Shown: one piece after another, positions 1 to 56,193 of the stretch
Position numbering within the stretch: position 1 is the stretch's first letter
Layout: the number at the start of each line of letters is the position of its first letter
Source: Candidatus Omnitrophota bacterium
Lineage (GTDB): Bacteria; Ratteibacteria; UBA8468; B48-G9; JAFGKM01
Length of the DNA: 56,193 nucleotides
Direction of reading: 5' to 3'
NCBI GenBank assembly: GCA_016928555.1
Contig: JAFGKM010000018.1
Span: forward strand, 1 to 56,193
Notes under the pieces: model-generated
What the model was told of the DNA's origin: nothing
Seen by the model: the letters and a program-made list of their open reading frames with translations, nothing else
Databases searched by the model: none
Made by a program: the position numbers and the translations under genes

Positions 1-1
1 A

Positions 2-580
2 AGGGCGGTATGCATCTCCAACCTCAAGCAGATAGGCCTGGCGATGAAGATGTACAGCCAGGACTACAGGGAGTTCTTCCCGCGGACATCGGCGGCAGCT
101 CTTAGTGTAACTCATGCGGCTGGTAATGCCACAACCGGTGCTTCCTTCAACCTGCTGTATCCCAAGTACATCTCCGCGGAAAAGACGTTTATCTGTCCTT
201 CCGACCTGACAGCAACCACAGAAGCTTTTGCAGCAGAAGAAGTCAGTCAGCTGGGAGGAGACAAACTTCTTGATTCAACGGGATGTTCTTACGCCTACGC
301 GATGGCTTGCAACGAACAGACGTCAGTTGATACCGTTCTTGCTGTTGACAAGGCGAGGGCAGTCGATTCTGACTATACTACCGAAGCTACGGCGTGGGAT
401 GTGGCCCAGCTTACTAGCAGCGGACAGGGCGGAATCAACCACAAGGCGGACGGCGTGAACGCTTTATACGTTGGCGGCCACGTGAAGTGGATACCAAAGT
501 CCAGGATATTCAGGGCTGCGGCTGATTTCCCGAATTCCGCGTATGCAACAGGTACGGCCGGATGGGTAAAGAACCCGTAA
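2..580 (+). CDS. DUF1559-type pseudopilin, 3' part (5' end outside window)
   Basis: The reading frame is open from the first bases of the window, so the start lies upstream. The first visible residues (CISNLKQIGLAMKMYSQDY) are the typical segment just after the N-terminal prepilin helix of type II secretion-like pseudopilins: an NLKQIG motif followed by a YxxDY motif. Near the C-terminus the segment HKADGVNALYVGGHVKWI matches the H-x-DG-x-N-x-L signature that ends DUF1559 proteins. The family is exported, cleaved by a prepilin peptidase and probably assembles into short pseudopili. It is greatly expanded in Planctomycetes, Verrucomicrobia, Lentisphaerae and some uncultured relatives. A strong terminator follows about 30 bases after the stop, so this gene ends its transcript. 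The methylated N-terminal helix cannot be checked here. Confidence 0.85.
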   Translation, partial: RAVCISNLKQIGLAMKMYSQDYREFFPRTSAAALSVTHAAGNATTGASFNLLYPKYISAEKTFICPSDLTATTEAFAAEEVSQLGGDKLLDSTGCSYAYAMACNEQTSVDTVLAVDKARAVDSDYTTEATAWDVAQLTSSGQGGINHKADGVNALYVGGHVKWIPKSRIFRAAADFPNSAYATGTAGWVKNP

Positions 581-607
581 TACAATAACAAGAACAAAAA
601 AGAAGAG

Positions 608-637
608 GCCCCGCGTAAAAACGGGGCTTTTTCTTTT
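608..637 (+). terminator. Rho-independent terminator after the pseudopilin gene
   Basis: A perfect 6-bp GC stem (GCCCCG / CGGGGC), an 8-base loop and a tract TTTTTCTTTT. It lies 28 bases after the stop codon of the pseudopilin gene. Confidence 0.9.
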
Positions 638-708
638 ATCCACGCCGTTGACACTCCTCCCCAAAAACCGTATCATTTAAAAGAGAAGAGAGTGTCTTGC
701 TTGTTTTG

Positions 709-786
709 ATTGTCATTGCGAAGCATGCAGCGTATGCTGAAGCAATCTCAGGAGATTGCCGCGTCGCTTCGCTCCTCGAAATGACA
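709..786. repeat. Dispersed palindromic repeat, family R4 (CATTGCGA...GCGGCAATC)
   Basis: An imperfect inverted structure running from TGTCATTGCGA to TCGAAATGACA, with an internal pair AGCAATCTC / GGAGATTGC. Related copies lie at about 24992-25073 and 37679-37731. It fills most of the gap between the pseudopilin terminator and htpX. Confidence 0.7.
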
Positions 787-804
787 AGTTAAAGGGGTGA
801 TAAA

Positions 805-1644
805 ATGGCGAACAGGATGAAAACATATTTTCTTCTGGGGCTGTTGACGGTGCTTTTTGTACTGATAGGGAGCATATGGGGAAAGGAGGGGATGATAATT
901 GCTTTCCTCTTTGCTATTGCGATTAACTGGATTTCTTATTTCTTCAGCGACAAGATAGTTCTCGCCATGTACAGGGCAAAACAGATTTCCTATAACGACT
1001 ACCCCGTGATACATAATATCGTGGGGGAACTTACGCAGAAGGCTGGCCTGCCCATGCCCAAACTTTACATTGTGCCGTCAGCGACACCCAATGCGTTTGC
1101 AACCGGAAGGGACCCTAACCATGCCGCGGTTGCCGTGACTTCCGGCATTCTGGACCTGCTTACCGAGAATGAATTGAAGGGCGTCCTTGCCCACGAACTG
1201 GGGCATGTCAAGCACAGGGATATATTGATTGCCACCGTGGCGGCTACCATAGCCGGCGCGATAACGATGCTGGCGAGAATGATGATGTTTTTCGGAGGAG
1301 GCGGCAACAGGAGGCAGGGTAACATCATAGGGCTGGCAGGGATTCTTATACTTCTTATCCTTGCGCCCATAGCGGCCATGATTATCCAGATGGCGATATC
1401 CCGTTCAAGAGAATATCTGGCCGACGAGGAAGGGGCTCAGCTTGCCGGCAATCCGTCTTATCTTGCAAACGCTTTAAGAAAACTTGCCGCAGGGGTGCGC
1501 AGGGCTCCCATGAACAGCTCAAATACCGCGACTGCGCATATGTTTATCGTTTCTCCGTTCAGCGGCAAGGCGGTTCTTTCCCTGTTTTCCACTCACCCGC
1601 CGGTTGAAGAGCGCATCAGAAGACTGGAAAGCCTGCGGATATAA
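805..1644 (+). CDS. htpX: HtpX-type membrane zinc metalloprotease (M48)
   Basis: A membrane-bound zinc endopeptidase that degrades misfolded or damaged inner-membrane proteins. The protein has 279 residues, the usual HtpX length. Two hydrophobic segments lie near the N-terminus (about 7-24 and 29-47). The zinc motif HELGH is at residues 130-134, two further membrane segments lie around 145-165 and 175-197, and the third zinc ligand is probably Glu203 in [10 protein letters not shown], just as in the family. The start is supported by AGGGGTGAT a few bases upstream. The gene stands alone between two dispersed repeats. In other bacteria htpX is induced by envelope or heat stress, but no such signal is evident here. 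Confidence 0.95.
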
Positions 1645-1718
1645 ATCGCACCGCTACATTGTCGGATAAATCCGACCGCTACAAACCCATTTCTGTAGCG
1701 GTGGCATTTATGCCACGG
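1645..1718. repeat. Dispersed palindromic repeat, family R1
   Basis: Contains TCGCACCGCTACA and TGTAGCGGTGGCATTTATGC, the two halves of repeat family R1. The central part (from CATTGTCGGATAAATCCGAC onward) is almost identical to the copy at 23238-23349. It starts one base after the htpX stop codon. Confidence 0.85.
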
Positions 1719-1743
1719 AAAGATTTGCAGTAAAAGCTACCTT

Positions 1744-2325
1744 TCAGCGCATATTGATTTTGGCCAGAGTTACTTCTGAGCGGGCGCGTTCCAGCATACT
1801 GCGCACGTAGTCAACCTGTCTTCTCAAGGAGCGTGTGATGGCGTCGGTGTACTGGAAATTCAACAGGAAGAAATATATGTCGTCCATAACCGTAAGCATC
1901 TTCTCGCATTTTCCTGTTTCCCCTTTTCTTATCTCGTCAAGCATGTACCGTCTCAGTTCTCCGTTGCATTCGCACAAGCCGTGCAGGTAGCTTTTGTAGT
2001 CAAAACCGTATTCTTCGGGAGAAGGTATTTTCCCGTTTTTGATGATGTTGAAGGTGATAACCGCTTCAGCCAGCTCCTTCTCCGCGGCGTGAAGGAACCC
2101 CGCATACATTATCTCCGGAAAGTTTTTAAGAGTTTTTTTTGCTTCCTTCAGAATGGAAAACGCTTCTTTCATCTCTTTTTCCGCTTCGCCGTAAAGGCGC
2201 TGGTGTATTTTTTTTATGGAGTCGGCCGCCATTCTTCCGACCTCGCGGGATAATTTCAGCGATTTTTCCCTTGCCGCATCCTCTTTTTCAAAAAAGTTTT
2301 TCAGTTTCTTTTCCAAGTTTTTCAT
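1744..2325 (-). CDS. Translin-family protein
   Basis: An all-helical protein of 193 residues. The C-terminal segment DAITRSLRRQVDYVRSMLER closely resembles the translin signature (DAI/LT..LRRK.D..R.. E.TR.DLT), which in archaeal and eukaryotic translins lies in the last helices. Translins bind single-stranded RNA or DNA, and with TRAX form the C3PO nuclease in eukaryotes; bacterial members are poorly studied. The TRAX-type acidic catalytic triad cannot be confirmed by eye, so nuclease activity is not claimed. The start has GAGGAG four to five bases upstream. It lies downstream of, and in the same direction as, a NYN-domain nuclease gene and ileS, separated from the former by a repeat hairpin. 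Confidence 0.75.
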   Translation of the reverse strand: MKNLEKKLKNFFEKEDAAREKSLKLSREVGRMAADSIKKIHQRLYGEAEKEMKEAFSILKEAKKTLKNFPEIMYAGFLHAAEKELAEAVITFNIIKNGKIPSPEEYGFDYKSYLHGLCECNGELRRYMLDEIRKGETGKCEKMLTVMDDIYFFLLNFQYTDAITRSLRRQVDYVRSMLERARSEVTLAKINMR

Positions 2326-2356
2326 TTTTCTCCTCGGTTATGATTTACCTCTTTTT

Positions 2357-2408
2357 CCCCCTCACCTTTTATTCCTCTCCCCTTGGGGGAGAGGGTTGGG
2401 GTGAGGGG
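2357..2408. repeat. Dispersed palindromic repeat, family R2
   Basis: Starts with CCCCCTCACC and ends with GGTTGGGGTGAGGGG, with the inner hairpin CCTCTCCCC / GGGGGAGAGG. It overlaps the 3' end of the NYN gene and encodes its last 15 or so residues and stop codon. Related copies are at about 2914, 3127, 7709, 11014 and 28144. Confidence 0.9.
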
Positions 2409-2892
2409 TGCTATATTTATAAAAATCACGCAATTCTTTCTCTATGGACATTTTATTTACTTCGGAAACATCTTTTTGCGCGTTTTTCAGGCGCGCTTTC
2501 GGTTTTACCGCCTGAGGATACACGATTTCAAGGAATCCGGAGACGGGCAGAACCCCGCTTCCGAACAGGCGTCCGCAGTCCTGGACTCCCCTGTCGTCAG
2601 ATACCACGGTTTTAAAACGGTTGTTTTCAGGGCTTTTTTCCAGCATTTCCCGTATGAGTTCGTCTGCAGTGACATCCCCGGAAAAGAGCGTCCGTATTTT
2701 TTTATCTTTAAGAATCTCCAGAGAGGCGGGAAAACCGTCAAAAACCGCCGTAAACTTTACTGAAGGATGTTTTCTTCGGTAGTCCGACAGCATGTTAAAC
2801 AAAGCTTGCCTTGCATAATCCACAGACCGTCTTTCATAATTCCTGAGGAAACTGCTTTTTATCAGGTTGTATCCGTCAAGTATATATTCCAT
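2362..2892 (-). CDS. YacP-like NYN-domain ribonuclease
   Basis: A small PIN-like (NYN) domain protein of 176 residues. The N-terminal DGYNLI motif supplies the first acidic residue. TAVFDGF and VVSDDRGVQD carry further conserved Asp residues of the metal-binding site. The family is represented by B. subtilis YacP/Rae1, a ribosome-associated mRNA endonuclease; function here is inferred from fold. The last residues (YSTPHPNPLPQGERNKR) are encoded by the family R2 repeat at 2357-2408, so the native C-terminus was probably replaced by the insertion. The gene follows ileS in the same direction. No strong Shine-Dalgarno sequence is seen. Confidence 0.85.
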   Translation of the reverse strand: MEYILDGYNLIKSSFLRNYERRSVDYARQALFNMLSDYRRKHPSVKFTAVFDGFPASLEILKDKKIRTLFSGDVTADELIREMLEKSPENNRFKTVVSDDRGVQDCGRLFGSGVLPVSGFLEIVYPQAVKPKARLKNAQKDVSEVNKMSIEKELRDFYKYSTPHPNPLPQGERNKR

Positions 2893-2913
2893 ATTTCGAA
2901 ACCTCGCGCCTTC

Positions 2914-2983
2914 TATTCCTCTCCCCTCGGGGCTTGTCCGCCGTAGCCTTGGCGTAGGCGGGGAAAGGGTCAGGGTGAGGGGG
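2914..2983. repeat. Dispersed palindromic repeat, family R2, composite form
   Basis: The R2 arms (CCTCTCCCCTCGGGG and GGGTGAGGGGG) enclose an inner palindrome GTCCGCCGTAGCCTTGGCG. The same nested arrangement is seen at 3127 and 7709. The right end overlaps the 3' end of ileS and encodes its terminal residues (ITPSP) and stop codon. Confidence 0.85.
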
Positions 2984-5759
2984 TAATTCCGTCGTCTTTA
3001 AGGACCTGCCGGCATTTGGAGCATAGTTCCGGAGTATCTCCGGACCCGACTTCCGGAAAATGCACCCAGCATCTCCGGCATTTGCCGAACAAGGTCTTCT
3101 CCACGGTTATCTCCAGCCATTTATCTCCCTCTACCCTTTGGGGAGAGGGCATGCCTGCCGAAGCCTCGGCGTAGGCAGGTTGGGGTGAGGGGGACAGGAC
3201 AACCTCGGAGACGATAAAGAGTCCTGAAAGCCCTTCAAAACTTTTCAGGAATCCGAAAGTGTCTTTGTCAGCGGCAATAGTCACTTTTGCTTCAAGGCTG
3301 CTTCCTACAACCTTGCTTTCCCTCTGCTCCTCTATTTTTTTAAGCACCTGCTTCCTAATTTCAAAAAACCGCTCCCACCTTTCAAGGACGGTTTTATCGG
3401 CAGTTTCGGTTTCAGGCCAGTTTTCGAGAAAAACGCTGGTCTGCGCTTTCCACGGAAGGAGCTGATAGGCTTCTTCCGCGGTGAAAGATAGTATCGGCGC
3501 TATGATTTTCAGCAGTGTGTTCAAAATCAGATACAGTACGGTTTGCGCCGACTTTCTTTCCGGGGAGTTTTTGCTGAAGGTGTAGAGCCTGTCCTTCAGG
3601 TGGTCCAGGTAAAAAGAGGAAAGATATATATTGCAGTAGTTGTGCAGTTCCTCGTACGCCTTGTTGAATGCGAATTTTTCATAATGCGCGGTAACGAAGG
3701 AAACAATTTCTTTAAGCTTTTCCACCGCCCACCGGTCGGCTCCCTGAAGGGCTGATTCTTCAACTGCGTCTGCGGGTTCAAAACCGTGAAGGTTGCCCAG
3801 GAGAAAACGGAGGGTGTTGCGTATATTCCTGTAAGACATAACAAGGTTTTTTACTATGCCTTCCGAGATTCGTATATCCTGCTGGTAGTTTTCCGCTACA
3901 CTCCATATTCGCAGTATCTCGGCGCCGTGTTTTTTGATGAGTTCAGCCGGCATTATTACATTGCCCATGGATTTGCTCATCTTTCTGCCCTCGGCGTCAA
4001 CTACGAATCCGTGCGTCAGTACGGTTTTATACGGGGCTTGTTTTTTGATGCCGCAGGAGGTTATGAGGGAGGTTTGAAACCATCCTCTGTGCTGGTCGCT
4101 CCCCTCCAGGTAAAGGTCTGCCGGCCATCTCAATCCGTCGGATTCCTTAAGCACCGCAAGGTGGCTGACCCCGGAATCAAACCATACGTCAAGGATATCT
4201 TTCTCTTTGCTGAATTCCCCTTTCCCGCAGAAAGGGCAGGTGAATCCTTCCGGCAGGAGCTCTTTCTCCGTTTTCTCCATCCATATATCGGCTCCGTGTT
4301 TTCTTACAAGCGTTTCTATGCGAGAGACAGACTCTTGTGTAATAACGGATTTTCCGCAACCCTTGCAGTAGAATACCGGTATGGGTACTCCCCACAGCCT
4401 CTGTCTTGAAAGGCACCAGTCTGGCCTTAAGCCCACCATTGACGAAATCCTGTTTTTACCCTCTGCGGGCACCCACCGGGTTTTTTCAATCTCATCGTTC
4501 AGAGTGTCTCTTAGCCGGTCGTGGTCTATCTTCATGAACCATTGTTTAGTGCTTCTGAATATCACAGGTCTTTTACATCGCCAGCAGTGGGGGTATGAAT
4601 GGCTTATCTCCTCGCTGTAAAAAAGCGCTCCGTTTTGTTCCAGTTTTTCTATTATGAGCCTGTCCGCGTCAAACACCCTCGTTCCCGCAAACTCTTTCAC
4701 CTCTTCCGTGAACCTTCCTTTTTCGTCCACGGGGGACAGTATCTCAAGATTGTTTTTAAGCCCCGCATAATAATCCTCTTCCCCGTGCCCGGGAGCGGAA
4801 TGTACGCATCCGGTGCCGTCTTCGGATGACACGAAATCGGCAAGTATGATGCGGGATTCCCTCGTTACCAGAGGGTTTGAATAGGTATAGCCCTCAAGCT
4901 CCTCCCCCTTAAAAGTTTTTATTACCGAAGGATTGAATCCCCGTTTTCCCATAACCTCTTTCAGACGTTTCTCCGCCAGTATGTACCTGCCCTCTCCCGT
5001 ATCGGCAAGAACGTATTTCAGTTCCGGGTGCACAGCTATGGCCGTATTCGCGGGAAGAGTCCACGGCGTTGTTGTCCATATCAGGAAAGAAACATTCTCT
5101 TCTTTGCCTCCGGCTGCCGGGAATTTTACGTATATTGCAGGCGCTTTTTTGTCGGCGTATTCTATTTCCGCTTCGGCAAGGGCGGTTTCGCACGATATGC
5201 ACCAGTAGATGGGCTTGTATGCCTGGTAGATATATCCGGAAAAGGCAAGCTCCCCGAAAGCTTTTATTATATCCGCTTCGTAGTCCGGGCGCAGGGTGAG
5301 ATACGGGTTTTCCCAGTCTCCGAGGACGCCTAAACGCTGAAACTCTTTTTTCTGTATATTTACGAATTTTTTTGCGTATTCCGCCGCTTTTTTTCTGAAC
5401 TCCAGTACGTCGACATCGCCTTTTCTTGTTTTCAACTCCTTGAAAACCTGGTGTTCTATCGGCATGCCGTGGCAGTCCCATCCCGGCTTGTAAGGGGAAT
5501 AAAAGCCCCGCAGGCATCGGTATTTTACAACCACATCCTTCAGAATTTTATTGAGGGCGGTTCCGAGATGTATATGCCCGTTTGCATAAGGCGGTCCGTC
5601 ATGAAGAATATATGCCGGCCGCTCCGCATTTTTTTCAATAATCCGGCGATATATCTTTTTATCTTCCCATAACCGCAGGAATTCCGGCTCTCTTTCATTG
5701 AGATTGCCTTTCATGGGAAAGCCTGTTTTCGGCAAATAGACACTTTTCGAATAATCCAT
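2970..5759 (-). CDS. ileS: Isoleucyl-tRNA synthetase
   Basis: Charges tRNA-Ile; class Ia aminoacyl-tRNA synthetase of 929 residues. The HIGH-type signature is GHIHLG at residues 61-66 and KMSKS is at 593-597. The editing (CP1) domain lies between them. A C-terminal zinc finger has CRRC and CSKC pairs. Two repeat-derived segments are visible. An in-frame insertion at about residues 857-878 (LSPSPQPAYAEASAGMPSPQ) is encoded by a composite R2 repeat, just before the zinc finger, and the last residues ITPSP come from another copy. The reading frame survives both. The start has AAAGGAG nine bases upstream, supplied by a further repeat. Mupirocin sensitivity cannot be judged from this. Confidence 0.98.
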   Translation of the reverse strand: MDYSKSVYLPKTGFPMKGNLNEREPEFLRLWEDKKIYRRIIEKNAERPAYILHDGPPYANGHIHLGTALNKILKDVVVKYRCLRGFYSPYKPGWDCHGMPIEHQVFKELKTRKGDVDVLEFRKKAAEYAKKFVNIQKKEFQRLGVLGDWENPYLTLRPDYEADIIKAFGELAFSGYIYQAYKPIYWCISCETALAEAEIEYADKKAPAIYVKFPAAGGKEENVSFLIWTTTPWTLPANTAIAVHPELKYVLADTGEGRYILAEKRLKEVMGKRGFNPSVIKTFKGEELEGYTYSNPLVTRESRIILADFVSSEDGTGCVHSAPGHGEEDYYAGLKNNLEILSPVDEKGRFTEEVKEFAGTRVFDADRLIIEKLEQNGALFYSEEISHSYPHCWRCKRPVIFRSTKQWFMKIDHDRLRDTLNDEIEKTRWVPAEGKNRISSMVGLRPDWCLSRQRLWGVPIPVFYCKGCGKSVITQESVSRIETLVRKHGADIWMEKTEKELLPEGFTCPFCGKGEFSKEKDILDVWFDSGVSHLAVLKESDGLRWPADLYLEGSDQHRGWFQTSLITSCGIKKQAPYKTVLTHGFVVDAEGRKMSKSMGNVIMPAELIKKHGAEILRIWSVAENYQQDIRISEGIVKNLVMSYRNIRNTLRFLLGNLHGFEPADAVEESALQGADRWAVEKLKEIVSFVTAHYEKFAFNKAYEELHNYCNIYLSSFYLDHLKDRLYTFSKNSPERKSAQTVLYLILNTLLKIIAPILSFTAEEAYQLLPWKAQTSVFLENWPETETADKTVLERWERFFEIRKQVLKKIEEQRESKVVGSSLEAKVTIAADKDTFGFLKSFEGLSGLFIVSEVVLSPSPQPAYAEASAGMPSPQRVEGDKWLEITVEKTLFGKCRRCWVHFPEVGSGDTPELCSKCRQVLKDDGITPSP
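3127..3193. repeat. Composite R2 repeat inserted in frame within ileS
   Basis: The arms CCCTCTACCCTTTGGGGAGA and GGTTGGGGTGAGGGGGA enclose an inner palindrome, TGCCTGCCGAAGCCTCGGC followed by GTAGGCAGG. The length and frame leave the ileS reading frame open, and the translated segment reads PAYAEASAG. The intergenic copies at 2914 and 7709 have the same nested architecture. Confidence 0.9.
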
Positions 5760-5763
5760 GCTC

Positions 5764-5836
5764 TTGTGCTCCTTTACCCCGCTTGCCCCGGGCTTTTCCG
5801 GGGAACCCTCCTTTGCTACGCCCTCAAAGTGAGGGG
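5764..5836. repeat. Dispersed repeat, family R2b, upstream of ileS
   Basis: Read toward ileS (minus strand) it begins CCCCTCACTTTGAGGGCGTA, continues with GGAGGGTTCC, and ends in AAAGGAG, the ileS ribosome-binding site. It aligns with copies before the ferredoxin gene (5941-5988) and the M23 peptidase gene (38845-38889). A GC-rich hairpin CCCCGG...CCGGGG lies inside this copy. Confidence 0.6.
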
Positions 5837-5884
5837 TTCATGATTTTTCTTTTATCTCAGAAAAGCATTATTTTACCACAACTC

Positions 5885-5913
5885 TTGACAAAATGGGAAA
5901 GAGGTATTAAAAT
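5885..5913 (+). promoter_or_regulatory. Sigma-70 type promoter for ferredoxin-trpE
   Basis: TTGACA (5885-5890), a 17-base spacer and TAAAAT (5908-5913). The predicted start is about 70 bases before the ferredoxin gene. No attenuator or leader peptide rich in Trp codons is visible between the promoter and trpE. Confidence 0.65.
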
Positions 5914-5940
5914 TTTGCGGAAAAAGGACAATACAAATCA

Positions 5941-5988
5941 CAGCCCCTCGCTTTGACAGCTTAACAAGGAGGGGGTTTGGTACAAGGA
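5941..5988. repeat. Dispersed repeat, family R2b, upstream of the ferredoxin gene
   Basis: Reads CAGCCCCTCGCTTTGACAGC, then CAAGGAGGGGGTTTGGTACA, and ends in AGGAGG, the ribosome-binding site of the next gene. The layout matches the copy at 38845-38889. Confidence 0.55.
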
Positions 5989-5992
5989 GGCT

Positions 5993-6184
5993 ATGATGAA
6001 AGTGGTTGTGGATGAAAATCTTTGCACAGGCTGCGGGTTGTGCGTCGACGTATGCCCGGAAGTCTTTGAAATGCCGGAAGCGCTCTCTATCGTGAAGCCG
6101 ACTAAGATAACCGCGGACCTTGAAGAAAAGGTTAAGGAAGCGGCAGAGAGCTGTCCGGTAGAAGCCATTATCGTTGAAGAGTAG
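5993..6184 (+). CDS. Small [4Fe-4S] ferredoxin
   Basis: A 63-residue soluble electron carrier. C11-x2-C14-x2-C17-x3-C21-P near the N-terminus and C54-P near the C-terminus match single-cluster ferredoxins; C11, C14, C17 and C54 are the likely ligands. Two adjacent ATG codons (5993 and 5996) follow AAGGAGG, and spacing favours the second slightly. The stop codon is only two bases before the trpE start, so the two genes are almost certainly cotranscribed and perhaps translationally coupled. Anthranilate synthase needs no ferredoxin, so the link may be regulatory or fortuitous. Confidence 0.92.
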   Translation: MMKVVVDENLCTGCGLCVDVCPEVFEMPEALSIVKPTKITADLEEKVKEAAESCPVEAIIVEE

Positions 6185-6186
6185 TT

Positions 6187-7668
6187 ATGGATATATACCC
6201 ATCCTATAAGATGTTTTCTGCCCTTAGCGGAAAATATCCGGCGGTTCCCGTCTATGCAGAGATAAAAGGCGGAGACCTTGAGACGCCCGTCTCGGCTTTC
6301 CTTAAGATTCGGAAAGGGAGCTATAATTTTTTGCTTGAAAGCGCGGAACAGGAGGAAAGGACGGGAAGGTATTCTTTCCTGGGAACTTCACCGGAGCTGG
6401 TGGTAAGGGGCAGGGGAAAAGAGGTTGAGACCTATTATACCCTTACGGGGGAAAAAAAGAGCGTTGTTACGAACAATCCTCTCGGTGTCATAGACGGAAT
6501 CCTCGAAAAGCTCAAAGCGCCTGCTTACGGCGGACTTCCCGGTTTTACCGGGGGGCTTATCGGATATTTTTCATATGATTTCGCAAGGCAGATAGAGAAA
6601 CTTCCGGATATCTCGAAAGATACTCTGGGTTGTCCGGATTTCTTTTTCATGCTTGCCGGAGACATGGTTGTTTTTGACCACTTCAAAAGGAAGGTAATTC
6701 TGGTAAGCAACGTGGAAACGGGACGATTCCCTTCCGTTAAAAGCGCTTACGAAAAAGGATGCGACAATCTTGATAATATCAGGAAACGGATGGAAAAACC
6801 GTTGTTTCTTGTGGAATCCCGGACACAGCCTTCAAGCAAACCTTTTAAAAGCAATTTTAAGAGGCAGAAATTTGTCCAGTCCGTAAAGAAAGCCAAAAAG
6901 CACATCGCCGAAGGGGATATAATCCAGACCGTAATCTCCCAGAGATGGGAGAAGAAACTTGATACTTCTCCTTTCAGCGTGTACAGGGCTCTGCGCTCGG
7001 TAAACCCCTCGCCTTACATGTTTTACATTGAAGCCGGGGAGTTAAAGCTTGTGGGGTCTTCTCCCGAGATATTGGTGAAGCTGGAAAACAGAAAAGCCAC
7101 GGTGCGTCCCATAGCCGGAACTCGCCCCAGGGGGAAGACGGAGAAGGAGGAAGACCGGCTTGAGATTGAGCTTCTGAAGGACGAGAAGGAAAAAGCCGAG
7201 CATATAATGCTGGTTGACCTCGGCAGGAATGACCTCGGCAGGGTCTGCTCTCCGGGTAGCGTAAAGGTTACGGAGTTGATGGCGATTGAAAAATACTCGC
7301 ACGTCATGCATCTTGTTTCAAACGTTGAAGGAATTCTTAATCCGGGGCAAAAGGCAACCGACCTACTCAAGGCATCCTTCCCTGCGGGCACCGTCTCCGG
7401 AGCGCCTAAGATACGGGCGATGGAGATAATAGAGGATATTGAACCCGTAAAAAGAGGCCCTTATGCCGGGGCCGCCGGTTATTTCAGCTTCCAGGGAAAT
7501 ATGGATTTCTGTATTACGATAAGGACTGTTATTGTAAAGGATGAAACAGTATATATTCAGGCGGGTGCGGGGATTGTTGCTGATTCCGTACCCGAGAAAG
7601 AGTATATTGAGACAGAAAACAAGGTAAAGGGGCTGATGGAGGCGTATAAAGTCTCCAGAAACATATAG
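6187..7668 (+). CDS. trpE: Anthranilate synthase component I
   Basis: Converts chorismate to anthranilate using ammonia delivered by the glutamine amidotransferase subunit; first committed step of tryptophan synthesis. The protein has 493 residues. The feedback-site motif LLES followed ten residues later by Ser (LLES 49-52, Ser63) indicates inhibition by tryptophan and argues for TrpE over PabB. Chorismate-binding motifs include PIAGTRPRG, DLGRNDLGRV and FPAGTVSGAPK. It starts two bases after the ferredoxin stop codon and is followed by an R2 repeat and trpG. The remaining trp genes are not in the window. Confidence 0.95.
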   Translation: MDIYPSYKMFSALSGKYPAVPVYAEIKGGDLETPVSAFLKIRKGSYNFLLESAEQEERTGRYSFLGTSPELVVRGRGKEVETYYTLTGEKKSVVTNNPLGVIDGILEKLKAPAYGGLPGFTGGLIGYFSYDFARQIEKLPDISKDTLGCPDFFFMLAGDMVVFDHFKRKVILVSNVETGRFPSVKSAYEKGCDNLDNIRKRMEKPLFLVESRTQPSSKPFKSNFKRQKFVQSVKKAKKHIAEGDIIQTVISQRWEKKLDTSPFSVYRALRSVNPSPYMFYIEAGELKLVGSSPEILVKLENRKATVRPIAGTRPRGKTEKEEDRLEIELLKDEKEKAEHIMLVDLGRNDLGRVCSPGSVKVTELMAIEKYSHVMHLVSNVEGILNPGQKATDLLKASFPAGTVSGAPKIRAMEIIEDIEPVKRGPYAGAAGYFSFQGNMDFCITIRTVIVKDETVYIQAGAGIVADSVPEKEYIETENKVKGLMEAYKVSRNI

Positions 7669-7708
7669 AAACCGGGGCTCGGGACCAGGGAAAAACCCGC
7701 CTCTTTTA

Positions 7709-7776
7709 ATTCCTCTCCCCTTGGGGCATGTCCGCAGTAGACTTATCGTAAGCGGGGAGAGGATAGAGGTGAGGGG
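7709..7776. repeat. Composite R2 repeat between trpE and trpG
   Basis: TCCTCTCCCCTTGGGG and GGGGAGAGGATAGAGGTGAG enclose an inner imperfect palindrome (GTCCGCAGTAGACTTATCGT...). The nested form is the same as at 2914 and inside ileS. Confidence 0.85.
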
Positions 7777-7814
7777 TAAAGGTTTTCCCGAACCCCTGAT
7801 CCCGAGGAGTTAAA

Positions 7815-8396
7815 ATGGTATTGATGATAGACAATTACGATTCCTTCGTATACAACCTTGTACAGTATTTCGGAGAACTCGGTGAAAAGGTTGTTGTATA
7901 CAGAAACGATGCTCTAACTGTTAGGAAGATAGAAAAGTTAAGGCCGGACTGCATAGTAATTTCTCCCGGTCCCGGCAGGCCCGAAGATGCCGGAATTTCG
8001 TGCGAAGTTGTTGAAAATCTGGGCGGGCGCATACCGATTCTCGGTGTATGCCTCGGACATCAGTGCATCGGCCATGTCTACGGCGGCAGTATTGTTAAGG
8101 CAGGCCGCCTCATGCACGGGAAAACTTCCCTTGTCCATCATAATTCCAAAGGCCTTTACATGGGAATTCCAAGCCCCTTCGTCGCCACAAGGTATCATTC
8201 CCTCATAATCAAAAAAGGCTCTCTTCCCCGGGACGTAATGGTGGATGCATGGACAGAGGAAGGGGAAATTATGGGCGTAAGGCATAAAAAATACAAAATT
8301 TTCGGGGTGCAGTTTCATCCTGAGGCGGTTTTGACGGATAACGGCAAGGTTATTCTTAGCAATTTTCTTTCTTCTTATGACTCTCCGGTTAAATAG
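7815..8396 (+). CDS. trpG: Anthranilate synthase component II (glutamine amidotransferase)
   Basis: A class I glutamine amidotransferase of 193 residues that supplies ammonia to TrpE; in many bacteria the same subunit also serves PabB in folate synthesis. The nucleophile is Cys79 in GVCLGHQ, and the His-Glu pair is H169/E171 in FHPEAV. The oxyanion-hole motif SPGPGRPEDAG is present. GAGGAG precedes the start. It lies 146 bases after trpE with a repeat between them. Confidence 0.95.
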   Translation: MVLMIDNYDSFVYNLVQYFGELGEKVVVYRNDALTVRKIEKLRPDCIVISPGPGRPEDAGISCEVVENLGGRIPILGVCLGHQCIGHVYGGSIVKAGRLMHGKTSLVHHNSKGLYMGIPSPFVATRYHSLIIKKGSLPRDVMVDAWTEEGEIMGVRHKKYKIFGVQFHPEAVLTDNGKVILSNFLSSYDSPVK

Positions 8397-8433
8397 AACG
8401 CGGAAAAAACCTCCACTTCACTCTCATACTAAA

Positions 8434-8478
8434 ACCCCTCTTAATCCCTCCTTTGCAAAGGGGAGTATGGGGGGATTT
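8434..8478. repeat. Dispersed repeat, family R3
   Basis: AACCCCTCTTAATCCCTCCT, then TTGCAAAGGGGAGTATGGGGGG. Copies with the same TATGGGGGGATTT end lie at 26945 and 29982; a more divergent one is at 34118. Confidence 0.8.
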
Positions 8479-8526
8479 GTTTCTCTTCCTTAACACTTCC
8501 CACTTGCCACGCTTCTTTTTTTCTGG

Positions 8527-8572
8527 ATCCCTGCTGAGTTTATCCCGGCATGTAGTAAGCAGGAACAGGGAT
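8527..8572. repeat. Inverted repeat downstream of kdsB and trpG
   Basis: ATCCCTG (8527-8533) pairs with CAGGGAT (8566-8572), with a shorter inner pairing (GCTGAG...TAAGC is only partial). It lies between two convergent genes. No T-tract suited to a terminator follows the hairpin on the kdsB strand. Confidence 0.5.
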
Positions 8573-8583
8573 GGCACAAAACG

Positions 8584-9333
8584 TCATTTGCCGGCAAGCC
8601 TCTTGATATCTTCAAGGGTGTCCACACAGGGGGAATCTTTCTTTATTACCGCGACTTTAAGCCTGTATCCGTTTTCAATTATCCGAAGCTGTTCAAGACT
8701 TTCAGCCCTTTCAAGGGATGAAACGGGCATTTTTGCAAACTCCGCAAGGAATTTCTTTCTGAACAGATACACGCCGATATGTTTGTAAAAAGCCACCTTC
8801 TTCAGGTCCGCAGGGTTTTTGCCTGAAAAATATACGGTCGGGTAGGGTATAAGTGAGCGCGAGGAATAAAGCGTGAAATTATCGCGGTCAAAAACAATTT
8901 TCGCTATGTTGGGGTCGTACAGCTCTTCCTGTTTTCTTATTTTTGTGACGGCGGTGGTTACGTAAAGAGACGGGTTGTCAACCATCATTTTGAGCGGCTC
9001 TTCAACCGCTTCAACCGGAAGGAAAGGCTCGTCGGCCTGGATGTTCACTATAATTGAGGCGTCCATGCTTTTTGACGCCTCTGCCACCCTGTCGCTTCCG
9101 CTGCTGCATTTTTCAGAGGTCATTATCGCTTCCGCCCCGAACCTCTCGGCTTCTTCGGCGATTTTTTTATTGTCCGTGGCGACATAGATGGCGGAGAAGG
9201 ATTTTATAAGCTTCGCCCTATTGTAAACTCTTTCAAGTACGGTTTTGCCGTTCAGGTTGTAGAGCACCTTGCCCTGAAGCCTTTCAGAGCCGTACCTCGC
9301 CGGTATAATACAGATTATTTTTTCTCGCTTCAT
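8584..9333 (-). CDS. kdsB: 3-deoxy-manno-octulosonate cytidylyltransferase
   Basis: Activates Kdo to CMP-Kdo for the inner core of lipopolysaccharide; cytoplasmic. The protein has 249 residues. The N-terminal nucleotide-binding signature IPARYGSERLQGK is close to the family consensus (IPARYxSTRLPGKP). The conserved NIQADEPF segment is present, and QLRIIENGYRLKV near the C-terminus is also typical. It is monocistronic here. A family R1 repeat lies about 30 bases upstream of the start. Its partner waaA lies at the other end of the window, and lpxB and msbA are in between. Confidence 0.95.
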   Translation of the reverse strand: MKREKIICIIPARYGSERLQGKVLYNLNGKTVLERVYNRAKLIKSFSAIYVATDNKKIAEEAERFGAEAIMTSEKCSSGSDRVAEASKSMDASIIVNIQADEPFLPVEAVEEPLKMMVDNPSLYVTTAVTKIRKQEELYDPNIAKIVFDRDNFTLYSSRSLIPYPTVYFSGKNPADLKKVAFYKHIGVYLFRKKFLAEFAKMPVSSLERAESLEQLRIIENGYRLKVAVIKKDSPCVDTLEDIKRLAGK

Positions 9334-9361
9334 TTATTCCAAACACTTATGTATAGCATTT

Positions 9362-9414
9362 TGTAGCGGTGGCATTTATGCCACGCTTTTTGTGCGATGA
9401 ATCGCACCGCTACA
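9362..9414. repeat. Dispersed palindromic repeat, family R1, complete copy
   Basis: TGTAGCGGTGGCATTTATGC at the left and GAATCGCACCGCTACA at the right form 10-bp inverted ends. Each half also carries its own hairpin (GTGGCATTTATGCCAC and GTGCGATGAATCGCAC). It lies between the divergent kdsB and nikR genes. Confidence 0.9.
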
Positions 9415-9437
9415 GTTCACACAACTCTGAAGATTGT

Positions 9438-9467
9438 AACATATCCGCGTATAATATAAAATATGTT
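9438..9467. promoter_or_regulatory. Candidate NikR operator overlapping the nikR promoter
   Basis: A perfect 7-bp inverted repeat, AACATAT (9438-9444) and ATATGTT (9461-9467), separated by exactly 16 bases. The -10 hexamer TATAAT (9450-9455) lies inside the spacer. Known E. coli NikR operators have two 6-bp half-sites separated by 16 bases. The site is 26 bases before the nikR start, so it suggests autoregulation. The half-site sequence itself differs from that of E. coli and is AT-rich. Confidence 0.45.
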
Positions 9468-9492
9468 TGCCTAAAAAAGCGGAGGTACAGAT

Positions 9493-9906
9493 ATGGGAAA
9501 GGTTATAAGATTCGGCGTTTCAATGGAAGAGAAACTTCTTAAGGTCTTTGACAGATTTATCGAGAAAGAAGGATACAAAAACCGTTCCGAAGCAATAAGG
9601 GATATCATAAGAAAAGAGTTCGTTGACGAGGAGTGGGAGAAAGGGAGCACCGTTGCAGGCGGCATAATGATTGTCTATGACCACCATGGAAGGGAGCTTG
9701 TGCAGAAAATCATGGATATCCAGCATGACTTCCACGAAGTAATCATATCAACCCAGCATGTGCACATGGATCATCACAACTGCCTTGAAATTATCGTGGT
9801 GAAAGGCAGAGCTGACGCAATAAGGAAGATATATAACCTGCTTAAATCCCTGAAAGGGGTGAAGTATGCTTCTCTATCCAGGGCTACAACCGGCCGCAAT
9901 TTTTAA
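9493..9906 (+). CDS. nikR: NikR-type nickel-responsive ribbon-helix-helix regulator
   Basis: A tetrameric repressor of 137 residues. An N-terminal ribbon-helix-helix DNA-binding domain (residues 1-50, RFGVSMEEKLL...NRSEAIRDIIR) is followed by an ACT-like metal-binding domain. The four nickel ligands of the family align with H78, H89, H91 and C97 (spacing H-x10-H-x-H-x5-C). Family members sense Ni(II) and repress nickel uptake genes. No nickel transporter or nickel enzyme is in the window, so targets other than the adjacent palindrome are unknown. The start has GGAGG in GCGGAGGTACAGAT before it. It is convergent with purM, 36 bases away. Confidence 0.93.
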   Translation: MGKVIRFGVSMEEKLLKVFDRFIEKEGYKNRSEAIRDIIRKEFVDEEWEKGSTVAGGIMIVYDHHGRELVQKIMDIQHDFHEVIISTQHVHMDHHNCLEIIVVKGRADAIRKIYNLLKSLKGVKYASLSRATTGRNF

Positions 9907-9942
9907 TGCCGAGCTATCCGGCGAACTCAATTCGGCAGGGAA

Positions 9943-11001
9943 CTACCTGTTAAAATGAAGTGTTTTTCCTTGGCTGTAATAACCACGGCTGACGATTGTA
10001 ATCCCGGGTTGTTTGGTTATCTTTCCTATTTCTTTTGCACTGATTTTGCGTTTTGACGACAGGGATATTACTTTTTCCGGATTTGGAGTGATTATCAGCA
10101 TGCCCTGTCCCATATTCCACGCCCGATACGCTTCCGCGTCCTTCACCTTTCCCAGTTCCTGGCAGTGGAGCATAAGCTTGCACGGAGCAAAAGGATTGGT
10201 TATCTCCGCCCCGCATTTTTTGGAAGAGAGCAGTCTGCCGAGTTTTCCGGGGATTCCTCCTCCCGTAACGTGGACTATCGCCTCTGCAAAAGGAAGCGTA
10301 TCCAGAGCCGCCCGCGTATAGATTTTTGACGGCATCAACGCCTGTTCGCCGAGCGTTTTTGCGCCTGCCTTTTTCCTGTGCCATTCGGGTCCGTAGGCTG
10401 ATTCCATTATTCTGCGCACAAGGGAAATCCCGTTTGAGCGGACCCCTTTTTCTTTAAGGGCCACTATGCTGTTTCCCGGGCGTATGCCGTCTCCGCCGAG
10501 TTCTTTGCGGACGATGCTCAAAACCGTGCCGCCCCAGTTGTAGTTGTATTTTCCATATCCGCCGACGCGCTTTCCCAGTTCGGCTATCTCTCCCGATACT
10601 ACGGCAACGCCGGCGTCTTTTGCCGCATTCGCCATCCCTTTTGCCAGCCCTCTGACCGCCTCTTTGTCAAGGGAGTTTACGTCAAGAACGTTTGACAGCG
10701 CAACCGGTTCAGCCCCGAACCTCACCGCGTCGTCACACAGCATCGCAAACAGGTCGTAGGCCATCGTGTCGTGCCTGCCCGTCCGCTCGGCAAATTCCAC
10801 TTTTGTGCCTATGCCGTCGCTGTTAAGCATGAGTTTCACGTTTCCCATAGAGACGGCGATAATCCTGTGCAATCCCTTTTTTTCAAGCACTTTTATCATG
10901 GACTTTCTGTTTGCAAAGGTTTTGTCGGCCGCGTCAGACATTATTTTGGAGCAGATATCTCCGAGCGCAATGTTAACCCCGGCTTTCCCGTAAGTCGTCA
11001 T
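9943..11001 (-). CDS. purM: Phosphoribosylformylglycinamidine cyclo-ligase (AIR synthetase)
   Basis: ATP-dependent closure of the imidazole ring in purine synthesis (FGAM to AIR). The encoded protein has 352 residues from the chosen ATG, preceded by GGAGAGG. An upstream in-frame TTG would add only four residues and lies inside that ribosome-binding site. The family motif SDGIGTK is present, as are the conserved DLFAMLCDDAVRFGAEP and GGGIPGKLGRLL segments. It follows purL with a 63-base gap filled by an R2 repeat, so the two steps FGAR to FGAM to AIR are encoded together. Confidence 0.95.
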   Translation of the reverse strand: MTTYGKAGVNIALGDICSKIMSDAADKTFANRKSMIKVLEKKGLHRIIAVSMGNVKLMLNSDGIGTKVEFAERTGRHDTMAYDLFAMLCDDAVRFGAEPVALSNVLDVNSLDKEAVRGLAKGMANAAKDAGVAVVSGEIAELGKRVGGYGKYNYNWGGTVLSIVRKELGGDGIRPGNSIVALKEKGVRSNGISLVRRIMESAYGPEWHRKKAGAKTLGEQALMPSKIYTRAALDTLPFAEAIVHVTGGGIPGKLGRLLSSKKCGAEITNPFAPCKLMLHCQELGKVKDAEAYRAWNMGQGMLIITPNPEKVISLSSKRKISAKEIGKITKQPGITIVSRGYYSQGKTLHFNR

Positions 11002-11013
11002 TTTCCTCTCCAA

Positions 11014-11063
11014 TTCCCCTCTCTGCTCCTCTCCCCTTGGGGGAGAGGTTAAGGGTGAGGGGT
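11014..11063. repeat. Dispersed R2 repeat between purL and purM
   Basis: TTCCCCTCTCTGCTCCTCTC, then CCCTTGGGGGAGAGG and GGGTGAGGGG. It ends one base before the purL stop codon and fills the whole purL-purM gap. Confidence 0.9.
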
Positions 11064-11064
11064 A

Positions 11065-13395
11065 TCATTTTCCTTTCCAGTGTTTTGCAAGTTCGGACAG
11101 GGGGATGTCAAAAATCTTTTTCCCTTTTATAGAACCGGAAAATCTTTTCTCTTTTGTCGTCATTCCCACGGGGAGAAGTTCAACGCCGTATTTTTTACAT
11201 ACCTCTTTCAGTTTCGCCTCATCTCTTTTTGCAGCCTCCAGCACATATCCCGGCGTTTCGCTGAAAAGAGCGTAATCCGGACGTAAACTACTTACGTCCG
11301 ACAAATCGGTTATCTCCGCCCCGACCTTTCCGCCTCCCATTATCAGCATCCGTACAAGGGCACCGGCAAGCCCCCCGTTTTCAATAACCGCGGAGGCTTT
11401 CACCAGATTTTTCCCAGCCGCTTCCAGCGCCGCATACTCCAATTTTCCCGCTTCAGCCGGTGAAATGGAAGGCGTATTATTTCCCGTCCTGCCTTTAAGC
11501 AGGGCATATTCGGAGCCCTTGAATTCAGCTTTGCGCCTGCCTGCAAGGAAGAGAATATTCCCGGCATTTTTTATGCCGGTAGTCACGGTTTTGCCGTAGT
11601 CTTGAGTATAGCCGAAGACGACAGGGACAAGGGAAGGGTCAACGGGTTCTTCTTTCCCTCCGCTGATATATGTGTTTTTGAGCGATACGTTGCCGGCAAC
11701 AACGGCCATAGGCTGTTTTTCCCCGTACAGCGGAATTCTGCAGGCTTTGTTCAGCCCGTCTATGCCTTTGTCAAAGCAGTAGTAGTGTTCCGGGTTGTCG
11801 GGGTTTCCGTAGTTGCATCCGTCCGCCGCCGCGAGAGGTTTCAGTCCCGCCGCCGCAAGTTTCAGCCGACCCATGACTGTTGCGAGATACGCCTGCTCTT
11901 CCGCAGAGCCGTTTCTTCCGTGTATGGATTTTCCTCCGAATACGAGAGCAACGCCTATCCGCTTGTTTTTTGCCGAGGTTTTTTCATTCTTCAGCGGGGC
12001 AAGGACGCAGACATCTGTTTCTTCGGGGGTTGTAATGATATAGGACGGTTTTTTGTCTTTAAGAATTTTAAACACATCCGACCGCGAATAGACATTTTTT
12101 GAGCCGATGACTTTGAGTATCTCCTTTGACAAAGACGCTGGAGGCGCAACTGAAAACGCCGGTTCTTTTCCTGATTTCAGTTTTTTTACTTTGGGTTTAT
12201 AGACAGGGGCGCCGGTGATAAGGCTCACGGGGATGTCGCAGTAGACAGTGTTTTTGTCTTTCATAACGAACCTGTCTTCTCCCAGCACTCTTCCTATAAC
12301 GGCAATTTTGCCCCCGTATTTCCTGAATTTTTTGTCGTTTTTGAAAATTTTCAGTATGACCCGGGCGGCTTTGTCGGAAGCGATAATCATGTTTCGCTCC
12401 TGGTCCTCTCCGACGGCAAGCGCCAGCGGATGCACCTTCATTCCCGCAGGGACAGGCACCTTATCCGTGTCTATTTCAATGCCGTAACCCCTCTCGGAGA
12501 CCTGTTCGGCCGTTGAGCAGGTCAGCCCTGCCGCTCCCATGTCCTTGATCGACATCTGCGACAGAAGTTTCTTGCGCTTTAATTCCGCCTTGACTTTTTC
12601 AAATACGTCAAAAGTGGTTTTTTCAAGCATAGGGTTTGAGCCGAACTCTATCTCCTTTTTCTTGCCGGCTTCAAATGCCTGCGATGCGAAGGATGCGCCG
12701 CCTACCGCAGCTCCCGCAGTCGGCTTGCCGACGTAAATAAGATTGTATCCTACGGAATTTTTGGGGACAATGTTGGGAATCAGGTCTTCTTTTTTCACCA
12801 CGCCTAAAGCCGAGACGTTCATAAGGCAGTTGTGCCGGAAGGAGTCTTCGTAATAAAGGTCAAGGGCAAGAAGAGGAATTTCCATCGCCCTGCAGTATGC
12901 CGCCGCGCCCTTCATGGCGCCGCTTAGCAGGTCTTTGGAATTTTTTTCCGCCTTCGGGCCGTATCTAAGAGATGCTCCTACTCCGATATTCACCGCTCCC
13001 ATGGCAAATATGTCGCGAAGTATCCCTCCCGCTCCGGTCGCCGCTCCGTCATAGGGATTGATTAAGGTGGGGTGGTTATGGGACTCTATCTTGAAAACCG
13101 CGCAATACCCGCTGTTTCCTATCCTGACCGCTCCCGCGTCGCTTTTTTCACTCTGCAGGACATACCGGTTGTTTTTTATCAATTGCCTGAGTTTGTTTTT
13201 TGAATGCTTGTAGGAACAGTGGTCCGACCATAAGCTGTCCAGAATATACGCTTCCGAGATGCTGAGAGGCTTTTTCGCTCTCTTCTGGGCTGTCCTGAAC
13301 TCTTCAATTGTAAGTCCCCAGCTGTTTTCTTTCCGAACTTTCTCAAACTCTCTGCCCGACATCCTTATAAAATCAAACTTTTTTTCATTTTCCAT
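11065..13395 (-). CDS. purL: Phosphoribosylformylglycinamidine synthase, large subunit type
   Basis: Converts FGAR to FGAM with ATP and ammonia. The encoded 776 residues fit the short PurL of the PurLQS system, which lacks its own glutaminase; purQ and purS are not in the window. ESHNHPTLINPYDGAATG is the conserved active-site loop, and KDMGAAGLTCSTAE and ADGCNYGNPDNPEHY are further family segments. The start ATG at 13395 follows GGGAGGAGATAC. An in-frame TTG upstream would lie inside the inserted repeat element and is rejected. The N-terminus is thus 20 bases from the left end of that 81-bp element. Confidence 0.95.
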   Translation of the reverse strand: MENEKKFDFIRMSGREFEKVRKENSWGLTIEEFRTAQKRAKKPLSISEAYILDSLWSDHCSYKHSKNKLRQLIKNNRYVLQSEKSDAGAVRIGNSGYCAVFKIESHNHPTLINPYDGAATGAGGILRDIFAMGAVNIGVGASLRYGPKAEKNSKDLLSGAMKGAAAYCRAMEIPLLALDLYYEDSFRHNCLMNVSALGVVKKEDLIPNIVPKNSVGYNLIYVGKPTAGAAVGGASFASQAFEAGKKKEIEFGSNPMLEKTTFDVFEKVKAELKRKKLLSQMSIKDMGAAGLTCSTAEQVSERGYGIEIDTDKVPVPAGMKVHPLALAVGEDQERNMIIASDKAARVILKIFKNDKKFRKYGGKIAVIGRVLGEDRFVMKDKNTVYCDIPVSLITGAPVYKPKVKKLKSGKEPAFSVAPPASLSKEILKVIGSKNVYSRSDVFKILKDKKPSYIITTPEETDVCVLAPLKNEKTSAKNKRIGVALVFGGKSIHGRNGSAEEQAYLATVMGRLKLAAAGLKPLAAADGCNYGNPDNPEHYYCFDKGIDGLNKACRIPLYGEKQPMAVVAGNVSLKNTYISGGKEEPVDPSLVPVVFGYTQDYGKTVTTGIKNAGNILFLAGRRKAEFKGSEYALLKGRTGNNTPSISPAEAGKLEYAALEAAGKNLVKASAVIENGGLAGALVRMLIMGGGKVGAEITDLSDVSSLRPDYALFSETPGYVLEAAKRDEAKLKEVCKKYGVELLPVGMTTKEKRFSGSIKGKKIFDIPLSELAKHWKGK

Positions 13396-13414
13396 GTATC
13401 TCCTCCCGGGTTGC

Positions 13415-13495
13415 GGGGTCAACTCTTTACACTTGACATTTTAGATAATTAACTTAAGCGAATAACGAATCTGTCAAGTGTCAAGAGTTGACCCC
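13415..13495. mobile_element. 81-bp non-autonomous REP/MITE-like element between msbA and purL
   Basis: Left end GGGGTCAACTCTTTACACTT and right end AAGTGTCAAGAGTTGACCCC are inverted repeats with one mismatch over 24 bp. They match the termini of the transposase element at 53321-54334. The interior is about 33 AT-rich bases without coding capacity. No target-site duplication is seen, as expected for a Y1 (HUH) transposase. The right end supplies the last residues (GVNS) and stop codon of msbA. Confidence 0.85.
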
Positions 13496-15286
13496 ATGGT
13501 ACTGGAGTTCCCAGAGATGGTAATAGGTTCCCTTTTTATCAAAAAGTTCCTTGTGCGTGCCGGACTCCTCTATTGTTCCGTCTTTCAGCACTATTATCCT
13601 GTCGGCGTTTCTGAGCGTCGAGAGCCGGTGCGCGATGATGAATACCGTCCGGCCTTCGGTTATCTTTTCCATAGCCTGCTGAAGAAGTTTTTCGGAACTG
13701 CTGTCAAGAGAGGCAGTCGCTTCGTCCAGTATGAGTATCTCCGGGTTTTTATAAAGTACGCGGGCTATGGTCAGCAGCTGCTTCTGTCCTCCCGAAAGGG
13801 TCGTTCCCCGTTCTCCGACCATTGTGTCATAGCCGTCGGGAAGGCTTTCAATAAAATCTTTTATGCATGCGTTGCCGGCGGCCTCTTTAAGTTTTTCTTC
13901 ATCGGAATTATCGGACAGAGAAATGTTGTTTCTTATAGTATCGTTAAAAAGTATCGGCTCCTGCGTTACAAAGCCGATATGCTCCCTCAAGGACAGAAGA
14001 GTGAAATCTTTAATATTCATGCCGTTTATCAGAAGGTCTCCTCTCTCCGGTTCGTAGAACCTTAAAAGCAGTCCTACGAGAGTAGTTTTGCCGGCTCCCG
14101 TAGCTCCTACAATGCCAAGTTTTTCACCCCTGCCTACGGAGAAAGAGATGTTTTTAAGAACATCTTTTCCGCTGTAAGAGAATCCGATATTCCTGAATTC
14201 AATATTTTCCGAAAGCCCCGGAAAAATCTTCCTGCCCGCGTCCTTTATGCGGCTTTCTCTGTCAAGAAGCGAAAATAGGCGGGGAAGGGCGGAACTTTCG
14301 TGTTTCAGGTTTGCGTAGTCGTTGCCCATGCCTTTCAGCGGGCTTATTATTGAAAAAAGAGCGATGAAAAACAAAAAGAGGAAACCGGAAGTCATTGAAC
14401 CTGCAAGCACTTTCCTCGCTCCGTAATACAGGATGCCGCTTGCACCCAGAACGGACATAACTTCGGTGAAAGGAGAAATGAGCAGGATTCTTTTTGTCGC
14501 AGACATGACCGTACGGAAGATGTTCTCGTTTTCCCTGCGGAATTTTTCCGTAATCCTGCCTTCCTGATTAAAGGATTTTATTATCTGCTGTCCGTAAATG
14601 CCTTCGTGTATAAGGTTGCCTATCTTCCCGTAGGCCTCCTGTTTCTTTTTGCCCAGCTTCCTGAGTTTCCTGCCTGTTTTGTATATGGGCAGTAAAAGAG
14701 GGGGGAATATAAGCAGGGACAACAGGCTGAGTTTCCAGTCTATGAAAAAAATCATTGCCAGATAAACCAGCGCGAGCGTACCCTGGAAGATAATCCCCGG
14801 AAAGTTAGAGACAAAAGCTTTCATGAGAAGGTTGACGTCGTATATAATCCTTGAGGTAATATCTCCGGATTTCTCCAGCGCGAAAAAGTCCATGGACATG
14901 CCGGTTACTTTCACATAGAGCTTGTTGCGCATGTCGGTCAGGATGCGGTTCCCGAAAAAGTTGAAGCAGAAATGATGCAGATAGGAAAACAGGCCCTTCA
15001 AAAAGATGGCAGATATGATGAAAATTATAAGATATTTAAGCAAGATGCCTGCCGGCATGCTGTTCAAAGACGCAACCAGAGGCTCAATGCTGTTTTTGAC
15101 AATGGCCGGGAAATTTTCGGGGATGGAGATAGTTTTCCCCGCTATAATCTTGTCCGTAAGGGGAACGACTGAAGATATTGATATGCCGTTTAAAAGGGCG
15201 CTCAATACCATGAATACCATGCCGAAAATAAAATGCTTCCACGGTATTACGATGTATTCCCGGAGTTTAAGAAATTCTTTCAGCAT
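13481..15286 (-). CDS. msbA: MsbA-type lipid A export ABC transporter
   Basis: A 601-residue half-transporter that flips core-lipid A across the inner membrane. An N-terminal six-helix exporter domain (about residues 1-320) is followed by the ATPase. Walker A is GATGAGKTT (K400), the signature is LSGGQKQ and Walker B is ILILDEATASLD. The assignment to lipid A rather than drugs rests on the overlap with lpxB: the msbA ATG lies within the last codons of lpxB (ATGCTGA, 7-base overlap). The last four residues, GVNS, and the stop codon derive from the inserted 81-bp element, so a few native C-terminal residues have been replaced. Confidence 0.9.
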   Translation of the reverse strand: MLKEFLKLREYIVIPWKHFIFGMVFMVLSALLNGISISSVVPLTDKIIAGKTISIPENFPAIVKNSIEPLVASLNSMPAGILLKYLIIFIISAIFLKGLFSYLHHFCFNFFGNRILTDMRNKLYVKVTGMSMDFFALEKSGDITSRIIYDVNLLMKAFVSNFPGIIFQGTLALVYLAMIFFIDWKLSLLSLLIFPPLLLPIYKTGRKLRKLGKKKQEAYGKIGNLIHEGIYGQQIIKSFNQEGRITEKFRRENENIFRTVMSATKRILLISPFTEVMSVLGASGILYYGARKVLAGSMTSGFLFLFFIALFSIISPLKGMGNDYANLKHESSALPRLFSLLDRESRIKDAGRKIFPGLSENIEFRNIGFSYSGKDVLKNISFSVGRGEKLGIVGATGAGKTTLVGLLLRFYEPERGDLLINGMNIKDFTLLSLREHIGFVTQEPILFNDTIRNNISLSDNSDEEKLKEAAGNACIKDFIESLPDGYDTMVGERGTTLSGGQKQLLTIARVLYKNPEILILDEATASLDSSSEKLLQQAMEKITEGRTVFIIAHRLSTLRNADRIIVLKDGTIEESGTHKELFDKKGTYYHLWELQYHGVNS

Positions 15287-16413
15287 GATGGATTAATTTT
15301 CAGCAGTCCGCTTTCCCGCAGAATGAATTCCGCTGTTTTAGCGCTTACACTGCCGCTCCCCATAGCCTTCTTTATAATGCGAAAACATTCAGTCTCTTTC
15401 CTGTAAAGGGCTCCTTTATGCAATATTTCCATGCAGTCCATTATTATTCTGCCGCAGGGAAATCTCTGGATGTATTCCGGTACGGCCTTTTCGCCGGCAA
15501 GAAGGTTTACAGGGCTTACGAACCTTAATTTTACCATGATTCTTGCCAAAAGATAATTCAGGACGGATGTTTTATAAAAAACAAGCATCGGTTTTTCCAT
15601 CAGGGCGGCTTCCATGTTGATCGTCCCGCTTGCGGCAAGCAGGATGTCGGATTGCTTTATGACGGAGTGGGGAGCGCCCTCGCTGATTTTAAACTGCACC
15701 CCGTGTTTTTTCAGGATTGTTTCTTCCGTCTTTCTTATACTGCCGTCCGATGCGGAGAGAAGTATTTCTACGGCTGTTTCTCCGGCGATGCCTTCAACTA
15801 TCCGAATAAACACAGGGAGAAGATAGTTAACCTCTTCCTGCCGGCTGCCTGGCAGAAGCCCTATTGTCCGCAGTTTTTTATCTGCGGGCGCGCTATCGCC
15901 GGTGTTGTGCAATTCATACTTCATAAGGTCTGCCGCCGGGTGTCCGAACCAACCGCATAATATTCCCTCGCGGAGGTATATCTCTTCCTCAAAAGGAAAT
16001 ACTGCGACAACGCCCTTAATATATTTTTTTATTGTCTTTATCCTGCCGTAGTTATGCGCCCAGATTTTCGGCGGAACATAGTAAAAACAGGGAAATTTTT
16101 CCCCCAGGGCTTCGGCCATTTTAAGGTTAAACCCGGGGTTGTCTATAAAAATAATTAAGGATGGCTCCCGCTCTTCCACCGCTTTTTTTATTTTTTTGAA
16201 GGAGCGGTAGAAAAGACGGATATTTGCAAGCACGCCGGAAAATCCCATCTTCCCGAAGGGGAGGCCTTCTATGGAAAGGTCCATGCGGGCGTTCATCTTT
16301 TCGCCGCCTGTGCCGAAGATAAAAGCGCCGGGCAGGATTTTCTTAATGCTTTCCGCCAGCAGTGCGCCGTAATTGTCTCCGGATTTTTCGCCCGCCAGTA
16401 TAGCTATCTTCAT
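15280..16413 (-). CDS. lpxB: Lipid-A-disaccharide synthase
   Basis: A glycosyltransferase (GT19) joining UDP-diacylglucosamine and lipid X to form the lipid A disaccharide at the inner membrane. The encoded protein has 377 residues from the ATG at 16413, eight bases after the stop codon of the preceding gene. An upstream in-frame start would add 13 residues overlapping that gene and is less likely. The N-terminus KIAILAGEKSGDNYGALL is the LpxB signature. LLPGSRQEEV and the later AASGTINMEAAL segment are also typical. The order is PagL-like gene, lpxB, msbA, consistent with one transcript for synthesis, trimming and export. Confidence 0.95.
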   Translation of the reverse strand: MKIAILAGEKSGDNYGALLAESIKKILPGAFIFGTGGEKMNARMDLSIEGLPFGKMGFSGVLANIRLFYRSFKKIKKAVEEREPSLIIFIDNPGFNLKMAEALGEKFPCFYYVPPKIWAHNYGRIKTIKKYIKGVVAVFPFEEEIYLREGILCGWFGHPAADLMKYELHNTGDSAPADKKLRTIGLLPGSRQEEVNYLLPVFIRIVEGIAGETAVEILLSASDGSIRKTEETILKKHGVQFKISEGAPHSVIKQSDILLAASGTINMEAALMEKPMLVFYKTSVLNYLLARIMVKLRFVSPVNLLAGEKAVPEYIQRFPCGRIIMDCMEILHKGALYRKETECFRIIKKAMGSGSVSAKTAEFILRESGLLKINPSC

Positions 16414-16421
16414 TCCGGTCT

Positions 16422-16985
16422 TCAAAAAAGGCCTCTGATGCCCAGAAGCCATATATAAGAGTCCAGGCCGTCGTTGGGATGTTTTATGGATGCGTTGGAC
16501 ACATGCCTGTTTCTGTATTCAACGAAAATGTCTATATCTTTTGTCTCGCAGGAGAGGCCGTAGCCCATCTGGCTGGCGAAGTTAAACAGCGTGGACTGTT
16601 CCTCCGTTTCCTGCGTCAGCAGTATCACTCCGCTTCCCCCCCTTAAGTACGGTTTTACGGGGAAATTCAGCGGAAGCGTGTATTTTATGAAAAAAACGCA
16701 TCCGATTTCCGCATTGTCCCCCGGAGAAGCGACAAAAGACAGGAATGGTTCAAGCTGAAACTGAAAATTTCTCCACATTCCGGCTTCCGCAAAGGGGTAG
16801 CTTAAATCAAGAGCGGCCGTGAAATGCACATACTCTTCATCGTTATTTTTAAGCGTTGAGTCCTGTCCGTAGCCGAGAAAGACTTCTTTGGAAACGGGTT
16901 TTCTGATGTCAAAACCCATTGCAGTTGAAGAAAACAACAGACCTAATGCGCAAAAAAAAGCAGAGATGTTCAAAATCCTATGCAT
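16422..16985 (-). CDS. PagL-like outer-membrane lipid A 3-O-deacylase
   Basis: 187 residues with a signal peptide (hydrophobic 4-20, likely cleavage around SSTAMG) and alternating beta-strand character. The segment RHVSNASIKHPNDGLDSY matches the catalytic region of PagL, which removes the 3-O-acyl chain of lipid A from within the outer membrane. Aligned on P. aeruginosa PagL, His126 and Ser128 correspond to His161 and Ser163, and Glu140 to Asp175. The conserved N-A and P-N-x-G residues are present. The last acidic residue is therefore Asp rather than Glu. Its place directly upstream of lpxB-msbA supports a lipid A substrate. GAGGAGG lies five bases before the start. Confidence 0.8.
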   Translation of the reverse strand: MHRILNISAFFCALGLLFSSTAMGFDIRKPVSKEVFLGYGQDSTLKNNDEEYVHFTAALDLSYPFAEAGMWRNFQFQLEPFLSFVASPGDNAEIGCVFFIKYTLPLNFPVKPYLRGGSGVILLTQETEEQSTLFNFASQMGYGLSCETKDIDIFVEYRNRHVSNASIKHPNDGLDSYIWLLGIRGLF

Positions 16986-17051
16986 GCAGCCTCCTCTCTT
17001 ATTTCATATGTGTGATTCCCGGGCCCTCTTTCTTTTTACGAATCCCGGTTT

Positions 17052-18512
17052 TTAATGGGGCAGGTATTCCTTGTTCCACAGAGGGTCGGTATATTCCCTG
17101 TACTGCCTGTTGTATTCAGGCATCCTGCCATCCTCTATCATCTCCAGATATTCTTCCGCCCCCCTGTCTGTGGGAACCGCTTCTGTCTCTTTCACTATTC
17201 TGTAAAACTCCTCCGAGTTGTCTCTTATGGCGCAGGGCATCAGAAGATTGCCGCATTTATGGGCGGGCTGGTTTATCCAGTAATCGTCCTGCCATTTTCG
17301 CAGGTGTGCGAAAAGCGGCGATTTGACGGCATCGGTTATGTTTTTACCTTTTTCATACAGAGTGTACAGATTGCCGTATTCTTTATCCTTGAAAGGCACG
17401 AAAACGCAGGGCGTTATCGTACCGTCCCACATGATGTAAAAATATCCGCCTCCCCGGGCCGCCGCCATGCATCCGTCAGAGGCGGTTCCTGAATTCCAGA
17501 AGTCGCCTATGAAAATTTTTCTTTCTTCTACTACTTTCCATATCCTTTTTAACATCCTGTATCTCTGTTCCGGCGTAACCATGAGTTCAAAGGACGGATT
17601 TCTGCCTATGGGCATGTACTGGAAGTACCAACCGTACATGGCGGATTTTTTATTGAAATAAAAATCCAGGAACTCGTCGGAAAAAAGAAGGTCTGCATTG
17701 TATCTTGTCGGAGTGGCGGAAATACCGAACGGCACGCCGGCTTCCTGCAGGTTGTCCATAGCCATAAGTATTTTTTTATAGGTCCCTTCGCCGCGCCTTT
17801 CATCGGTTTCCTTCTCAAAACCTTCGACGGATATTGCAGGTGTGAAATTGCCTAAACGGCTCAACTTTTTTGCCGTGGCTTTATCTATAAGGGTAGAGTT
17901 TGTGTATGTCATGAAATAACTGTTTTTGTGTTTTTCCAGTATGTCAAAAAGGGTTTTCCCGCTTTCCCTGTACATAAAAGGTTCTCCCCCGGATATTACA
18001 AAGAAGTGAGCCCCGAAATACTTTTCTATCTCTGTAATAACCCTGTCGAAAATTTCATATTTCAAGGTATGTCTCTGGTAGATATCGCCCGCATAGCATC
18101 CTTTGCATTTCAGATTGCAGATATTGGTGGGGGAGATGGTAACAAACAGAGGAGGCCTGAAACCGTATTTTTCAAGGAAAGCGCGCCTTGTGTAGACACT
18201 CTCAACCAGGACTTTTCCTAGCAGGATGTTTGAAAGAGCCTTTATGCAGTTCGGAGCAAGACTGCCGGAATTCATTGCTTTTTCAACGGAGTGTAACAGA
18301 GCCCGTCCCATGTAATATCTTTCTTCCTTGACTTTTATCGGCCTGTCAGGACCTTTAAGAGACATTCTGTAGGTTGCTTTTTCAATAGAATTTATCAGGG
18401 GCCTTCTTGTAACGGAGTTTTTCAATCCTGCCGTTAAAAGAGCCGTTACTATTCTTTGAGATGAGCCTTTTTCCATAACGCTTAAGATTTTTTCTTCCAT
18501 ATTCATTATCAT
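17052..18512 (-). CDS. Radical SAM protein with C-terminal SPASM-like region
   Basis: 486 residues. The radical SAM cluster motif is C132-x3-C136-x2-C139 (ICNLKCKGCY), followed by the glycine-rich SAM-binding segment VISGGEPF. About 120 N-terminal residues precede the core, and late cysteines (TPC, CGNLLMPC) suggest auxiliary cluster binding. The family includes peptide-modifying and anaerobic sulfatase-maturing enzymes, but no precursor peptide or sulfatase is adjacent. Similar proteins of this length are often annotated only as radical SAM. The start has GGGAGGTG upstream. It precedes the PagL-like gene by 66 bases, so it could share its transcript. Confidence 0.85.
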   Translation of the reverse strand: MIMNMEEKILSVMEKGSSQRIVTALLTAGLKNSVTRRPLINSIEKATYRMSLKGPDRPIKVKEERYYMGRALLHSVEKAMNSGSLAPNCIKALSNILLGKVLVESVYTRRAFLEKYGFRPPLFVTISPTNICNLKCKGCYAGDIYQRHTLKYEIFDRVITEIEKYFGAHFFVISGGEPFMYRESGKTLFDILEKHKNSYFMTYTNSTLIDKATAKKLSRLGNFTPAISVEGFEKETDERRGEGTYKKILMAMDNLQEAGVPFGISATPTRYNADLLFSDEFLDFYFNKKSAMYGWYFQYMPIGRNPSFELMVTPEQRYRMLKRIWKVVEERKIFIGDFWNSGTASDGCMAAARGGGYFYIMWDGTITPCVFVPFKDKEYGNLYTLYEKGKNITDAVKSPLFAHLRKWQDDYWINQPAHKCGNLLMPCAIRDNSEEFYRIVKETEAVPTDRGAEEYLEMIEDGRMPEYNRQYREYTDPLWNKEYLPH

Positions 18513-18597
18513 AACGGCACCTCCCTGTTTTTATCTGCCTATGAAAGAGGCCATGCACCTTAAAGCGTTTTTATAATGATACCACAAAAAGGGCGGG

Positions 18598-19686
18598 TTA
18601 TAAACTGTTTGCGATGAAGCCGCCTCCGAGCAGAATGTCTTTTTTGTAGAAGACTACCGCCTGTCCCGGAGTTACGGCCCACTGCGGTTTATCGAACAGT
18701 ACGCTGAACATGCCTTTGCTGTCCGGTTTATCTATAACAGCCGAAGCGGCGGCATGTTTGTATCTCACCTTTGCCTCAACCTTCATCGGGGCGCTTATTT
18801 TTTGTATGCTCACCAGATTTAAACTGCCGGCAGTGAGCGTTTTTTTGTAGACGTCTTTTTTTTCGCCCAGAATGACAGTGTTTTTCCCGGCATCTATGCC
18901 TGTTACATAAAGAGGCCTGCCTGCGGCTATGCCGAGGCCCTTTCTCTGTCCCACCGTATAGTTTACAATTCCTTGATGCCGCCCCAGAATATTGCCGTTT
19001 TTATCCGTCACCGGCCCGGCCTCAACGCCGCCTCCGAAAAGGAACGTTCTGTCTCCGGAAAGGAAATCCTGGCTTTCTTCCTTGTTTTCTACCGGCAAGC
19101 GGTATTTTTTTGCCAGGGAGCGGACCTGTTTTTTTGTATATCCGCCGAGGGGAAGAATTAATCTTGAAAGCTGTTGCTGGGTAAGCATGAAAAGGAAGTA
19201 GCTCTGGTCTTTATTTTTATCGGCGCCTTTTTTTAGGAAATATCTGCCGGTTCTTCCGTTGTGTCCGGTGAAGGCGTAGTGTCCAGTGGCAAGAAAATCG
19301 AAAGAGAATCCTGCCGACAATGCGGCTCTTTCAGGCAGGAGTCCGAATTTCAAAAACCTGTTGCAGATAACGCAGGGGTTGGGGGTGCGCCCTTCTTTAT
19401 ATTCTTTCCTGAAGTATCCCAGTACGATATCCTTATACTCTTCCGCCAGGTCAATCACAAGGAGTTTTATATCGAGTATCCCCGCCACTTTTTTTATATC
19501 TTCTATATCTTTGCCCCAGGGGCTGTAACAGGCGTGTTTTGAAAAGGTTTTTGAGCAGGGCGTCCGCTCGTCCCATATTTTCATGAAAACGCCCGTTACA
19601 TCGTATCCCTCTTCTTTCAGCAGAGCCGCGGCGACCGAGGAATCCACCCCTCCGCTCATCCCAGCCAGCACCTTTTTTTGTTTCAT
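18598..19686 (-). CDS. mnmA: tRNA-uridine 2-sulfurtransferase MnmA, variant without the usual second cysteine
   Basis: Thiolates U34 of Lys, Glu and Gln tRNAs using sulfur from a cysteine desulfurase relay. 362 residues. The PP-loop GMSGGVDSS (9-17) is intact. NPCVICN provides C105 and C108. The usual second catalytic cysteine, in a segment like STGICFIG, is absent: the region reads KEESQDFLSGD (residues 202-212). The only other cysteines are C44 and C53 (HACYSP). This suggests a clade using C53 with C105/C108, possibly as Fe-S ligands. Conserved GQRKGLG and QWAVTPGQ segments near the C-terminus confirm the family. GGAGTGAGAT precedes the start. It is the last gene of the Fe-S/sulfur run. Confidence 0.92.
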   Translation of the reverse strand: MKQKKVLAGMSGGVDSSVAAALLKEEGYDVTGVFMKIWDERTPCSKTFSKHACYSPWGKDIEDIKKVAGILDIKLLVIDLAEEYKDIVLGYFRKEYKEGRTPNPCVICNRFLKFGLLPERAALSAGFSFDFLATGHYAFTGHNGRTGRYFLKKGADKNKDQSYFLFMLTQQQLSRLILPLGGYTKKQVRSLAKKYRLPVENKEESQDFLSGDRTFLFGGGVEAGPVTDKNGNILGRHQGIVNYTVGQRKGLGIAAGRPLYVTGIDAGKNTVILGEKKDVYKKTLTAGSLNLVSIQKISAPMKVEAKVRYKHAAASAVIDKPDSKGMFSVLFDKPQWAVTPGQAVVFYKKDILLGGGFIANSL

Positions 19687-19703
19687 ATCTCACTCCAAAA
19701 TAT

Positions 19704-19826
19704 AACCGGATTTAGTTCGCCGCAGAGCGAGTTGTAAAGGAGGAGGGGGTGAGGCGTATGCAATGAATACGTTGAGAAACCCGACGACGAAAACAGCGAT
19801 GCTCTGCGGATGAGATAAGGCCGGTT
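19704..19826. repeat. Long inverted-repeat element between nfu and mnmA
   Basis: Outer ends AACCGG (19704-19709) and CCGGTT (19821-19826), inner arms CCGCAGAGC (19720-19728) and GCTCTGCGG (19801-19809). The interior GCGTATGCAATGAATACGTTGA is itself partly palindromic. It overlaps the nfu stop codon by two bases. No coding potential is seen. Confidence 0.65.
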
Positions 19827-20055
19827 AATCGACCGCAACGACTTCCGTAATTTCCGGGACTCTCTCTTTAATGATTGCCTCTATCCGCATCTTTAATGTT
19901 ATTGCAGAAAAAGGACAGCCCCTGCATGCCCCCTGCAGGCGGACGCTTACCTTTCCCTTATCGTCAACGTCCACGACCTCGCAGTCTCCTCCGTCGGCTT
20001 TCAAAAAACTTCTTACGTCCTCCAGCGCTTTCTCAACCTTTTCTTTCAGTTCCAT
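19825..20055 (-). CDS. nfu: NifU C-terminal (Nfu-type) Fe-S scaffold domain protein
   Basis: 76 residues, a stand-alone Nfu domain. The cluster-binding motif C44-x2-C47 lies in QGACRGCPFSA. Such proteins carry a [4Fe-4S] cluster as dimers and pass it to target enzymes. The gene lies in the same direction as iscU and the cysteine desulfurase gene, supporting a cluster-transfer role. Both flanking gaps are filled by palindromic repeats. Confidence 0.93.
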   Translation of the reverse strand: MELKEKVEKALEDVRSFLKADGGDCEVVDVDDKGKVSVRLQGACRGCPFSAITLKMRIEAIIKERVPEITEVVAVD

Positions 20056-20079
20056 GTTGTTTAATCTCCTTAGTGTTTT

Positions 20080-20134
20080 GGTAGTCGCAGGTCTTTCGGC
20101 AGTCCGCCTATGCTTTATGGCGTGAGCCTGCGGT
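20080..20134. repeat. Dispersed repeat, family R6
   Basis: Begins GGTAGTCGCAGGTCTTTCGG and ends GAGCCTGCGG. The left end is shared with the copy at 50681-50707. It lies upstream of nfu. Confidence 0.55.
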
Positions 20135-20235
20135 CATTGCAAGATTTTCAACATGCGCAACCTGAAGAGTTGCGGCTACCTGTTTTTCAACTTCTTTAGG
20201 TTCATGACGCTAAAAACTAACCACTTAACAATTTT

Positions 20236-20634
20236 TTATGAAGTTTTTTTACTCGTTATTCTGGCTCTGTTTTTCTTCCCTTCCTCGTTCCCTTTCTTCA
20301 GTCCGTAATACCAGAAAAGTCCGAGAACAGTTAGGAAAACCGTTATTTTCAGAGGGATGTTTTTTATAAAAGAGGACGCGGCTATTCCCAGAATAAATCC
20401 TGCCAGCGGCGCCATGTAGATAAACAACACGCCTTTCAGAACGGCGGTATCGTCAATCTCTACCGTTACGCTGTCGCCTATCTCTATCCCCTCGCCGTTT
20501 TCCGCTTCAAGAAAAAGCTTGCCTCCGGCATTTTTCCTGCATATACAGCAGGAACCGCATCCTCCGGGTTTCTTTCCCAACTCAACAACCGCAGTAGCGC
20601 CTTTTATATCAACAACCCTGCCGTTTTCTTTCAT
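20236..20634 (-). CDS. rseC: RseC/MucC-family membrane protein
   Basis: 132 residues. The N-terminal domain carries four closely spaced cysteines (C26, C29, C30, C32 in GGCGSCCIC), typical of RseC. Two membrane segments follow (about 71-90 and 95-112). RseC is linked to sigma-E control and to reduction of the SoxR cluster, and its homologues sit with Rnf/Rsx complexes; a role in electron transfer or Fe-S status is inferred here. The start overlaps the iscU stop (ATGA), implying translational coupling, which ties this protein to Fe-S assembly. Confidence 0.85.
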   Translation of the reverse strand: MKENGRVVDIKGATAVVELGKKPGGCGSCCICRKNAGGKLFLEAENGEGIEIGDSVTVEIDDTAVLKGVLFIYMAPLAGFILGIAASSFIKNIPLKITVFLTVLGLFWYYGLKKGNEEGKKNRARITSKKTS

Positions 20635-21044
20635 AATTGTTTATCTTCGCTTTTTATGGGTGAGGGAGCAGAGTTTTTTTGTTTATCCCGGTAATCGTTA
20701 ATCGCCGCTTTTAATCCGTCTTCCGCAAGGAGCGAGCAATGTTTTTTTATGGGCGGAAGCCCTCCCAGAAAATCCACCACTTCCTTGTTGGATATCTTTA
20801 ACGCTTCCTCGATTTTTTTCCCTTTTGCCAGTTCCGTGACAACGGATGAGGTTGCTATCGCCGCCCCGCATCCGAAGGTTTCAAATTTTATGTCTTCTAT
20901 GATATCGTCGTTTACCTTGATATATATCTTCATCACGTCGCCGCAGACTTTGTTCCCTACGGTGCCGACGCCGTCAGGGTTTTCAATCCTGCCCATATTC
21001 TTTGGGTTTCTGAAGTATTCGCATACCTTGTCCGTGTATTCCAT
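20631..21044 (-). CDS. iscU: IscU/NifU N-terminal type Fe-S cluster scaffold
   Basis: 137 residues. The three cluster cysteines of the family are C34, C59 and C103 (GNKVCGD, TFGCGAA, KHCSLLA), with Asp36 as the usual fourth partner. The start is ATG 21044 after AAAGGTGA. Upstream in-frame codons belong to a repeat and are rejected. The tail SAPSPIKSEDKQL is not part of the conserved fold and the underlying DNA (CTCCCTCACCC) resembles an R2 arm. The scaffold works with the cysteine desulfurase encoded two genes upstream. Confidence 0.93.
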   Translation of the reverse strand: MEYTDKVCEYFRNPKNMGRIENPDGVGTVGNKVCGDVMKIYIKVNDDIIEDIKFETFGCGAAIATSSVVTELAKGKKIEEALKISNKEVVDFLGGLPPIKKHCSLLAEDGLKAAINDYRDKQKNSAPSPIKSEDKQL

Positions 21045-21070
21045 TTTTTCACCTTTCCCCTGATGTTTTC

Positions 21071-21123
21071 GTAGCGGCGGCATTTATGCCACGAACAACC
21101 GTGCGATGAATCGCACCGCTACA
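21071..21123. repeat. Dispersed palindromic repeat, family R1, complete copy
   Basis: GTAGCGGCGGCATTTATGCC at the left, GTGCGATGAATCGCACCGCT at the right. It fills the gap between nadA and iscU. Confidence 0.9.
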
Positions 21124-21137
21124 ATTCCAAATATAAT

Positions 21138-22034
21138 TTATATATATTCAATCATTCTTTCAAGAGATAAACGCGCCTTTGTCATTATTTCTTCGGGAAG
21201 CGTTATCTCGTATTTCTCTTCAGCAAGGGCTGTTTTCAGGCTTTTCAGCGTAATTTTTTTCATATTATAGCAGATTTTGGGAGCGCCGAGTGAATAAAAT
21301 TCCTTTTCCGGGTTTTCTTTCTTCAGCCGGTAAATCATTCCTTCCTCCGTGCCTATGATAAGTTTCCTTGATTCCGTTTCCCGGGCGCGGCGCAATATCC
21401 CGGATGTTGAATAGATTCCGTCTGCCAATTCCTGGACCTCCTGCCGGCATTCGGGATGAACGAGAATCTCGGCGTCGGGATGAATTTCTCTGGCTTTTCT
21501 CACCTCGTATTCGGTAAACCTGTCATGCACGTAGCAATAACCGTCCCAGCAAAGTATCTCTTTTTCGGGAACCCTTTTTCTGACATATCCGCAAAGGTTT
21601 TTGTCCGGCAGAAAAATCACCTTTTTTACCGGCACGTTTTGTACAACACGGTCGGCATTTGCGGATGTACAGCATACGTCGGTTACCGCCTTTACCTCCG
21701 CAGAGGTGTTGACGTAAGATACTATCCATGCGTCCGGATGCTTTTCTTTAAATTCCATAACCTTTTCAGGCTGAGCCATGTCCGCCAGAGGGCATCCGGC
21801 ATCTATCTCCGGAAGAAGCACCTTTTTCTCCGGGGACAAAATCTTTGCGGTCTCCGCCATGAATTTCACCCCGCAGAATACAAGTAATTTGCATTTGATT
21901 TCAGCGGATTTCCTTGCCAGTTCAAGCGAATCCCCTATGAAATCAGCCATATCCTGAATTTCAGGCAACTGGTAATTATGTGCAAGTATTACCGCCCCCT
22001 TTTCCTTCTTAAGTTTTCCAATCTCTTTTTCCAT
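21138..22034 (-). CDS. nadA: Quinolinate synthase
   Basis: A [4Fe-4S] enzyme condensing iminoaspartate with dihydroxyacetone phosphate in NAD synthesis. 298 residues, the short form. AHNYQLPEIQDMADFIGDSL is the family's N-terminal signature. C81 (DAGCPLADM), C167 and C255 are the probable cluster ligands. nadB and nadC are not in the window. It starts 12 bases after the cysteine desulfurase stop. A desulfurase next to nadA is a familiar pairing, because NadA depends on its Fe-S cluster. Confidence 0.95.
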   Translation of the reverse strand: MEKEIGKLKKEKGAVILAHNYQLPEIQDMADFIGDSLELARKSAEIKCKLLVFCGVKFMAETAKILSPEKKVLLPEIDAGCPLADMAQPEKVMEFKEKHPDAWIVSYVNTSAEVKAVTDVCCTSANADRVVQNVPVKKVIFLPDKNLCGYVRKRVPEKEILCWDGYCYVHDRFTEYEVRKAREIHPDAEILVHPECRQEVQELADGIYSTSGILRRARETESRKLIIGTEEGMIYRLKKENPEKEFYSLGAPKICYNMKKITLKSLKTALAEEKYEITLPEEIMTKARLSLERMIEYI

Positions 22035-22046
22035 TTCTATTTTCGC

Positions 22047-23207
22047 CTACTTCCCTTTGTTCCAGAACGGCGATATCTCCCTCAGTTTTGAGGCAATCCC
22101 CGGAAGCACTTCAAGCACCCTGTCAACGTCCTGCTCCGTATTGTGTTTTCCGAGGCTAAGCCTTAATGACCCGTGCGCAATCTCATGCGGCAGTCCGATT
22201 GCAAGCAGTACGTGGCTGGGCTCAAGAGAGCCCGATGTACAGGCGGAGCCGGAAGAAGCGCAGATGCCTTCAAAATCAAGGTGGAGGAGAATCCCCTCGC
22301 CTTCTATGTGTTTTATGCACAGGTTGAGCGTGTTGTACAAACGCTGTTCGGGGTGTCCGTTAACAACTATCTCCGGTATACGGTCTTTTATGCCCGCCTC
22401 AAGCCTGTCCCTCAGTTTTTTAATGCGCACTTCTTCTTCCACCATCTCTTTTGCCGCAATCTCCGCCGCTTTTCCTATGCCTGCTATGCCCGGAACGTTT
22501 TCAGTCCCTGCGCGTTTTCCTTTTTCCTGTTCCCCTCCGTACATAAAGGGCGCAATTTTTACGCCCTTTTTTATGTAAAGAGCGCCGACCCCCTTGGGCC
22601 CGTAAAACTTGTGTCCCGACAGCGAGAGCATATCTGCTCCGAGTTCTTTTACCGACAGAGGTATCTTGCCTGCCGCCTGAACCGCATCCGTATGGAAATA
22701 TACGCCCTTTTCTTTTACTGTCTCCGCTATTTCTTTCACCGGCTGTATCGTTCCTATTTCGTTGTTTGCGTACATTATCGTTATCAGGACGGTATCTTTC
22801 CTTACGGAGTTTTTCAGCTCTTCAATATCAACAACCCCGTATTTATCCACAGGCAGGTATGTAACCTCGTACCCTACTTTTTCAAGAGACTTGCAGGTGT
22901 TTAAAACCGCATGGTGCTCAATCCTGGACGTAATAATATGCCTGCCTTTATCTTTCAGCTGAAAAGCTGCGCCTTTTATGGCCCAGTTATCCGCTTCCGT
23001 TCCGCCGGAGGTGAAGAAAATTTCTTCCGGTGCGCACCCCAGAAGAACGGCAATATCCGCCCTGGCTTTTTCCACCGCTTTTTTTGCCGTACGGGCAGAC
23101 TGGTACAGGGATGACGGGTTGCCGAATTCATCTCCGAAATAGGGAAGCATCGCCTCAAGAACCCTTTTATCGCAGGGCGTGGTTGCGTTATAGTCCATGT
23201 ATATCAT
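22047..23207 (-). CDS. iscS: Cysteine desulfurase (IscS/NifS type)
   Basis: A PLP enzyme of 386 residues that releases sulfur from cysteine as a persulfide. The PLP lysine is K200 in SGHKFYGPKG, and the catalytic cysteine is C323 in the loop SSGSACTSGS, of group I IscS/NifS type. NATTP near the N-terminus is also diagnostic. It probably supplies IscU and MnmA, both encoded downstream on the same strand. GAGGGG precedes the start. A family R1 repeat separates it from the upstream ferredoxin gene. Confidence 0.95.
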   Translation of the reverse strand: MIYMDYNATTPCDKRVLEAMLPYFGDEFGNPSSLYQSARTAKKAVEKARADIAVLLGCAPEEIFFTSGGTEADNWAIKGAAFQLKDKGRHIITSRIEHHAVLNTCKSLEKVGYEVTYLPVDKYGVVDIEELKNSVRKDTVLITIMYANNEIGTIQPVKEIAETVKEKGVYFHTDAVQAAGKIPLSVKELGADMLSLSGHKFYGPKGVGALYIKKGVKIAPFMYGGEQEKGKRAGTENVPGIAGIGKAAEIAAKEMVEEEVRIKKLRDRLEAGIKDRIPEIVVNGHPEQRLYNTLNLCIKHIEGEGILLHLDFEGICASSGSACTSGSLEPSHVLLAIGLPHEIAHGSLRLSLGKHNTEQDVDRVLEVLPGIASKLREISPFWNKGK

Positions 23208-23237
23208 TGTTTTTCCCCTCTCTCTTTGAAATATTTT

Positions 23238-23349
23238 GTGCGATGAATCCTTTAGTGCGCCAAAGTTTCAGTGGTGTAGCACCGCTGCATTGTCGGATAA
23301 ATCCGACCGCTACAAACCCGTTTCTGTAGCGGTGGCATTTATGACACGG
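23238..23349. repeat. Dispersed repeat, family R1, rearranged copy
   Basis: The right half nearly duplicates the copy at 1645-1718 (GTCGGATAAATCCGACCGCT, then TGTAGCGGTGGCATTTATG). The left half has a GTGCGATGAATC start interrupted by an unrelated 30-base segment. Confidence 0.8.
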
Positions 23350-23354
23350 AATTT

Positions 23355-23759
23355 TTAAATGGTAAAGACCAGCGCTTTTGTCGGGCAAGCTTTTATGCAC
23401 AGCCCGCAGGCGATGCATTTTTCGGCGTCAAAGTGCACGGAGAAATCTTCCTTGTCCCTGTAAAGAGCATCCACAGGACAAAGAGGTATGCAGGCGGTGC
23501 AGTCGGTGCATAATTCCCTTACCATCCGGATATCGCTTGATATAGACTGTATCCTTGCCCCCATCTCCTTAAGGTCTTTTACGGCGGTATCCACGTTTTC
23601 TTCCGTTCCCTGCAGTGCAAGAACAAGGGTACCTTCCTCTTCCGGCGTTACATAGGCCTTCAGGATATTGAAATCCAGGCTATACCTCTTTACCAGATCC
23701 GACATAATGGGCTTGTCAACCAGGGTTTTCGGGAAATGTATAACGAATTTTCTTTCCAT
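23355..23759 (-). CDS. NIL-domain plus 2[4Fe-4S] ferredoxin, homocysteine synthesis partner
   Basis: 134 residues: an N-terminal NIL domain (about 1-75) and two ferredoxin motifs, CTDCTACIPLCP and CIACGLCIKACP. It has the architecture of methanogen MA1822, the electron or sulfur-relay partner of the DUF39 protein in making homocysteine from aspartate semialdehyde and sulfide. The ATG is one base after the DUF39 stop codon, with GGAGGG upstream, so the pair is translationally coupled. That pairing is the strongest evidence for the pathway. Confidence 0.9.
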   Translation of the reverse strand: MERKFVIHFPKTLVDKPIMSDLVKRYSLDFNILKAYVTPEEEGTLVLALQGTEENVDTAVKDLKEMGARIQSISSDIRMVRELCTDCTACIPLCPVDALYRDKEDFSVHFDAEKCIACGLCIKACPTKALVFTI

Positions 23760-23760
23760 A

Positions 23761-24960
23761 TCAACGTCCCTCCTTCATGGCTCTAAACTTATATCCGCTG
23801 TCCGGTTCCGGGAAGTTCATCACATTTTCCGTGAGCTGAAAGTCCCCGCCTGTTATCCACTTTTTCAGCGTGTCTGCAATCTCTCTCGCTTTTTTATAGC
23901 TTGAAAGCGAACCGGTAGGAACTTCTTTTTTCAGTATCTCCGCCTTCCCGCTTTTCAGCTGTCCGTAGTTCACTTCGCCCAGTGTTTTTCCGGTGCAGTT
24001 GGGATAATCGTTGCTGTAGTCTACGACCGGAGCGTATAGCTCTTCGTCGGGAATTGCAGTCCATCTCAGTATATCCTCGTTCAGGACGGGTATCGGTATG
24101 CCTATTCCCACTATCAAACTTGTGCCGTAGCCCGTCAGGCTTGCGCCTTTTATGTATTCGGGTTTCATCTGTTTCAGGTCGCCTATCAGGGCGAGTGTTG
24201 CCGCCCCCGCGGCCGGCACGCCGTTTTTTGTCCTTTTAACCGAAGGGTTGAATTGCGTACCCCACCATGCGACATAGCCTGTCCCTCCGCCAAGGAATAT
24301 CTTTGTGCCAAGCCCGATTGTTCTAAGATAAGGGTCTTTCAGCAGAGGCGACAGCTGTCCCGCACTGCAGTAGTTGGCGTTCCCGAGTTCCGGCTTCAGT
24401 ATGCCCATATAGGTGTAGATGGTTTTCTTTGAAAGATTGACGGCAACATTATAATTCTGATAGCAGTTTCGCGGGTTGAAAAGAATCGCTTCGTTCAGGT
24501 CTTTCAGCCTTATGCGCGTTGAGACGCCTCTTTTCGGATAACAGTCGGTGCCGTAAGCGTTTATCTCAAGCATTATCTCCCTGCCTGCAACAAGGTCTTC
24601 AATGACATGTCCCCCGCCGTATTTGAACGAGCCGGGATGTTCGGAATTGCGCGGGTCATTTTCAGGGGTTGCCGCGGCGCCTATATAGGTATCAACCGCC
24701 GCCAGCCCCGCATATGCAGGAACGCCGTTAAGGTAAATCTTCCCTCCTCCTATCTTGATGCGGGGGTTGGAATGTCCGAAGTTCAGAAACACTCCCGATG
24801 AACACATGGGTCCGAAGGTGCCTGTGGTTACAATGTCTATTTCCGCGGCCAGTTTCTTGACATCCTGTTTTTTTGCCAGGCCTGCAATCTCTTCCGCGGT
24901 GACGACCACCGCCCTGCCTTCTTTTATCTTTTTGTTTATTTCAGCAATCGTTTTTCCCAT
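23761..24960 (-). CDS. DUF39 L-aspartate-semialdehyde sulfurtransferase (homocysteine formation)
   Basis: A 399-residue DUF39 protein like methanogen MA1821, which forms homocysteine from aspartate semialdehyde with sulfide-derived sulfur. The segment TTGTFGPMCSSGVFLNFGHS contains Cys53, at the position of the family's proposed catalytic cysteine. The start ATG 24960 follows AAGGAGG with five bases between. The frame stays open further upstream only through a dispersed repeat. The coupled downstream gene encodes the NIL-ferredoxin partner. The upstream rrf2 gene may control both. Confidence 0.92.
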   Translation of the reverse strand: MGKTIAEINKKIKEGRAVVVTAEEIAGLAKKQDVKKLAAEIDIVTTGTFGPMCSSGVFLNFGHSNPRIKIGGGKIYLNGVPAYAGLAAVDTYIGAAATPENDPRNSEHPGSFKYGGGHVIEDLVAGREIMLEINAYGTDCYPKRGVSTRIRLKDLNEAILFNPRNCYQNYNVAVNLSKKTIYTYMGILKPELGNANYCSAGQLSPLLKDPYLRTIGLGTKIFLGGGTGYVAWWGTQFNPSVKRTKNGVPAAGAATLALIGDLKQMKPEYIKGASLTGYGTSLIVGIGIPIPVLNEDILRWTAIPDEELYAPVVDYSNDYPNCTGKTLGEVNYGQLKSGKAEILKKEVPTGSLSSYKKAREIADTLKKWITGGDFQLTENVMNFPEPDSGYKFRAMKEGR

Positions 24961-24991
24961 GTCTTCCTCCTTCATCCCGAACCGGCCCTTT

Positions 24992-25137
24992 TTGTCATTG
25001 CTATCCCCGTATTTTGGGGCGCGGCAATCCGTCGCCTTTTGTCGTTGCGAGCGTCTTGTGCGTGGCAATCTCTACCTTTTGTTCCGTTTCATATCTCACT
25101 TCTCACCTTTCACGTTTCACCTCTCGCGTCTTTTTCT
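24992..25137. repeat. Composite of repeat families R4 and R5
   Basis: Left part TTGTCATTGCTATCCCCG ... GCGGCAATCC ... GTCGTTGCGAGCG ... GGCAATCTC is R4-like. The right part, TCATATCTCACTTCTCACCT followed by TTCACGTTTCACC, is a low-complexity R5 unit. Its reverse complement resembles GTGAAAAGTGAGACGTGAGA at 37655. The composite separates rrf2 from the DUF39 gene. Confidence 0.65.
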
Positions 25138-25144
25138 TATTCTA

Positions 25145-25579
25145 TCATATCTGGTAAAAAACGCCTTTCTTTTTCGGCTTGTTTTCAGAGAGGTCTTTAA
25201 GAGAGACGGAATTCAGCGCGTCTTTTACGCTCTTTTTTACCTTAATCCACAATTCTCTGGCAGGGCAGGTGTTTTCCTCTTCGCAGATTTCTCCGTGGTC
25301 AGCGCAGGGAACGGGTGAAAGAGCCCCTTCAAGAACCTCGACTATGTGCAGGGCTTTTATTTCGGAGGGTTTTTTTGTAAGCATATATCCGCCCCTTGCT
25401 CCGGCTATGCTTTCAACAAGCCCCGCCTTTTTCAAAGAGAGCATTATCTGTTCAAGGTACTTGCCGGAAATCTTCTGCCTTTCGGCAATCTCCCTTACGA
25501 GTACGGGTTTGTCCTTATAGTGTATTGCAAGGTCAATCATTGCCCTCAGCCCGTACCTTGTTTTAGTTGAAAACCTCAT
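25145..25579 (-). CDS. Rrf2-family transcription regulator, IscR/CymR-like
   Basis: 144 residues. An N-terminal winged-helix domain (RFSTKTRYGLRAMIDLA, GGYMLTKKP wing) is followed by three cysteines, C92, C99 and C105. IscR binds a [2Fe-2S] cluster with C92, C98 and C104; here the first spacing is one residue longer. The start at 25579 follows CGGAGGAATCAACCT. The position between hcp and the homocysteine/Fe-S genes suggests control of sulfur, Fe-S or nitrosative stress genes. IscR, NsrR and CymR functions cannot be separated from sequence alone. Confidence 0.9.
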   Translation of the reverse strand: MRFSTKTRYGLRAMIDLAIHYKDKPVLVREIAERQKISGKYLEQIMLSLKKAGLVESIAGARGGYMLTKKPSEIKALHIVEVLEGALSPVPCADHGEICEEENTCPARELWIKVKKSVKDALNSVSLKDLSENKPKKKGVFYQI

Positions 25580-25615
25580 AGGTTGATTCCTCCGTGTTTT
25601 TATACGCAATACTCC

Positions 25616-26923
25616 TCACTGCCCGGACATAATGCCTTCCGCGTCCTTCTCCGGGTCCCCGATAAGCTTCAGGTCAAAATTATCGGTCAGAACCTTCAGG
25701 ATATCCGCATTTACCCATGCGGGTATAATCGGCCCGATGCGTATCCCCTTGATTCCGAGCGCAAGCAGGCTCCATAAGATTGCCACCGCTTTCTGCTCCA
25801 TCCACATAAGCACGTAAGATACCGGAAGGTCGTTTATCCCCTTGCCGAAAAGTTCGGCCAGAGAAGAAACAACGTCAATTGCCACTATGGAGTCGTTGCA
25901 CTGTCCGAGGTCTATCAGCCGCGGTATGCCGTCTATGTCGCCGAGGTCAAGGTCGTTAATCCTGAACTTCCCGCATGCAAGCGTCAAGATGACCGTATCT
26001 TTCGGCAGGGCCTTGACAAGGATCCTGTAATAATCGTTTTTCTTCGTCGGAGCGTCGCAGCCGCCCACGAGTACAAACCTTTTTATCCTGCCCTTTTCCA
26101 CCAGCTCCTTTATTTTTTCTTTTGCGGAAGCTATTGAAGAAAGGGAGAAACCCGTTGTCAGGACGCTTTGACTTTCCGTCCCGGGGAAATCCGGCGTTTG
26201 TTTTGCCATGGCGATGAGTTCCGAAAAGTCATATCCTTCTATGTGCTTGACCCCGGGAAGCCCCACAACGCCGGCAGTGAACATCCTGTCCCTGTACTCG
26301 TCTCTCGGTATCAGGGCGCAGTTGGAAGAGGCGAGTATCGGAAATGGATATTCGGAAAAAATATCCTTCTGGTCATACCATGCCTTCCCGATGTTGCCGG
26401 CAAGGTGCTGATGTTTTCTGAGTCCGGGATACCCGTGCGCAGGCAATAGCTCGGAGTGGGTGTATACATTTATGCCCGTCCCCACGGTCTGTTTCAGCAG
26501 TTCGTCAAGAACCTTAAGGCTGTGGCCGGTTATTATTATCCCTTTCCCGTTTTTAATGCCGGTGTTCACCTTTGCCGGTTCCGGCTCCCCGAAACTTTCT
26601 ATGTGGGCTTTTTTAAGGAGCCTCATGACATCTATATTGATGCGCCCCGCGTCCAGTCCCGCCCTTACAAAACTTGCGCTGTCGAAATTTACGTTTGTCA
26701 GCGTCGAATACAGGGATTTGGTTATGAATTTTTCCAGGTTTTTGTCTCTGAACCCCAGCTCTCCGGCGTGGTACAGATATGCGGAAATGCCCTTGAGCGC
26801 AAAAATCAGGTTGTCCTGGAGCCTTGCAAGCGTGGCGTCTTTTCCGCATACGCCCGCTTTTGTGCATCCCTTTCCCCCGGCAGTCTGCGAACACTGATAG
26901 CAAAACATGTTTATATTTTCCAT
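25616..26923 (-). CDS. hcp: Hybrid cluster protein (hydroxylamine/NO reductase), short form
   Basis: 435 residues. The N-terminal cluster motif is C8-x2-C11-x8-C20-x5-C26. Further conserved cysteines for the hybrid cluster occur in SNCAL, VLVGGCD, LACGKF and LGQCND. About 100 residues shorter than the usual 540-550, as in the class III proteins of thermophiles and archaea that lack part of the helical domain. Hcp detoxifies NO or hydroxylamine and can S-nitrosylate proteins in anaerobes. It is the first gene of the run, with a good promoter 115 to 143 bases upstream, and rrf2 follows after 36 bases. Confidence 0.93.
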
Positions 26924-26944
26924 TGTTTCCTCCTTTACCCTGAG

Positions 26945-26982
26945 TCCCCCCCTTTTGATAAAGGGGGGTATGGGGGGATTTC
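26945..26982. repeat. Dispersed repeat, family R3, in the hcp leader
   Basis: TCCCCCCCTTTTGATAAAGG, then GGGGTATGGGGGGATTT. The hairpin CCCCCCTTTTGATAAAGGGGGG would form in the hcp 5' untranslated region. Confidence 0.85.
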
Positions 26983-27037
26983 AAAATCAGGCTTTTGTTT
27001 TTCAATCCTATCAAAGTATTATTATCATTTTACTAAT

Positions 27038-27066
27038 ATTTTAACAAAAAAACATCCGTCTGTCAA
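27038..27066 (-). promoter_or_regulatory. Sigma-70 type promoter for the hcp run
   Basis: On the minus strand: TTGACA (27066-27061), a 17-base spacer, TAAAAT (27043-27038). The predicted start near 27031 gives a leader of about 108 bases containing the R3 hairpin. Confidence 0.65.
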
Positions 27067-27108
27067 TACTTCCGCAAAATATATTTTTATCTGCCGTAAA
27101 TTTTACGC

Positions 27109-27114
27109 TATAAT
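27109..27114 (+). promoter_or_regulatory. -10 element for the E1 alpha gene
   Basis: A consensus TATAAT with only a weak -35 (TTTATC, 17 bases upstream). The predicted start at about 27121 lies three bases before the ATG, and no Shine-Dalgarno sequence is present. Confidence 0.5.
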
Positions 27115-27123
27115 CATAGAACC

Positions 27124-28110
27124 ATGCCGGAAAACAAAAATATTATTGATACTTTGCCCGGAGATGCTGCAAAAGCCATGTACCGTGCGATGGTAACCAT
27201 CAGGCAGTTTGAAGACACTGTGTATTATATGTTCCTTGAAGGGAAGCTTCCTGGGACTGTGCACCTTTACCAGGGGCAGGAGGCGGTTGCGGCAGGCGTC
27301 TGTGCCAACCTGCGCAAAGAAGATGTGATTTTCTCCACGCACCGCGCCGACGGACACGCCATTGCCAAGGGAGTTTCTCTTAACGCATGCATGGCGGAGC
27401 TGTTCGGAAGGGTTACCGGATGCTGCAAGGGAAAAGGCGGGGCGATGCACCTTGGCGACATTGATGCCGGCATGCCTCCGGCGGTCGCAATCGTGGGAGG
27501 AGGCCTTCCCATGGCGGCTGGCTGCGGACTGGCATTCAAATACAGGAAGCAGGATAATGTTTCCATCGCATTTTTCGGGGACGGAGCGGCCAACGAAGGG
27601 GCCTTTCATGAAACGTTAAATATGGCGGCTGTATGGAAACTGCCCGTTATTTTCGTGTGTGAGAACAACCTTTACGGCGCATCAACACATGTAAGCAAGG
27701 TGATGAAGGTTGAAAATGTCGCCGACCGCGCATCCGCATACGGCATACCCGGCGTAACCGTTGACGGGAACAATGTCTTTGAGGTTTACCGGGCGGCGGG
27801 AGAGGCGGTACAGAGGGCGCGTATGGGCGGGGGACCGACGCTTCTGGAATGCAAGACATACCGCAGGGGCGGCCACTCAAGGGGAGATTCCAACCTTTAC
27901 CGCGACAAGAAAGAGGAAGCGGAGTGGCTGGCAAAAGACCCTCTTGTCCTTGTCCGCGAAAAGCTGGTAACCGGCGGGATAATTACGGAGGAGGAGATAA
28001 AAAACATTGAGGAGCAGGTTAAAGCGGAGATTGAAAAAGCCGTAAAGTTTGCCGAAGAAAGCCCGTTCCCTGCAAAAGAAGAAATATTCAAAGACTTCTG
28101 GGCCGACTGA
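27124..28110 (+). CDS. pdhA: Thiamine-diphosphate-dependent dehydrogenase E1 alpha
   Basis: The alpha subunit (328 residues) of the E1 component of a pyruvate, acetoin or branched-chain 2-oxoacid dehydrogenase complex. The ThDP motif starts at GDGAANEGAF and ends in CENN. HRADGHAIAKG and KGGAMHLGD are further family segments. Length and the GGAMH motif favour acetoin/pyruvate dehydrogenase over the branched-chain type, but the substrate is not certain. The beta subunit follows. E2 and E3 are absent from the window. No Shine-Dalgarno sequence precedes the ATG, and the leader seems only a few bases long. Confidence 0.9.
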   Translation: MPENKNIIDTLPGDAAKAMYRAMVTIRQFEDTVYYMFLEGKLPGTVHLYQGQEAVAAGVCANLRKEDVIFSTHRADGHAIAKGVSLNACMAELFGRVTGCCKGKGGAMHLGDIDAGMPPAVAIVGGGLPMAAGCGLAFKYRKQDNVSIAFFGDGAANEGAFHETLNMAAVWKLPVIFVCENNLYGASTHVSKVMKVENVADRASAYGIPGVTVDGNNVFEVYRAAGEAVQRARMGGGPTLLECKTYRRGGHSRGDSNLYRDKKEEAEWLAKDPLVLVREKLVTGGIITEEEIKNIEEQVKAEIEKAVKFAEESPFPAKEEIFKDFWAD

Positions 28111-28143
28111 AAAAAAAGGATAAAATAACATCCTCTCATTCTT

Positions 28144-28181
28144 TTCCTCTCCCCTCGGGGGAGAGGATTAAGGTGAGGGGG
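28144..28181. repeat. Dispersed R2 repeat between E1 alpha and E1 beta
   Basis: TTCCTCTCCCCTCGGGGGAG, then AGGATTAAGGTGAGGGG. The hairpin would lie within the bicistronic mRNA. Confidence 0.9.
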
Positions 28182-28214
28182 ATGAGTCCGGGCAGATAAG
28201 GAGATTGTGAACGG

Positions 28215-29231
28215 ATGGAAAGATTAACGATTGCGCAGGCATTGCGGGAAGGGATAAGGGAGGAGATGCGCCGCGATGAGCGCGTATTCTGCATAGGCGA
28301 GGACATAGGCGTAACAAAAGGATTCGGCGGCGCTTTTACGGTCACGCTTGGGCTTTCCGACGAATTCGGCCATGAAAGAATACTGGATACTCCCATCTCG
28401 GAGACAGGTCTGGTCGGAGCGGCGATAGGAGCGGCGATGATGGGCCTGCGTCCCATAGCCGACGTGCAGTACAGCGATTTTTTGTTCTGCGCGATGGACC
28501 AGGTGATAAACCAGGCGCCTAAGATGAGGTATATGTCGGGGGGCAAGATTACCGTACCCATGGTTCTCCGGGCGCCGGTGGGCGCTACCCAGCGCGGCGC
28601 CCAGCATGCGCAGTCGGTTGAATCCTATTTTTTCCACTGCCCGGGCTGGAAAATTGCCTGCCCGTCCAACGCGTATGACGCAAAAGGCTTGTTGAAGACG
28701 GCGGTGCGCGATGATAACCCGGTATTTATATTTGAACACAAGAAACTGTACGGTGCAAAAGGCATACGCAAGGTATCCGGAAGCATTGACGCCTCTTCCG
28801 ATATCCCTGCCGAGGAATATCTTATTCCTTTCGGGCAGGCGAAAATATTAAGGGAGGGTAAAGATGTTACCATTCTTGCCACACTGCGGATGGTCTATGA
28901 ATCGTTGAGGGCGGCGGAAGAACTGGCGTCAAAAAAAGGAATATCCGCAGAAGTTATCGACCCGCGCACTCTTATCCCCTTTGACTATGACACTCTCTAT
29001 CTTTCCGTAAAAAAAACAGGCAGGCTGGTTATTGTCCACGAAGATACCATGACGGGCGGATGGGGGGCGGAGATAGCCGCACGCGTGAGCGCCGATATCT
29101 TTGACTGCCTTGACGCTCCCGTGACAAGGGTATGCGCGCCGGATACTCCCGCTCCGTTCTCAACCCCGCTGGAAGAATTTTTCGTGCCGGACAAGGAAAA
29201 AATCAAGGAGGCTGTGCTTAAAAAGGCATAA
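28215..29231 (+). CDS. pdhB: Thiamine-diphosphate-dependent dehydrogenase E1 beta
   Basis: The beta subunit (338 residues). The start MERLTIAQALREGIREEM and the conserved GEDIGVTKGFGG and FSDFLFCAMDQV-like segments fit the transketolase-like beta chain. VHEDTMTGGWGAEIAARV and a final C-terminal lobe (APDTPAPFSTPLEEFFVPD) are typical. It forms the active site with E1 alpha. The stop is two bases before the start of the CBM9-like gene, so that gene is probably in the same transcript. Confidence 0.93.
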   Translation: MERLTIAQALREGIREEMRRDERVFCIGEDIGVTKGFGGAFTVTLGLSDEFGHERILDTPISETGLVGAAIGAAMMGLRPIADVQYSDFLFCAMDQVINQAPKMRYMSGGKITVPMVLRAPVGATQRGAQHAQSVESYFFHCPGWKIACPSNAYDAKGLLKTAVRDDNPVFIFEHKKLYGAKGIRKVSGSIDASSDIPAEEYLIPFGQAKILREGKDVTILATLRMVYESLRAAEELASKKGISAEVIDPRTLIPFDYDTLYLSVKKTGRLVIVHEDTMTGGWGAEIAARVSADIFDCLDAPVTRVCAPDTPAPFSTPLEEFFVPDKEKIKEAVLKKA

Positions 29232-29233
29232 AA

Positions 29234-29959
29234 ATGGAAAAAGAAAAAACAGAAGAATTTTTCGTGCCGCAAATAATGGTTGCGAAATATACGGAAAAGC
29301 CCGTGGCGATAGACGGCAGTCTGGATGACGCCGTCTGGAAAAAAGCCGTCCGCTATTCGATGTGCTTAAGCAAGGATTCCGGGAAGGATGCACCGAAGGA
29401 AGGCGGCGAGGTGATGCTCGCATGGGACGAAGAGACTCTTTATGTAGGAGCGCATCTTGTAGATTCTGACATAGTGCAGAAAGGGGAGGAGGACCAGTCG
29501 CATTTCTATACAACCGGCGATTTGCTGGAGGTCTTTCTCAAGCCGGAGAAGGAGGAATGGTACTGGGAACTGTACGGGACTCCCAACAATAAAAAGACTG
29601 TTTTCTGGTTCCCCTCGCGGAAATTCCTGGGCGTATTCAGGAATATGGATCGGTGGACCAAGGATTTAATAGATATAAAGGTTGCCGCCCATTTGGGAGG
29701 AACCCTGAACGACAGCAGGAACAAAGACAGGTACTGGACGATAGAGATGGCGTTTCCCGCCAGGCAGATTGCCCCGTGGTATATGTTCACTCCCGGAGAA
29801 GACCATTATTTCGGCCCCGGCTCGGAATGGAGGGTGCTTGTCTCCCGGTATAACTATTCAAGGTATCTTGAGAAGACGGAATTGAGCATGTTCCCCCAGC
29901 TGTCCAAGACCAATTACCATCTGCTTGAGGAGTACGGGATAATCCACTTTGAAAAGTAA
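29234..29959 (+). CDS. CBM9-like carbohydrate-binding domain protein
   Basis: 241 residues without a signal peptide. KPVAIDGSLDDAVWKKA is the typical beginning of a family 9 carbohydrate-binding (DOMON-like) module, and TLYVGAHLVDSDI and DLLEVFLKP continue the jelly-roll pattern. Members are usually parts of xylanases or secreted sugar-binding proteins; a stand-alone, apparently cytoplasmic copy is unusual. It begins two bases after pdhB. Its first codons include an 18-base exact copy of a segment near the 3' end of pdhB (GAAGAATTTTTCGTGCCG at 29172 and 29252), so its N-terminus may have arisen by local duplication. Function unknown. Confidence 0.8.
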   Translation: MEKEKTEEFFVPQIMVAKYTEKPVAIDGSLDDAVWKKAVRYSMCLSKDSGKDAPKEGGEVMLAWDEETLYVGAHLVDSDIVQKGEEDQSHFYTTGDLLEVFLKPEKEEWYWELYGTPNNKKTVFWFPSRKFLGVFRNMDRWTKDLIDIKVAAHLGGTLNDSRNKDRYWTIEMAFPARQIAPWYMFTPGEDHYFGPGSEWRVLVSRYNYSRYLEKTELSMFPQLSKTNYHLLEEYGIIHFEK

Positions 29960-29981
29960 TACCGAATTGATTTCATCCATT

Positions 29982-30020
29982 CTTAATCCCCTCTTTGCAA
30001 AGGGGGGTATGGGGGGATTT
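29982..30020. repeat. Dispersed repeat, family R3
   Basis: TTAATCCCCTCTTTGCAAAG, then GGGGGTATGGGGGGATTT. It lies between the CBM9-like gene and tRNA-Cys. The rest of 29960-30437 holds the tRNA gene and its promoter; nothing else is recognised. Confidence 0.85.
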
Positions 30021-30090
30021 TGCTCTGCTACGCCTTGTTCTCCGGCTAACTCAATCCTGTATTGCTATGATTTGCCTAACCTTAAAAAAG

Positions 30091-30162
30091 AGGCCTGGGC
30101 CGGATTTGAACCGGCGCATAACGGTTTTGCAGACCGCTGCCTTGCCACTTGGCTACCAGGCC
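30091..30162 (-). tRNA. tRNA-Cys (anticodon GCA)
   Basis: The minus strand folds into a standard cloverleaf: acceptor GGCCTGG / CCAGGCC, D arm GCC / GGC, anticodon arm with loop CTGCAAA and anticodon GCA, T arm GCCGG-TTCAAAT-CCGGC. The discriminator is U, normal for tRNA-Cys. The 3' CCA is not encoded; the acceptor is followed by CTTTTTT. Confidence 0.95.
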
Positions 30163-30185
30163 CGTAGGAATCTTTTCGTCCTCTT

Positions 30186-30214
30186 ATTATAACCCCAAAC
30201 CCCGCGATTTTCAA
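30186..30214 (-). promoter_or_regulatory. tRNA-Cys promoter
   Basis: Minus strand TTGAAA (30214-30209), a 17-base spacer, TATAAT (30191-30186). The predicted start near 30179 gives a 5' leader of about 17 bases on the tRNA precursor. Confidence 0.75.
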
Positions 30215-30437
30215 CACACACTGCAATTTGAGAACTTGCCAAAAAATATGGGAAGATGTTTTATGGCACAACCTGAAAATCTATTTGCTCTGTAGCGGAC
30301 TGGAGCAATTTCCTGTATAATATACAAAAAACGGGCGTATACTGAACGAATCACTTCTATTATAACCTGATAAAAAGGATTATTAAGTGCCCCGTTGCTA
30401 ATGCCGGTTTCAGGCGGCTTTCCTGAAAGGAGATTGT

Positions 30438-31214
30438 ATGGGGATACTTGAAAAGTTTTCGCTGGAAGGAAAAGTTGCTCTTGTTACGGGAGGCGCCGGT
30501 TTATACGGTAGCTGCATAGTGGAAGGGCTGGCGGAGGCGGGAGCGACGGTCTACCTTGCATCAAGAAACGCCGGAAACTGCCTTAAGGCGGCGGAAGAAT
30601 TGCAAAGAAAAGGATTAAAGGTGATTGGTGCGGAATTGGACCAGTCCGAGACCGAAAGCATTGCACGGCTCAAAGATAAAATTATCTCAGAACAGTCAAA
30701 AATAGATATCCTTGTGAATAATGCCGTTTTAAGGCCGATGAAGTCTCCCGAGGCAATCGAGGACTTCGACCTTTCCATGAAAGTCAACGCCACCGGCGTG
30801 GTAAACGTTACAAGGATTTTTGTCGAAGAGATGAAAAAGAAAAAATCGGGAGCCATAATCAATATATCGTCGATCTACGGCGTTCTGGGAACCGACCTTT
30901 CGCTTTATGAAGAAACAGAGATGTCTGCAGGCGCACCAGATTATTTTTTTCACAGGGCGGGCATAATCAATCTTACACGGTATTATGCGGCGGTTCTCGG
31001 GCCCTATAACGTCAGGGTTAACTGTATCTCCCCGGGAGGGCTTTTCAACAACCAGGACCCGCGGTTTGTGGAAAGGTACAACAAAAAGACTTTTCTGGGA
31101 AGGATGGCAAACAGGGAGGATATAAAGGGAGCGGTTGTATTCCTTGCCTCCGATGCAAGCCCCTACATAACGGGTGAAAACATAATGGTTGACGGCGGAC
31201 TCTCCGCCAAATGA
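30438..31214 (+). CDS. Short-chain dehydrogenase/reductase, variant active site
   Basis: 258 residues, a classical SDR of the gluconate 5-dehydrogenase or sugar-acid type. The Rossmann motif is TGGAGLYG (17-24), with NNA (95-97) and the catalytic serine in INISSIYG (Ser144/145). The usual YxxxK reads Y169-F-F-H-R173, so Arg replaces the catalytic lysine. The C-terminal SPGG and VDGG segments are normal. AAAGGAGATTGT precedes the start. A TATAAT at 30316-30321 may belong to its promoter. It begins a carbohydrate gene group with two Gfo/Idh/MocA genes. Substrate unknown. Confidence 0.88.
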   Translation: MGILEKFSLEGKVALVTGGAGLYGSCIVEGLAEAGATVYLASRNAGNCLKAAEELQRKGLKVIGAELDQSETESIARLKDKIISEQSKIDILVNNAVLRPMKSPEAIEDFDLSMKVNATGVVNVTRIFVEEMKKKKSGAIINISSIYGVLGTDLSLYEETEMSAGAPDYFFHRAGIINLTRYYAAVLGPYNVRVNCISPGGLFNNQDPRFVERYNKKTFLGRMANREDIKGAVVFLASDASPYITGENIMVDGGLSAK

Positions 31215-31331
31215 ATTTTTAATTTCCGTAGTTGACCGCATGATTTAGATACAAAGATATTATCAACGGGAATGCGGCAGAAGAACACTCTCGATTATAA
31301 AAGAAGATTACATGAAACTGAGGTTTTTACT

Positions 31332-32306
31332 GTGAAGAAAAAGATACTTATAGCTGGCGCCGGCGGTATAGGAAGGAAGCATGTGGAAGGATTTTTGAGA
31401 ACAGGCAGTTTTTCGGTCTCAATATGCGATACGGATTTTGTAAAGACCGACAAAATAAAGGCGGACTATCCGGTTGAGGATATTTTTAATGACTTCAACA
31501 GTATCAATCTGAATGATTTTGAAGCGGTTCTTATTTCAACGCCGGCAAATTACCATGTGCCCATGGCTTCTTTGTGCGCGGTGAGGGGAGTCCCGTTCCT
31601 TCTGGAAAAACCCCTTTCACTCAACATGGACGGCGTTGATGTACTTGTAAACGCAGTTAAAAAAAACAATGTTAAGTGCGCAGCAGGATTTACGCGACGC
31701 AGCATACCCTCATTTGTAAAATTAAGGGAATTACTGGGAGAAAAAAAGGTAATGCCCAAAACGGCTGTTTTTTCAGGCGGCGGAGATTACAGGAAATACA
31801 GGCCGGATTACAGGAAGATTTACTTTGCCAGAAAATCAATGGGAGGCGGGTGCATACTGGATTCGGTTTCCCATGTTGTGGACCTTGCGCAGTGGTATCT
31901 GGGCAAGCCGGCCGATGGATACTGCCTCTATGACAACCTTATATTCGGAGACACTGTTGAAACGGAGGACTGTGCGGTTATAAGCGCAAGGTTCGGAGGT
32001 GCCCTTGTTTCAATTTCAAACAACGTTTTTCAAAAGCCCTACACTTTTTTCATGGAGTTTATCGGAGAAAAGGGGAATATGCGCTATGTTATGGACGGCA
32101 GGAGAAAAGCGGCCATAACTTTTTCCGGGGATGATAGCGGAAAATGGGAAGAACTTGCATGCTTTGAGAACGAGATACCCGATTTTTACGTCAACCAGGC
32201 AAAGAATTTTCTGAATCTGCTGGAAGGAAAAAGAAACACGATGACTACAATTGAAGAAGCCGCGCAGAATCTTGAATTTCTGTTGAGGGTTAAAAAGAAA
32301 GGATAA
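31332..32306 (+). CDS. Gfo/Idh/MocA-family oxidoreductase
   Basis: About 324 residues. A Rossmann NAD(P) site, ILIAGAGGIGRKH, lies directly at the N-terminus of the chosen GTG start (31332). The EKPLS motif carries the family's catalytic lysine, and GGGCILDSVSHVVDLAQW carries the substrate-site aspartate/histidine region. An in-frame ATG at 31272 would add 20 residues with no conserved character and a poorer ribosome-binding site; both remain possible. Such enzymes oxidise sugars, inositols or sugar acids. The context (SDR upstream, second family member downstream) suggests a sugar-acid pathway. Confidence 0.88.
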   Translation: MKKKILIAGAGGIGRKHVEGFLRTGSFSVSICDTDFVKTDKIKADYPVEDIFNDFNSINLNDFEAVLISTPANYHVPMASLCAVRGVPFLLEKPLSLNMDGVDVLVNAVKKNNVKCAAGFTRRSIPSFVKLRELLGEKKVMPKTAVFSGGGDYRKYRPDYRKIYFARKSMGGGCILDSVSHVVDLAQWYLGKPADGYCLYDNLIFGDTVETEDCAVISARFGGALVSISNNVFQKPYTFFMEFIGEKGNMRYVMDGRRKAAITFSGDDSGKWEELACFENEIPDFYVNQAKNFLNLLEGKRNTMTTIEEAAQNLEFLLRVKKKG

Positions 32307-32347
32307 AACCAACCCTTTTGCGTTAAAAATACCGGAGGAAAGGACCA

Positions 32348-33268
32348 ATGAAAAAACTGGCTTTTATCGGGACAAACGAGGGCAACGGGCATATCTTTTC
32401 GTGGAGCGCAATAATAAACGGGAGGTATGACCGGGAAAGGATGAAAAACTGCGGATATCCGGTGATACCCGAGTATCTCGCCAAAGAGCCGCCCGAAAAC
32501 ATGGGAATAGAAGGTGCGCAGGTATGTTACGTATGGACGGAAGATAAAAGTTACGCGGAATACGTGGCAAAGACCTCTTACATAGAGACCGTGCTTGACC
32601 GTCCTGAAGAGGCGCTCGGAAAGGTTGACGGAGTCGTTATAACAACGGATATCGGAAACAGGCACCTTAAACTTGCAAAACCCTTCATTAAAAAAAATAT
32701 ACCGGTATTCATAGACAAGCCGCTTACGGATAACGAAGACGACCTGAAGGCGTTCGTAAAATACTTCAAGATGAATAAACCTCTGCTTTCCTCTTCCAGT
32801 GTCAGATATTCAAAGGATATTGAGAATTTTTCCCGTGAAAACAGGGAAAAAGTAGAATTTGTGCGGTGCCTCATGAGCAAATTTTGGGAGACTTACGGCG
32901 TGCATGCAATGGAAGGCTTGTATAAAATTCTCGGTCCCGGGATAAAAAGCGTTACCAACCTCGGTGATAAGAATATCAACGTTGTTTACCTTGAATATAA
33001 CGACGGGCGCAAAGCCGTCATCGAGAACGTATATAATGCAAAAATTACGGGCTACGATATCATAACCGCTGAAAAAACCTTTACGATACAGGATAAGAAT
33101 ACCTTCTATATGTTCAAGAAACAGATGGAAACTTTCATAAAATTCATAGAGGAAAGCGAATATCCATATCCTTATCAAGAGACAGTAGAAATATCCAAGG
33201 TGATCATTGCGGGTATAAAATCCCGCGAAGAAAAAAGACGGGTGGAGTTAACCGAACTTTTGCAGTAA
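32348..33268 (+). CDS. Gfo/Idh/MocA-family oxidoreductase, divergent
   Basis: 306 residues. The N-terminal fold KLAFIGTNEGNGH departs from the usual GxGxxG, while VFIDKPLTDN keeps the DKP variant of the catalytic motif and VVITTDIGNRHLKLAKPF the NAD-domain context. The C-terminal domain is of the GFO_IDH_MocA_C type in length. AACGGGCATATCTT encodes a His in the dinucleotide loop, so cofactor handling may be unusual. CGGAGGAAAGGACCA provides a strong ribosome-binding site. It lies 41 bases after the first family member. Confidence 0.8.
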   Translation: MKKLAFIGTNEGNGHIFSWSAIINGRYDRERMKNCGYPVIPEYLAKEPPENMGIEGAQVCYVWTEDKSYAEYVAKTSYIETVLDRPEEALGKVDGVVITTDIGNRHLKLAKPFIKKNIPVFIDKPLTDNEDDLKAFVKYFKMNKPLLSSSSVRYSKDIENFSRENREKVEFVRCLMSKFWETYGVHAMEGLYKILGPGIKSVTNLGDKNINVVYLEYNDGRKAVIENVYNAKITGYDIITAEKTFTIQDKNTFYMFKKQMETFIKFIEESEYPYPYQETVEISKVIIAGIKSREEKRRVELTELLQ

Positions 33269-33283
33269 GAAGATTTATGGAAT

Positions 33284-33829
33284 TTACTTGTTGTTGTCGG
33301 CGCCTAATGCTTTGACCAGGGTTTTGCCGAATTCATGGGCGGCGTCCGGACCGCTGGCGGTGATTATCCTGCCGTCAACCACTACAGGCATATCAACATA
33401 ATTGGCTTTTCCCTCAATCAGTATTCCCCTGTCGCTCGGGAAAACGGTGGCTTTTTTCCCCTTGAGTATGCCCGCCCGGGCAAGTATTGCCGGAGCGATG
33501 CAGATTGCTCCCACTATCCTGCCTTTCTTATCGGCTTCCCTCGCCAGGTTCAGGGCGGTTTCGTCGTCAATGTAGTCTGCTGCGCCCGGCCCGCCCACGA
33601 AAACCACTGCCGCATAATCCTCAACCTTGACTTCGGAAAGAGATACGTCAACCTTTGCAGTCCCGCCCATTTTCCCCCGGGCGGCCCCTGTCTGCACCGA
33701 AGCGGTCTTTACTATGCAGCCGGCAAATTCCAGCAGATCCTTCGGCTTAAAGTATTCTTCGTCCCTGAATCCGTTCTGCGCTATAACCATAAGAACCATA
33801 ATTGCCCCCTTTGCCATACATATAGCCAT
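33284..33829 (-). CDS. DJ-1/PfpI-family protein
   Basis: 181 residues, flavodoxin-like fold. The nucleophilic cysteine is C110 in VGAICIAPAIL, at the strand-helix elbow, and the N-terminal acidic partner is in FRDEEYFKP. The family contains glyoxalase III, deglycase-like and intracellular protease-annotated members; activity here is unassigned. It converges on the preceding Gfo/Idh/MocA gene, 15 bases away. GGAG in ACGGAGATTGCT precedes the start. Confidence 0.9.
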   Translation of the reverse strand: MAICMAKGAIMVLMVIAQNGFRDEEYFKPKDLLEFAGCIVKTASVQTGAARGKMGGTAKVDVSLSEVKVEDYAAVVFVGGPGAADYIDDETALNLAREADKKGRIVGAICIAPAILARAGILKGKKATVFPSDRGILIEGKANYVDMPVVVDGRIITASGPDAAHEFGKTLVKALGADNNK

Positions 33830-33910
33830 AGCAATCTCCGTTGTAAACGGCTGTTATAAGTTATTTTACCTCAAAACGGGGCGGATAGTCAGTGTGGATA
33901 AAAAAGAGAA

Positions 33911-34010
33911 GGAGAGTTCAGAGTACTTCGGACTTCTTTGTGAAACAGGTACTGGTTCTACTGCTTTACCGCATACTTACTTCACAAACTTTCCTGCCTC
34001 TGAACTCTCC
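33911..34010. repeat. 100-base imperfect hairpin in the 351-base gap before the DUF4380 gene
   Basis: Perfect outer arms GGAGAGTTCAGAG (33911-33923) and CTCTGAACTCTCC (33998-34010), inner arms TTTGTGAA (33937-33944) and TTCACAAA (33981-33988), and a short apical pairing GGTA / TACC. No open frame of note. The gap 33830-34180 otherwise holds a degenerate REP-like end at 34040 and an R3 repeat. Confidence 0.6.
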
Positions 34011-34039
34011 GATGTAGTTATACCCGCTATAAACGCAGG

Positions 34040-34060
34040 TGTCAAGGGATAATAGTTGAC
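34040..34060. repeat. Possible degenerate end of the REP/RAYT element
   Basis: TGTCAAGGGATAATAGTTGAC keeps the outer heptamers TGTCAAG and AGTTGAC of the element terminus (TGTCAAGTGTCAAGAGTTGAC) but differs in the middle seven bases. Confidence 0.35.
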
Positions 34061-34117
34061 TTTTTTGGAAGGGCGTTTTAAAATGCGTCTTGATAAAGAG
34101 AGCGGGCACAATGAGAA

Positions 34118-34164
34118 ATCCCCCTGTTTCCCCCTTTGTCAAAGGGGGAATTTAAAGGGGATTT
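34118..34164. repeat. Dispersed repeat, family R3, divergent copy
   Basis: TCCCCCTGTTTCCCCCTTTG, then TCAAAGGGGGAATTTAAAGG. The hairpin CCCCCTTTGTCAAAGGGGG ends about 30 bases before the start of the DUF4380 gene. Confidence 0.75.
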
Positions 34165-34180
34165 GGAAGGCAAGAAAAAC

Positions 34181-35053
34181 ATGGCTACTCTACAGATAAA
34201 GGAGTTTGCAACAGGAGATTTGATACTGGGGGTTGCGGAGGACATAGGGCCGAGAATTCTTAAGCTGGCGTTGAAGTCAATGCCGGATGAAAACCTCTTC
34301 GGCATCCTGCCGGAGGCCGGAGTTGAGACTCCTGACGGCTTCTGGAGGATATACGGAGGGCACCGGCTGTGGATTTCTCCGGAAGCCATGCCGCGTTCTT
34401 ATTCAATGGATGATGCGCCGGTGAGGATTGAGGAGAAGGAAGGAGTTGTCAAGATTTATGGCAATACAGAAATGCAGTATAACATACAAAAGGAGATAGA
34501 GATTCGGACTGCCGGCGCAAGGGTAGTTGAGGTGCTTCACAGGATAAAAAATACAGGGCGCTGGCCTGTAACCCTTGCATGCTGGGCGCTGACTGTGATG
34601 AAAACCGGAGGATTTGCCATAATCCCGGTTAAAGCCGGCGGGGAGGGGATTCTTCCGGACAGGCGGCTAAGTTTATGGCCGTATACCGACCTTTCTGATG
34701 AGAGGCTTGTCATGGAAAAGGATTTTATATTTCTTAAGCAGGACGTTAAGAGTAAATCTCCCATAAAGATAGGAGCGATGGCATACCCGTCATGGACGGC
34801 TTACTGGGTTGACGGACTTCTATTTGTAAAGCAGTTTGTTGTGGAGAGAGGAGATTATCCTGATTTCGGGTGTGATGTGGAGGCGTACACCAATCCGGGA
34901 ATGCTTGAACTGGAAACGGTGGGGCCGCTTAAGAATCTGGAGCCGGGCTCTGCGGCTGAGCACAGGGAAATATGGTCGGTGAAAAAGGTTTCCTCTCTTT
35001 CCCCGTCTCAGAAGGACGTGGAGGAAAAAATTATCAAAAAAGGAGTTATTTAG
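34181..35053 (+). CDS. DUF4380-like protein (mutarotase-type beta-sandwich)
   Basis: 290 residues from the chosen ATG (an upstream TTG lies in the R3 repeat). FWRIYGGHRLWISPEAMPRS and later segments resemble DUF4380 proteins, which have a galactose-mutarotase-like fold and occur with glycosidases. No signal peptide. The enzymatic role is unproven; a sugar epimerase or carbohydrate-binding function is inferred. It overlaps the 3' end of the convergent GH35 gene by four bases. Confidence 0.7.
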   Translation: MATLQIKEFATGDLILGVAEDIGPRILKLALKSMPDENLFGILPEAGVETPDGFWRIYGGHRLWISPEAMPRSYSMDDAPVRIEEKEGVVKIYGNTEMQYNIQKEIEIRTAGARVVEVLHRIKNTGRWPVTLACWALTVMKTGGFAIIPVKAGGEGILPDRRLSLWPYTDLSDERLVMEKDFIFLKQDVKSKSPIKIGAMAYPSWTAYWVDGLLFVKQFVVERGDYPDFGCDVEAYTNPGMLELETVGPLKNLEPGSAAEHREIWSVKKVSSLSPSQKDVEEKIIKKGVI

Positions 35054-37542
35054 TCTATCTTAAACCGTACGTTTTCGGAATTGAACCTGAAACTGCCGAT
35101 AAAAAGATTATCCTGCCGATGTAAAGGACAGTTGTTCCCATCAACTGTTATTTTGCAGTTTTTCTCAAAGGCGAATTCGCACGCATCCCCGCAGGCGCCT
35201 CTTATTTCAAAGGTTTTGCCGTCTGTTCCAGCCTTTACAATTTCATGGGTGATGTATTTAAGAACGTTCCCTGCAAGAGGCAGGTTTACCCAGAGCATCC
35301 TCGCTTCGCAGGGCGCAAGCTTGATATGGCAGTTCTTGGGGAAGGAAAGACTGCTGTCTCTCAGCGAAATGCGGAAAGGCGCGGGCGTTCCCGTAATATT
35401 GCATACCGAAACAAGAGAAGAGCAGTCCTTTTTGCTTCTGCGGACAACGGCGTTGAAATAACCATCATGAGTTTCCGCTTGAGGTGTTACGCCCATGAAA
35501 GAAAAAACTTTCTTCCATAATCTCAAATGCGAAGAATTATGGTATGAAGGACCTATCCCGCTTAAGATAATCCGGTTGTCAGTTCCATTCAATACATTTA
35601 TGACGGGACTGCCTTCAAAGGAGGCAAAGGTTTTGGAGTTATTGCTGTCATGCAGAAATATCCATGACGGCTGTCCCACTGGATTTTGTTCGTCATCTGA
35701 CATCATACGCCATCCGTAATCCAGTATCTTTGCGCCGGCAGGCCTGATTTTGCCGGTCATCCGCACATTAAGCATATCAGTCAGCCGTGTGTCGGAATAT
35801 CCGTCCAGCGTTGTGTGCGGCACTGTAGGAAAAAAGAGAACCTTTCCTCCTTTTTCAATATGTTGGTATATATAATCAATTAATTCCTTTTCAAGACAGC
35901 CGGTGGAGGGGACAATCAGCGTATAATTTCCTGCAGGGATTTTGGGATGCGCCAGGTCTATAAGCCCCCACATGACGTTCATCCGCCTGAATAAAATCAG
36001 CAGTTCGGTGAAATCGTCCCACAGTGCGGCTTCAGGGGTAATCGTCTGTTTGTCAACCCCCTCGTAGCCGCCGAGCCATTCATGGCCCCCCGCGGATTTT
36101 GCCTTGCCGGGTTCGGGGTTGATTTCAAAACCCGAGCTTTCCGGAATGCTTTTTTTGTCCGACTGCAGAGGAGAGCCGAGGAACGGGATGTACCTTATTG
36201 CAGGGCTTATGCCGATAAACACGTCGGGCATTTTTTCAGTTTCAAGAATTTCTTTCTCCCAGCCGGAGACGAATCCGTAAAAATCGTTAATATGGCTGTG
36301 AGCGGGATTCGGCTTCCCGTTTATGGATATCGGGGCGTCTTCCCAGTATTCAAGCCCGCAGAGGGTGGAATTTTCAGGGTTCCGGCCTTCCGCAAAAGCG
36401 TAGATGTTTGAACCGTTCAATCCGTGCGCGAGCCCCATGCGCAGAAGGACAGGCATGTTGATATGGCTCCTTGAAAGGCGGGGCTCAAACCATGTGTTGT
36501 TTGTTTCCAGAGACATGGGAACAGTCTTGCCGGGGGCGGATTTGGTTATTTCAGCCGCCAGCTCAACGGTATTGGCTCCCTGCAGGTCGTAAATCCTGTC
36601 CGAATATGTATGGCATGCGGTAAAAACGTCCAGCCCTGATTTTGCAGTTTTACTCATAAATCCGGGGTGGTCGCCGTGGGTGTAAAAGCCGGCCACAGGT
36701 TCGTTGAATACGAAGGGCACATCCAGTCCGAATTCTTTTATCCACCGGCAGAGTATTATTCCCCAGTCTGCGAAGAACTCCCTTTTGAAGTTGAGCCAGT
36801 CAAGAGCCGCCCTGTATTTGTTCACATCGGCGGGCATGCCTCTCGGAGGGAGTACATCAACCCATGATTTAAGTTTTTTGCCGTATCTTTCCGAAAGATT
36901 TTCCAGGCCTCCGTGTTTTTTATCAAGCCACCGGTGCCAGAGTCCGTTTTCTTTTATTATGGAGTCGTCATAGAGAGAAAGGGCAAGACCGTATGACCAT
37001 GCGGCGGAGATTTCGTTGTCCGGCTGGCAGAGGATAATCGGCCCGCTTTTAGAACAGCTGAACTCAGCCAGAAGGGGGATTACATGGCTGTACCACCTTT
37101 TTACAAGGTTTCTCAAAAAAGGTTCTCCCTCTGCCTGTATAGGCCTGCCGGTGGAAAAATTTCCGTCTGCCCGGCGGCTGAGTGTTTTTTCCGGATATTT
37201 TTCAAAGGCCCAGCGAGGGTATCCGCCTTCCCGCAGTTCAGAGTTTACAAAAGGTCCGGGGCGCGCTATTACCTTGACGCCGGCATCCGCGCATATTTCA
37301 AGGAACTCGCGCAGGTTTCTTTCCGGCAGGGTTTTTCCTTCAAGGTCAACCGTCCCTTCTTCGGGTTCGTGCCAGAACCAAGGCATATAACTGCTCACCG
37401 TATTCATGCCGGTCTGCTCCAATGCCTCTATGCGTTGGCGCCAGTCGTCTTTTTTGAGGCGGAAATAATGGATTTCGCCGCCCCTGAGATAAAAAGGCTT
37501 TCCGTCCACCAGCAGATAACCGTCGGCTCTTTCCGTCCTCAT
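35050..37542 (-). CDS. Glycoside hydrolase family 35-like beta-galactosidase
   Basis: 830 residues without a signal peptide. The N-terminal GGEIHYFRLKKDDWRQRI, TGMNTVSSYMPWFWHEPEEG and RPGPFVNSELREGGYP segments are the GH35 (beta/alpha)8-barrel signature. The acid/base glutamate is probably E177 in QPDNE, where most family members read Q-x-x-NE-Y/F. The nucleophile may be the glutamate in MSLETNNTWFEP. C-terminal beta domains follow. Likely substrates are beta-galactosides of plant or algal polysaccharides. It lies next to DUF4380 and near the sugar oxidoreductases. The usual Tyr or Phe after the catalytic NE is Ile here, so specificity may differ. Confidence 0.82.
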   Translation of the reverse strand: MRTERADGYLLVDGKPFYLRGGEIHYFRLKKDDWRQRIEALEQTGMNTVSSYMPWFWHEPEEGTVDLEGKTLPERNLREFLEICADAGVKVIARPGPFVNSELREGGYPRWAFEKYPEKTLSRRADGNFSTGRPIQAEGEPFLRNLVKRWYSHVIPLLAEFSCSKSGPIILCQPDNEISAAWSYGLALSLYDDSIIKENGLWHRWLDKKHGGLENLSERYGKKLKSWVDVLPPRGMPADVNKYRAALDWLNFKREFFADWGIILCRWIKEFGLDVPFVFNEPVAGFYTHGDHPGFMSKTAKSGLDVFTACHTYSDRIYDLQGANTVELAAEITKSAPGKTVPMSLETNNTWFEPRLSRSHINMPVLLRMGLAHGLNGSNIYAFAEGRNPENSTLCGLEYWEDAPISINGKPNPAHSHINDFYGFVSGWEKEILETEKMPDVFIGISPAIRYIPFLGSPLQSDKKSIPESSGFEINPEPGKAKSAGGHEWLGGYEGVDKQTITPEAALWDDFTELLILFRRMNVMWGLIDLAHPKIPAGNYTLIVPSTGCLEKELIDYIYQHIEKGGKVLFFPTVPHTTLDGYSDTRLTDMLNVRMTGKIRPAGAKILDYGWRMMSDDEQNPVGQPSWIFLHDSNNSKTFASFEGSPVINVLNGTDNRIILSGIGPSYHNSSHLRLWKKVFSFMGVTPQAETHDGYFNAVVRRSKKDCSSLVSVCNITGTPAPFRISLRDSSLSFPKNCHIKLAPCEARMLWVNLPLAGNVLKYITHEIVKAGTDGKTFEIRGACGDACEFAFEKNCKITVDGNNCPLHRQDNLFIGSFRFNSENVRFKID

Positions 37543-37624
37543 CGTCCTCCTTCTTTAAAAAGGCAAGGGGAATGATAGCACAGCGCGGGTTAGGAAACAA
37601 GAATTTTAAAACAGGCAAGCAAGA

Positions 37625-37633
37625 TGTTATAAT
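37625..37633 (+). promoter_or_regulatory. Extended -10 element upstream of rubrerythrin
   Basis: TGTTATAAT, an extended -10 with perfect hexamer; the -35 region is poor. The transcript would carry the R4/R5 repeat in a leader of about 125 bases. Confidence 0.4.
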
Positions 37634-37654
37634 AAAAGCAGCAAAATAAAAGTC

Positions 37655-37731
37655 GTGAAAAGTGAGACGTGAGACGAAAAGAAAAGGTTGAGATTGCCGC
37701 GCCAAAAAGCGGCTCGCAATGACAAAAAACG
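37655..37731. repeat. Composite of repeat families R5 and R4
   Basis: GTGAAAAGTGAGACGTGAGA is followed by GAGATTGCCGCGCCAAAAAG and GGCTCGCAATGACA. The same two families are adjacent at 24992-25137, in inverse orientation. Confidence 0.7.
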
Positions 37732-37766
37732 TCATTTCACGGTTTTCATAAAAACAGGGAGTAAAA

Positions 37767-38345
37767 ATGGCAAAATCTTTAAAAGGTACGGAGACGGAAA
37801 AAAATCTGCTCAAGGCATTTGCGGGAGAATCTCAGGCAAGGAACAGATACACGTATTTTGCAAGCGCCGCAAAGAAAGAAGGGTATGAGCAGATATCTCG
37901 CATTTTTTTAGAAACTGCCGAAAACGAAAAGGAGCATGCGAAGGTTTTCTTCAAATATCTTGAAGGCGGAGACGTTGAGATAATTGCCGCATACCCCGCA
38001 GGCGCAATAAGGGATACAAAGACAAATCTTGAAGAGGCGGCTGACGGCGAGAAGATGGAGTGGACGGTGCTTTATCAGGATTTTGCGGGCATAGCAAAAA
38101 AAGAGGGCTTCCCGGAAATCGCCGTTTCTTTTGAGCAGATAGCGAAGGTGGAGAAGTTTCATGAGGCCCGATACCGCAAACTTATAGCCAACATAGCCGC
38201 CGGAGAGGTGTTTAAGAAGAAAGCTCCGGTAAAATGGCACTGTATCAACTGCGGGTACGTGATAGAGTCGGATTCCGCTCCGAAAGAATGTCCAGCATGC
38301 AAGCATCCGCAAGCGTATTATGAGGTGCTTGCGGAGAATTACTGA
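37767..38345 (+). CDS. rbr: Rubrerythrin
   Basis: 192 residues. An N-terminal four-helix diiron domain (KGTETEKNLLKAFAGESQAR, ENEKEHAK) is followed by a C-terminal rubredoxin-like site with two C-x2-C pairs (CINCGYV, CPACKHP). Reduces hydrogen peroxide in anaerobes with electrons from rubredoxin or NADH. Cytoplasmic. CAGGGAG lies before the start. Its stop codon lies 19 bases before the ispF start. It fits the anaerobic lifestyle suggested by hcp. Confidence 0.96.
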   Translation: MAKSLKGTETEKNLLKAFAGESQARNRYTYFASAAKKEGYEQISRIFLETAENEKEHAKVFFKYLEGGDVEIIAAYPAGAIRDTKTNLEEAADGEKMEWTVLYQDFAGIAKKEGFPEIAVSFEQIAKVEKFHEARYRKLIANIAAGEVFKKKAPVKWHCINCGYVIESDSAPKECPACKHPQAYYEVLAENY

Positions 38346-38364
38346 GAGTTTTATAATAAGGGAA

Positions 38365-38844
38365 ATGAGAACGGGGCTTGGTTTTGACATCCACAGGTTT
38401 GAGGAAGGAAGGAAGTTTATTTTGGGCGGCGTTGAGATACCGTTTGAAAAAGGACTTCTGGGACACAGCGACGGAGATGTTCTTCTCCACGCATTCAGCG
38501 ATGCGCTTCTGGGGGCGATGGGAAAGCCGGACATAGGAAGTTTTTTCCCGGATACCGAAGACAGCATCAAAGGCATTGACAGCAGGAAAATCCTGGCCAA
38601 GGTGCTTGAACTGCTTGAAAAGGAAGAGTTTTATATAGAAAACGTTGACATAACCGTTATATGCGAGAGGCCAAAACTTCTTCCTTTTTTCCCGGAGGTG
38701 AAAAAAAGTCTTTCAGGCATGATGGACGGAATTGACGGAACAAGAATCGGGCTTAAGGCAAAAACATTTGAAGGCATCGGAGAGATAGGGGCGGGGAAGG
38801 CGTGCGCCTGCATCGTCTCCGTTCTCATAGAAGAAAAATCATAG
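38365..38844 (+). CDS. ispF: 2-C-methyl-D-erythritol 2,4-cyclodiphosphate synthase
   Basis: MEP-pathway enzyme of isoprenoid synthesis; 159 residues, a homotrimer. The zinc ligands D8, H10 (GFDIHRF) and H42 (GHSDGDVLLHAFSDALLGA) are in place. The start at 38365 gives the normal N-terminus (RTGLGFDIH); an upstream frame extension into the rubrerythrin gene is rejected. ispD is not adjacent. A repeat follows directly after the stop codon. Confidence 0.95.
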   Translation: MRTGLGFDIHRFEEGRKFILGGVEIPFEKGLLGHSDGDVLLHAFSDALLGAMGKPDIGSFFPDTEDSIKGIDSRKILAKVLELLEKEEFYIENVDITVICERPKLLPFFPEVKKSLSGMMDGIDGTRIGLKAKTFEGIGEIGAGKACACIVSVLIEEKS

Positions 38845-38889
38845 CCCCTCACCTGAGGGCGTATCAGGGAGGGTTCGGGACAAGGAGGT
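38845..38889. repeat. Dispersed repeat, family R2b, upstream of the M23 peptidase gene
   Basis: GCCCCTCACCTGAGGGCGTA, then TCAGGGAGGGTTCGGGACAA, ending in GGAGG, the ribosome-binding site of the next gene. It fills the whole gap after ispF. The related copies before ileS and the ferredoxin gene have the same order. Confidence 0.6.
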
Positions 38890-38891
38890 CT

Positions 38892-40139
38892 ATGGTGAAA
38901 AGGAATATTATTATTGCCGCAATACTCGCCTTGGTAATTCTCCTGCCTTTTCTGATATTCAGGATAAAAGACAAAGAAATCTCATTTAGAAGCAAAAATC
39001 AGGTTATAGAGGGTTACATCTCGGAAGGCGATATGCTCGGAGATGTGCTTCTTGCAAGGAATATACCGGCACAGCAGGTAAATCTCATAATCAATGAATT
39101 GAAAAAGGTTTTTAACGTCAGAAAATGCAGAATCGGAGACAGGTGGGAGATGCATCTGACTGATGAAGGAGAATTCATAAAATTCGTATATTATGACGGG
39201 CCCATTGATTTTTACGAAGTTAAATTCAACAGCGGCGATAATACCTATCTGGCTTGCGCCAAGGCAATAGAGGCCGAAAAGATGATCCGCGGAGTCAGGG
39301 GGGAGATAAGAAGCTCTTTATACGAAAGCATGTCTTATGTGAATATCAATCCGGAAATAATAATTCAGTTTGCGGAAATATTTTCTTCCAAGGTGGATTT
39401 TTTTACCGATTGCAGGACCGGCGATAAATTCAATATTCTCTGGGAGACTTATTTTGACAAAAAGGGCAATCCCCTGAAGGATGTAATGATATCGGCGGCA
39501 TCATACGCTTCCATGGATAAGAACAATTATTACGCTTTCTATTTTGAGACGCCCGAAGGAAAGGGCGGTTATTACGACGAGAACGGAAAGAGCGTAGAGT
39601 CGGCTTTCTTAAGGGCGCCGCTCAGCTACAGGAGGATATCGTCGCATTTTACGCACAGAAGGCTTCATCCCATTTATAAGGTATACCGTCCCCATCTCGG
39701 AATAGACTATGCGGCTCCATCCGGCACCCCGGTTTCATCGATAGGAAACGGTACCGTTGCGTTTGCGGGATGGAACGGCGGGCTTGGAAAAACTGTCAAG
39801 GTGAAACATCCTAACGGCTATGTCTCATGGTACGGGCATCTGTCCAGGATAGGCAAGGGGATAAAGAAAGGCGCAAAGGTCAAGAAGGGGCAGGTGGTAG
39901 GAGCAGTCGGTTCAACGGGTGTTTCCACTGGGCCGCACCTTGATTTCCGCCTTCAGATAAACGGGAAGTTTGTCAATTATCTTGCAATAAAACTGCCTCC
40001 TTCGTTCCCTCTTCCGGAACAATACCTTCCGCAATTCAAGGAGACGGCTGGAATGTTTACAGCCAGGATGGATTCCCTGAAGGATGACAAAGAGGTCGTT
40101 TTCCCCAGCCCGGAAGTGAAAGAAAAATCAAAACACTGA
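38892..40139 (+). CDS. Membrane-anchored M23 (LytM/MepM-like) peptidoglycan endopeptidase
   Basis: 415 residues. An N-terminal membrane anchor or signal (about 4-24) is followed by an OapA/LysM-like domain (GYISEGDMLGDVLLARNIPA). The M23 domain is at the C-terminus: the zinc ligands lie in HLGIDYAAPSG and in GPHLDFRL, and WYGHLS carries the catalytic histidine. It probably cuts cross-links to allow cell-wall growth, as E. coli MepM does. The zinc ligands look complete, so it is unlikely to be a NlpD-type inactive activator. The start ATG 38892 follows AAGGAGGTCT, supplied by a repeat. Confidence 0.92.
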   Translation: MVKRNIIIAAILALVILLPFLIFRIKDKEISFRSKNQVIEGYISEGDMLGDVLLARNIPAQQVNLIINELKKVFNVRKCRIGDRWEMHLTDEGEFIKFVYYDGPIDFYEVKFNSGDNTYLACAKAIEAEKMIRGVRGEIRSSLYESMSYVNINPEIIIQFAEIFSSKVDFFTDCRTGDKFNILWETYFDKKGNPLKDVMISAASYASMDKNNYYAFYFETPEGKGGYYDENGKSVESAFLRAPLSYRRISSHFTHRRLHPIYKVYRPHLGIDYAAPSGTPVSSIGNGTVAFAGWNGGLGKTVKVKHPNGYVSWYGHLSRIGKGIKKGAKVKKGQVVGAVGSTGVSTGPHLDFRLQINGKFVNYLAIKLPPSFPLPEQYLPQFKETAGMFTARMDSLKDDKEVVFPSPEVKEKSKH

Positions 40140-40203
40140 GTTTCCAATCCCGAGGAAATGTTAATCCCGTAAAACCGATACTTAATAAGGCCAAAAGAAT
40201 ATA

Positions 40204-42123
40204 ATGTCTATAATACTTGCTTCAAAATCACCGAGAAGGCGGGAACTGATGGGCAGGGTGGCGAAGGATTTCACGGTTGTTCCCAGCGGCGCGGATGAGA
40301 ATATAATAAGTGAAAGAAGCGACCCTGCGAGGTTCGCCGTGGAAGCGGCGGCAATGAAGGCGCGCGAGGTCGGCGCGCGTTTTCCCTCGGAAATTGTCAT
40401 AGGCGCGGATACCGTAGTCTCGGTTGACGGGAAGATTATAGGCAAACCTGCAGATTACGGAGATGCAAAACAGATATTGAAAACGCTTTCAGGAACCAGG
40501 CACAAGGTGATAACCGGCGTGGCCGTTTACAAAGGCGACGAGAATAAACTGATTACGGGTTACGAGATTACGCTTGTAAAGTTCAGGGAACTGACAGATG
40601 CGGATATTGAGGAATACCTTGCGAAAGAAGAATACGCGGACAAAGCGGGCGCCTATGCGATACAGTCGGTCGGAGACAGGTTTGTAGAGGGGATGAAAGG
40701 AGATTACGACAATGTCGTGGGTTTTCCTGTAAAAAGGGTGAAAAAACTTTTAGAGAGATTTTTTCTGCCCGAATTTGAGATGGATATCACAGACATAGCC
40801 CTTCCCCGGAAATGGGCGGTGGGAAGAGCGGAAAATCTTGTAGTTTTCGTGCCGGAAGCGGTTTACGGGGACAGGGTAAAGGTCAGAATGGTTAAAAAAG
40901 TAAAAAGTTTTTCTTACGGAGAAGTTATTGACACAGTGAAGCCGTCTCCCTTCAGGACCGAACCGGAATGCCCGTATTTCGGCAAATGCGGCGGATGCGC
41001 CTTCCAGAATCTTTCGTATGCGAAACAGCTGGAAATTAAGGAAAAATATCTTTTGACAACATTCCGCAAGATAGGAGGCATTGATATAAACGCAGATGTT
41101 GAATTGTTTCCGATTATCCCTTCCCCGGATATTTTTTATTACAGGAATAAGATGGAGTTCGCTTTCGGCACGGAAGACGGGCGGGTTTGCCTCGGGTTGA
41201 GGGAGAGGGCTTCTCCTTTTTCCTCATATGTGAAAAACTGCATTTCTCTGGAAGAATGTTTCATTTTCAGCCCCGCCGTAAAAAGCATTTTTCCCGTATT
41301 CCTTGAGTTTGCGCGGAAAACCGGACTGGAAGCATATAACCCGCGTTCCGGAAAGGGGTTTTTCCGGCACCTTGTTTTGCGCGAAGGTAAAAACACCGGC
41401 CAGCTTATGGCTGTTCTGGTCACGAGAAGCGGCGGGGTTCCGGATGTAACAGGACTAGCGAAAAGCCTGGCAGGCAAAGTCAGCAGTATGTGGTGGATGG
41501 AAAACAACCGGATATCCGACGTTGTTTCGTTTGAAAAAAAACACCATCTTTACGGCTCCCCATGGATAGAAGAGAGGCTGGATGGCCGTACATTCAGGAT
41601 ACATCCGCAGTCTTTTTTCCAGCCCAATACCCGTGCGGCGCAGTTGATGTACGGCAGGATAAGAGAGAATTTGGAGGGGATGTCTGCAAAAAGGATACTG
41701 GGGCTTTACTGCGGAACGGGAGCCATTGAAATTTCGCTTTCAGGCGCGGCAGAGGAAGTTGAAGGGATGGATTCTGAAGCCGGAAATATTAACAACGCAA
41801 GGGTAAACTGCCGGCTGAACGGTGTAAAAAACTGCCGGTTCCATCAGGGGTATGTTGAAGACCTTTTGAAATCTGCGGCTTTTAAATCTGCCGACGCGGT
41901 CATTGTTGACCCTCCCAGGGCGGGACTGGCGCCCAGGGCCATGAAAAACGTGCTGGCTGTGGATGCGCCGGTGATAATTTATGTTTCCTGCAATCCCGCC
42001 GCCCTTGCCCGAGACGCCGCTGTTCTGGAGAATACTGGGTATAAAATGAAGAAATTGTACTGTGCTGATTTTTTCCCGCACACAACCCACATGGAAAGTA
42101 TGGCTGTCTTTGAAAAATCTTAG
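40204..42123 (+). CDS. Fusion of Maf nucleotide pyrophosphatase and RlmD/RumA-type RNA m5U methyltransferase
   Basis: 639 residues in one frame. Residues 1-188 are a Maf domain: ASKSPRRREL at the start, GADTVV with D69, and the C-terminal DYDNVVGFPVKRV. From about 195 a TRAM domain begins, then a RumA-type methyltransferase. Cluster cysteines are C256, C262, C265 and C346 (CPYFGKCGGCAF), the SAM motif is LGLYCGTGAIEISL, and DPPRAGL, the nucleophile C596 (YVSCNPAALARD) and E631 (HMESM) complete the active site. Maf hydrolyses non-canonical or m5U/m7G-type nucleotides; RlmD methylates uridine in 23S rRNA or tRNA. The linkage suggests a role around modified uridine. No frameshift or internal stop is seen. 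Confidence 0.93.
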   Translation: MSIILASKSPRRRELMGRVAKDFTVVPSGADENIISERSDPARFAVEAAAMKAREVGARFPSEIVIGADTVVSVDGKIIGKPADYGDAKQILKTLSGTRHKVITGVAVYKGDENKLITGYEITLVKFRELTDADIEEYLAKEEYADKAGAYAIQSVGDRFVEGMKGDYDNVVGFPVKRVKKLLERFFLPEFEMDITDIALPRKWAVGRAENLVVFVPEAVYGDRVKVRMVKKVKSFSYGEVIDTVKPSPFRTEPECPYFGKCGGCAFQNLSYAKQLEIKEKYLLTTFRKIGGIDINADVELFPIIPSPDIFYYRNKMEFAFGTEDGRVCLGLRERASPFSSYVKNCISLEECFIFSPAVKSIFPVFLEFARKTGLEAYNPRSGKGFFRHLVLREGKNTGQLMAVLVTRSGGVPDVTGLAKSLAGKVSSMWWMENNRISDVVSFEKKHHLYGSPWIEERLDGRTFRIHPQSFFQPNTRAAQLMYGRIRENLEGMSAKRILGLYCGTGAIEISLSGAAEEVEGMDSEAGNINNARVNCRLNGVKNCRFHQGYVEDLLKSAAFKSADAVIVDPPRAGLAPRAMKNVLAVDAPVIIYVSCNPAALARDAAVLENTGYKMKKLYCADFFPHTTHMESMAVFEKS

Positions 42124-43091
42124 GTAGTTTTGATGTCCAGCTCGGTTTTAAGGCCGGTTTTCTGATACCTTGCGATAATCTCCACAAACTTTTCAAAAGG
42201 CATTTCTTCCCCTGCGAGCTCCTTCAGTTCGGTTATGAAATAATGGATAGATTCGGGAGAAAGGAATCCTTCCCTGATTTTCAGGTAAAGCGTCTCGAAA
42301 TCCTCCCTTCCCAGCTTGACGTTAATCTTGGCTATTTCTCCGTATATTGCCTCTTTCTTTTTTTCTTCTATAATCGTGGAGAGCTCTTCTTCGAGCGCCT
42401 TCTCGGCGTTTACGCCGAATTCATACCCCGTTAACAAAGTTTCCATTTTCCTGAGTTTTCTCTGCCGGGATTTCTCGGCCATTTTAACGCAGATGTTTCC
42501 GTATAATATGGGAACGGCGATTAACGGGATGCCGAAATAGAATCCTGTCCATGCAAAGCCTATAAAATTGCCTATGCGGGGGTTGCCGTAGTATACCTGC
42601 TTTATGTATTCTATAAAACCCGTAAGAATGCCTTCCTGCAGTTTGAACGTCCATGAATATACAAAGTCCGCAATAATGAGAATGATGCCGATAATTACCC
42701 CTCTGATATATCCGTAATCCCTGGCGTTTTCTTCAGTCAGCGTACGCGGAATGCCGAGGAATTTCTGGACGGGGGACAGCATCGTTTTTGTAAGGATTTC
42801 AAGCTTTTCCTGTATTTCATCCGTATTTTTTGTTTCAAAAGAGCCGTAAACCATCATGTTTTTGCCGGCGCCCCTGTATACCGCGGCGAACCTGTTTACC
42901 GGAGCGGAAAACCCGCTGTTGAAATAAGGGAATGAAAAATCTCTCTTTGTATATACGGTCCACCTGCCGGGAGGAGCATCAAACTCGGATTCCATGTTGT
43001 AGCCGAGGTATCCGAGAAGCTGGTATGAATACGGTTTGATATCCCTGAAATATTGTATGGACTCGTAAGTTTTTTTTATCTCGTCTTCCAT
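42120..43091 (-). CDS. Unrecognised membrane protein with long cytoplasmic tail
   Basis: 323 residues from the chosen ATG, with no close family recognised. A soluble N-terminal part (1-125), two membrane segments (about 130-148 and 174-200), then a charged helical tail rich in Glu and Lys (205-323) that may form a coiled coil. The frame is open a further 75 residues upstream, but that part lies under the gyrB promoter, has no conserved look and no ribosome-binding site. The chosen start also lacks a clear Shine-Dalgarno sequence. Its 3' end overlaps the Maf-RlmD gene by four bases, tail to tail. Function unknown. Confidence 0.65.
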   Translation of the reverse strand: MEDEIKKTYESIQYFRDIKPYSYQLLGYLGYNMESEFDAPPGRWTVYTKRDFSFPYFNSGFSAPVNRFAAVYRGAGKNMMVYGSFETKNTDEIQEKLEILTKTMLSPVQKFLGIPRTLTEENARDYGYIRGVIIGIILIIADFVYSWTFKLQEGILTGFIEYIKQVYYGNPRIGNFIGFAWTGFYFGIPLIAVPILYGNICVKMAEKSRQRKLRKMETLLTGYEFGVNAEKALEEELSTIIEEKKKEAIYGEIAKINVKLGREDFETLYLKIREGFLSPESIHYFITELKELAGEEMPFEKFVEIIARYQKTGLKTELDIKTT

Positions 43092-43161
43092 GCCATTTAT
43101 TTTATAATATTCAATCGGAAGCCGCAAGTTTGCGCACCGGAATACATGCCAAAATACACTG

Positions 43162-43190
43162 TTGACATTGACGGCAAAAAGGTATATCAT
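43162..43190 (+). promoter_or_regulatory. Sigma-70 promoter for gyrB
   Basis: TTGACA (43162-43167), 17 bases, TATCAT (43185-43190). The predicted leader is about 30 bases. Confidence 0.75.
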
Positions 43191-43227
43191 ATAGCGTTTT
43201 ATCTTAATACATCGGGAGTGAGGGAAA

Positions 43228-45603
43228 ATGGACAGAAGCAGACAGAAATATGATGCGACGACGATACAGGTATTGGGCGGAATAGAGGCGGTAAGGAAAA
43301 GGCCCGCCATGTACATCGGGGATACCGCTATTTACGGTCTCCACCACCTTGCATACGAGGTTATTGATAACAGCATAGACGAAGCTCTGGCAGGGTACTG
43401 CAATGAAATCGGCTTAGTTGTCCATTCGGATAACAGCGTTACCGTATCGGACAACGGCAGGGGCATACCCGTAGATATCCATAAGACGGAAAAAAGGCCT
43501 GCCGTAGAGGTCATTATGACCGTCCTTCACGCAGGAGGCAAGTTTGACAAAAAAGCCTACCGCGTATCCGGCGGACTGCACGGAGTGGGAGTTTCCGTAG
43601 TCAACGCCCTTTCGGAATGGCTTGAAGTTGAGGTAAAGCGAAACGGAAAGGTTTATCACCAGAGATATGAAAAGGGCAAGCCTGTAACAGGGCTTACCGA
43701 GATAGGCAAGACAAGGAGCACCGGCACAAAGGTTACGTTCATGCCGGACGAAAACATCTTTGAGGCTATCGATTTTGACGACAGCATACTTTCAGGCAGG
43801 GTAAGAGAACTGGCCTTTCTTAACGCGGGGGTTAAGATAACCTTTGAGGATGAAAGGAAGAACCTGAAAGAAGAATACAAGTTTGACGGCGGACTTACGT
43901 CTTTCGTGGAACACCTGAACAAGAATAAAAAAGTGCTTTTCCCGAAACCGCTGTACTTCAAAAAAGCGGAGGAGGAAGGCGAGGTTGAGGTGGCTTTCCA
44001 GTATAACGACGGATACAGCGAAACGGTCCTTTCATTCGCCAACAACGTTAATACGAAAGAAGGAGGTACGCACATTGCGGGTTTCAGGGGCGGGCTTACC
44101 CGGGCGATAAACGAATACGGGAAAAATAACGGTTTTCTTAACGACAAGCCGCTTGCAGGGGAAGATATAAGGGAAGGACTTGTGGCCGTGGTCAGCGTTA
44201 AGATAGCAGAGCCTCAGTTTGAAGGGCAGACAAAGACCAAGCTCGGCAATTCAAAGATAAGGTTTCTCGTTGAGGGGATAACATCCCAGCAGGTAGTGAC
44301 CTTCCTGGAGGAAAACCCGGAGCCGGCAAGGGAAATTATCAACAAGTGCGTAATGACCGCCAGAGCAAGGGAAGCGGCGAGAAAAGCGAGGGAGCTGACG
44401 CGGAAAAAACTCTCCGAAACGGGCGCCCTGCCCGGGAAACTTGCGGACTGCACGGTCAAAGATCCGGAACAGAGGGAGATATTCATAGTTGAGGGAGATT
44501 CCGCGGGAGGAAGCGCCAAACAGGGCAGGGACAGGTTTTTTCAGGCAATACTGCCCTTGAAAGGCAAGATTATAAATTCCGAAAAAGCCCCTCTAGAAAA
44601 GGTCCTCGGCAATGAGGAAGTGAAGATGATGATAGGCGCCATAGGAGGAGGCGTTGGCGAGGATTTTGACGTGACGAAGACGAGGTACAGAAAGATTATC
44701 ATAATGACCGACGCCGATGTTGACGGCGCGCACATACGGACGCTTCTTCTGACGTTTTTTTACCGGCAGATGACCGACCTTATAAAACAGGGATACGTTT
44801 ATATCGCACAGCCTCCGCTTTACAGGGTTAAAAAGGGCAGGAAGGAATTTTACGTGGATACCGAGAACGAACTTGACAGGATACTCATACAGATGGCCAA
44901 GGAAAATATTTCTCTTACCTTAAAGCAGAAAAACGGAAAGGATGCGCTGGGCAACGACAGCACGGTAAAAACCGCCACTTTGAGCAAAAGGCTGAATGAA
45001 ATAAACACGGGGCTGGAAAACAAGGGCATTGATTTGGAGGAGCTGTTTAAATACAGAAAGACTAAAAAAAGCATACCTCTTTACTGGGTGAAATGCGGAG
45101 CGAAGGAAGAGTTTTTTGCGACGGACAGGGATTTGTCCGGTTTTATGGAGAAGCAGAACAAGGGCGGGCAGGTAGACCTTTTCTCCGGGGAAGACAAAAA
45201 CTATAAACTGGTGGAGATTTACGAAGCAAGGGATATTGAAAAGATAATCAAGAGGCTTGAGGAAAACGGCATTGAGATAAAATCCCCTTCGGAGAAGATT
45301 TTTGTGATAGCGGACGGAGAGGAAAAGAAGGAAGAATGCAGTTTTCTGGAACTTTACGAGGAGCTTAAGAATAAAGGCAAAAAAGGGATTGACGTCGTGA
45401 GGTACAAAGGTTTAGGAGAAATGAACCCCCTGCAGTTGTGGGAAACCACCATGGACCCCAATGCGAGAAGAATGAAGATAGTTACTATTGAAGACGCCGC
45501 AAAGGCGGAGGATATTTTCACCGTTCTCATGGGGGATGCAGTGGAACCGAGAAGAGAGTTCATCGAAAGGTATGCGAAAGAAGTCAAAAATCTGGACATT
45601 TAA
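43228..45603 (+). CDS. gyrB: DNA gyrase subunit B
   Basis: The ATPase subunit of gyrase, 791 residues. GHKL ATPase motifs ([30 protein letters not shown]) are followed by a transducer domain and the TOPRIM motif [13 protein letters not shown] (E422). The DADVDGAHI motif supplies further metal-binding aspartates. The C-terminal QLWETTMDP segment is intact. Residues of about 540-720 contain an insertion within the TOPRIM part, as in Gram-negative gyrases. gyrA follows after 154 bases, so both subunits come from one locus. GAGTGAGGG precedes the start. Confidence 0.98.
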
Positions 45604-45605
45604 CA

Positions 45606-45740
45606 AAGCGGATAGCGTACAGCTTATAGAAGAAACTTAAAAGCAAAGGCGGCGTATAGGGTATAGCGCAGAGCGTATAGAAAATACAATTAGAAGTATT
45701 TTGGTGAACACTAAACGCTCCATGCTGAACGCTAAATTCT
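45606..45740. repeat. Repeat-rich spacer between gyrB and gyrA
   Basis: Contains AGCGTACAGCTTATAGAAG, GGCGTATAGGGTATAGCGCA and AGAGCGTATAG, three imperfect direct copies of a GCGTATAG unit. A second pair is GAACACTAAACGCT and GAACGCTAAATTC. No gene or terminator is seen in it. Confidence 0.45.
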
Positions 45741-45757
45741 AATATGGAGAAGGAAGA

Positions 45758-48199
45758 ATGGGAGAAGAAGGAAAGATAATTCCGGTTGGCATTGAAGAGG
45801 AGATGAAGGGGTCTTACATAGATTATGCAATGAGCGTCATTGTCGGCAGGGCACTGCCCGACGTTAGGGATGGACTCAAGCCGGTGCACAGGAGGATACT
45901 TTTCGGCATGCTTGAGCTGGGCGTTGAAGCCGGAAGGCCTTTCAAGAAATCGGCCAGGATAGTCGGTGAAGTTATGGGCAAATACCATCCTCACGGGGAT
46001 GCGGCGATATATGATTCAATAGCAAGGATGACTCAGGATTTTTCCCTCAGGTATCCGCTTGTCGAAGGGCAGGGTAATTTCGGTTCAATCGACGGCGACC
46101 CTCCCGCCGCAATGAGGTATACGGAAGCGAGGCTTACGCACCTTGCGATGGAGATGCTTGCGGATATAGAAAAAGACACCGTGGATTTTATGCCCAACTT
46201 TGACGGGTCCCTGAAGGAGCCGATAGTTCTGCCGAGCAAAATCCCCAACCTTCTGATAAACGGATCTTCCGGAATAGCCGTAGGCATGGCAACCAATATC
46301 CCTCCTCATAACCTTGGAGAGGTTGTAGATGCTTTAACTGCTTTGATTGATAATCCGGAGATAACGATAGAAGAAATCATGGAAATTTTGCCGGGTCCGG
46401 ATTTCCCCACGGGAGCGGCAATATGCGGCAGGGAGGGAATCAGGAGCGCTTATACCACGGGTAAGGGGATAATCACTATAAGAGGCAAAATAGAGGTTGA
46501 GGAGCATAACAAGAAAGAAGCCATCATTATCAAAGAAATACCCTATGAAGTGAACAAAGCGCGCCTTGTCGAGACTATTGCCAACCTTATAGACCATGAC
46601 AAGATAAACGGAATAAGCGAGATAAGGGATGAATCCGACAAAGACGGCATGCGGGTGGTGATGGAGGTTAAAAAAGGGGAGAACGTAGATATTATAATAA
46701 ACCAGCTTTATAAATACACCCCGCTCCAGAGTTCCTTCGGCATAATAAACCTTGCCCTTTCAAACCAGCAGCCGAAGCTTTTGAACATAAAGCAGATGCT
46801 GGAACTGTTCTTTACGCACAGAAAGGAAATAGTGCTTAGAAGGACGGCGTACGAACTTCGCAGGGCGGAAGAAAGAGACCATATTGTCACGGGGTTTATC
46901 ATAGCGCTTGACAACCTTGACAGGGTGATAAAGCTCATCAGGGAATCCAAGACCGTTGAGGATGCCCGCAACTCCCTTATGGCCAAGTTCAAGATGAGCG
47001 AGAAACAGGCGCAGGCTGTGCTGGCGATGCCTCTGTCCAGGCTGACCGGCATGGAGAGGGAAAAAATACTGAAAGAAAAGGAGGAGCTTAAGAAAAGAAT
47101 AAAGGAGCTCAAAGACATCCTTGGCAATCCAGAAAAAGTCAAAGCGCTTATAAAAGAAGAACTCAAAGAGATTAAAAAGAAATTCGGAGACAAAAGAAGA
47201 ACCGAGATAACCGGTTCGGTTGAGGATTTTGACGAGCTGGACCTTGTGCGCGAGGAAGACATAATGGTTATAGTGTCTTCCGAAGGTTATATAAAGAGGA
47301 GCTCTCTCGACCTTTACAGACGCCAGCGCAGGGGCGGAAAAGGACTGGTGGGGGTGAAAACCAAGGAAGAAGATTATGTAAAACACCTTTTTGTCTGTTC
47401 CACCACCGATACGATTCTTTTCTTTACGGAAAAGGGAACGGTCCACTGGCTGAGGGGGTATCTTATCCCGGAAGTGGGCAGGAATGCGAAAGGAAAGCCC
47501 ATAGTGAATCTTTTGAGAATAGATGCGGGCGAGAAGATATCCGCCGTTATACCGGTAAGGGAGTTTTCGGAGGATAAATTCCTGCTGATGCTTACGAAAA
47601 ACGGGATAGTCAAAAAAACCCGGTTGAGCGCTTACGGCAGGCCCCGGAAGGGCGGCATTATAGGCATAGGGCTTCGGGAGAAAGATAAGCTCATCGAGGT
47701 AAGGATGACCGACGGCAGCCAGGATATAGTTTTAAGCACAAAATATGGATTGAGCATAAGGTTTGCGGAAAAAGAGGTTACTTCTGTCGGCAGAGGCGCT
47801 ATAGGCGTGATAGGGATAAGGTTTAAGAAAAAGGACGACGAGGTTGTAGGCGGAGAGATATTCCAGCCGGAGGAAAAGGAGAAATCTCTTTTCACGTCGA
47901 CTTCAAGCGGTTTCGGAAAAAGGACGATGATTTACCGATACAGAAGACAGCACAGAGGCGGAAAAGGGATAATAGATATACAGACAGGCGGACGTAACGG
48001 GCATGTTGTCGGCATTAAGTCCGTCAAACCCGGGGATGAAATAATTCTGATTACTAAAGCAGGAGTGGTTATAAGGATGAATGCGGATGACGCCAGGGCC
48101 GTCGGCAGGAATACCGCAGGCGTTAAACTGATAAATCTTTCAGCAGGGGACACCATAATGGATATGGCCCTTGTGCCGAAGGAAGATGAAGAAGTTTGA
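45758..48199 (+). CDS. gyrA: DNA gyrase subunit A
   Basis: 813 residues. The catalytic tyrosine is Y121 in AMRYTEARL. The C-terminal beta-pinwheel contains the gyrase-defining GyrA box QRRGGKG (in [13 protein letters not shown]), which separates it from ParC. In the quinolone-contact segment [13 protein letters not shown] the residue aligned with E. coli Ser83 is Ala82, while the Asp87 equivalent is kept (D86). The archease gene overlaps its last 14 bases in another frame. Confidence 0.98.
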
Positions 48200-48599
48200 A
48201 ATACTGGACCATACGGCGGATATCGCGGGCAGGGTGTACGGAAGGGATTTAAGAGAGTTGTTTGTAAATGCTTCAACCCTGCTTTATTCGCTGATGTCTC
48301 CGGAATTCCGCGGCGGGGCGGCCGCAGATGCGGATATGGAATTATCGGGGGACACCGCCGAGGACCTCCTTGTAAAATTTTTAAATGAGCTGATATACCG
48401 CGCCGAGGTGAAAAAAACCGCCGGAAGCGTCTTTGACATGAATATTGAAAAAAAAGGCGCGAAATTTCACCTGAGCTGCAGGATTAAAAGCAGGGAGATA
48501 AGAGTGCCGGGCAGGGAGATAAAAGCGGCAACTTATCACGGCCTCATTTTGGAAGAACAAAATGGCGTATTTACGGCAGACGTTATTTTTGACATCTGA
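48186..48599 (+). CDS. Archease
   Basis: 137 residues. The N-terminal DHTADI motif and the acidic end TADVIFDI match the metal-binding residues of archease. Known archeases activate the RNA ligase RtcB by helping guanylylation; rtcB is not in the window. The start ATG 48186, after GAAGGAAG, overlaps gyrA by 14 bases in another frame, so the gene is likely translated in coupling with gyrA. The linkage itself has no obvious functional meaning. Confidence 0.93.
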
Positions 48600-48644
48600 T
48601 GCGGAGACGTTTTCGGATAGGCTAATGCATAGGGGGTATAGTAG

Positions 48645-48998
48645 ATGAATAAAAAGGAAAAGGCATATTACATGGATTTGCTTAACAGGGAAAAAGAGAG
48701 AATATTTAAAAACCTGGGATATCTCAGGGAAGGTATAGGTTCGGGAGAAAAAGGCATCCCGACCCACATAGCCGACCATGGTACGGACGAATTTGAGAAG
48801 GGGCTGGATATAGACGTCTCCGATGCCGAAGGGAAAATTCTCAATAAGATAAACGCGGCGATAGAGAAGATATCCGGAAATAAATACGGGGTTTGCGACG
48901 AATGCGGCAAGGACATACCCAAGTCCAGGCTGAAAGCACTCCCTTATGCGAAATACTGTATAAGATGTCAGAGAGAGAAAGAAAAAAGTGGCGTGTAG
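48645..48998 (+). CDS. DksA/TraR-type zinc-finger protein
   Basis: 117 residues. An N-terminal coiled-coil hairpin is followed by a four-cysteine zinc finger, C84-x2-C87 ... C105-x2-C108 (CDECGKDIPKSRL, YCIRCQ). The family binds the RNA polymerase secondary channel; DksA itself has acidic tip residues for ppGpp-dependent control. Here the tip-region sequence is THIADHGTDEFEKG, with several acidic residues. The gene overlaps the lspA start by 11 bases; a DksA/TraR gene next to lspA is a common arrangement. It could be a general zinc-finger regulator rather than a true DksA. Confidence 0.9.
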   Translation: MNKKEKAYYMDLLNREKERIFKNLGYLREGIGSGEKGIPTHIADHGTDEFEKGLDIDVSDAEGKILNKINAAIEKISGNKYGVCDECGKDIPKSRLKALPYAKYCIRCQREKEKSGV

Positions 48999-49461
48999 AA
49001 ATCTGAGCCTGTTTTACTGGGTGGCGCTCTGGGCGATAGCGCTGGACCGGTTGTCAAAATACCTTATGCTGCGCCTTCTGTCCGGGGAATTTTCCTCCTT
49101 GAGGGTATTCAGGTATTTTTCACTGACTCTTGTGAAAAACACGGGTATCTGCTTCGGGATGTTGAGCGGTTTCAATGTAAGAATTATTGTCATCATCGCT
49201 TCTTTTATTATCGGGCTGATGATTGTGCTTTATCTTTACAGATGTCCTGAAAAGAGTATGAATACCAAAATTGCCCTCGGCCTGATAGAAGGAGGGATAG
49301 CCGGCAATCTTATAGACAGGATAGCGACCGGCGCCGTCATAGACTTCATTAATTTCCATTTCTGGCCGGTATTTAATCTCGCCGACGTTTTTATCGTATC
49401 CGGCATAGCCCTTGTCTTCCTTCAACATATGAGGAGGAAAAATGTATCCGGAGTTTCTTAG
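48988..49461 (+). CDS. lspA: Prolipoprotein signal peptidase
   Basis: 157 residues with four membrane segments. The catalytic aspartates are D110 (AGNLIDR) and D133 (FNLADV). The first motif is LDRLSKYL and the NTGICFG segment is conserved. It removes signal peptides from diacylglyceryl-prolipoproteins. The start is GTG, within the 3' end of the DksA-like gene. lgt, which acts one step earlier in lipoprotein maturation, follows with a 20-base overlap. Confidence 0.96.
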   Translation: MACRNLSLFYWVALWAIALDRLSKYLMLRLLSGEFSSLRVFRYFSLTLVKNTGICFGMLSGFNVRIIVIIASFIIGLMIVLYLYRCPEKSMNTKIALGLIEGGIAGNLIDRIATGAVIDFINFHFWPVFNLADVFIVSGIALVFLQHMRRKNVSGVS

Positions 49462-50179
49462 GATAGGCACTTTTGTCATATACTGGTACGGCGTTATGAT
49501 TGCGGCGGGGGTTTTTTTGAGCAGCTGGATATTTCAAAAAAACGCTTACAGGAGCGGTTATTCGCCGGAACTGGTCTCAAAGCTTGTTTTCTGGATTATC
49601 GTTTGGGGAATTGCCGGAGGCAGGTTTTTACACGTACTGGTCCAGATGCCTTATTATTACCGCCATCCCGTTCACATCCTGAGCATAAGAAACGGAGGCC
49701 TTGCTGTTGAAGGCGCTGTAATTGCCGCGCTTCTGTTTATAGCAGTTTATTCTAAGATAAGGAGATTTAACCTTAACGAAATACTCGATATTCTTGCTTT
49801 ATCAGTCCCGCTTGGGCAGGCGCTCGGCAGGGTCGGGTGTTTTTTAAACGGCTGCTGTTACGGCAGGCCCACCGGAATGTTTACAGGCGTAAGTTTCCCG
49901 CCGTTTTATTCTGAGAAGGTGCATCCCACCCAGTTGTATTATTCAATATCATATATTCTTTTATTCTTTTTTCTTAACGCCGTGAGAAAGAGAAAGATGA
50001 AACCGGGTTTTGTCTTCTGTGTATATCTAATGGGATTTGCTCTCATAAGGTACATTGTAGATATGCTGCGGGGAGATTTGCACTATACCTTTCTGGGACT
50101 CTACCTGACGCAGGTTATAGCAATATTCATTTTTATAACGGGAACGCTGTGGATTTTCAAGCTTTTAAAAAAAGGATAA
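49442..50179 (+). CDS. lgt: Prolipoprotein diacylglyceryl transferase
   Basis: 245 residues, multi-pass membrane enzyme that transfers diacylglycerol from phosphatidylglycerol to the lipobox cysteine. The signature GRVGCFLNGCCYGRPT and the motif HPTQLYYSISY are present. The start lies inside lspA (AGGAGGAAAATG), so translation is coupled. Together lgt and lspA make the mature diacylated lipoprotein. lnt is not in the window. Confidence 0.96.
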   Translation: MYPEFLRIGTFVIYWYGVMIAAGVFLSSWIFQKNAYRSGYSPELVSKLVFWIIVWGIAGGRFLHVLVQMPYYYRHPVHILSIRNGGLAVEGAVIAALLFIAVYSKIRRFNLNEILDILALSVPLGQALGRVGCFLNGCCYGRPTGMFTGVSFPPFYSEKVHPTQLYYSISYILLFFFLNAVRKRKMKPGFVFCVYLMGFALIRYIVDMLRGDLHYTFLGLYLTQVIAIFIFITGTLWIFKLLKKG

Positions 50180-50211
50180 AGCGCAATAATATTTGACAGG
50201 AGAACGGAATA

Positions 50212-50586
50212 ATGGCAAAACTGGTATTCAATTATATTTTTATGGAGAAGGAATATAATCTGGAAGGGAAGGAAAAAGCGACCGTGGGGAGAATCAATAC
50301 AAACGACCTTGTAATACCCAATTATGCGCTTTTCAAAAAACTCGCTCCGGATTCACAGAAAACCCTGATTAACGACCTTACCAAGGTTTCCCGCTTTCAT
50401 GCAACACTGACCATGCACGAGGATAACAAGTGGTATGTGGAAGATACCGGCAGCAAGGGGCTCGGCAGCAACTACGGGACTTTCGTAAACGACCTGCGGC
50501 TTGAGGTTAAAAAACCCTACGTATTGCATAATAATGACAGGGTTAAGTTCGGGCCGATTGAGGGCATCTTCATAGAAGAAAAGTAA
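50212..50586 (+). CDS. FHA-domain protein
   Basis: 124 residues, nearly all one FHA domain. The conserved points are GR followed by NDLVIP, then SRFHA and YGTFVNDLRL. FHA domains bind phosphothreonine peptides. Between NDLVIP and SRFHA there is an insertion of about 20 residues (NYALFKKLAPDSQKTLIND), longer than usual. No partner kinase is in the window. It lies 32 bases after lgt and may share its transcript. AGGAGA precedes the start. Confidence 0.85.
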   Translation: MAKLVFNYIFMEKEYNLEGKEKATVGRINTNDLVIPNYALFKKLAPDSQKTLINDLTKVSRFHATLTMHEDNKWYVEDTGSKGLGSNYGTFVNDLRLEVKKPYVLHNNDRVKFGPIEGIFIEEK

Positions 50587-50611
50587 CAACCTGCCTATAT
50601 ATTGTAAATTA

Positions 50612-50634
50612 GTGCGATGAATCGCACCGCTACA
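50612..50634. repeat. Dispersed repeat, family R1, half copy
   Basis: GTGCGATGAATCGCACCGCT plus ACA, i.e. one half of the R1 element, between the FHA gene and clpB. Confidence 0.85.
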
Positions 50635-50680
50635 CATGAATTGAAACCGGACAGAACGGTTTGACTTCTTGAGAAAATCC

Positions 50681-50707
50681 GGTAGTCGCAGGCCTTTAGC
50701 CTGCGTA
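50681..50707. repeat. Dispersed repeat, family R6
   Basis: GGTAGTCGCAGGCCTTTAGCC, then TGCG; the GCAGGC / GCCTGC arms form a hairpin. The left end matches 20080. Confidence 0.65.
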
Positions 50708-50746
50708 ATCATGTAACTTTTTTGCAGATAGCCCATCTAAACAGTC

Positions 50747-53335
50747 ATGGAAAACATAAACGAAAAACTTACGGTTAAGGCACAGGAAACTTTGATGGGG
50801 GCGCAGTCCGCGGCGCAGGAAAGAAGCCACCAGGCAGTGGATTCCGTTCACCTGCTTTTTTCTCTTGTCGGGGGCGATGAAACAACGGCCGACATTCTGG
50901 GGCAGATGAACGTAAAAACCGAGAGTCTAAAAAAAGATATAACTGCCGCGCTTGATAAAATTCCGCAGGTGACCGGACCCGGCTCAGGAAATCTGTATAT
51001 CACCCCTGCCTTAAACAATTTATTAACCTTAGCTCTCAAAGAATCAAAATCCCTGGGAGACGAGTATGTCAGCGTTGAACACCTTTTGCTCGGTTTGGCC
51101 GCGGCGGAGTCGGGCGTTCAGGAACTTCTGAAAAAGCACGATATCTTCAGGGAGCGCGTCCTTAAAATAATACAGCAGATGAGAAACGGGGAGAAGGTGA
51201 CGGATAAAAATGCCGAAACAAAATATAAAGCGCTTGAAAAATATACGAGGGATTTCACAGACCTTGCCCGCAAGGGGAAGCTTGATCCTGTAATTGGAAG
51301 GGACGAAGAAATCAGAAGGGTTATCCAGGTGCTGTCAAGGAGGACAAAGAACAACCCTGTGCTCATAGGAGAGGCGGGCGTGGGCAAGACCGCCATAGTT
51401 GAAGGCCTTGCAAGAAGGATTGTCTCAGGAGATGTCCCCGAAGGGCTGAAAAACAAGAGCGTTCTCGTTCTTGACCTCGGTGCGCTTGTTGCCGGCACGA
51501 AGTACAGGGGTGAGTTTGAAGACCGTCTGAAAGCCTTGCTGAAAGAACTTGAGAAAAAGGAAGGCGAGGTTGTTCTTTTCATAGACGAACTGCATACCCT
51601 TGTGGGGGCGGGCGCGGCCGAAGGCGCTATAGACGCTTCAAATATGCTGAAGCCTGCTCTTGCGCGGGGCTCGTTGAAGTGCATCGGAGCGACCACTCTT
51701 GACGAATACAGGAAGCACATAGAGAAGGACAGGGCTTTGGAAAGAAGGTTCCAGGTCGTATATGTAAAAGAGCCTTCCGTAGAAGAGACCGTATCAATTT
51801 TGAGGGGGCTTAAGGAAAGGTATGAGGTTCATCACGGAGTCAAAATAACCGACAGCGCTCTTGTTGCCGCATCCATGCTCTCCCACAGGTATATAACCGG
51901 CAGGTTCCTTCCGGATAAGGCGATAGACCTTATTGACGAAGCGGCGAGCCGCCTGAGGATAGAGACAGACAGCATGCCTGCCGAGCTTGATGAGACCGAA
52001 AGGAAGATAAGGCAGCTGGAGATAGAAAAACAGGCGCTTAAAAGGGAATCGAGGCCTGAGATAAAAGAACGCCTTTCCCGCATTGAAAAGGACATGGAAA
52101 GTCTTAAGAAAGACAGAGAGAAAATGCACTCAAAATGGCTTGCGGAGAAAAAAATTGTTGAACGAATGAGGAAGATAAAGGGCGACATAGAATCCGCTAA
52201 AACCATCATAGAGAAGGCGGAGCGTGAGGGTGACCTCGGGAAGGCGGCCGAATACAAATACGGGAAACTTGTAGAACTGCAGAAAGACATGGAGGAGGAG
52301 ACTTCTAAGCTTAAAAAGACGCAGGCAAAAGACGGCGGACTGCTTAAAGACGAGGTGACAGAAGAGGATATCGCTGAGATAATCTCCAAGTGGACAGGCA
52401 TTCCTGTTTCAAGAATGCTTGAAGGCGAGGTTGAAAAACTCATAAAGATGGAAGAGCGGCTTACGGCAAGGGTTGTCGGACAGAACGAGGCGATAACAGC
52501 GGTTTCCAATGCAATAAGAAGAAACAGGGCGGGTCTTTCCGACCCGAACAGGCCCATAGGCTCTTTTATCTTTCTGGGCCCTACCGGAGTGGGCAAGACG
52601 GAACTGGCAAAGGCGCTGGCGGGGATATTGTTCAACGATGAAAACGCCCTGTTGAGGATTGACATGAGCGAGTATATGGAAAAGTTTTCGGTCTCGCGGC
52701 TCATAGGGGCGCCTCCGGGATACGTAGGCTATGAAGAGGGCGGCCAGTTAACCGAAAAAGTGAGAAGAAGACCGTACAGTGTTATCCTTCTGGACGAGAT
52801 AGAAAAGGCGCACGCGGAGGTTTTTAACGTTCTCCTGCAACTGATGGACGAAGGCAGGATGACCGACGGGCAGGGAAGAACCGTTGATTTCAGAAACACT
52901 GTTATAACAATGACTTCCAATATAGGAAGCCAGTATATCACCATGTTCAAGGACGAAGGCACAATGAAGGAGAAGATAGCTGATATCCTGAAAAGTACAT
53001 TCAGACCCGAATTTCTAAACAGGGTGGACGAAATTATTACCTTCAATAAACTTAAAAAAGACGACCTGATGAAAATAGTGGATATTCAGACGGCATACTT
53101 GCAGAAGCGCCTTGATGTGAAGAAGATAAACATCAGCTTCTCTGATGCCGCAAGGGCGTATCTTGCGGAAAAGGGATACGACGAGGTTTACGGAGCAAGG
53201 CCTCTTAAGAGGCTGATACAAAAAGAGATAGAAAACCCGCTTGCTTTAAAGGTCCTTGCCGGCGAGGTAAAAGAGGGCGGCAGTGTTCTTGTAGACCTGA
53301 AAGACGGCTCCCCTGTTTTTGGGGTCAACTCTTGA
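50747..53335 (+). CDS. clpB: ClpB-type disaggregase
   Basis: 862 residues. An N-terminal Clp repeat domain, the first AAA+ module with Walker A GEAGVGKT (K214), a coiled-coil middle domain (about 405-520) and the second AAA+ module with GPTGVGKT (K617). The ClpB middle domain and the absence of a ClpP-binding IGF/IGL loop show a disaggregase rather than a protease partner. With DnaK it resolves aggregates after heat stress. The last residues (FGVNS) and the stop codon come from the left end of the transposable element, so the gene was slightly altered at its C-terminus. The start has no clear Shine-Dalgarno sequence. Confidence 0.97.
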
Positions 53336-54334
53336 CACTTGACAAAACTTCTTTTTCTATCTTAGATAGGCGTTCTCCAAGAACAGTATCTTGCGTTGCT
53401 TTTTCTTCAAGGCGTTTTACTGTTTGCAGTATGCCGGAACCATCCCTATAGCCAAAATGTTTTCCCACATCCACAAGCCTTTCTCCTCCAAGCCGCACCC
53501 GTGCCCAAATCTGTATTTTCTTATCCTGTTCTTTTTCTAAGGCTTTTGCTATTTTGAATGTGATGTCTCCGTGTTCCTTCTTGGCCATCCACCGCTCTTC
53601 TTCATTGCCTTTTTTATCTTTTATAATCTCTTGAACTCTCTTTAATAGAGTGTCTCCTCCCAATACTATATTATTCTTAATATTATCCCAGATTTTTTCA
53701 GCTGGCTTGTTGAATCTTCTTCGAATAGAATCCATGTATGCTTTCCTGGCAGATTCTTTATCTTTTCCCCAATATTGCAACCATGACATATCGAGCCACG
53801 CTGGTCCTTTCACTGTTTCTGCATATGCTTGGTGGCTGCTCCATGGATACGCATTCAGCGTTTTCATTCTATCCGCGGGAATTGCAATATTTTTATCTTC
53901 CGGCCTCACAGGATTAAGATGTAAGTACAACGTAAGAGTTTGGGCATAAGCATCTGCATCCACCAAAATTGCTTTGAATCTTCCCTGGAAAAGGTGGCCG
54001 TATCTATTGTGCCGCCGGTTAAATCGGATTGTATACGTTACTTGAAGCCACCCTATAGATTGTGATAAATTACCTCTTGGAGTAGCTACAACAAGATGGT
54101 AGTGATTCGGCATCAAGCAATACACATGTATTTTTACTCCGAATTGCTTTGCCATTTCACTCAGTAGCGTTAAGAATATTTTATGATCCGTATTATCCCT
54201 GAATATTACCTGCCCTTCATTTCCTCTTGCAGTTATATGATAAACAGCTCCCGGGAATTCAACACGTATCTGTCTGGCCATCTTTGGATAATACTATTGT
54301 GCGGTTTTTTTGTCAAGTGTCAAGAGTTGACCCC
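53321..54334. mobile_element. RAYT (Y1 HUH) transposable element with 27-bp perfect inverted ends
   Basis: 1014 bp. The left end, GGGGTCAACTCTTGACACTT continuing GACAAAA (53321-53347), and the right end (54308-54334) are exact inverted repeats. Each end includes the small hairpin GTCAACTCTTGAC preceded by GGG, which looks like a REP unit. No target duplication flanks it (TTTTT on the left, AAGGT on the right). It lies between clpB and waaA and encodes one transposase. An 81-bp relative is at 13415-13495. Confidence 0.92.
53325..54281 (-). CDS. REP-associated tyrosine transposase (Y1_Tnp)
   Basis: 318 residues. The N-terminal Y1 domain has the HUH motif H60-Y61-H62 (MPNHYHLVV) and the probable catalytic tyrosine Y119 (YLHLNPVR); [10 protein letters not shown] is also typical. 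The C-terminal part (about 225-318, [20 protein letters not shown]) resembles a DnaA-like DNA-binding helix bundle, as in longer members. Such enzymes mobilise REP sequences by single-strand cleavage. The stop codon lies inside the left terminal repeat and overlaps the end of clpB by 11 bases on the opposite strand. Confidence 0.93.
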
Positions 54335-54338
54335 AAGG

Positions 54339-55619
54339 TTAGAGGAAGCGGGAGAGGACCTGCAGGTTTCTTTCGGTGGCGCCGGTGTTTTCAAGGAGGA
54401 CGCGGTATCCGTTTTCGCCCATCTGCCGGCATATTTCGGGATTTTCCAGCAGGCGCACCGCTTCCCTGTACAGGCGGTCGTAGCTTTCCACTTCTATGCC
54501 GCCCCCGCCCTTTTTTATCTTTTCCCATTCATCTTTGAAATGCCAGTTGTGTATCCCGAAAAGGACTGGTTTCTTAAAGGCAATGGGCTCTATGGGGTTT
54601 TGCCCGCCCCATCTGTAGAGGCTTGCGCCGACGAAGGCAAATTCGCAGATGCTGTAAAAATTGTTAAGCTCCCCGTATGTATCAACGACTATTACCGAAA
54701 AATCTTTTTCTCCGGGCATGGAACTGCGTTTTACATAATCCATCTTTCTGTTCTGAAGTATTCTGCATATGCTCGTTTTATCAAGGTATCTCGGTACGAT
54801 GACAGCCGTTATGTCTGCAAACTTAAGAAGTAGTTTTCCCGCAATATCCGCAATCATCTCCTCCTCTTCCGGATGCAGGGAGCCGAAGACGATGATGCGC
54901 CTATTTTCCTCTATTCCCAGAGCTTTGCGCACTTCCCTAGGGTTGACAGTTTTGCTCATTTCAAATGCGAGGTCAAACTTCATACTGCCCACTATATTCA
55001 GTTTCTTTTCTTCCGCTCCGAGGTATATGAGTTTTTCCGCCTCTTCTTTTGTCCTCATTGTTACGGCTGAAAAAAGAGGCAGAAGGTTTTTTGCGAAAAA
55101 CCGGATTCTTTTGTATTTGGGGAAAGAGAACGGGGAGATGCGTCCGTTTAACAAAATAACCGGAATATTGCTGTCGTATGCGATTTTCAAAAGGCTCGGC
55201 CAGAGCTCGGTTTCAATAATCACTATGAGTTTCGGGTTGAGTTTTTTAATTGCCCGCTTCATGACTGGATAGAAATCAACAGGAAAAAAGAGATGCTGTA
55301 CTCCCGGAAGTTTTTTCTCCGCAACGCGCCTTCCCGTCTTTGTGGCAAGCGTCACAAGGATGTTTTCATTCTTTTCCTTCTCCAACCGTTCCATAAGGGG
55401 AGTGACGGAAAGAAACTCGCCTATGGATACCGTGTGCATCCATATATTTTTTCGCTCCCGCAGTTTTTTGCAGGTTTTTTTGTCGTAAACGGCAATCCGC
55501 TCTTTCCAGTCTCCGGGAAAATTTCTTTCCGGCCTGACCTTCCGCCATATGAACGGAAGAGACACGATGCAGGATAAGACCAGCAGGATGTTGTAAACGG
55601 CCAAGTATATGTAAATCAT
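54339..55619 (-). CDS. waaA: 3-deoxy-D-manno-octulosonic acid transferase
   Basis: 426 residues, transfers Kdo from CMP-Kdo to lipid IVA. An N-terminal membrane anchor (3-24), then HTVSIGEFLSVTPL with the catalytic glutamate (E68). GSLHPEEEE and GGQNPIEP-type segments are characteristic of the GT30 family. It works with kdsB and lpxB of this window. The stop codon lies four bases from the right end of the transposon, which here did not alter the protein. A promoter with almost no leader lies upstream. Confidence 0.95.
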   Translation of the reverse strand: MIYIYLAVYNILLVLSCIVSLPFIWRKVRPERNFPGDWKERIAVYDKKTCKKLRERKNIWMHTVSIGEFLSVTPLMERLEKEKNENILVTLATKTGRRVAEKKLPGVQHLFFPVDFYPVMKRAIKKLNPKLIVIIETELWPSLLKIAYDSNIPVILLNGRISPFSFPKYKRIRFFAKNLLPLFSAVTMRTKEEAEKLIYLGAEEKKLNIVGSMKFDLAFEMSKTVNPREVRKALGIEENRRIIVFGSLHPEEEEMIADIAGKLLLKFADITAVIVPRYLDKTSICRILQNRKMDYVKRSSMPGEKDFSVIVVDTYGELNNFYSICEFAFVGASLYRWGGQNPIEPIAFKKPVLFGIHNWHFKDEWEKIKKGGGGIEVESYDRLYREAVRLLENPEICRQMGENGYRVLLENTGATERNLQVLSRFL

Positions 55620-55626
55620 GCCCTAT

Positions 55627-55655
55627 ATTAAAAACCGCACGGCTTCAAAAGTCAA
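55627..55655 (-). promoter_or_regulatory. Promoter for waaA with almost no leader
   Basis: Minus strand TTGACT (55655-55650), 17 bases, TTTAAT (55632-55627). The predicted start is one base before the ATG at 55619. Confidence 0.5.
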
Positions 55656-55668
55656 GAATAAAAAAAGA

Positions 55669-55696
55669 TTGACAAAAAGATTATAAAGAGTATAAT
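55669..55696 (+). promoter_or_regulatory. Promoter for the GH42 gene, predicted leaderless
   Basis: TTGACA (55669-55674), 16 bases, TATAAT (55691-55696). Normal spacing places transcription start at 55703, the A of the ATG. Confidence 0.65.
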
Positions 55697-55702
55697 GTAT
55701 AT

Positions 55703-56193
55703 ATGGAAGAGAAGAAATTCCTGCTTGCAACGCAGTATTACAGGGCTCCCACGCCGCTTCCGGAAGAATGGGAAGAGGACCTTGTCAACATCAAGAGACT
55801 CGGGTTTGAGGCTGTCCAGCTGAGAATTCAGTGGAGATGGAACGAGAGAAAAGAAGGGGTATACAACTTTGACGATATTGACAGGCTTTTTGACCTTGCG
55901 GAGAAAACCAACCTTGAAGTAATCATAAAATTCATGCTTGAGACCGCCCCGGAATATATATACCGGAAATATTCAGGATACAGGATTTCACCTTCAGGAG
56001 AAAAAATACACCCTACCGCAAACGGCGCTTATTATGTCGGCGGCTGGCTGCCCTGTTTTGACAATCCGGAAGTAAGGGAAAAAGGCGGGATGTTTATAAA
56101 GGAGACAGTAAAGAGATACAGGGAGCGGAAAAGCCTGATTCTCTACAACGCATGGAACGAGCCGCGAAGCAGGCCCGGGACCGAATGCGCCTG
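55703..56193 (+). CDS. GH42-type beta-galactosidase, 5' part (3' end outside window)
   Basis: 163 codons visible before the window ends. The N-terminus ATQYYRAPTPLPEEWEEDL, then RIQWRWNERKEGVYNFDDID and LYNAWNEPRSRPG, match family 42 beta-galactosidases; the last contains the NE of the acid/base glutamate. No signal peptide. The start lacks a Shine-Dalgarno sequence, and the promoter places the mRNA 5' end at the ATG. It is divergent from waaA. With the GH35 gene it makes two beta-galactosidase-type enzymes in the window. Confidence 0.9.
   Translation, partial: MEEKKFLLATQYYRAPTPLPEEWEEDLVNIKRLGFEAVQLRIQWRWNERKEGVYNFDDIDRLFDLAEKTNLEVIIKFMLETAPEYIYRKYSGYRISPSGEKIHPTANGAYYVGGWLPCFDNPEVREKGGMFIKETVKRYRERKSLILYNAWNEPRSRPGTECA

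Follow-up and report, generated by a model that had tools for sequence, protein, structure and literature searches.

The insert in ileS

The window, a contig of 56,193 nt from a Candidatus Omnitrophota bacterium (JAFGKM010000018.1, assembly GCA_016928555.1), carries on its minus strand an isoleucyl-tRNA synthetase gene, ileS (2970–5759), whose 929-aa product matches PF00133, PF08264 and PF06827. This is the sole IleS of the source genome (G000; 94 contigs, estimated completeness 94%), the remaining matches there being far weaker paralogues. Within the gene lies a composite repeat of 67 bp (3127–3193, minus), in which a triplex motif (TM) encloses another palindrome and which codes for about 20–21 aa (857–877). 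A preliminary description of this DNA had reported an in-frame extra segment here, just ahead of the C-terminal zinc finger, and had proposed orthologue alignment as a check. Alignment with about 105 orthologues covering the region, which span the family, order and class of the query as well as unrelated phyla, bears this out: residues 857–876 (PSPQPAYAEASAGMPSPQRV) occur in our query and in no other IleS, and the orthologues that lack them include some that are 72–74% identical. For example, G006 IleS (74% identical) reads VVLS-EGDS-LE, while the query reads VVLS, 20 further residues, and then EGDKWLE. The same empty site is seen at the DNA level in G006, G010, G012 and G005.

Since the segment is absent from orthologues and the DNA of relatives is uninterrupted, it is a net insertion of about 60 nt (about 3132–3191, in frame), whose boundary can be placed only to within a few bases, since the native GAR-GGA codons look like the end of the repeat. 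Among the sampled genomes, the insertion is specific to the source genome; it cannot be dated, because the assembly of G001, the sole other searched genome of the genus, has no IleS. The whole 77-bp stretch used as a DNA query returned parts only and no second full-length copy of high identity, and no relevant literature was found on the coded peptides (PAYAEASAG, PHPNPLPQG and others).

The host repeat is a triplex motif

The segment had been taken for one palindromic repeat, a view that we replace with one of two elements, a TM as host and a palindrome, which we call B, as guest. The host is a copy of the G/C-rich intrastrand-triplex motif that Holder et al. described in 2015 (PMC4666352). 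Its consensus on the purine strand is CCCTCnCCCC, 3 nt, GGGGAGAGGG, 3 nt, GGGTGAGGGG; all three arms are common to the E. coli motif TM_ECO, as are the 3-nt second loop (TTA, CCG type) and the dispersed copies near genes. A covariance model built from 21 copies of the source genome only scored E. coli K-12 TM copies at 52.4, 44.6, 43.4 and 38.5 bits. In ileS, read on the plus strand, the pyrimidine arm Y1 (CCCTCTACCC, 3127–3136) is followed by a TTT loop (loop 1, 3137–3139) and the complementary purine arm R1 (GGGGAGAGGG, 3140–3149), with 9/10 Watson-Crick pairs between the arms, and then by the mirror purine third strand R2 (GGGTGAGGGG, 3183–3192), which would form 10/10 class II triplets with R1. 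The second loop, normally 3 nt, is 33 nt long here because B lies inside it. As the motif is defined by loops of 1–6 nt, and ordinary copies have 1–5 nt, the ileS copy is best regarded as a TM interrupted by an insertion rather than as an intact TM; the covariance model picked it up as two separate matches, of 29.9 bits (E 3.5e-6) and 18 bits (E 0.004), which exceeds chance.

The model gave 93 matches in the source genome at E <= 1e-3, some of them the two strands of one palindrome, which corresponds to roughly 75 places in a census that rests on the searches and on 3-kb stretches around the matches. The places inspected are mostly intergenic, often directly up- or downstream of genes, and no transposase associated with TM was found in this genome. 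In the window, a second composite (2913–2986, minus) has B in loop 1 and codes for the end of ileS itself (...ITPSP*, with the stop TGA at 2970–2972), and another TM copy (2369–2412, minus) closes the next gene (2362–2892), coding for its C-terminus (STPHPNPLPQGERNKR). A third composite, with a degenerate B in loop 1, is intergenic (7707–7780, minus), a further TM copy lies directly upstream of a gene (11023–11066, minus), and another has a T-A-A triple at the stem end (28141–28184, minus). The preliminary description had aligned the ileS segment with copies at 2914 and 7709 and called both intergenic. Both elements are indeed common to all three places, with B in loop 1 there and in loop 2 in ileS, and the copy at 7709 is intergenic, while that at 2914 supplies the last ileS residues and the stop codon.

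A comparison of 72 distinct parsed copies revealed covariation between third strand and hairpin. At mirror partners t8–r3, T went with T in 12/13 cases (p 1e-11), in 11 of which the paired base had changed too (T-T-A), and at t10–r1 in 18/20 (p 8e-14). Because the copies are related through subfamilies and shared descent, these p-values make the changes seem more independent than they are. Control positions that are not partners showed no significant association in the same copies (p 0.16 and 0.09). Mirror partners are unable to base-pair ordinarily, and therefore the paired changes fit a triplex; the covariation is consistent with a TM triplex.

Two other sets of repeats were noticed. Near-identical copies of CCCCCCCACCTATCTTCCTCCCCCTCGAGGGGGGAGGATAAA (L212, L213, L215 and L217–L222) appear to form a distinct TM-related subfamily, and another palindromic repeat with C/G runs (AAATCCCCC...), at 8439–8478, 26942–26981, 29981–30020 and 34115–34149 of the window, is possibly triplex-forming too.

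The guest palindrome

Palindrome B is 30 nt long, codes for PAYAEASAG in ileS and occupies 3150–3179 (minus), within loop 2 of the TM. The ileS copy matches the B pattern exactly; the source genome holds eight copies at <=3 mismatches, as against none for the reversed control pattern, and additional degenerate copies such as that at 7709. At <=1 mismatch, B was found in none of the 15 family relatives searched but recurred in three more distant members of the phylum, G033, G029 and G018; a phylum-wide search for B covered 35 genomes. Exact matches were also present in nine contigs of a viral collection.

B is hosted by TM loops (either loop 1 or loop 2), by a GTAG REP and by other hairpins, and two of its copies (L145, L146) split the GTAG REP, of the sequence that flanks a transposase gene in contig C70, at one place, GCAGGT^CTTCAGC. 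Of the 31 B copies compared, which come from several genomes and from contigs of the viral collection, 11 sit between perfect inverted repeats of >=6 bp, compared with 4.6% of mismatched flank pairs, and the observed mean was reached by 0/20000 permutations. Not all cases of B in a loop are independent, because certain TM/B composites seem to have been copied from a single one. We tentatively suggest that B could be a mobile element that favours the loops of DNA structures (triplex motifs, REPs, other hairpins) as landing sites. If so, inserted repeats, including those within genes, would become landing pads, and genes would lengthen stepwise by nested palindromes. Nesting of this kind has precedent, as REPs lying within other palindromes have been reported in a few species (PMC3733652); less expected is a preference for loops that extends over several families of host.

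In G033 (L277, L289), B is apparently translated in frame as part of two proteins, one dehydrogenase-like and the other with zinc-finger repeats like topoisomerase I. The window also contains an imperfect palindromic repeat at 712–790 (TTGTCATTGCGAAGC ... CTCGAAATGACAA), and a similar repeat hosts B in L139.

Inserts in other genes

Orthologue alignments identified further in-frame inserts in UvrA, AroD (a type I dehydroquinase), a polysaccharide deacetylase, which carries one TM and one TM/B composite, and a DUF362 protein. Counting ileS, at least five protein genes of the source genome bear inserts. One uvrA site is occupied in four species or genomes (L229, L230, L231, L234), G001, G012 and G014 included, and empty in G008, G006, G005, G003, G002 and G010. 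The uvrA inserts vary in arrangement, that of G001 being apparently another subtype. The covariance model confirms TM in uvrA of G012 and G014, and likewise in the G008 gene for the deacetylase; the uvrA and aroD inserts of G001 were assigned by eye only. Elsewhere in the source genome (contig C41, L216), an O-antigen ligase protein has a probable candidate in-frame TM insert with a longer loop 1.

Origin and tolerance of the insert

We consider it very likely that the ileS insert is a neutral or selfish in-frame composite of TM and B, tolerated in a surface turn. Either the TM came first or the composite came as one unit, and selection would have removed most TM insertions into genes. The persistence of the one in ileS presumably reflects an open frame, a net length divisible by three and a position in a surface turn between strands. 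TM copies have on average 3.6 of 6 frames open, and a good share of insertions should therefore be readable through, length permitting. The insert brings no known benefit and would work in the manner of the Rickettsia palindromic elements (RPEs) and of intragenic REPs.

It is unlikely that the insert is instead a REP moved by a REP-associated tyrosine transposase (RAYT). Two Y1 transposases are encoded in the source genome (C29:53919 and C70:7653), the first beside terminal inverted repeats in the window and the second being a RAYT gene with repeated GTAG REPs (GGTAGCCGCAGGTCTTCAGCCTGCG) on both sides (L028, around 7653–7919 of C70), a classic REPtron; intragenic GTAG REPs, moreover, have been described. 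Di Nocera et al. 2013 (PMC3733652) describe REPs in protein genes, often repair genes including uvrA and also tRNA synthetases. Unlike these intragenic GTAG/CGTC REPs, TM has no unpaired GTAG/CGTC tag, its consensus starting with CCCCTCACC and ending with GAGGG, and shows no RAYT association, as neither TM nor B copies were found adjoining either transposase gene. The REPs flanking the C70 RAYT differ from it in sequence, and the GTAG of palindrome B sits within an imperfect stem that includes CCGTAGCC and GCGTAGGC. Membership of the TM in the GTAG/CGTC REPs was rejected for want of the tag and of any TM beside transposase genes.

We also think it quite improbable that the lineage kept a longer C-terminal turn because it is useful for tRNA contact or stability. 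The length of this turn is variable in distant IleS as well (e.g. L073–L081), which suggests that additions there can be fixed. On the other hand, the inserted residues are a literal translation of a genome-wide DNA repeat that other proteins read in other frames, and the segment is predicted to be disordered.

An AlphaFold model of IleS (28-sequence alignment) has a mean pLDDT of 90.0, and the sole stretch with pLDDT <50 is 861–879, a turn between strands 852–857 and 882–888 that precedes the zinc ribbon (PF06827 at 893–919), which agrees with the orthologues and empty sites in placing the insert just ahead of the zinc finger. The site was previously said to be a domain boundary at which the insertion is tolerated; tolerance fits the model, in which the enzyme would still fold with about 20 extra residues, while the site itself is a turn rather than a strict boundary. 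The protein appears otherwise intact, as had been proposed, with all four invariant zinc-ribbon cysteine ligands present and predicted disorder limited to that turn. The insert-bearing IleS is very probably functional, as it is the only one in a genome estimated to be 94% complete.

That the insert acts as a functional RNA or terminator-like signal, lowering or timing ileS expression, seems highly improbable. The coding strand folds better than its shuffles (z -3.1) and such hairpins can affect mRNA, but Rfam has no family matching the repeat, copies occur at many positions relative to genes, and Holder et al. looked at E. coli TM and saw no connection with regulation (PMC4666352). Finally, an assembly artefact is hardly credible: wrong joins do occur at repeats and the assembly has 94 contigs, but IleS continues in a single frame on either side of the insert and both sides align with the same orthologues, where a false join would give a foreign flank, and the same pattern is seen in five genes at sites some of which are common to several species.

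Relation to known repeats

In E. coli MG1655, all 23 TM copies are described as intergenic (PMC4666352), whereas in the source genome five or more protein genes contain copies, and a second palindrome interrupts several copies. The preliminary description compared the ileS segment with the Rickettsia elements, and the likeness holds as an analogy: RPEs (PMC2229807) are likewise palindromic, both intergenic and in frame within conserved proteins, and leave the host protein apparently intact, and the repeat described here also has intergenic and in-frame copies. RPEs are, at the same time, 105–146 bp long and Rickettsia-specific (PMC2229807), whereas the ileS element is 67 bp, TM-type and nested. 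We rejected RPE membership on size and on the non-Rickettsia host. The TM also lacks the GTAG/CGTC tag; RPE-4 and RPE-6 are CGTC REPs.

Most known protein-coding palindromes come from Rickettsia, Wolbachia and genomes rich in REPs. In-frame repeat insertion as such is already known, and a TM-type member inside genes is new, as are the four further gene inserts, the uvrA site hit in four species, the third-strand covariation and the loop-preferring palindrome. These observations join intrastrand-triplex repeats, so far regarded as intergenic and associated with genome instability, with protein-coding palindromes. Genomes from several genera in one candidate phylum have such repeats within genes; sites are found both occupied and empty, and one in uvrA has been hit repeatedly. 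Protein growth by DNA repeats, tolerated positions and loop targeting therefore become testable.

A transposase gene and REPs in the window

A Y1 (IS200-like) transposase gene (53325–54281, minus) overlaps the end of a clpB-like gene and lies between perfect 29-bp terminal inverted repeats (53319–54336), similar to the tyrosine transposases flanked by terminal inverted repeats in PMC3733652. A probable miniature element derived from this transposon is present at 13415–13495. Paired GTAG-type REPs (GTAGCGGTGGCATTTATGCCAC with inverted partner GTGCGATGAATCGCACCGCTAC) occur at 1636–1720, 9359–9418, 21067–21127, 23279–23351 and 50612–50638.
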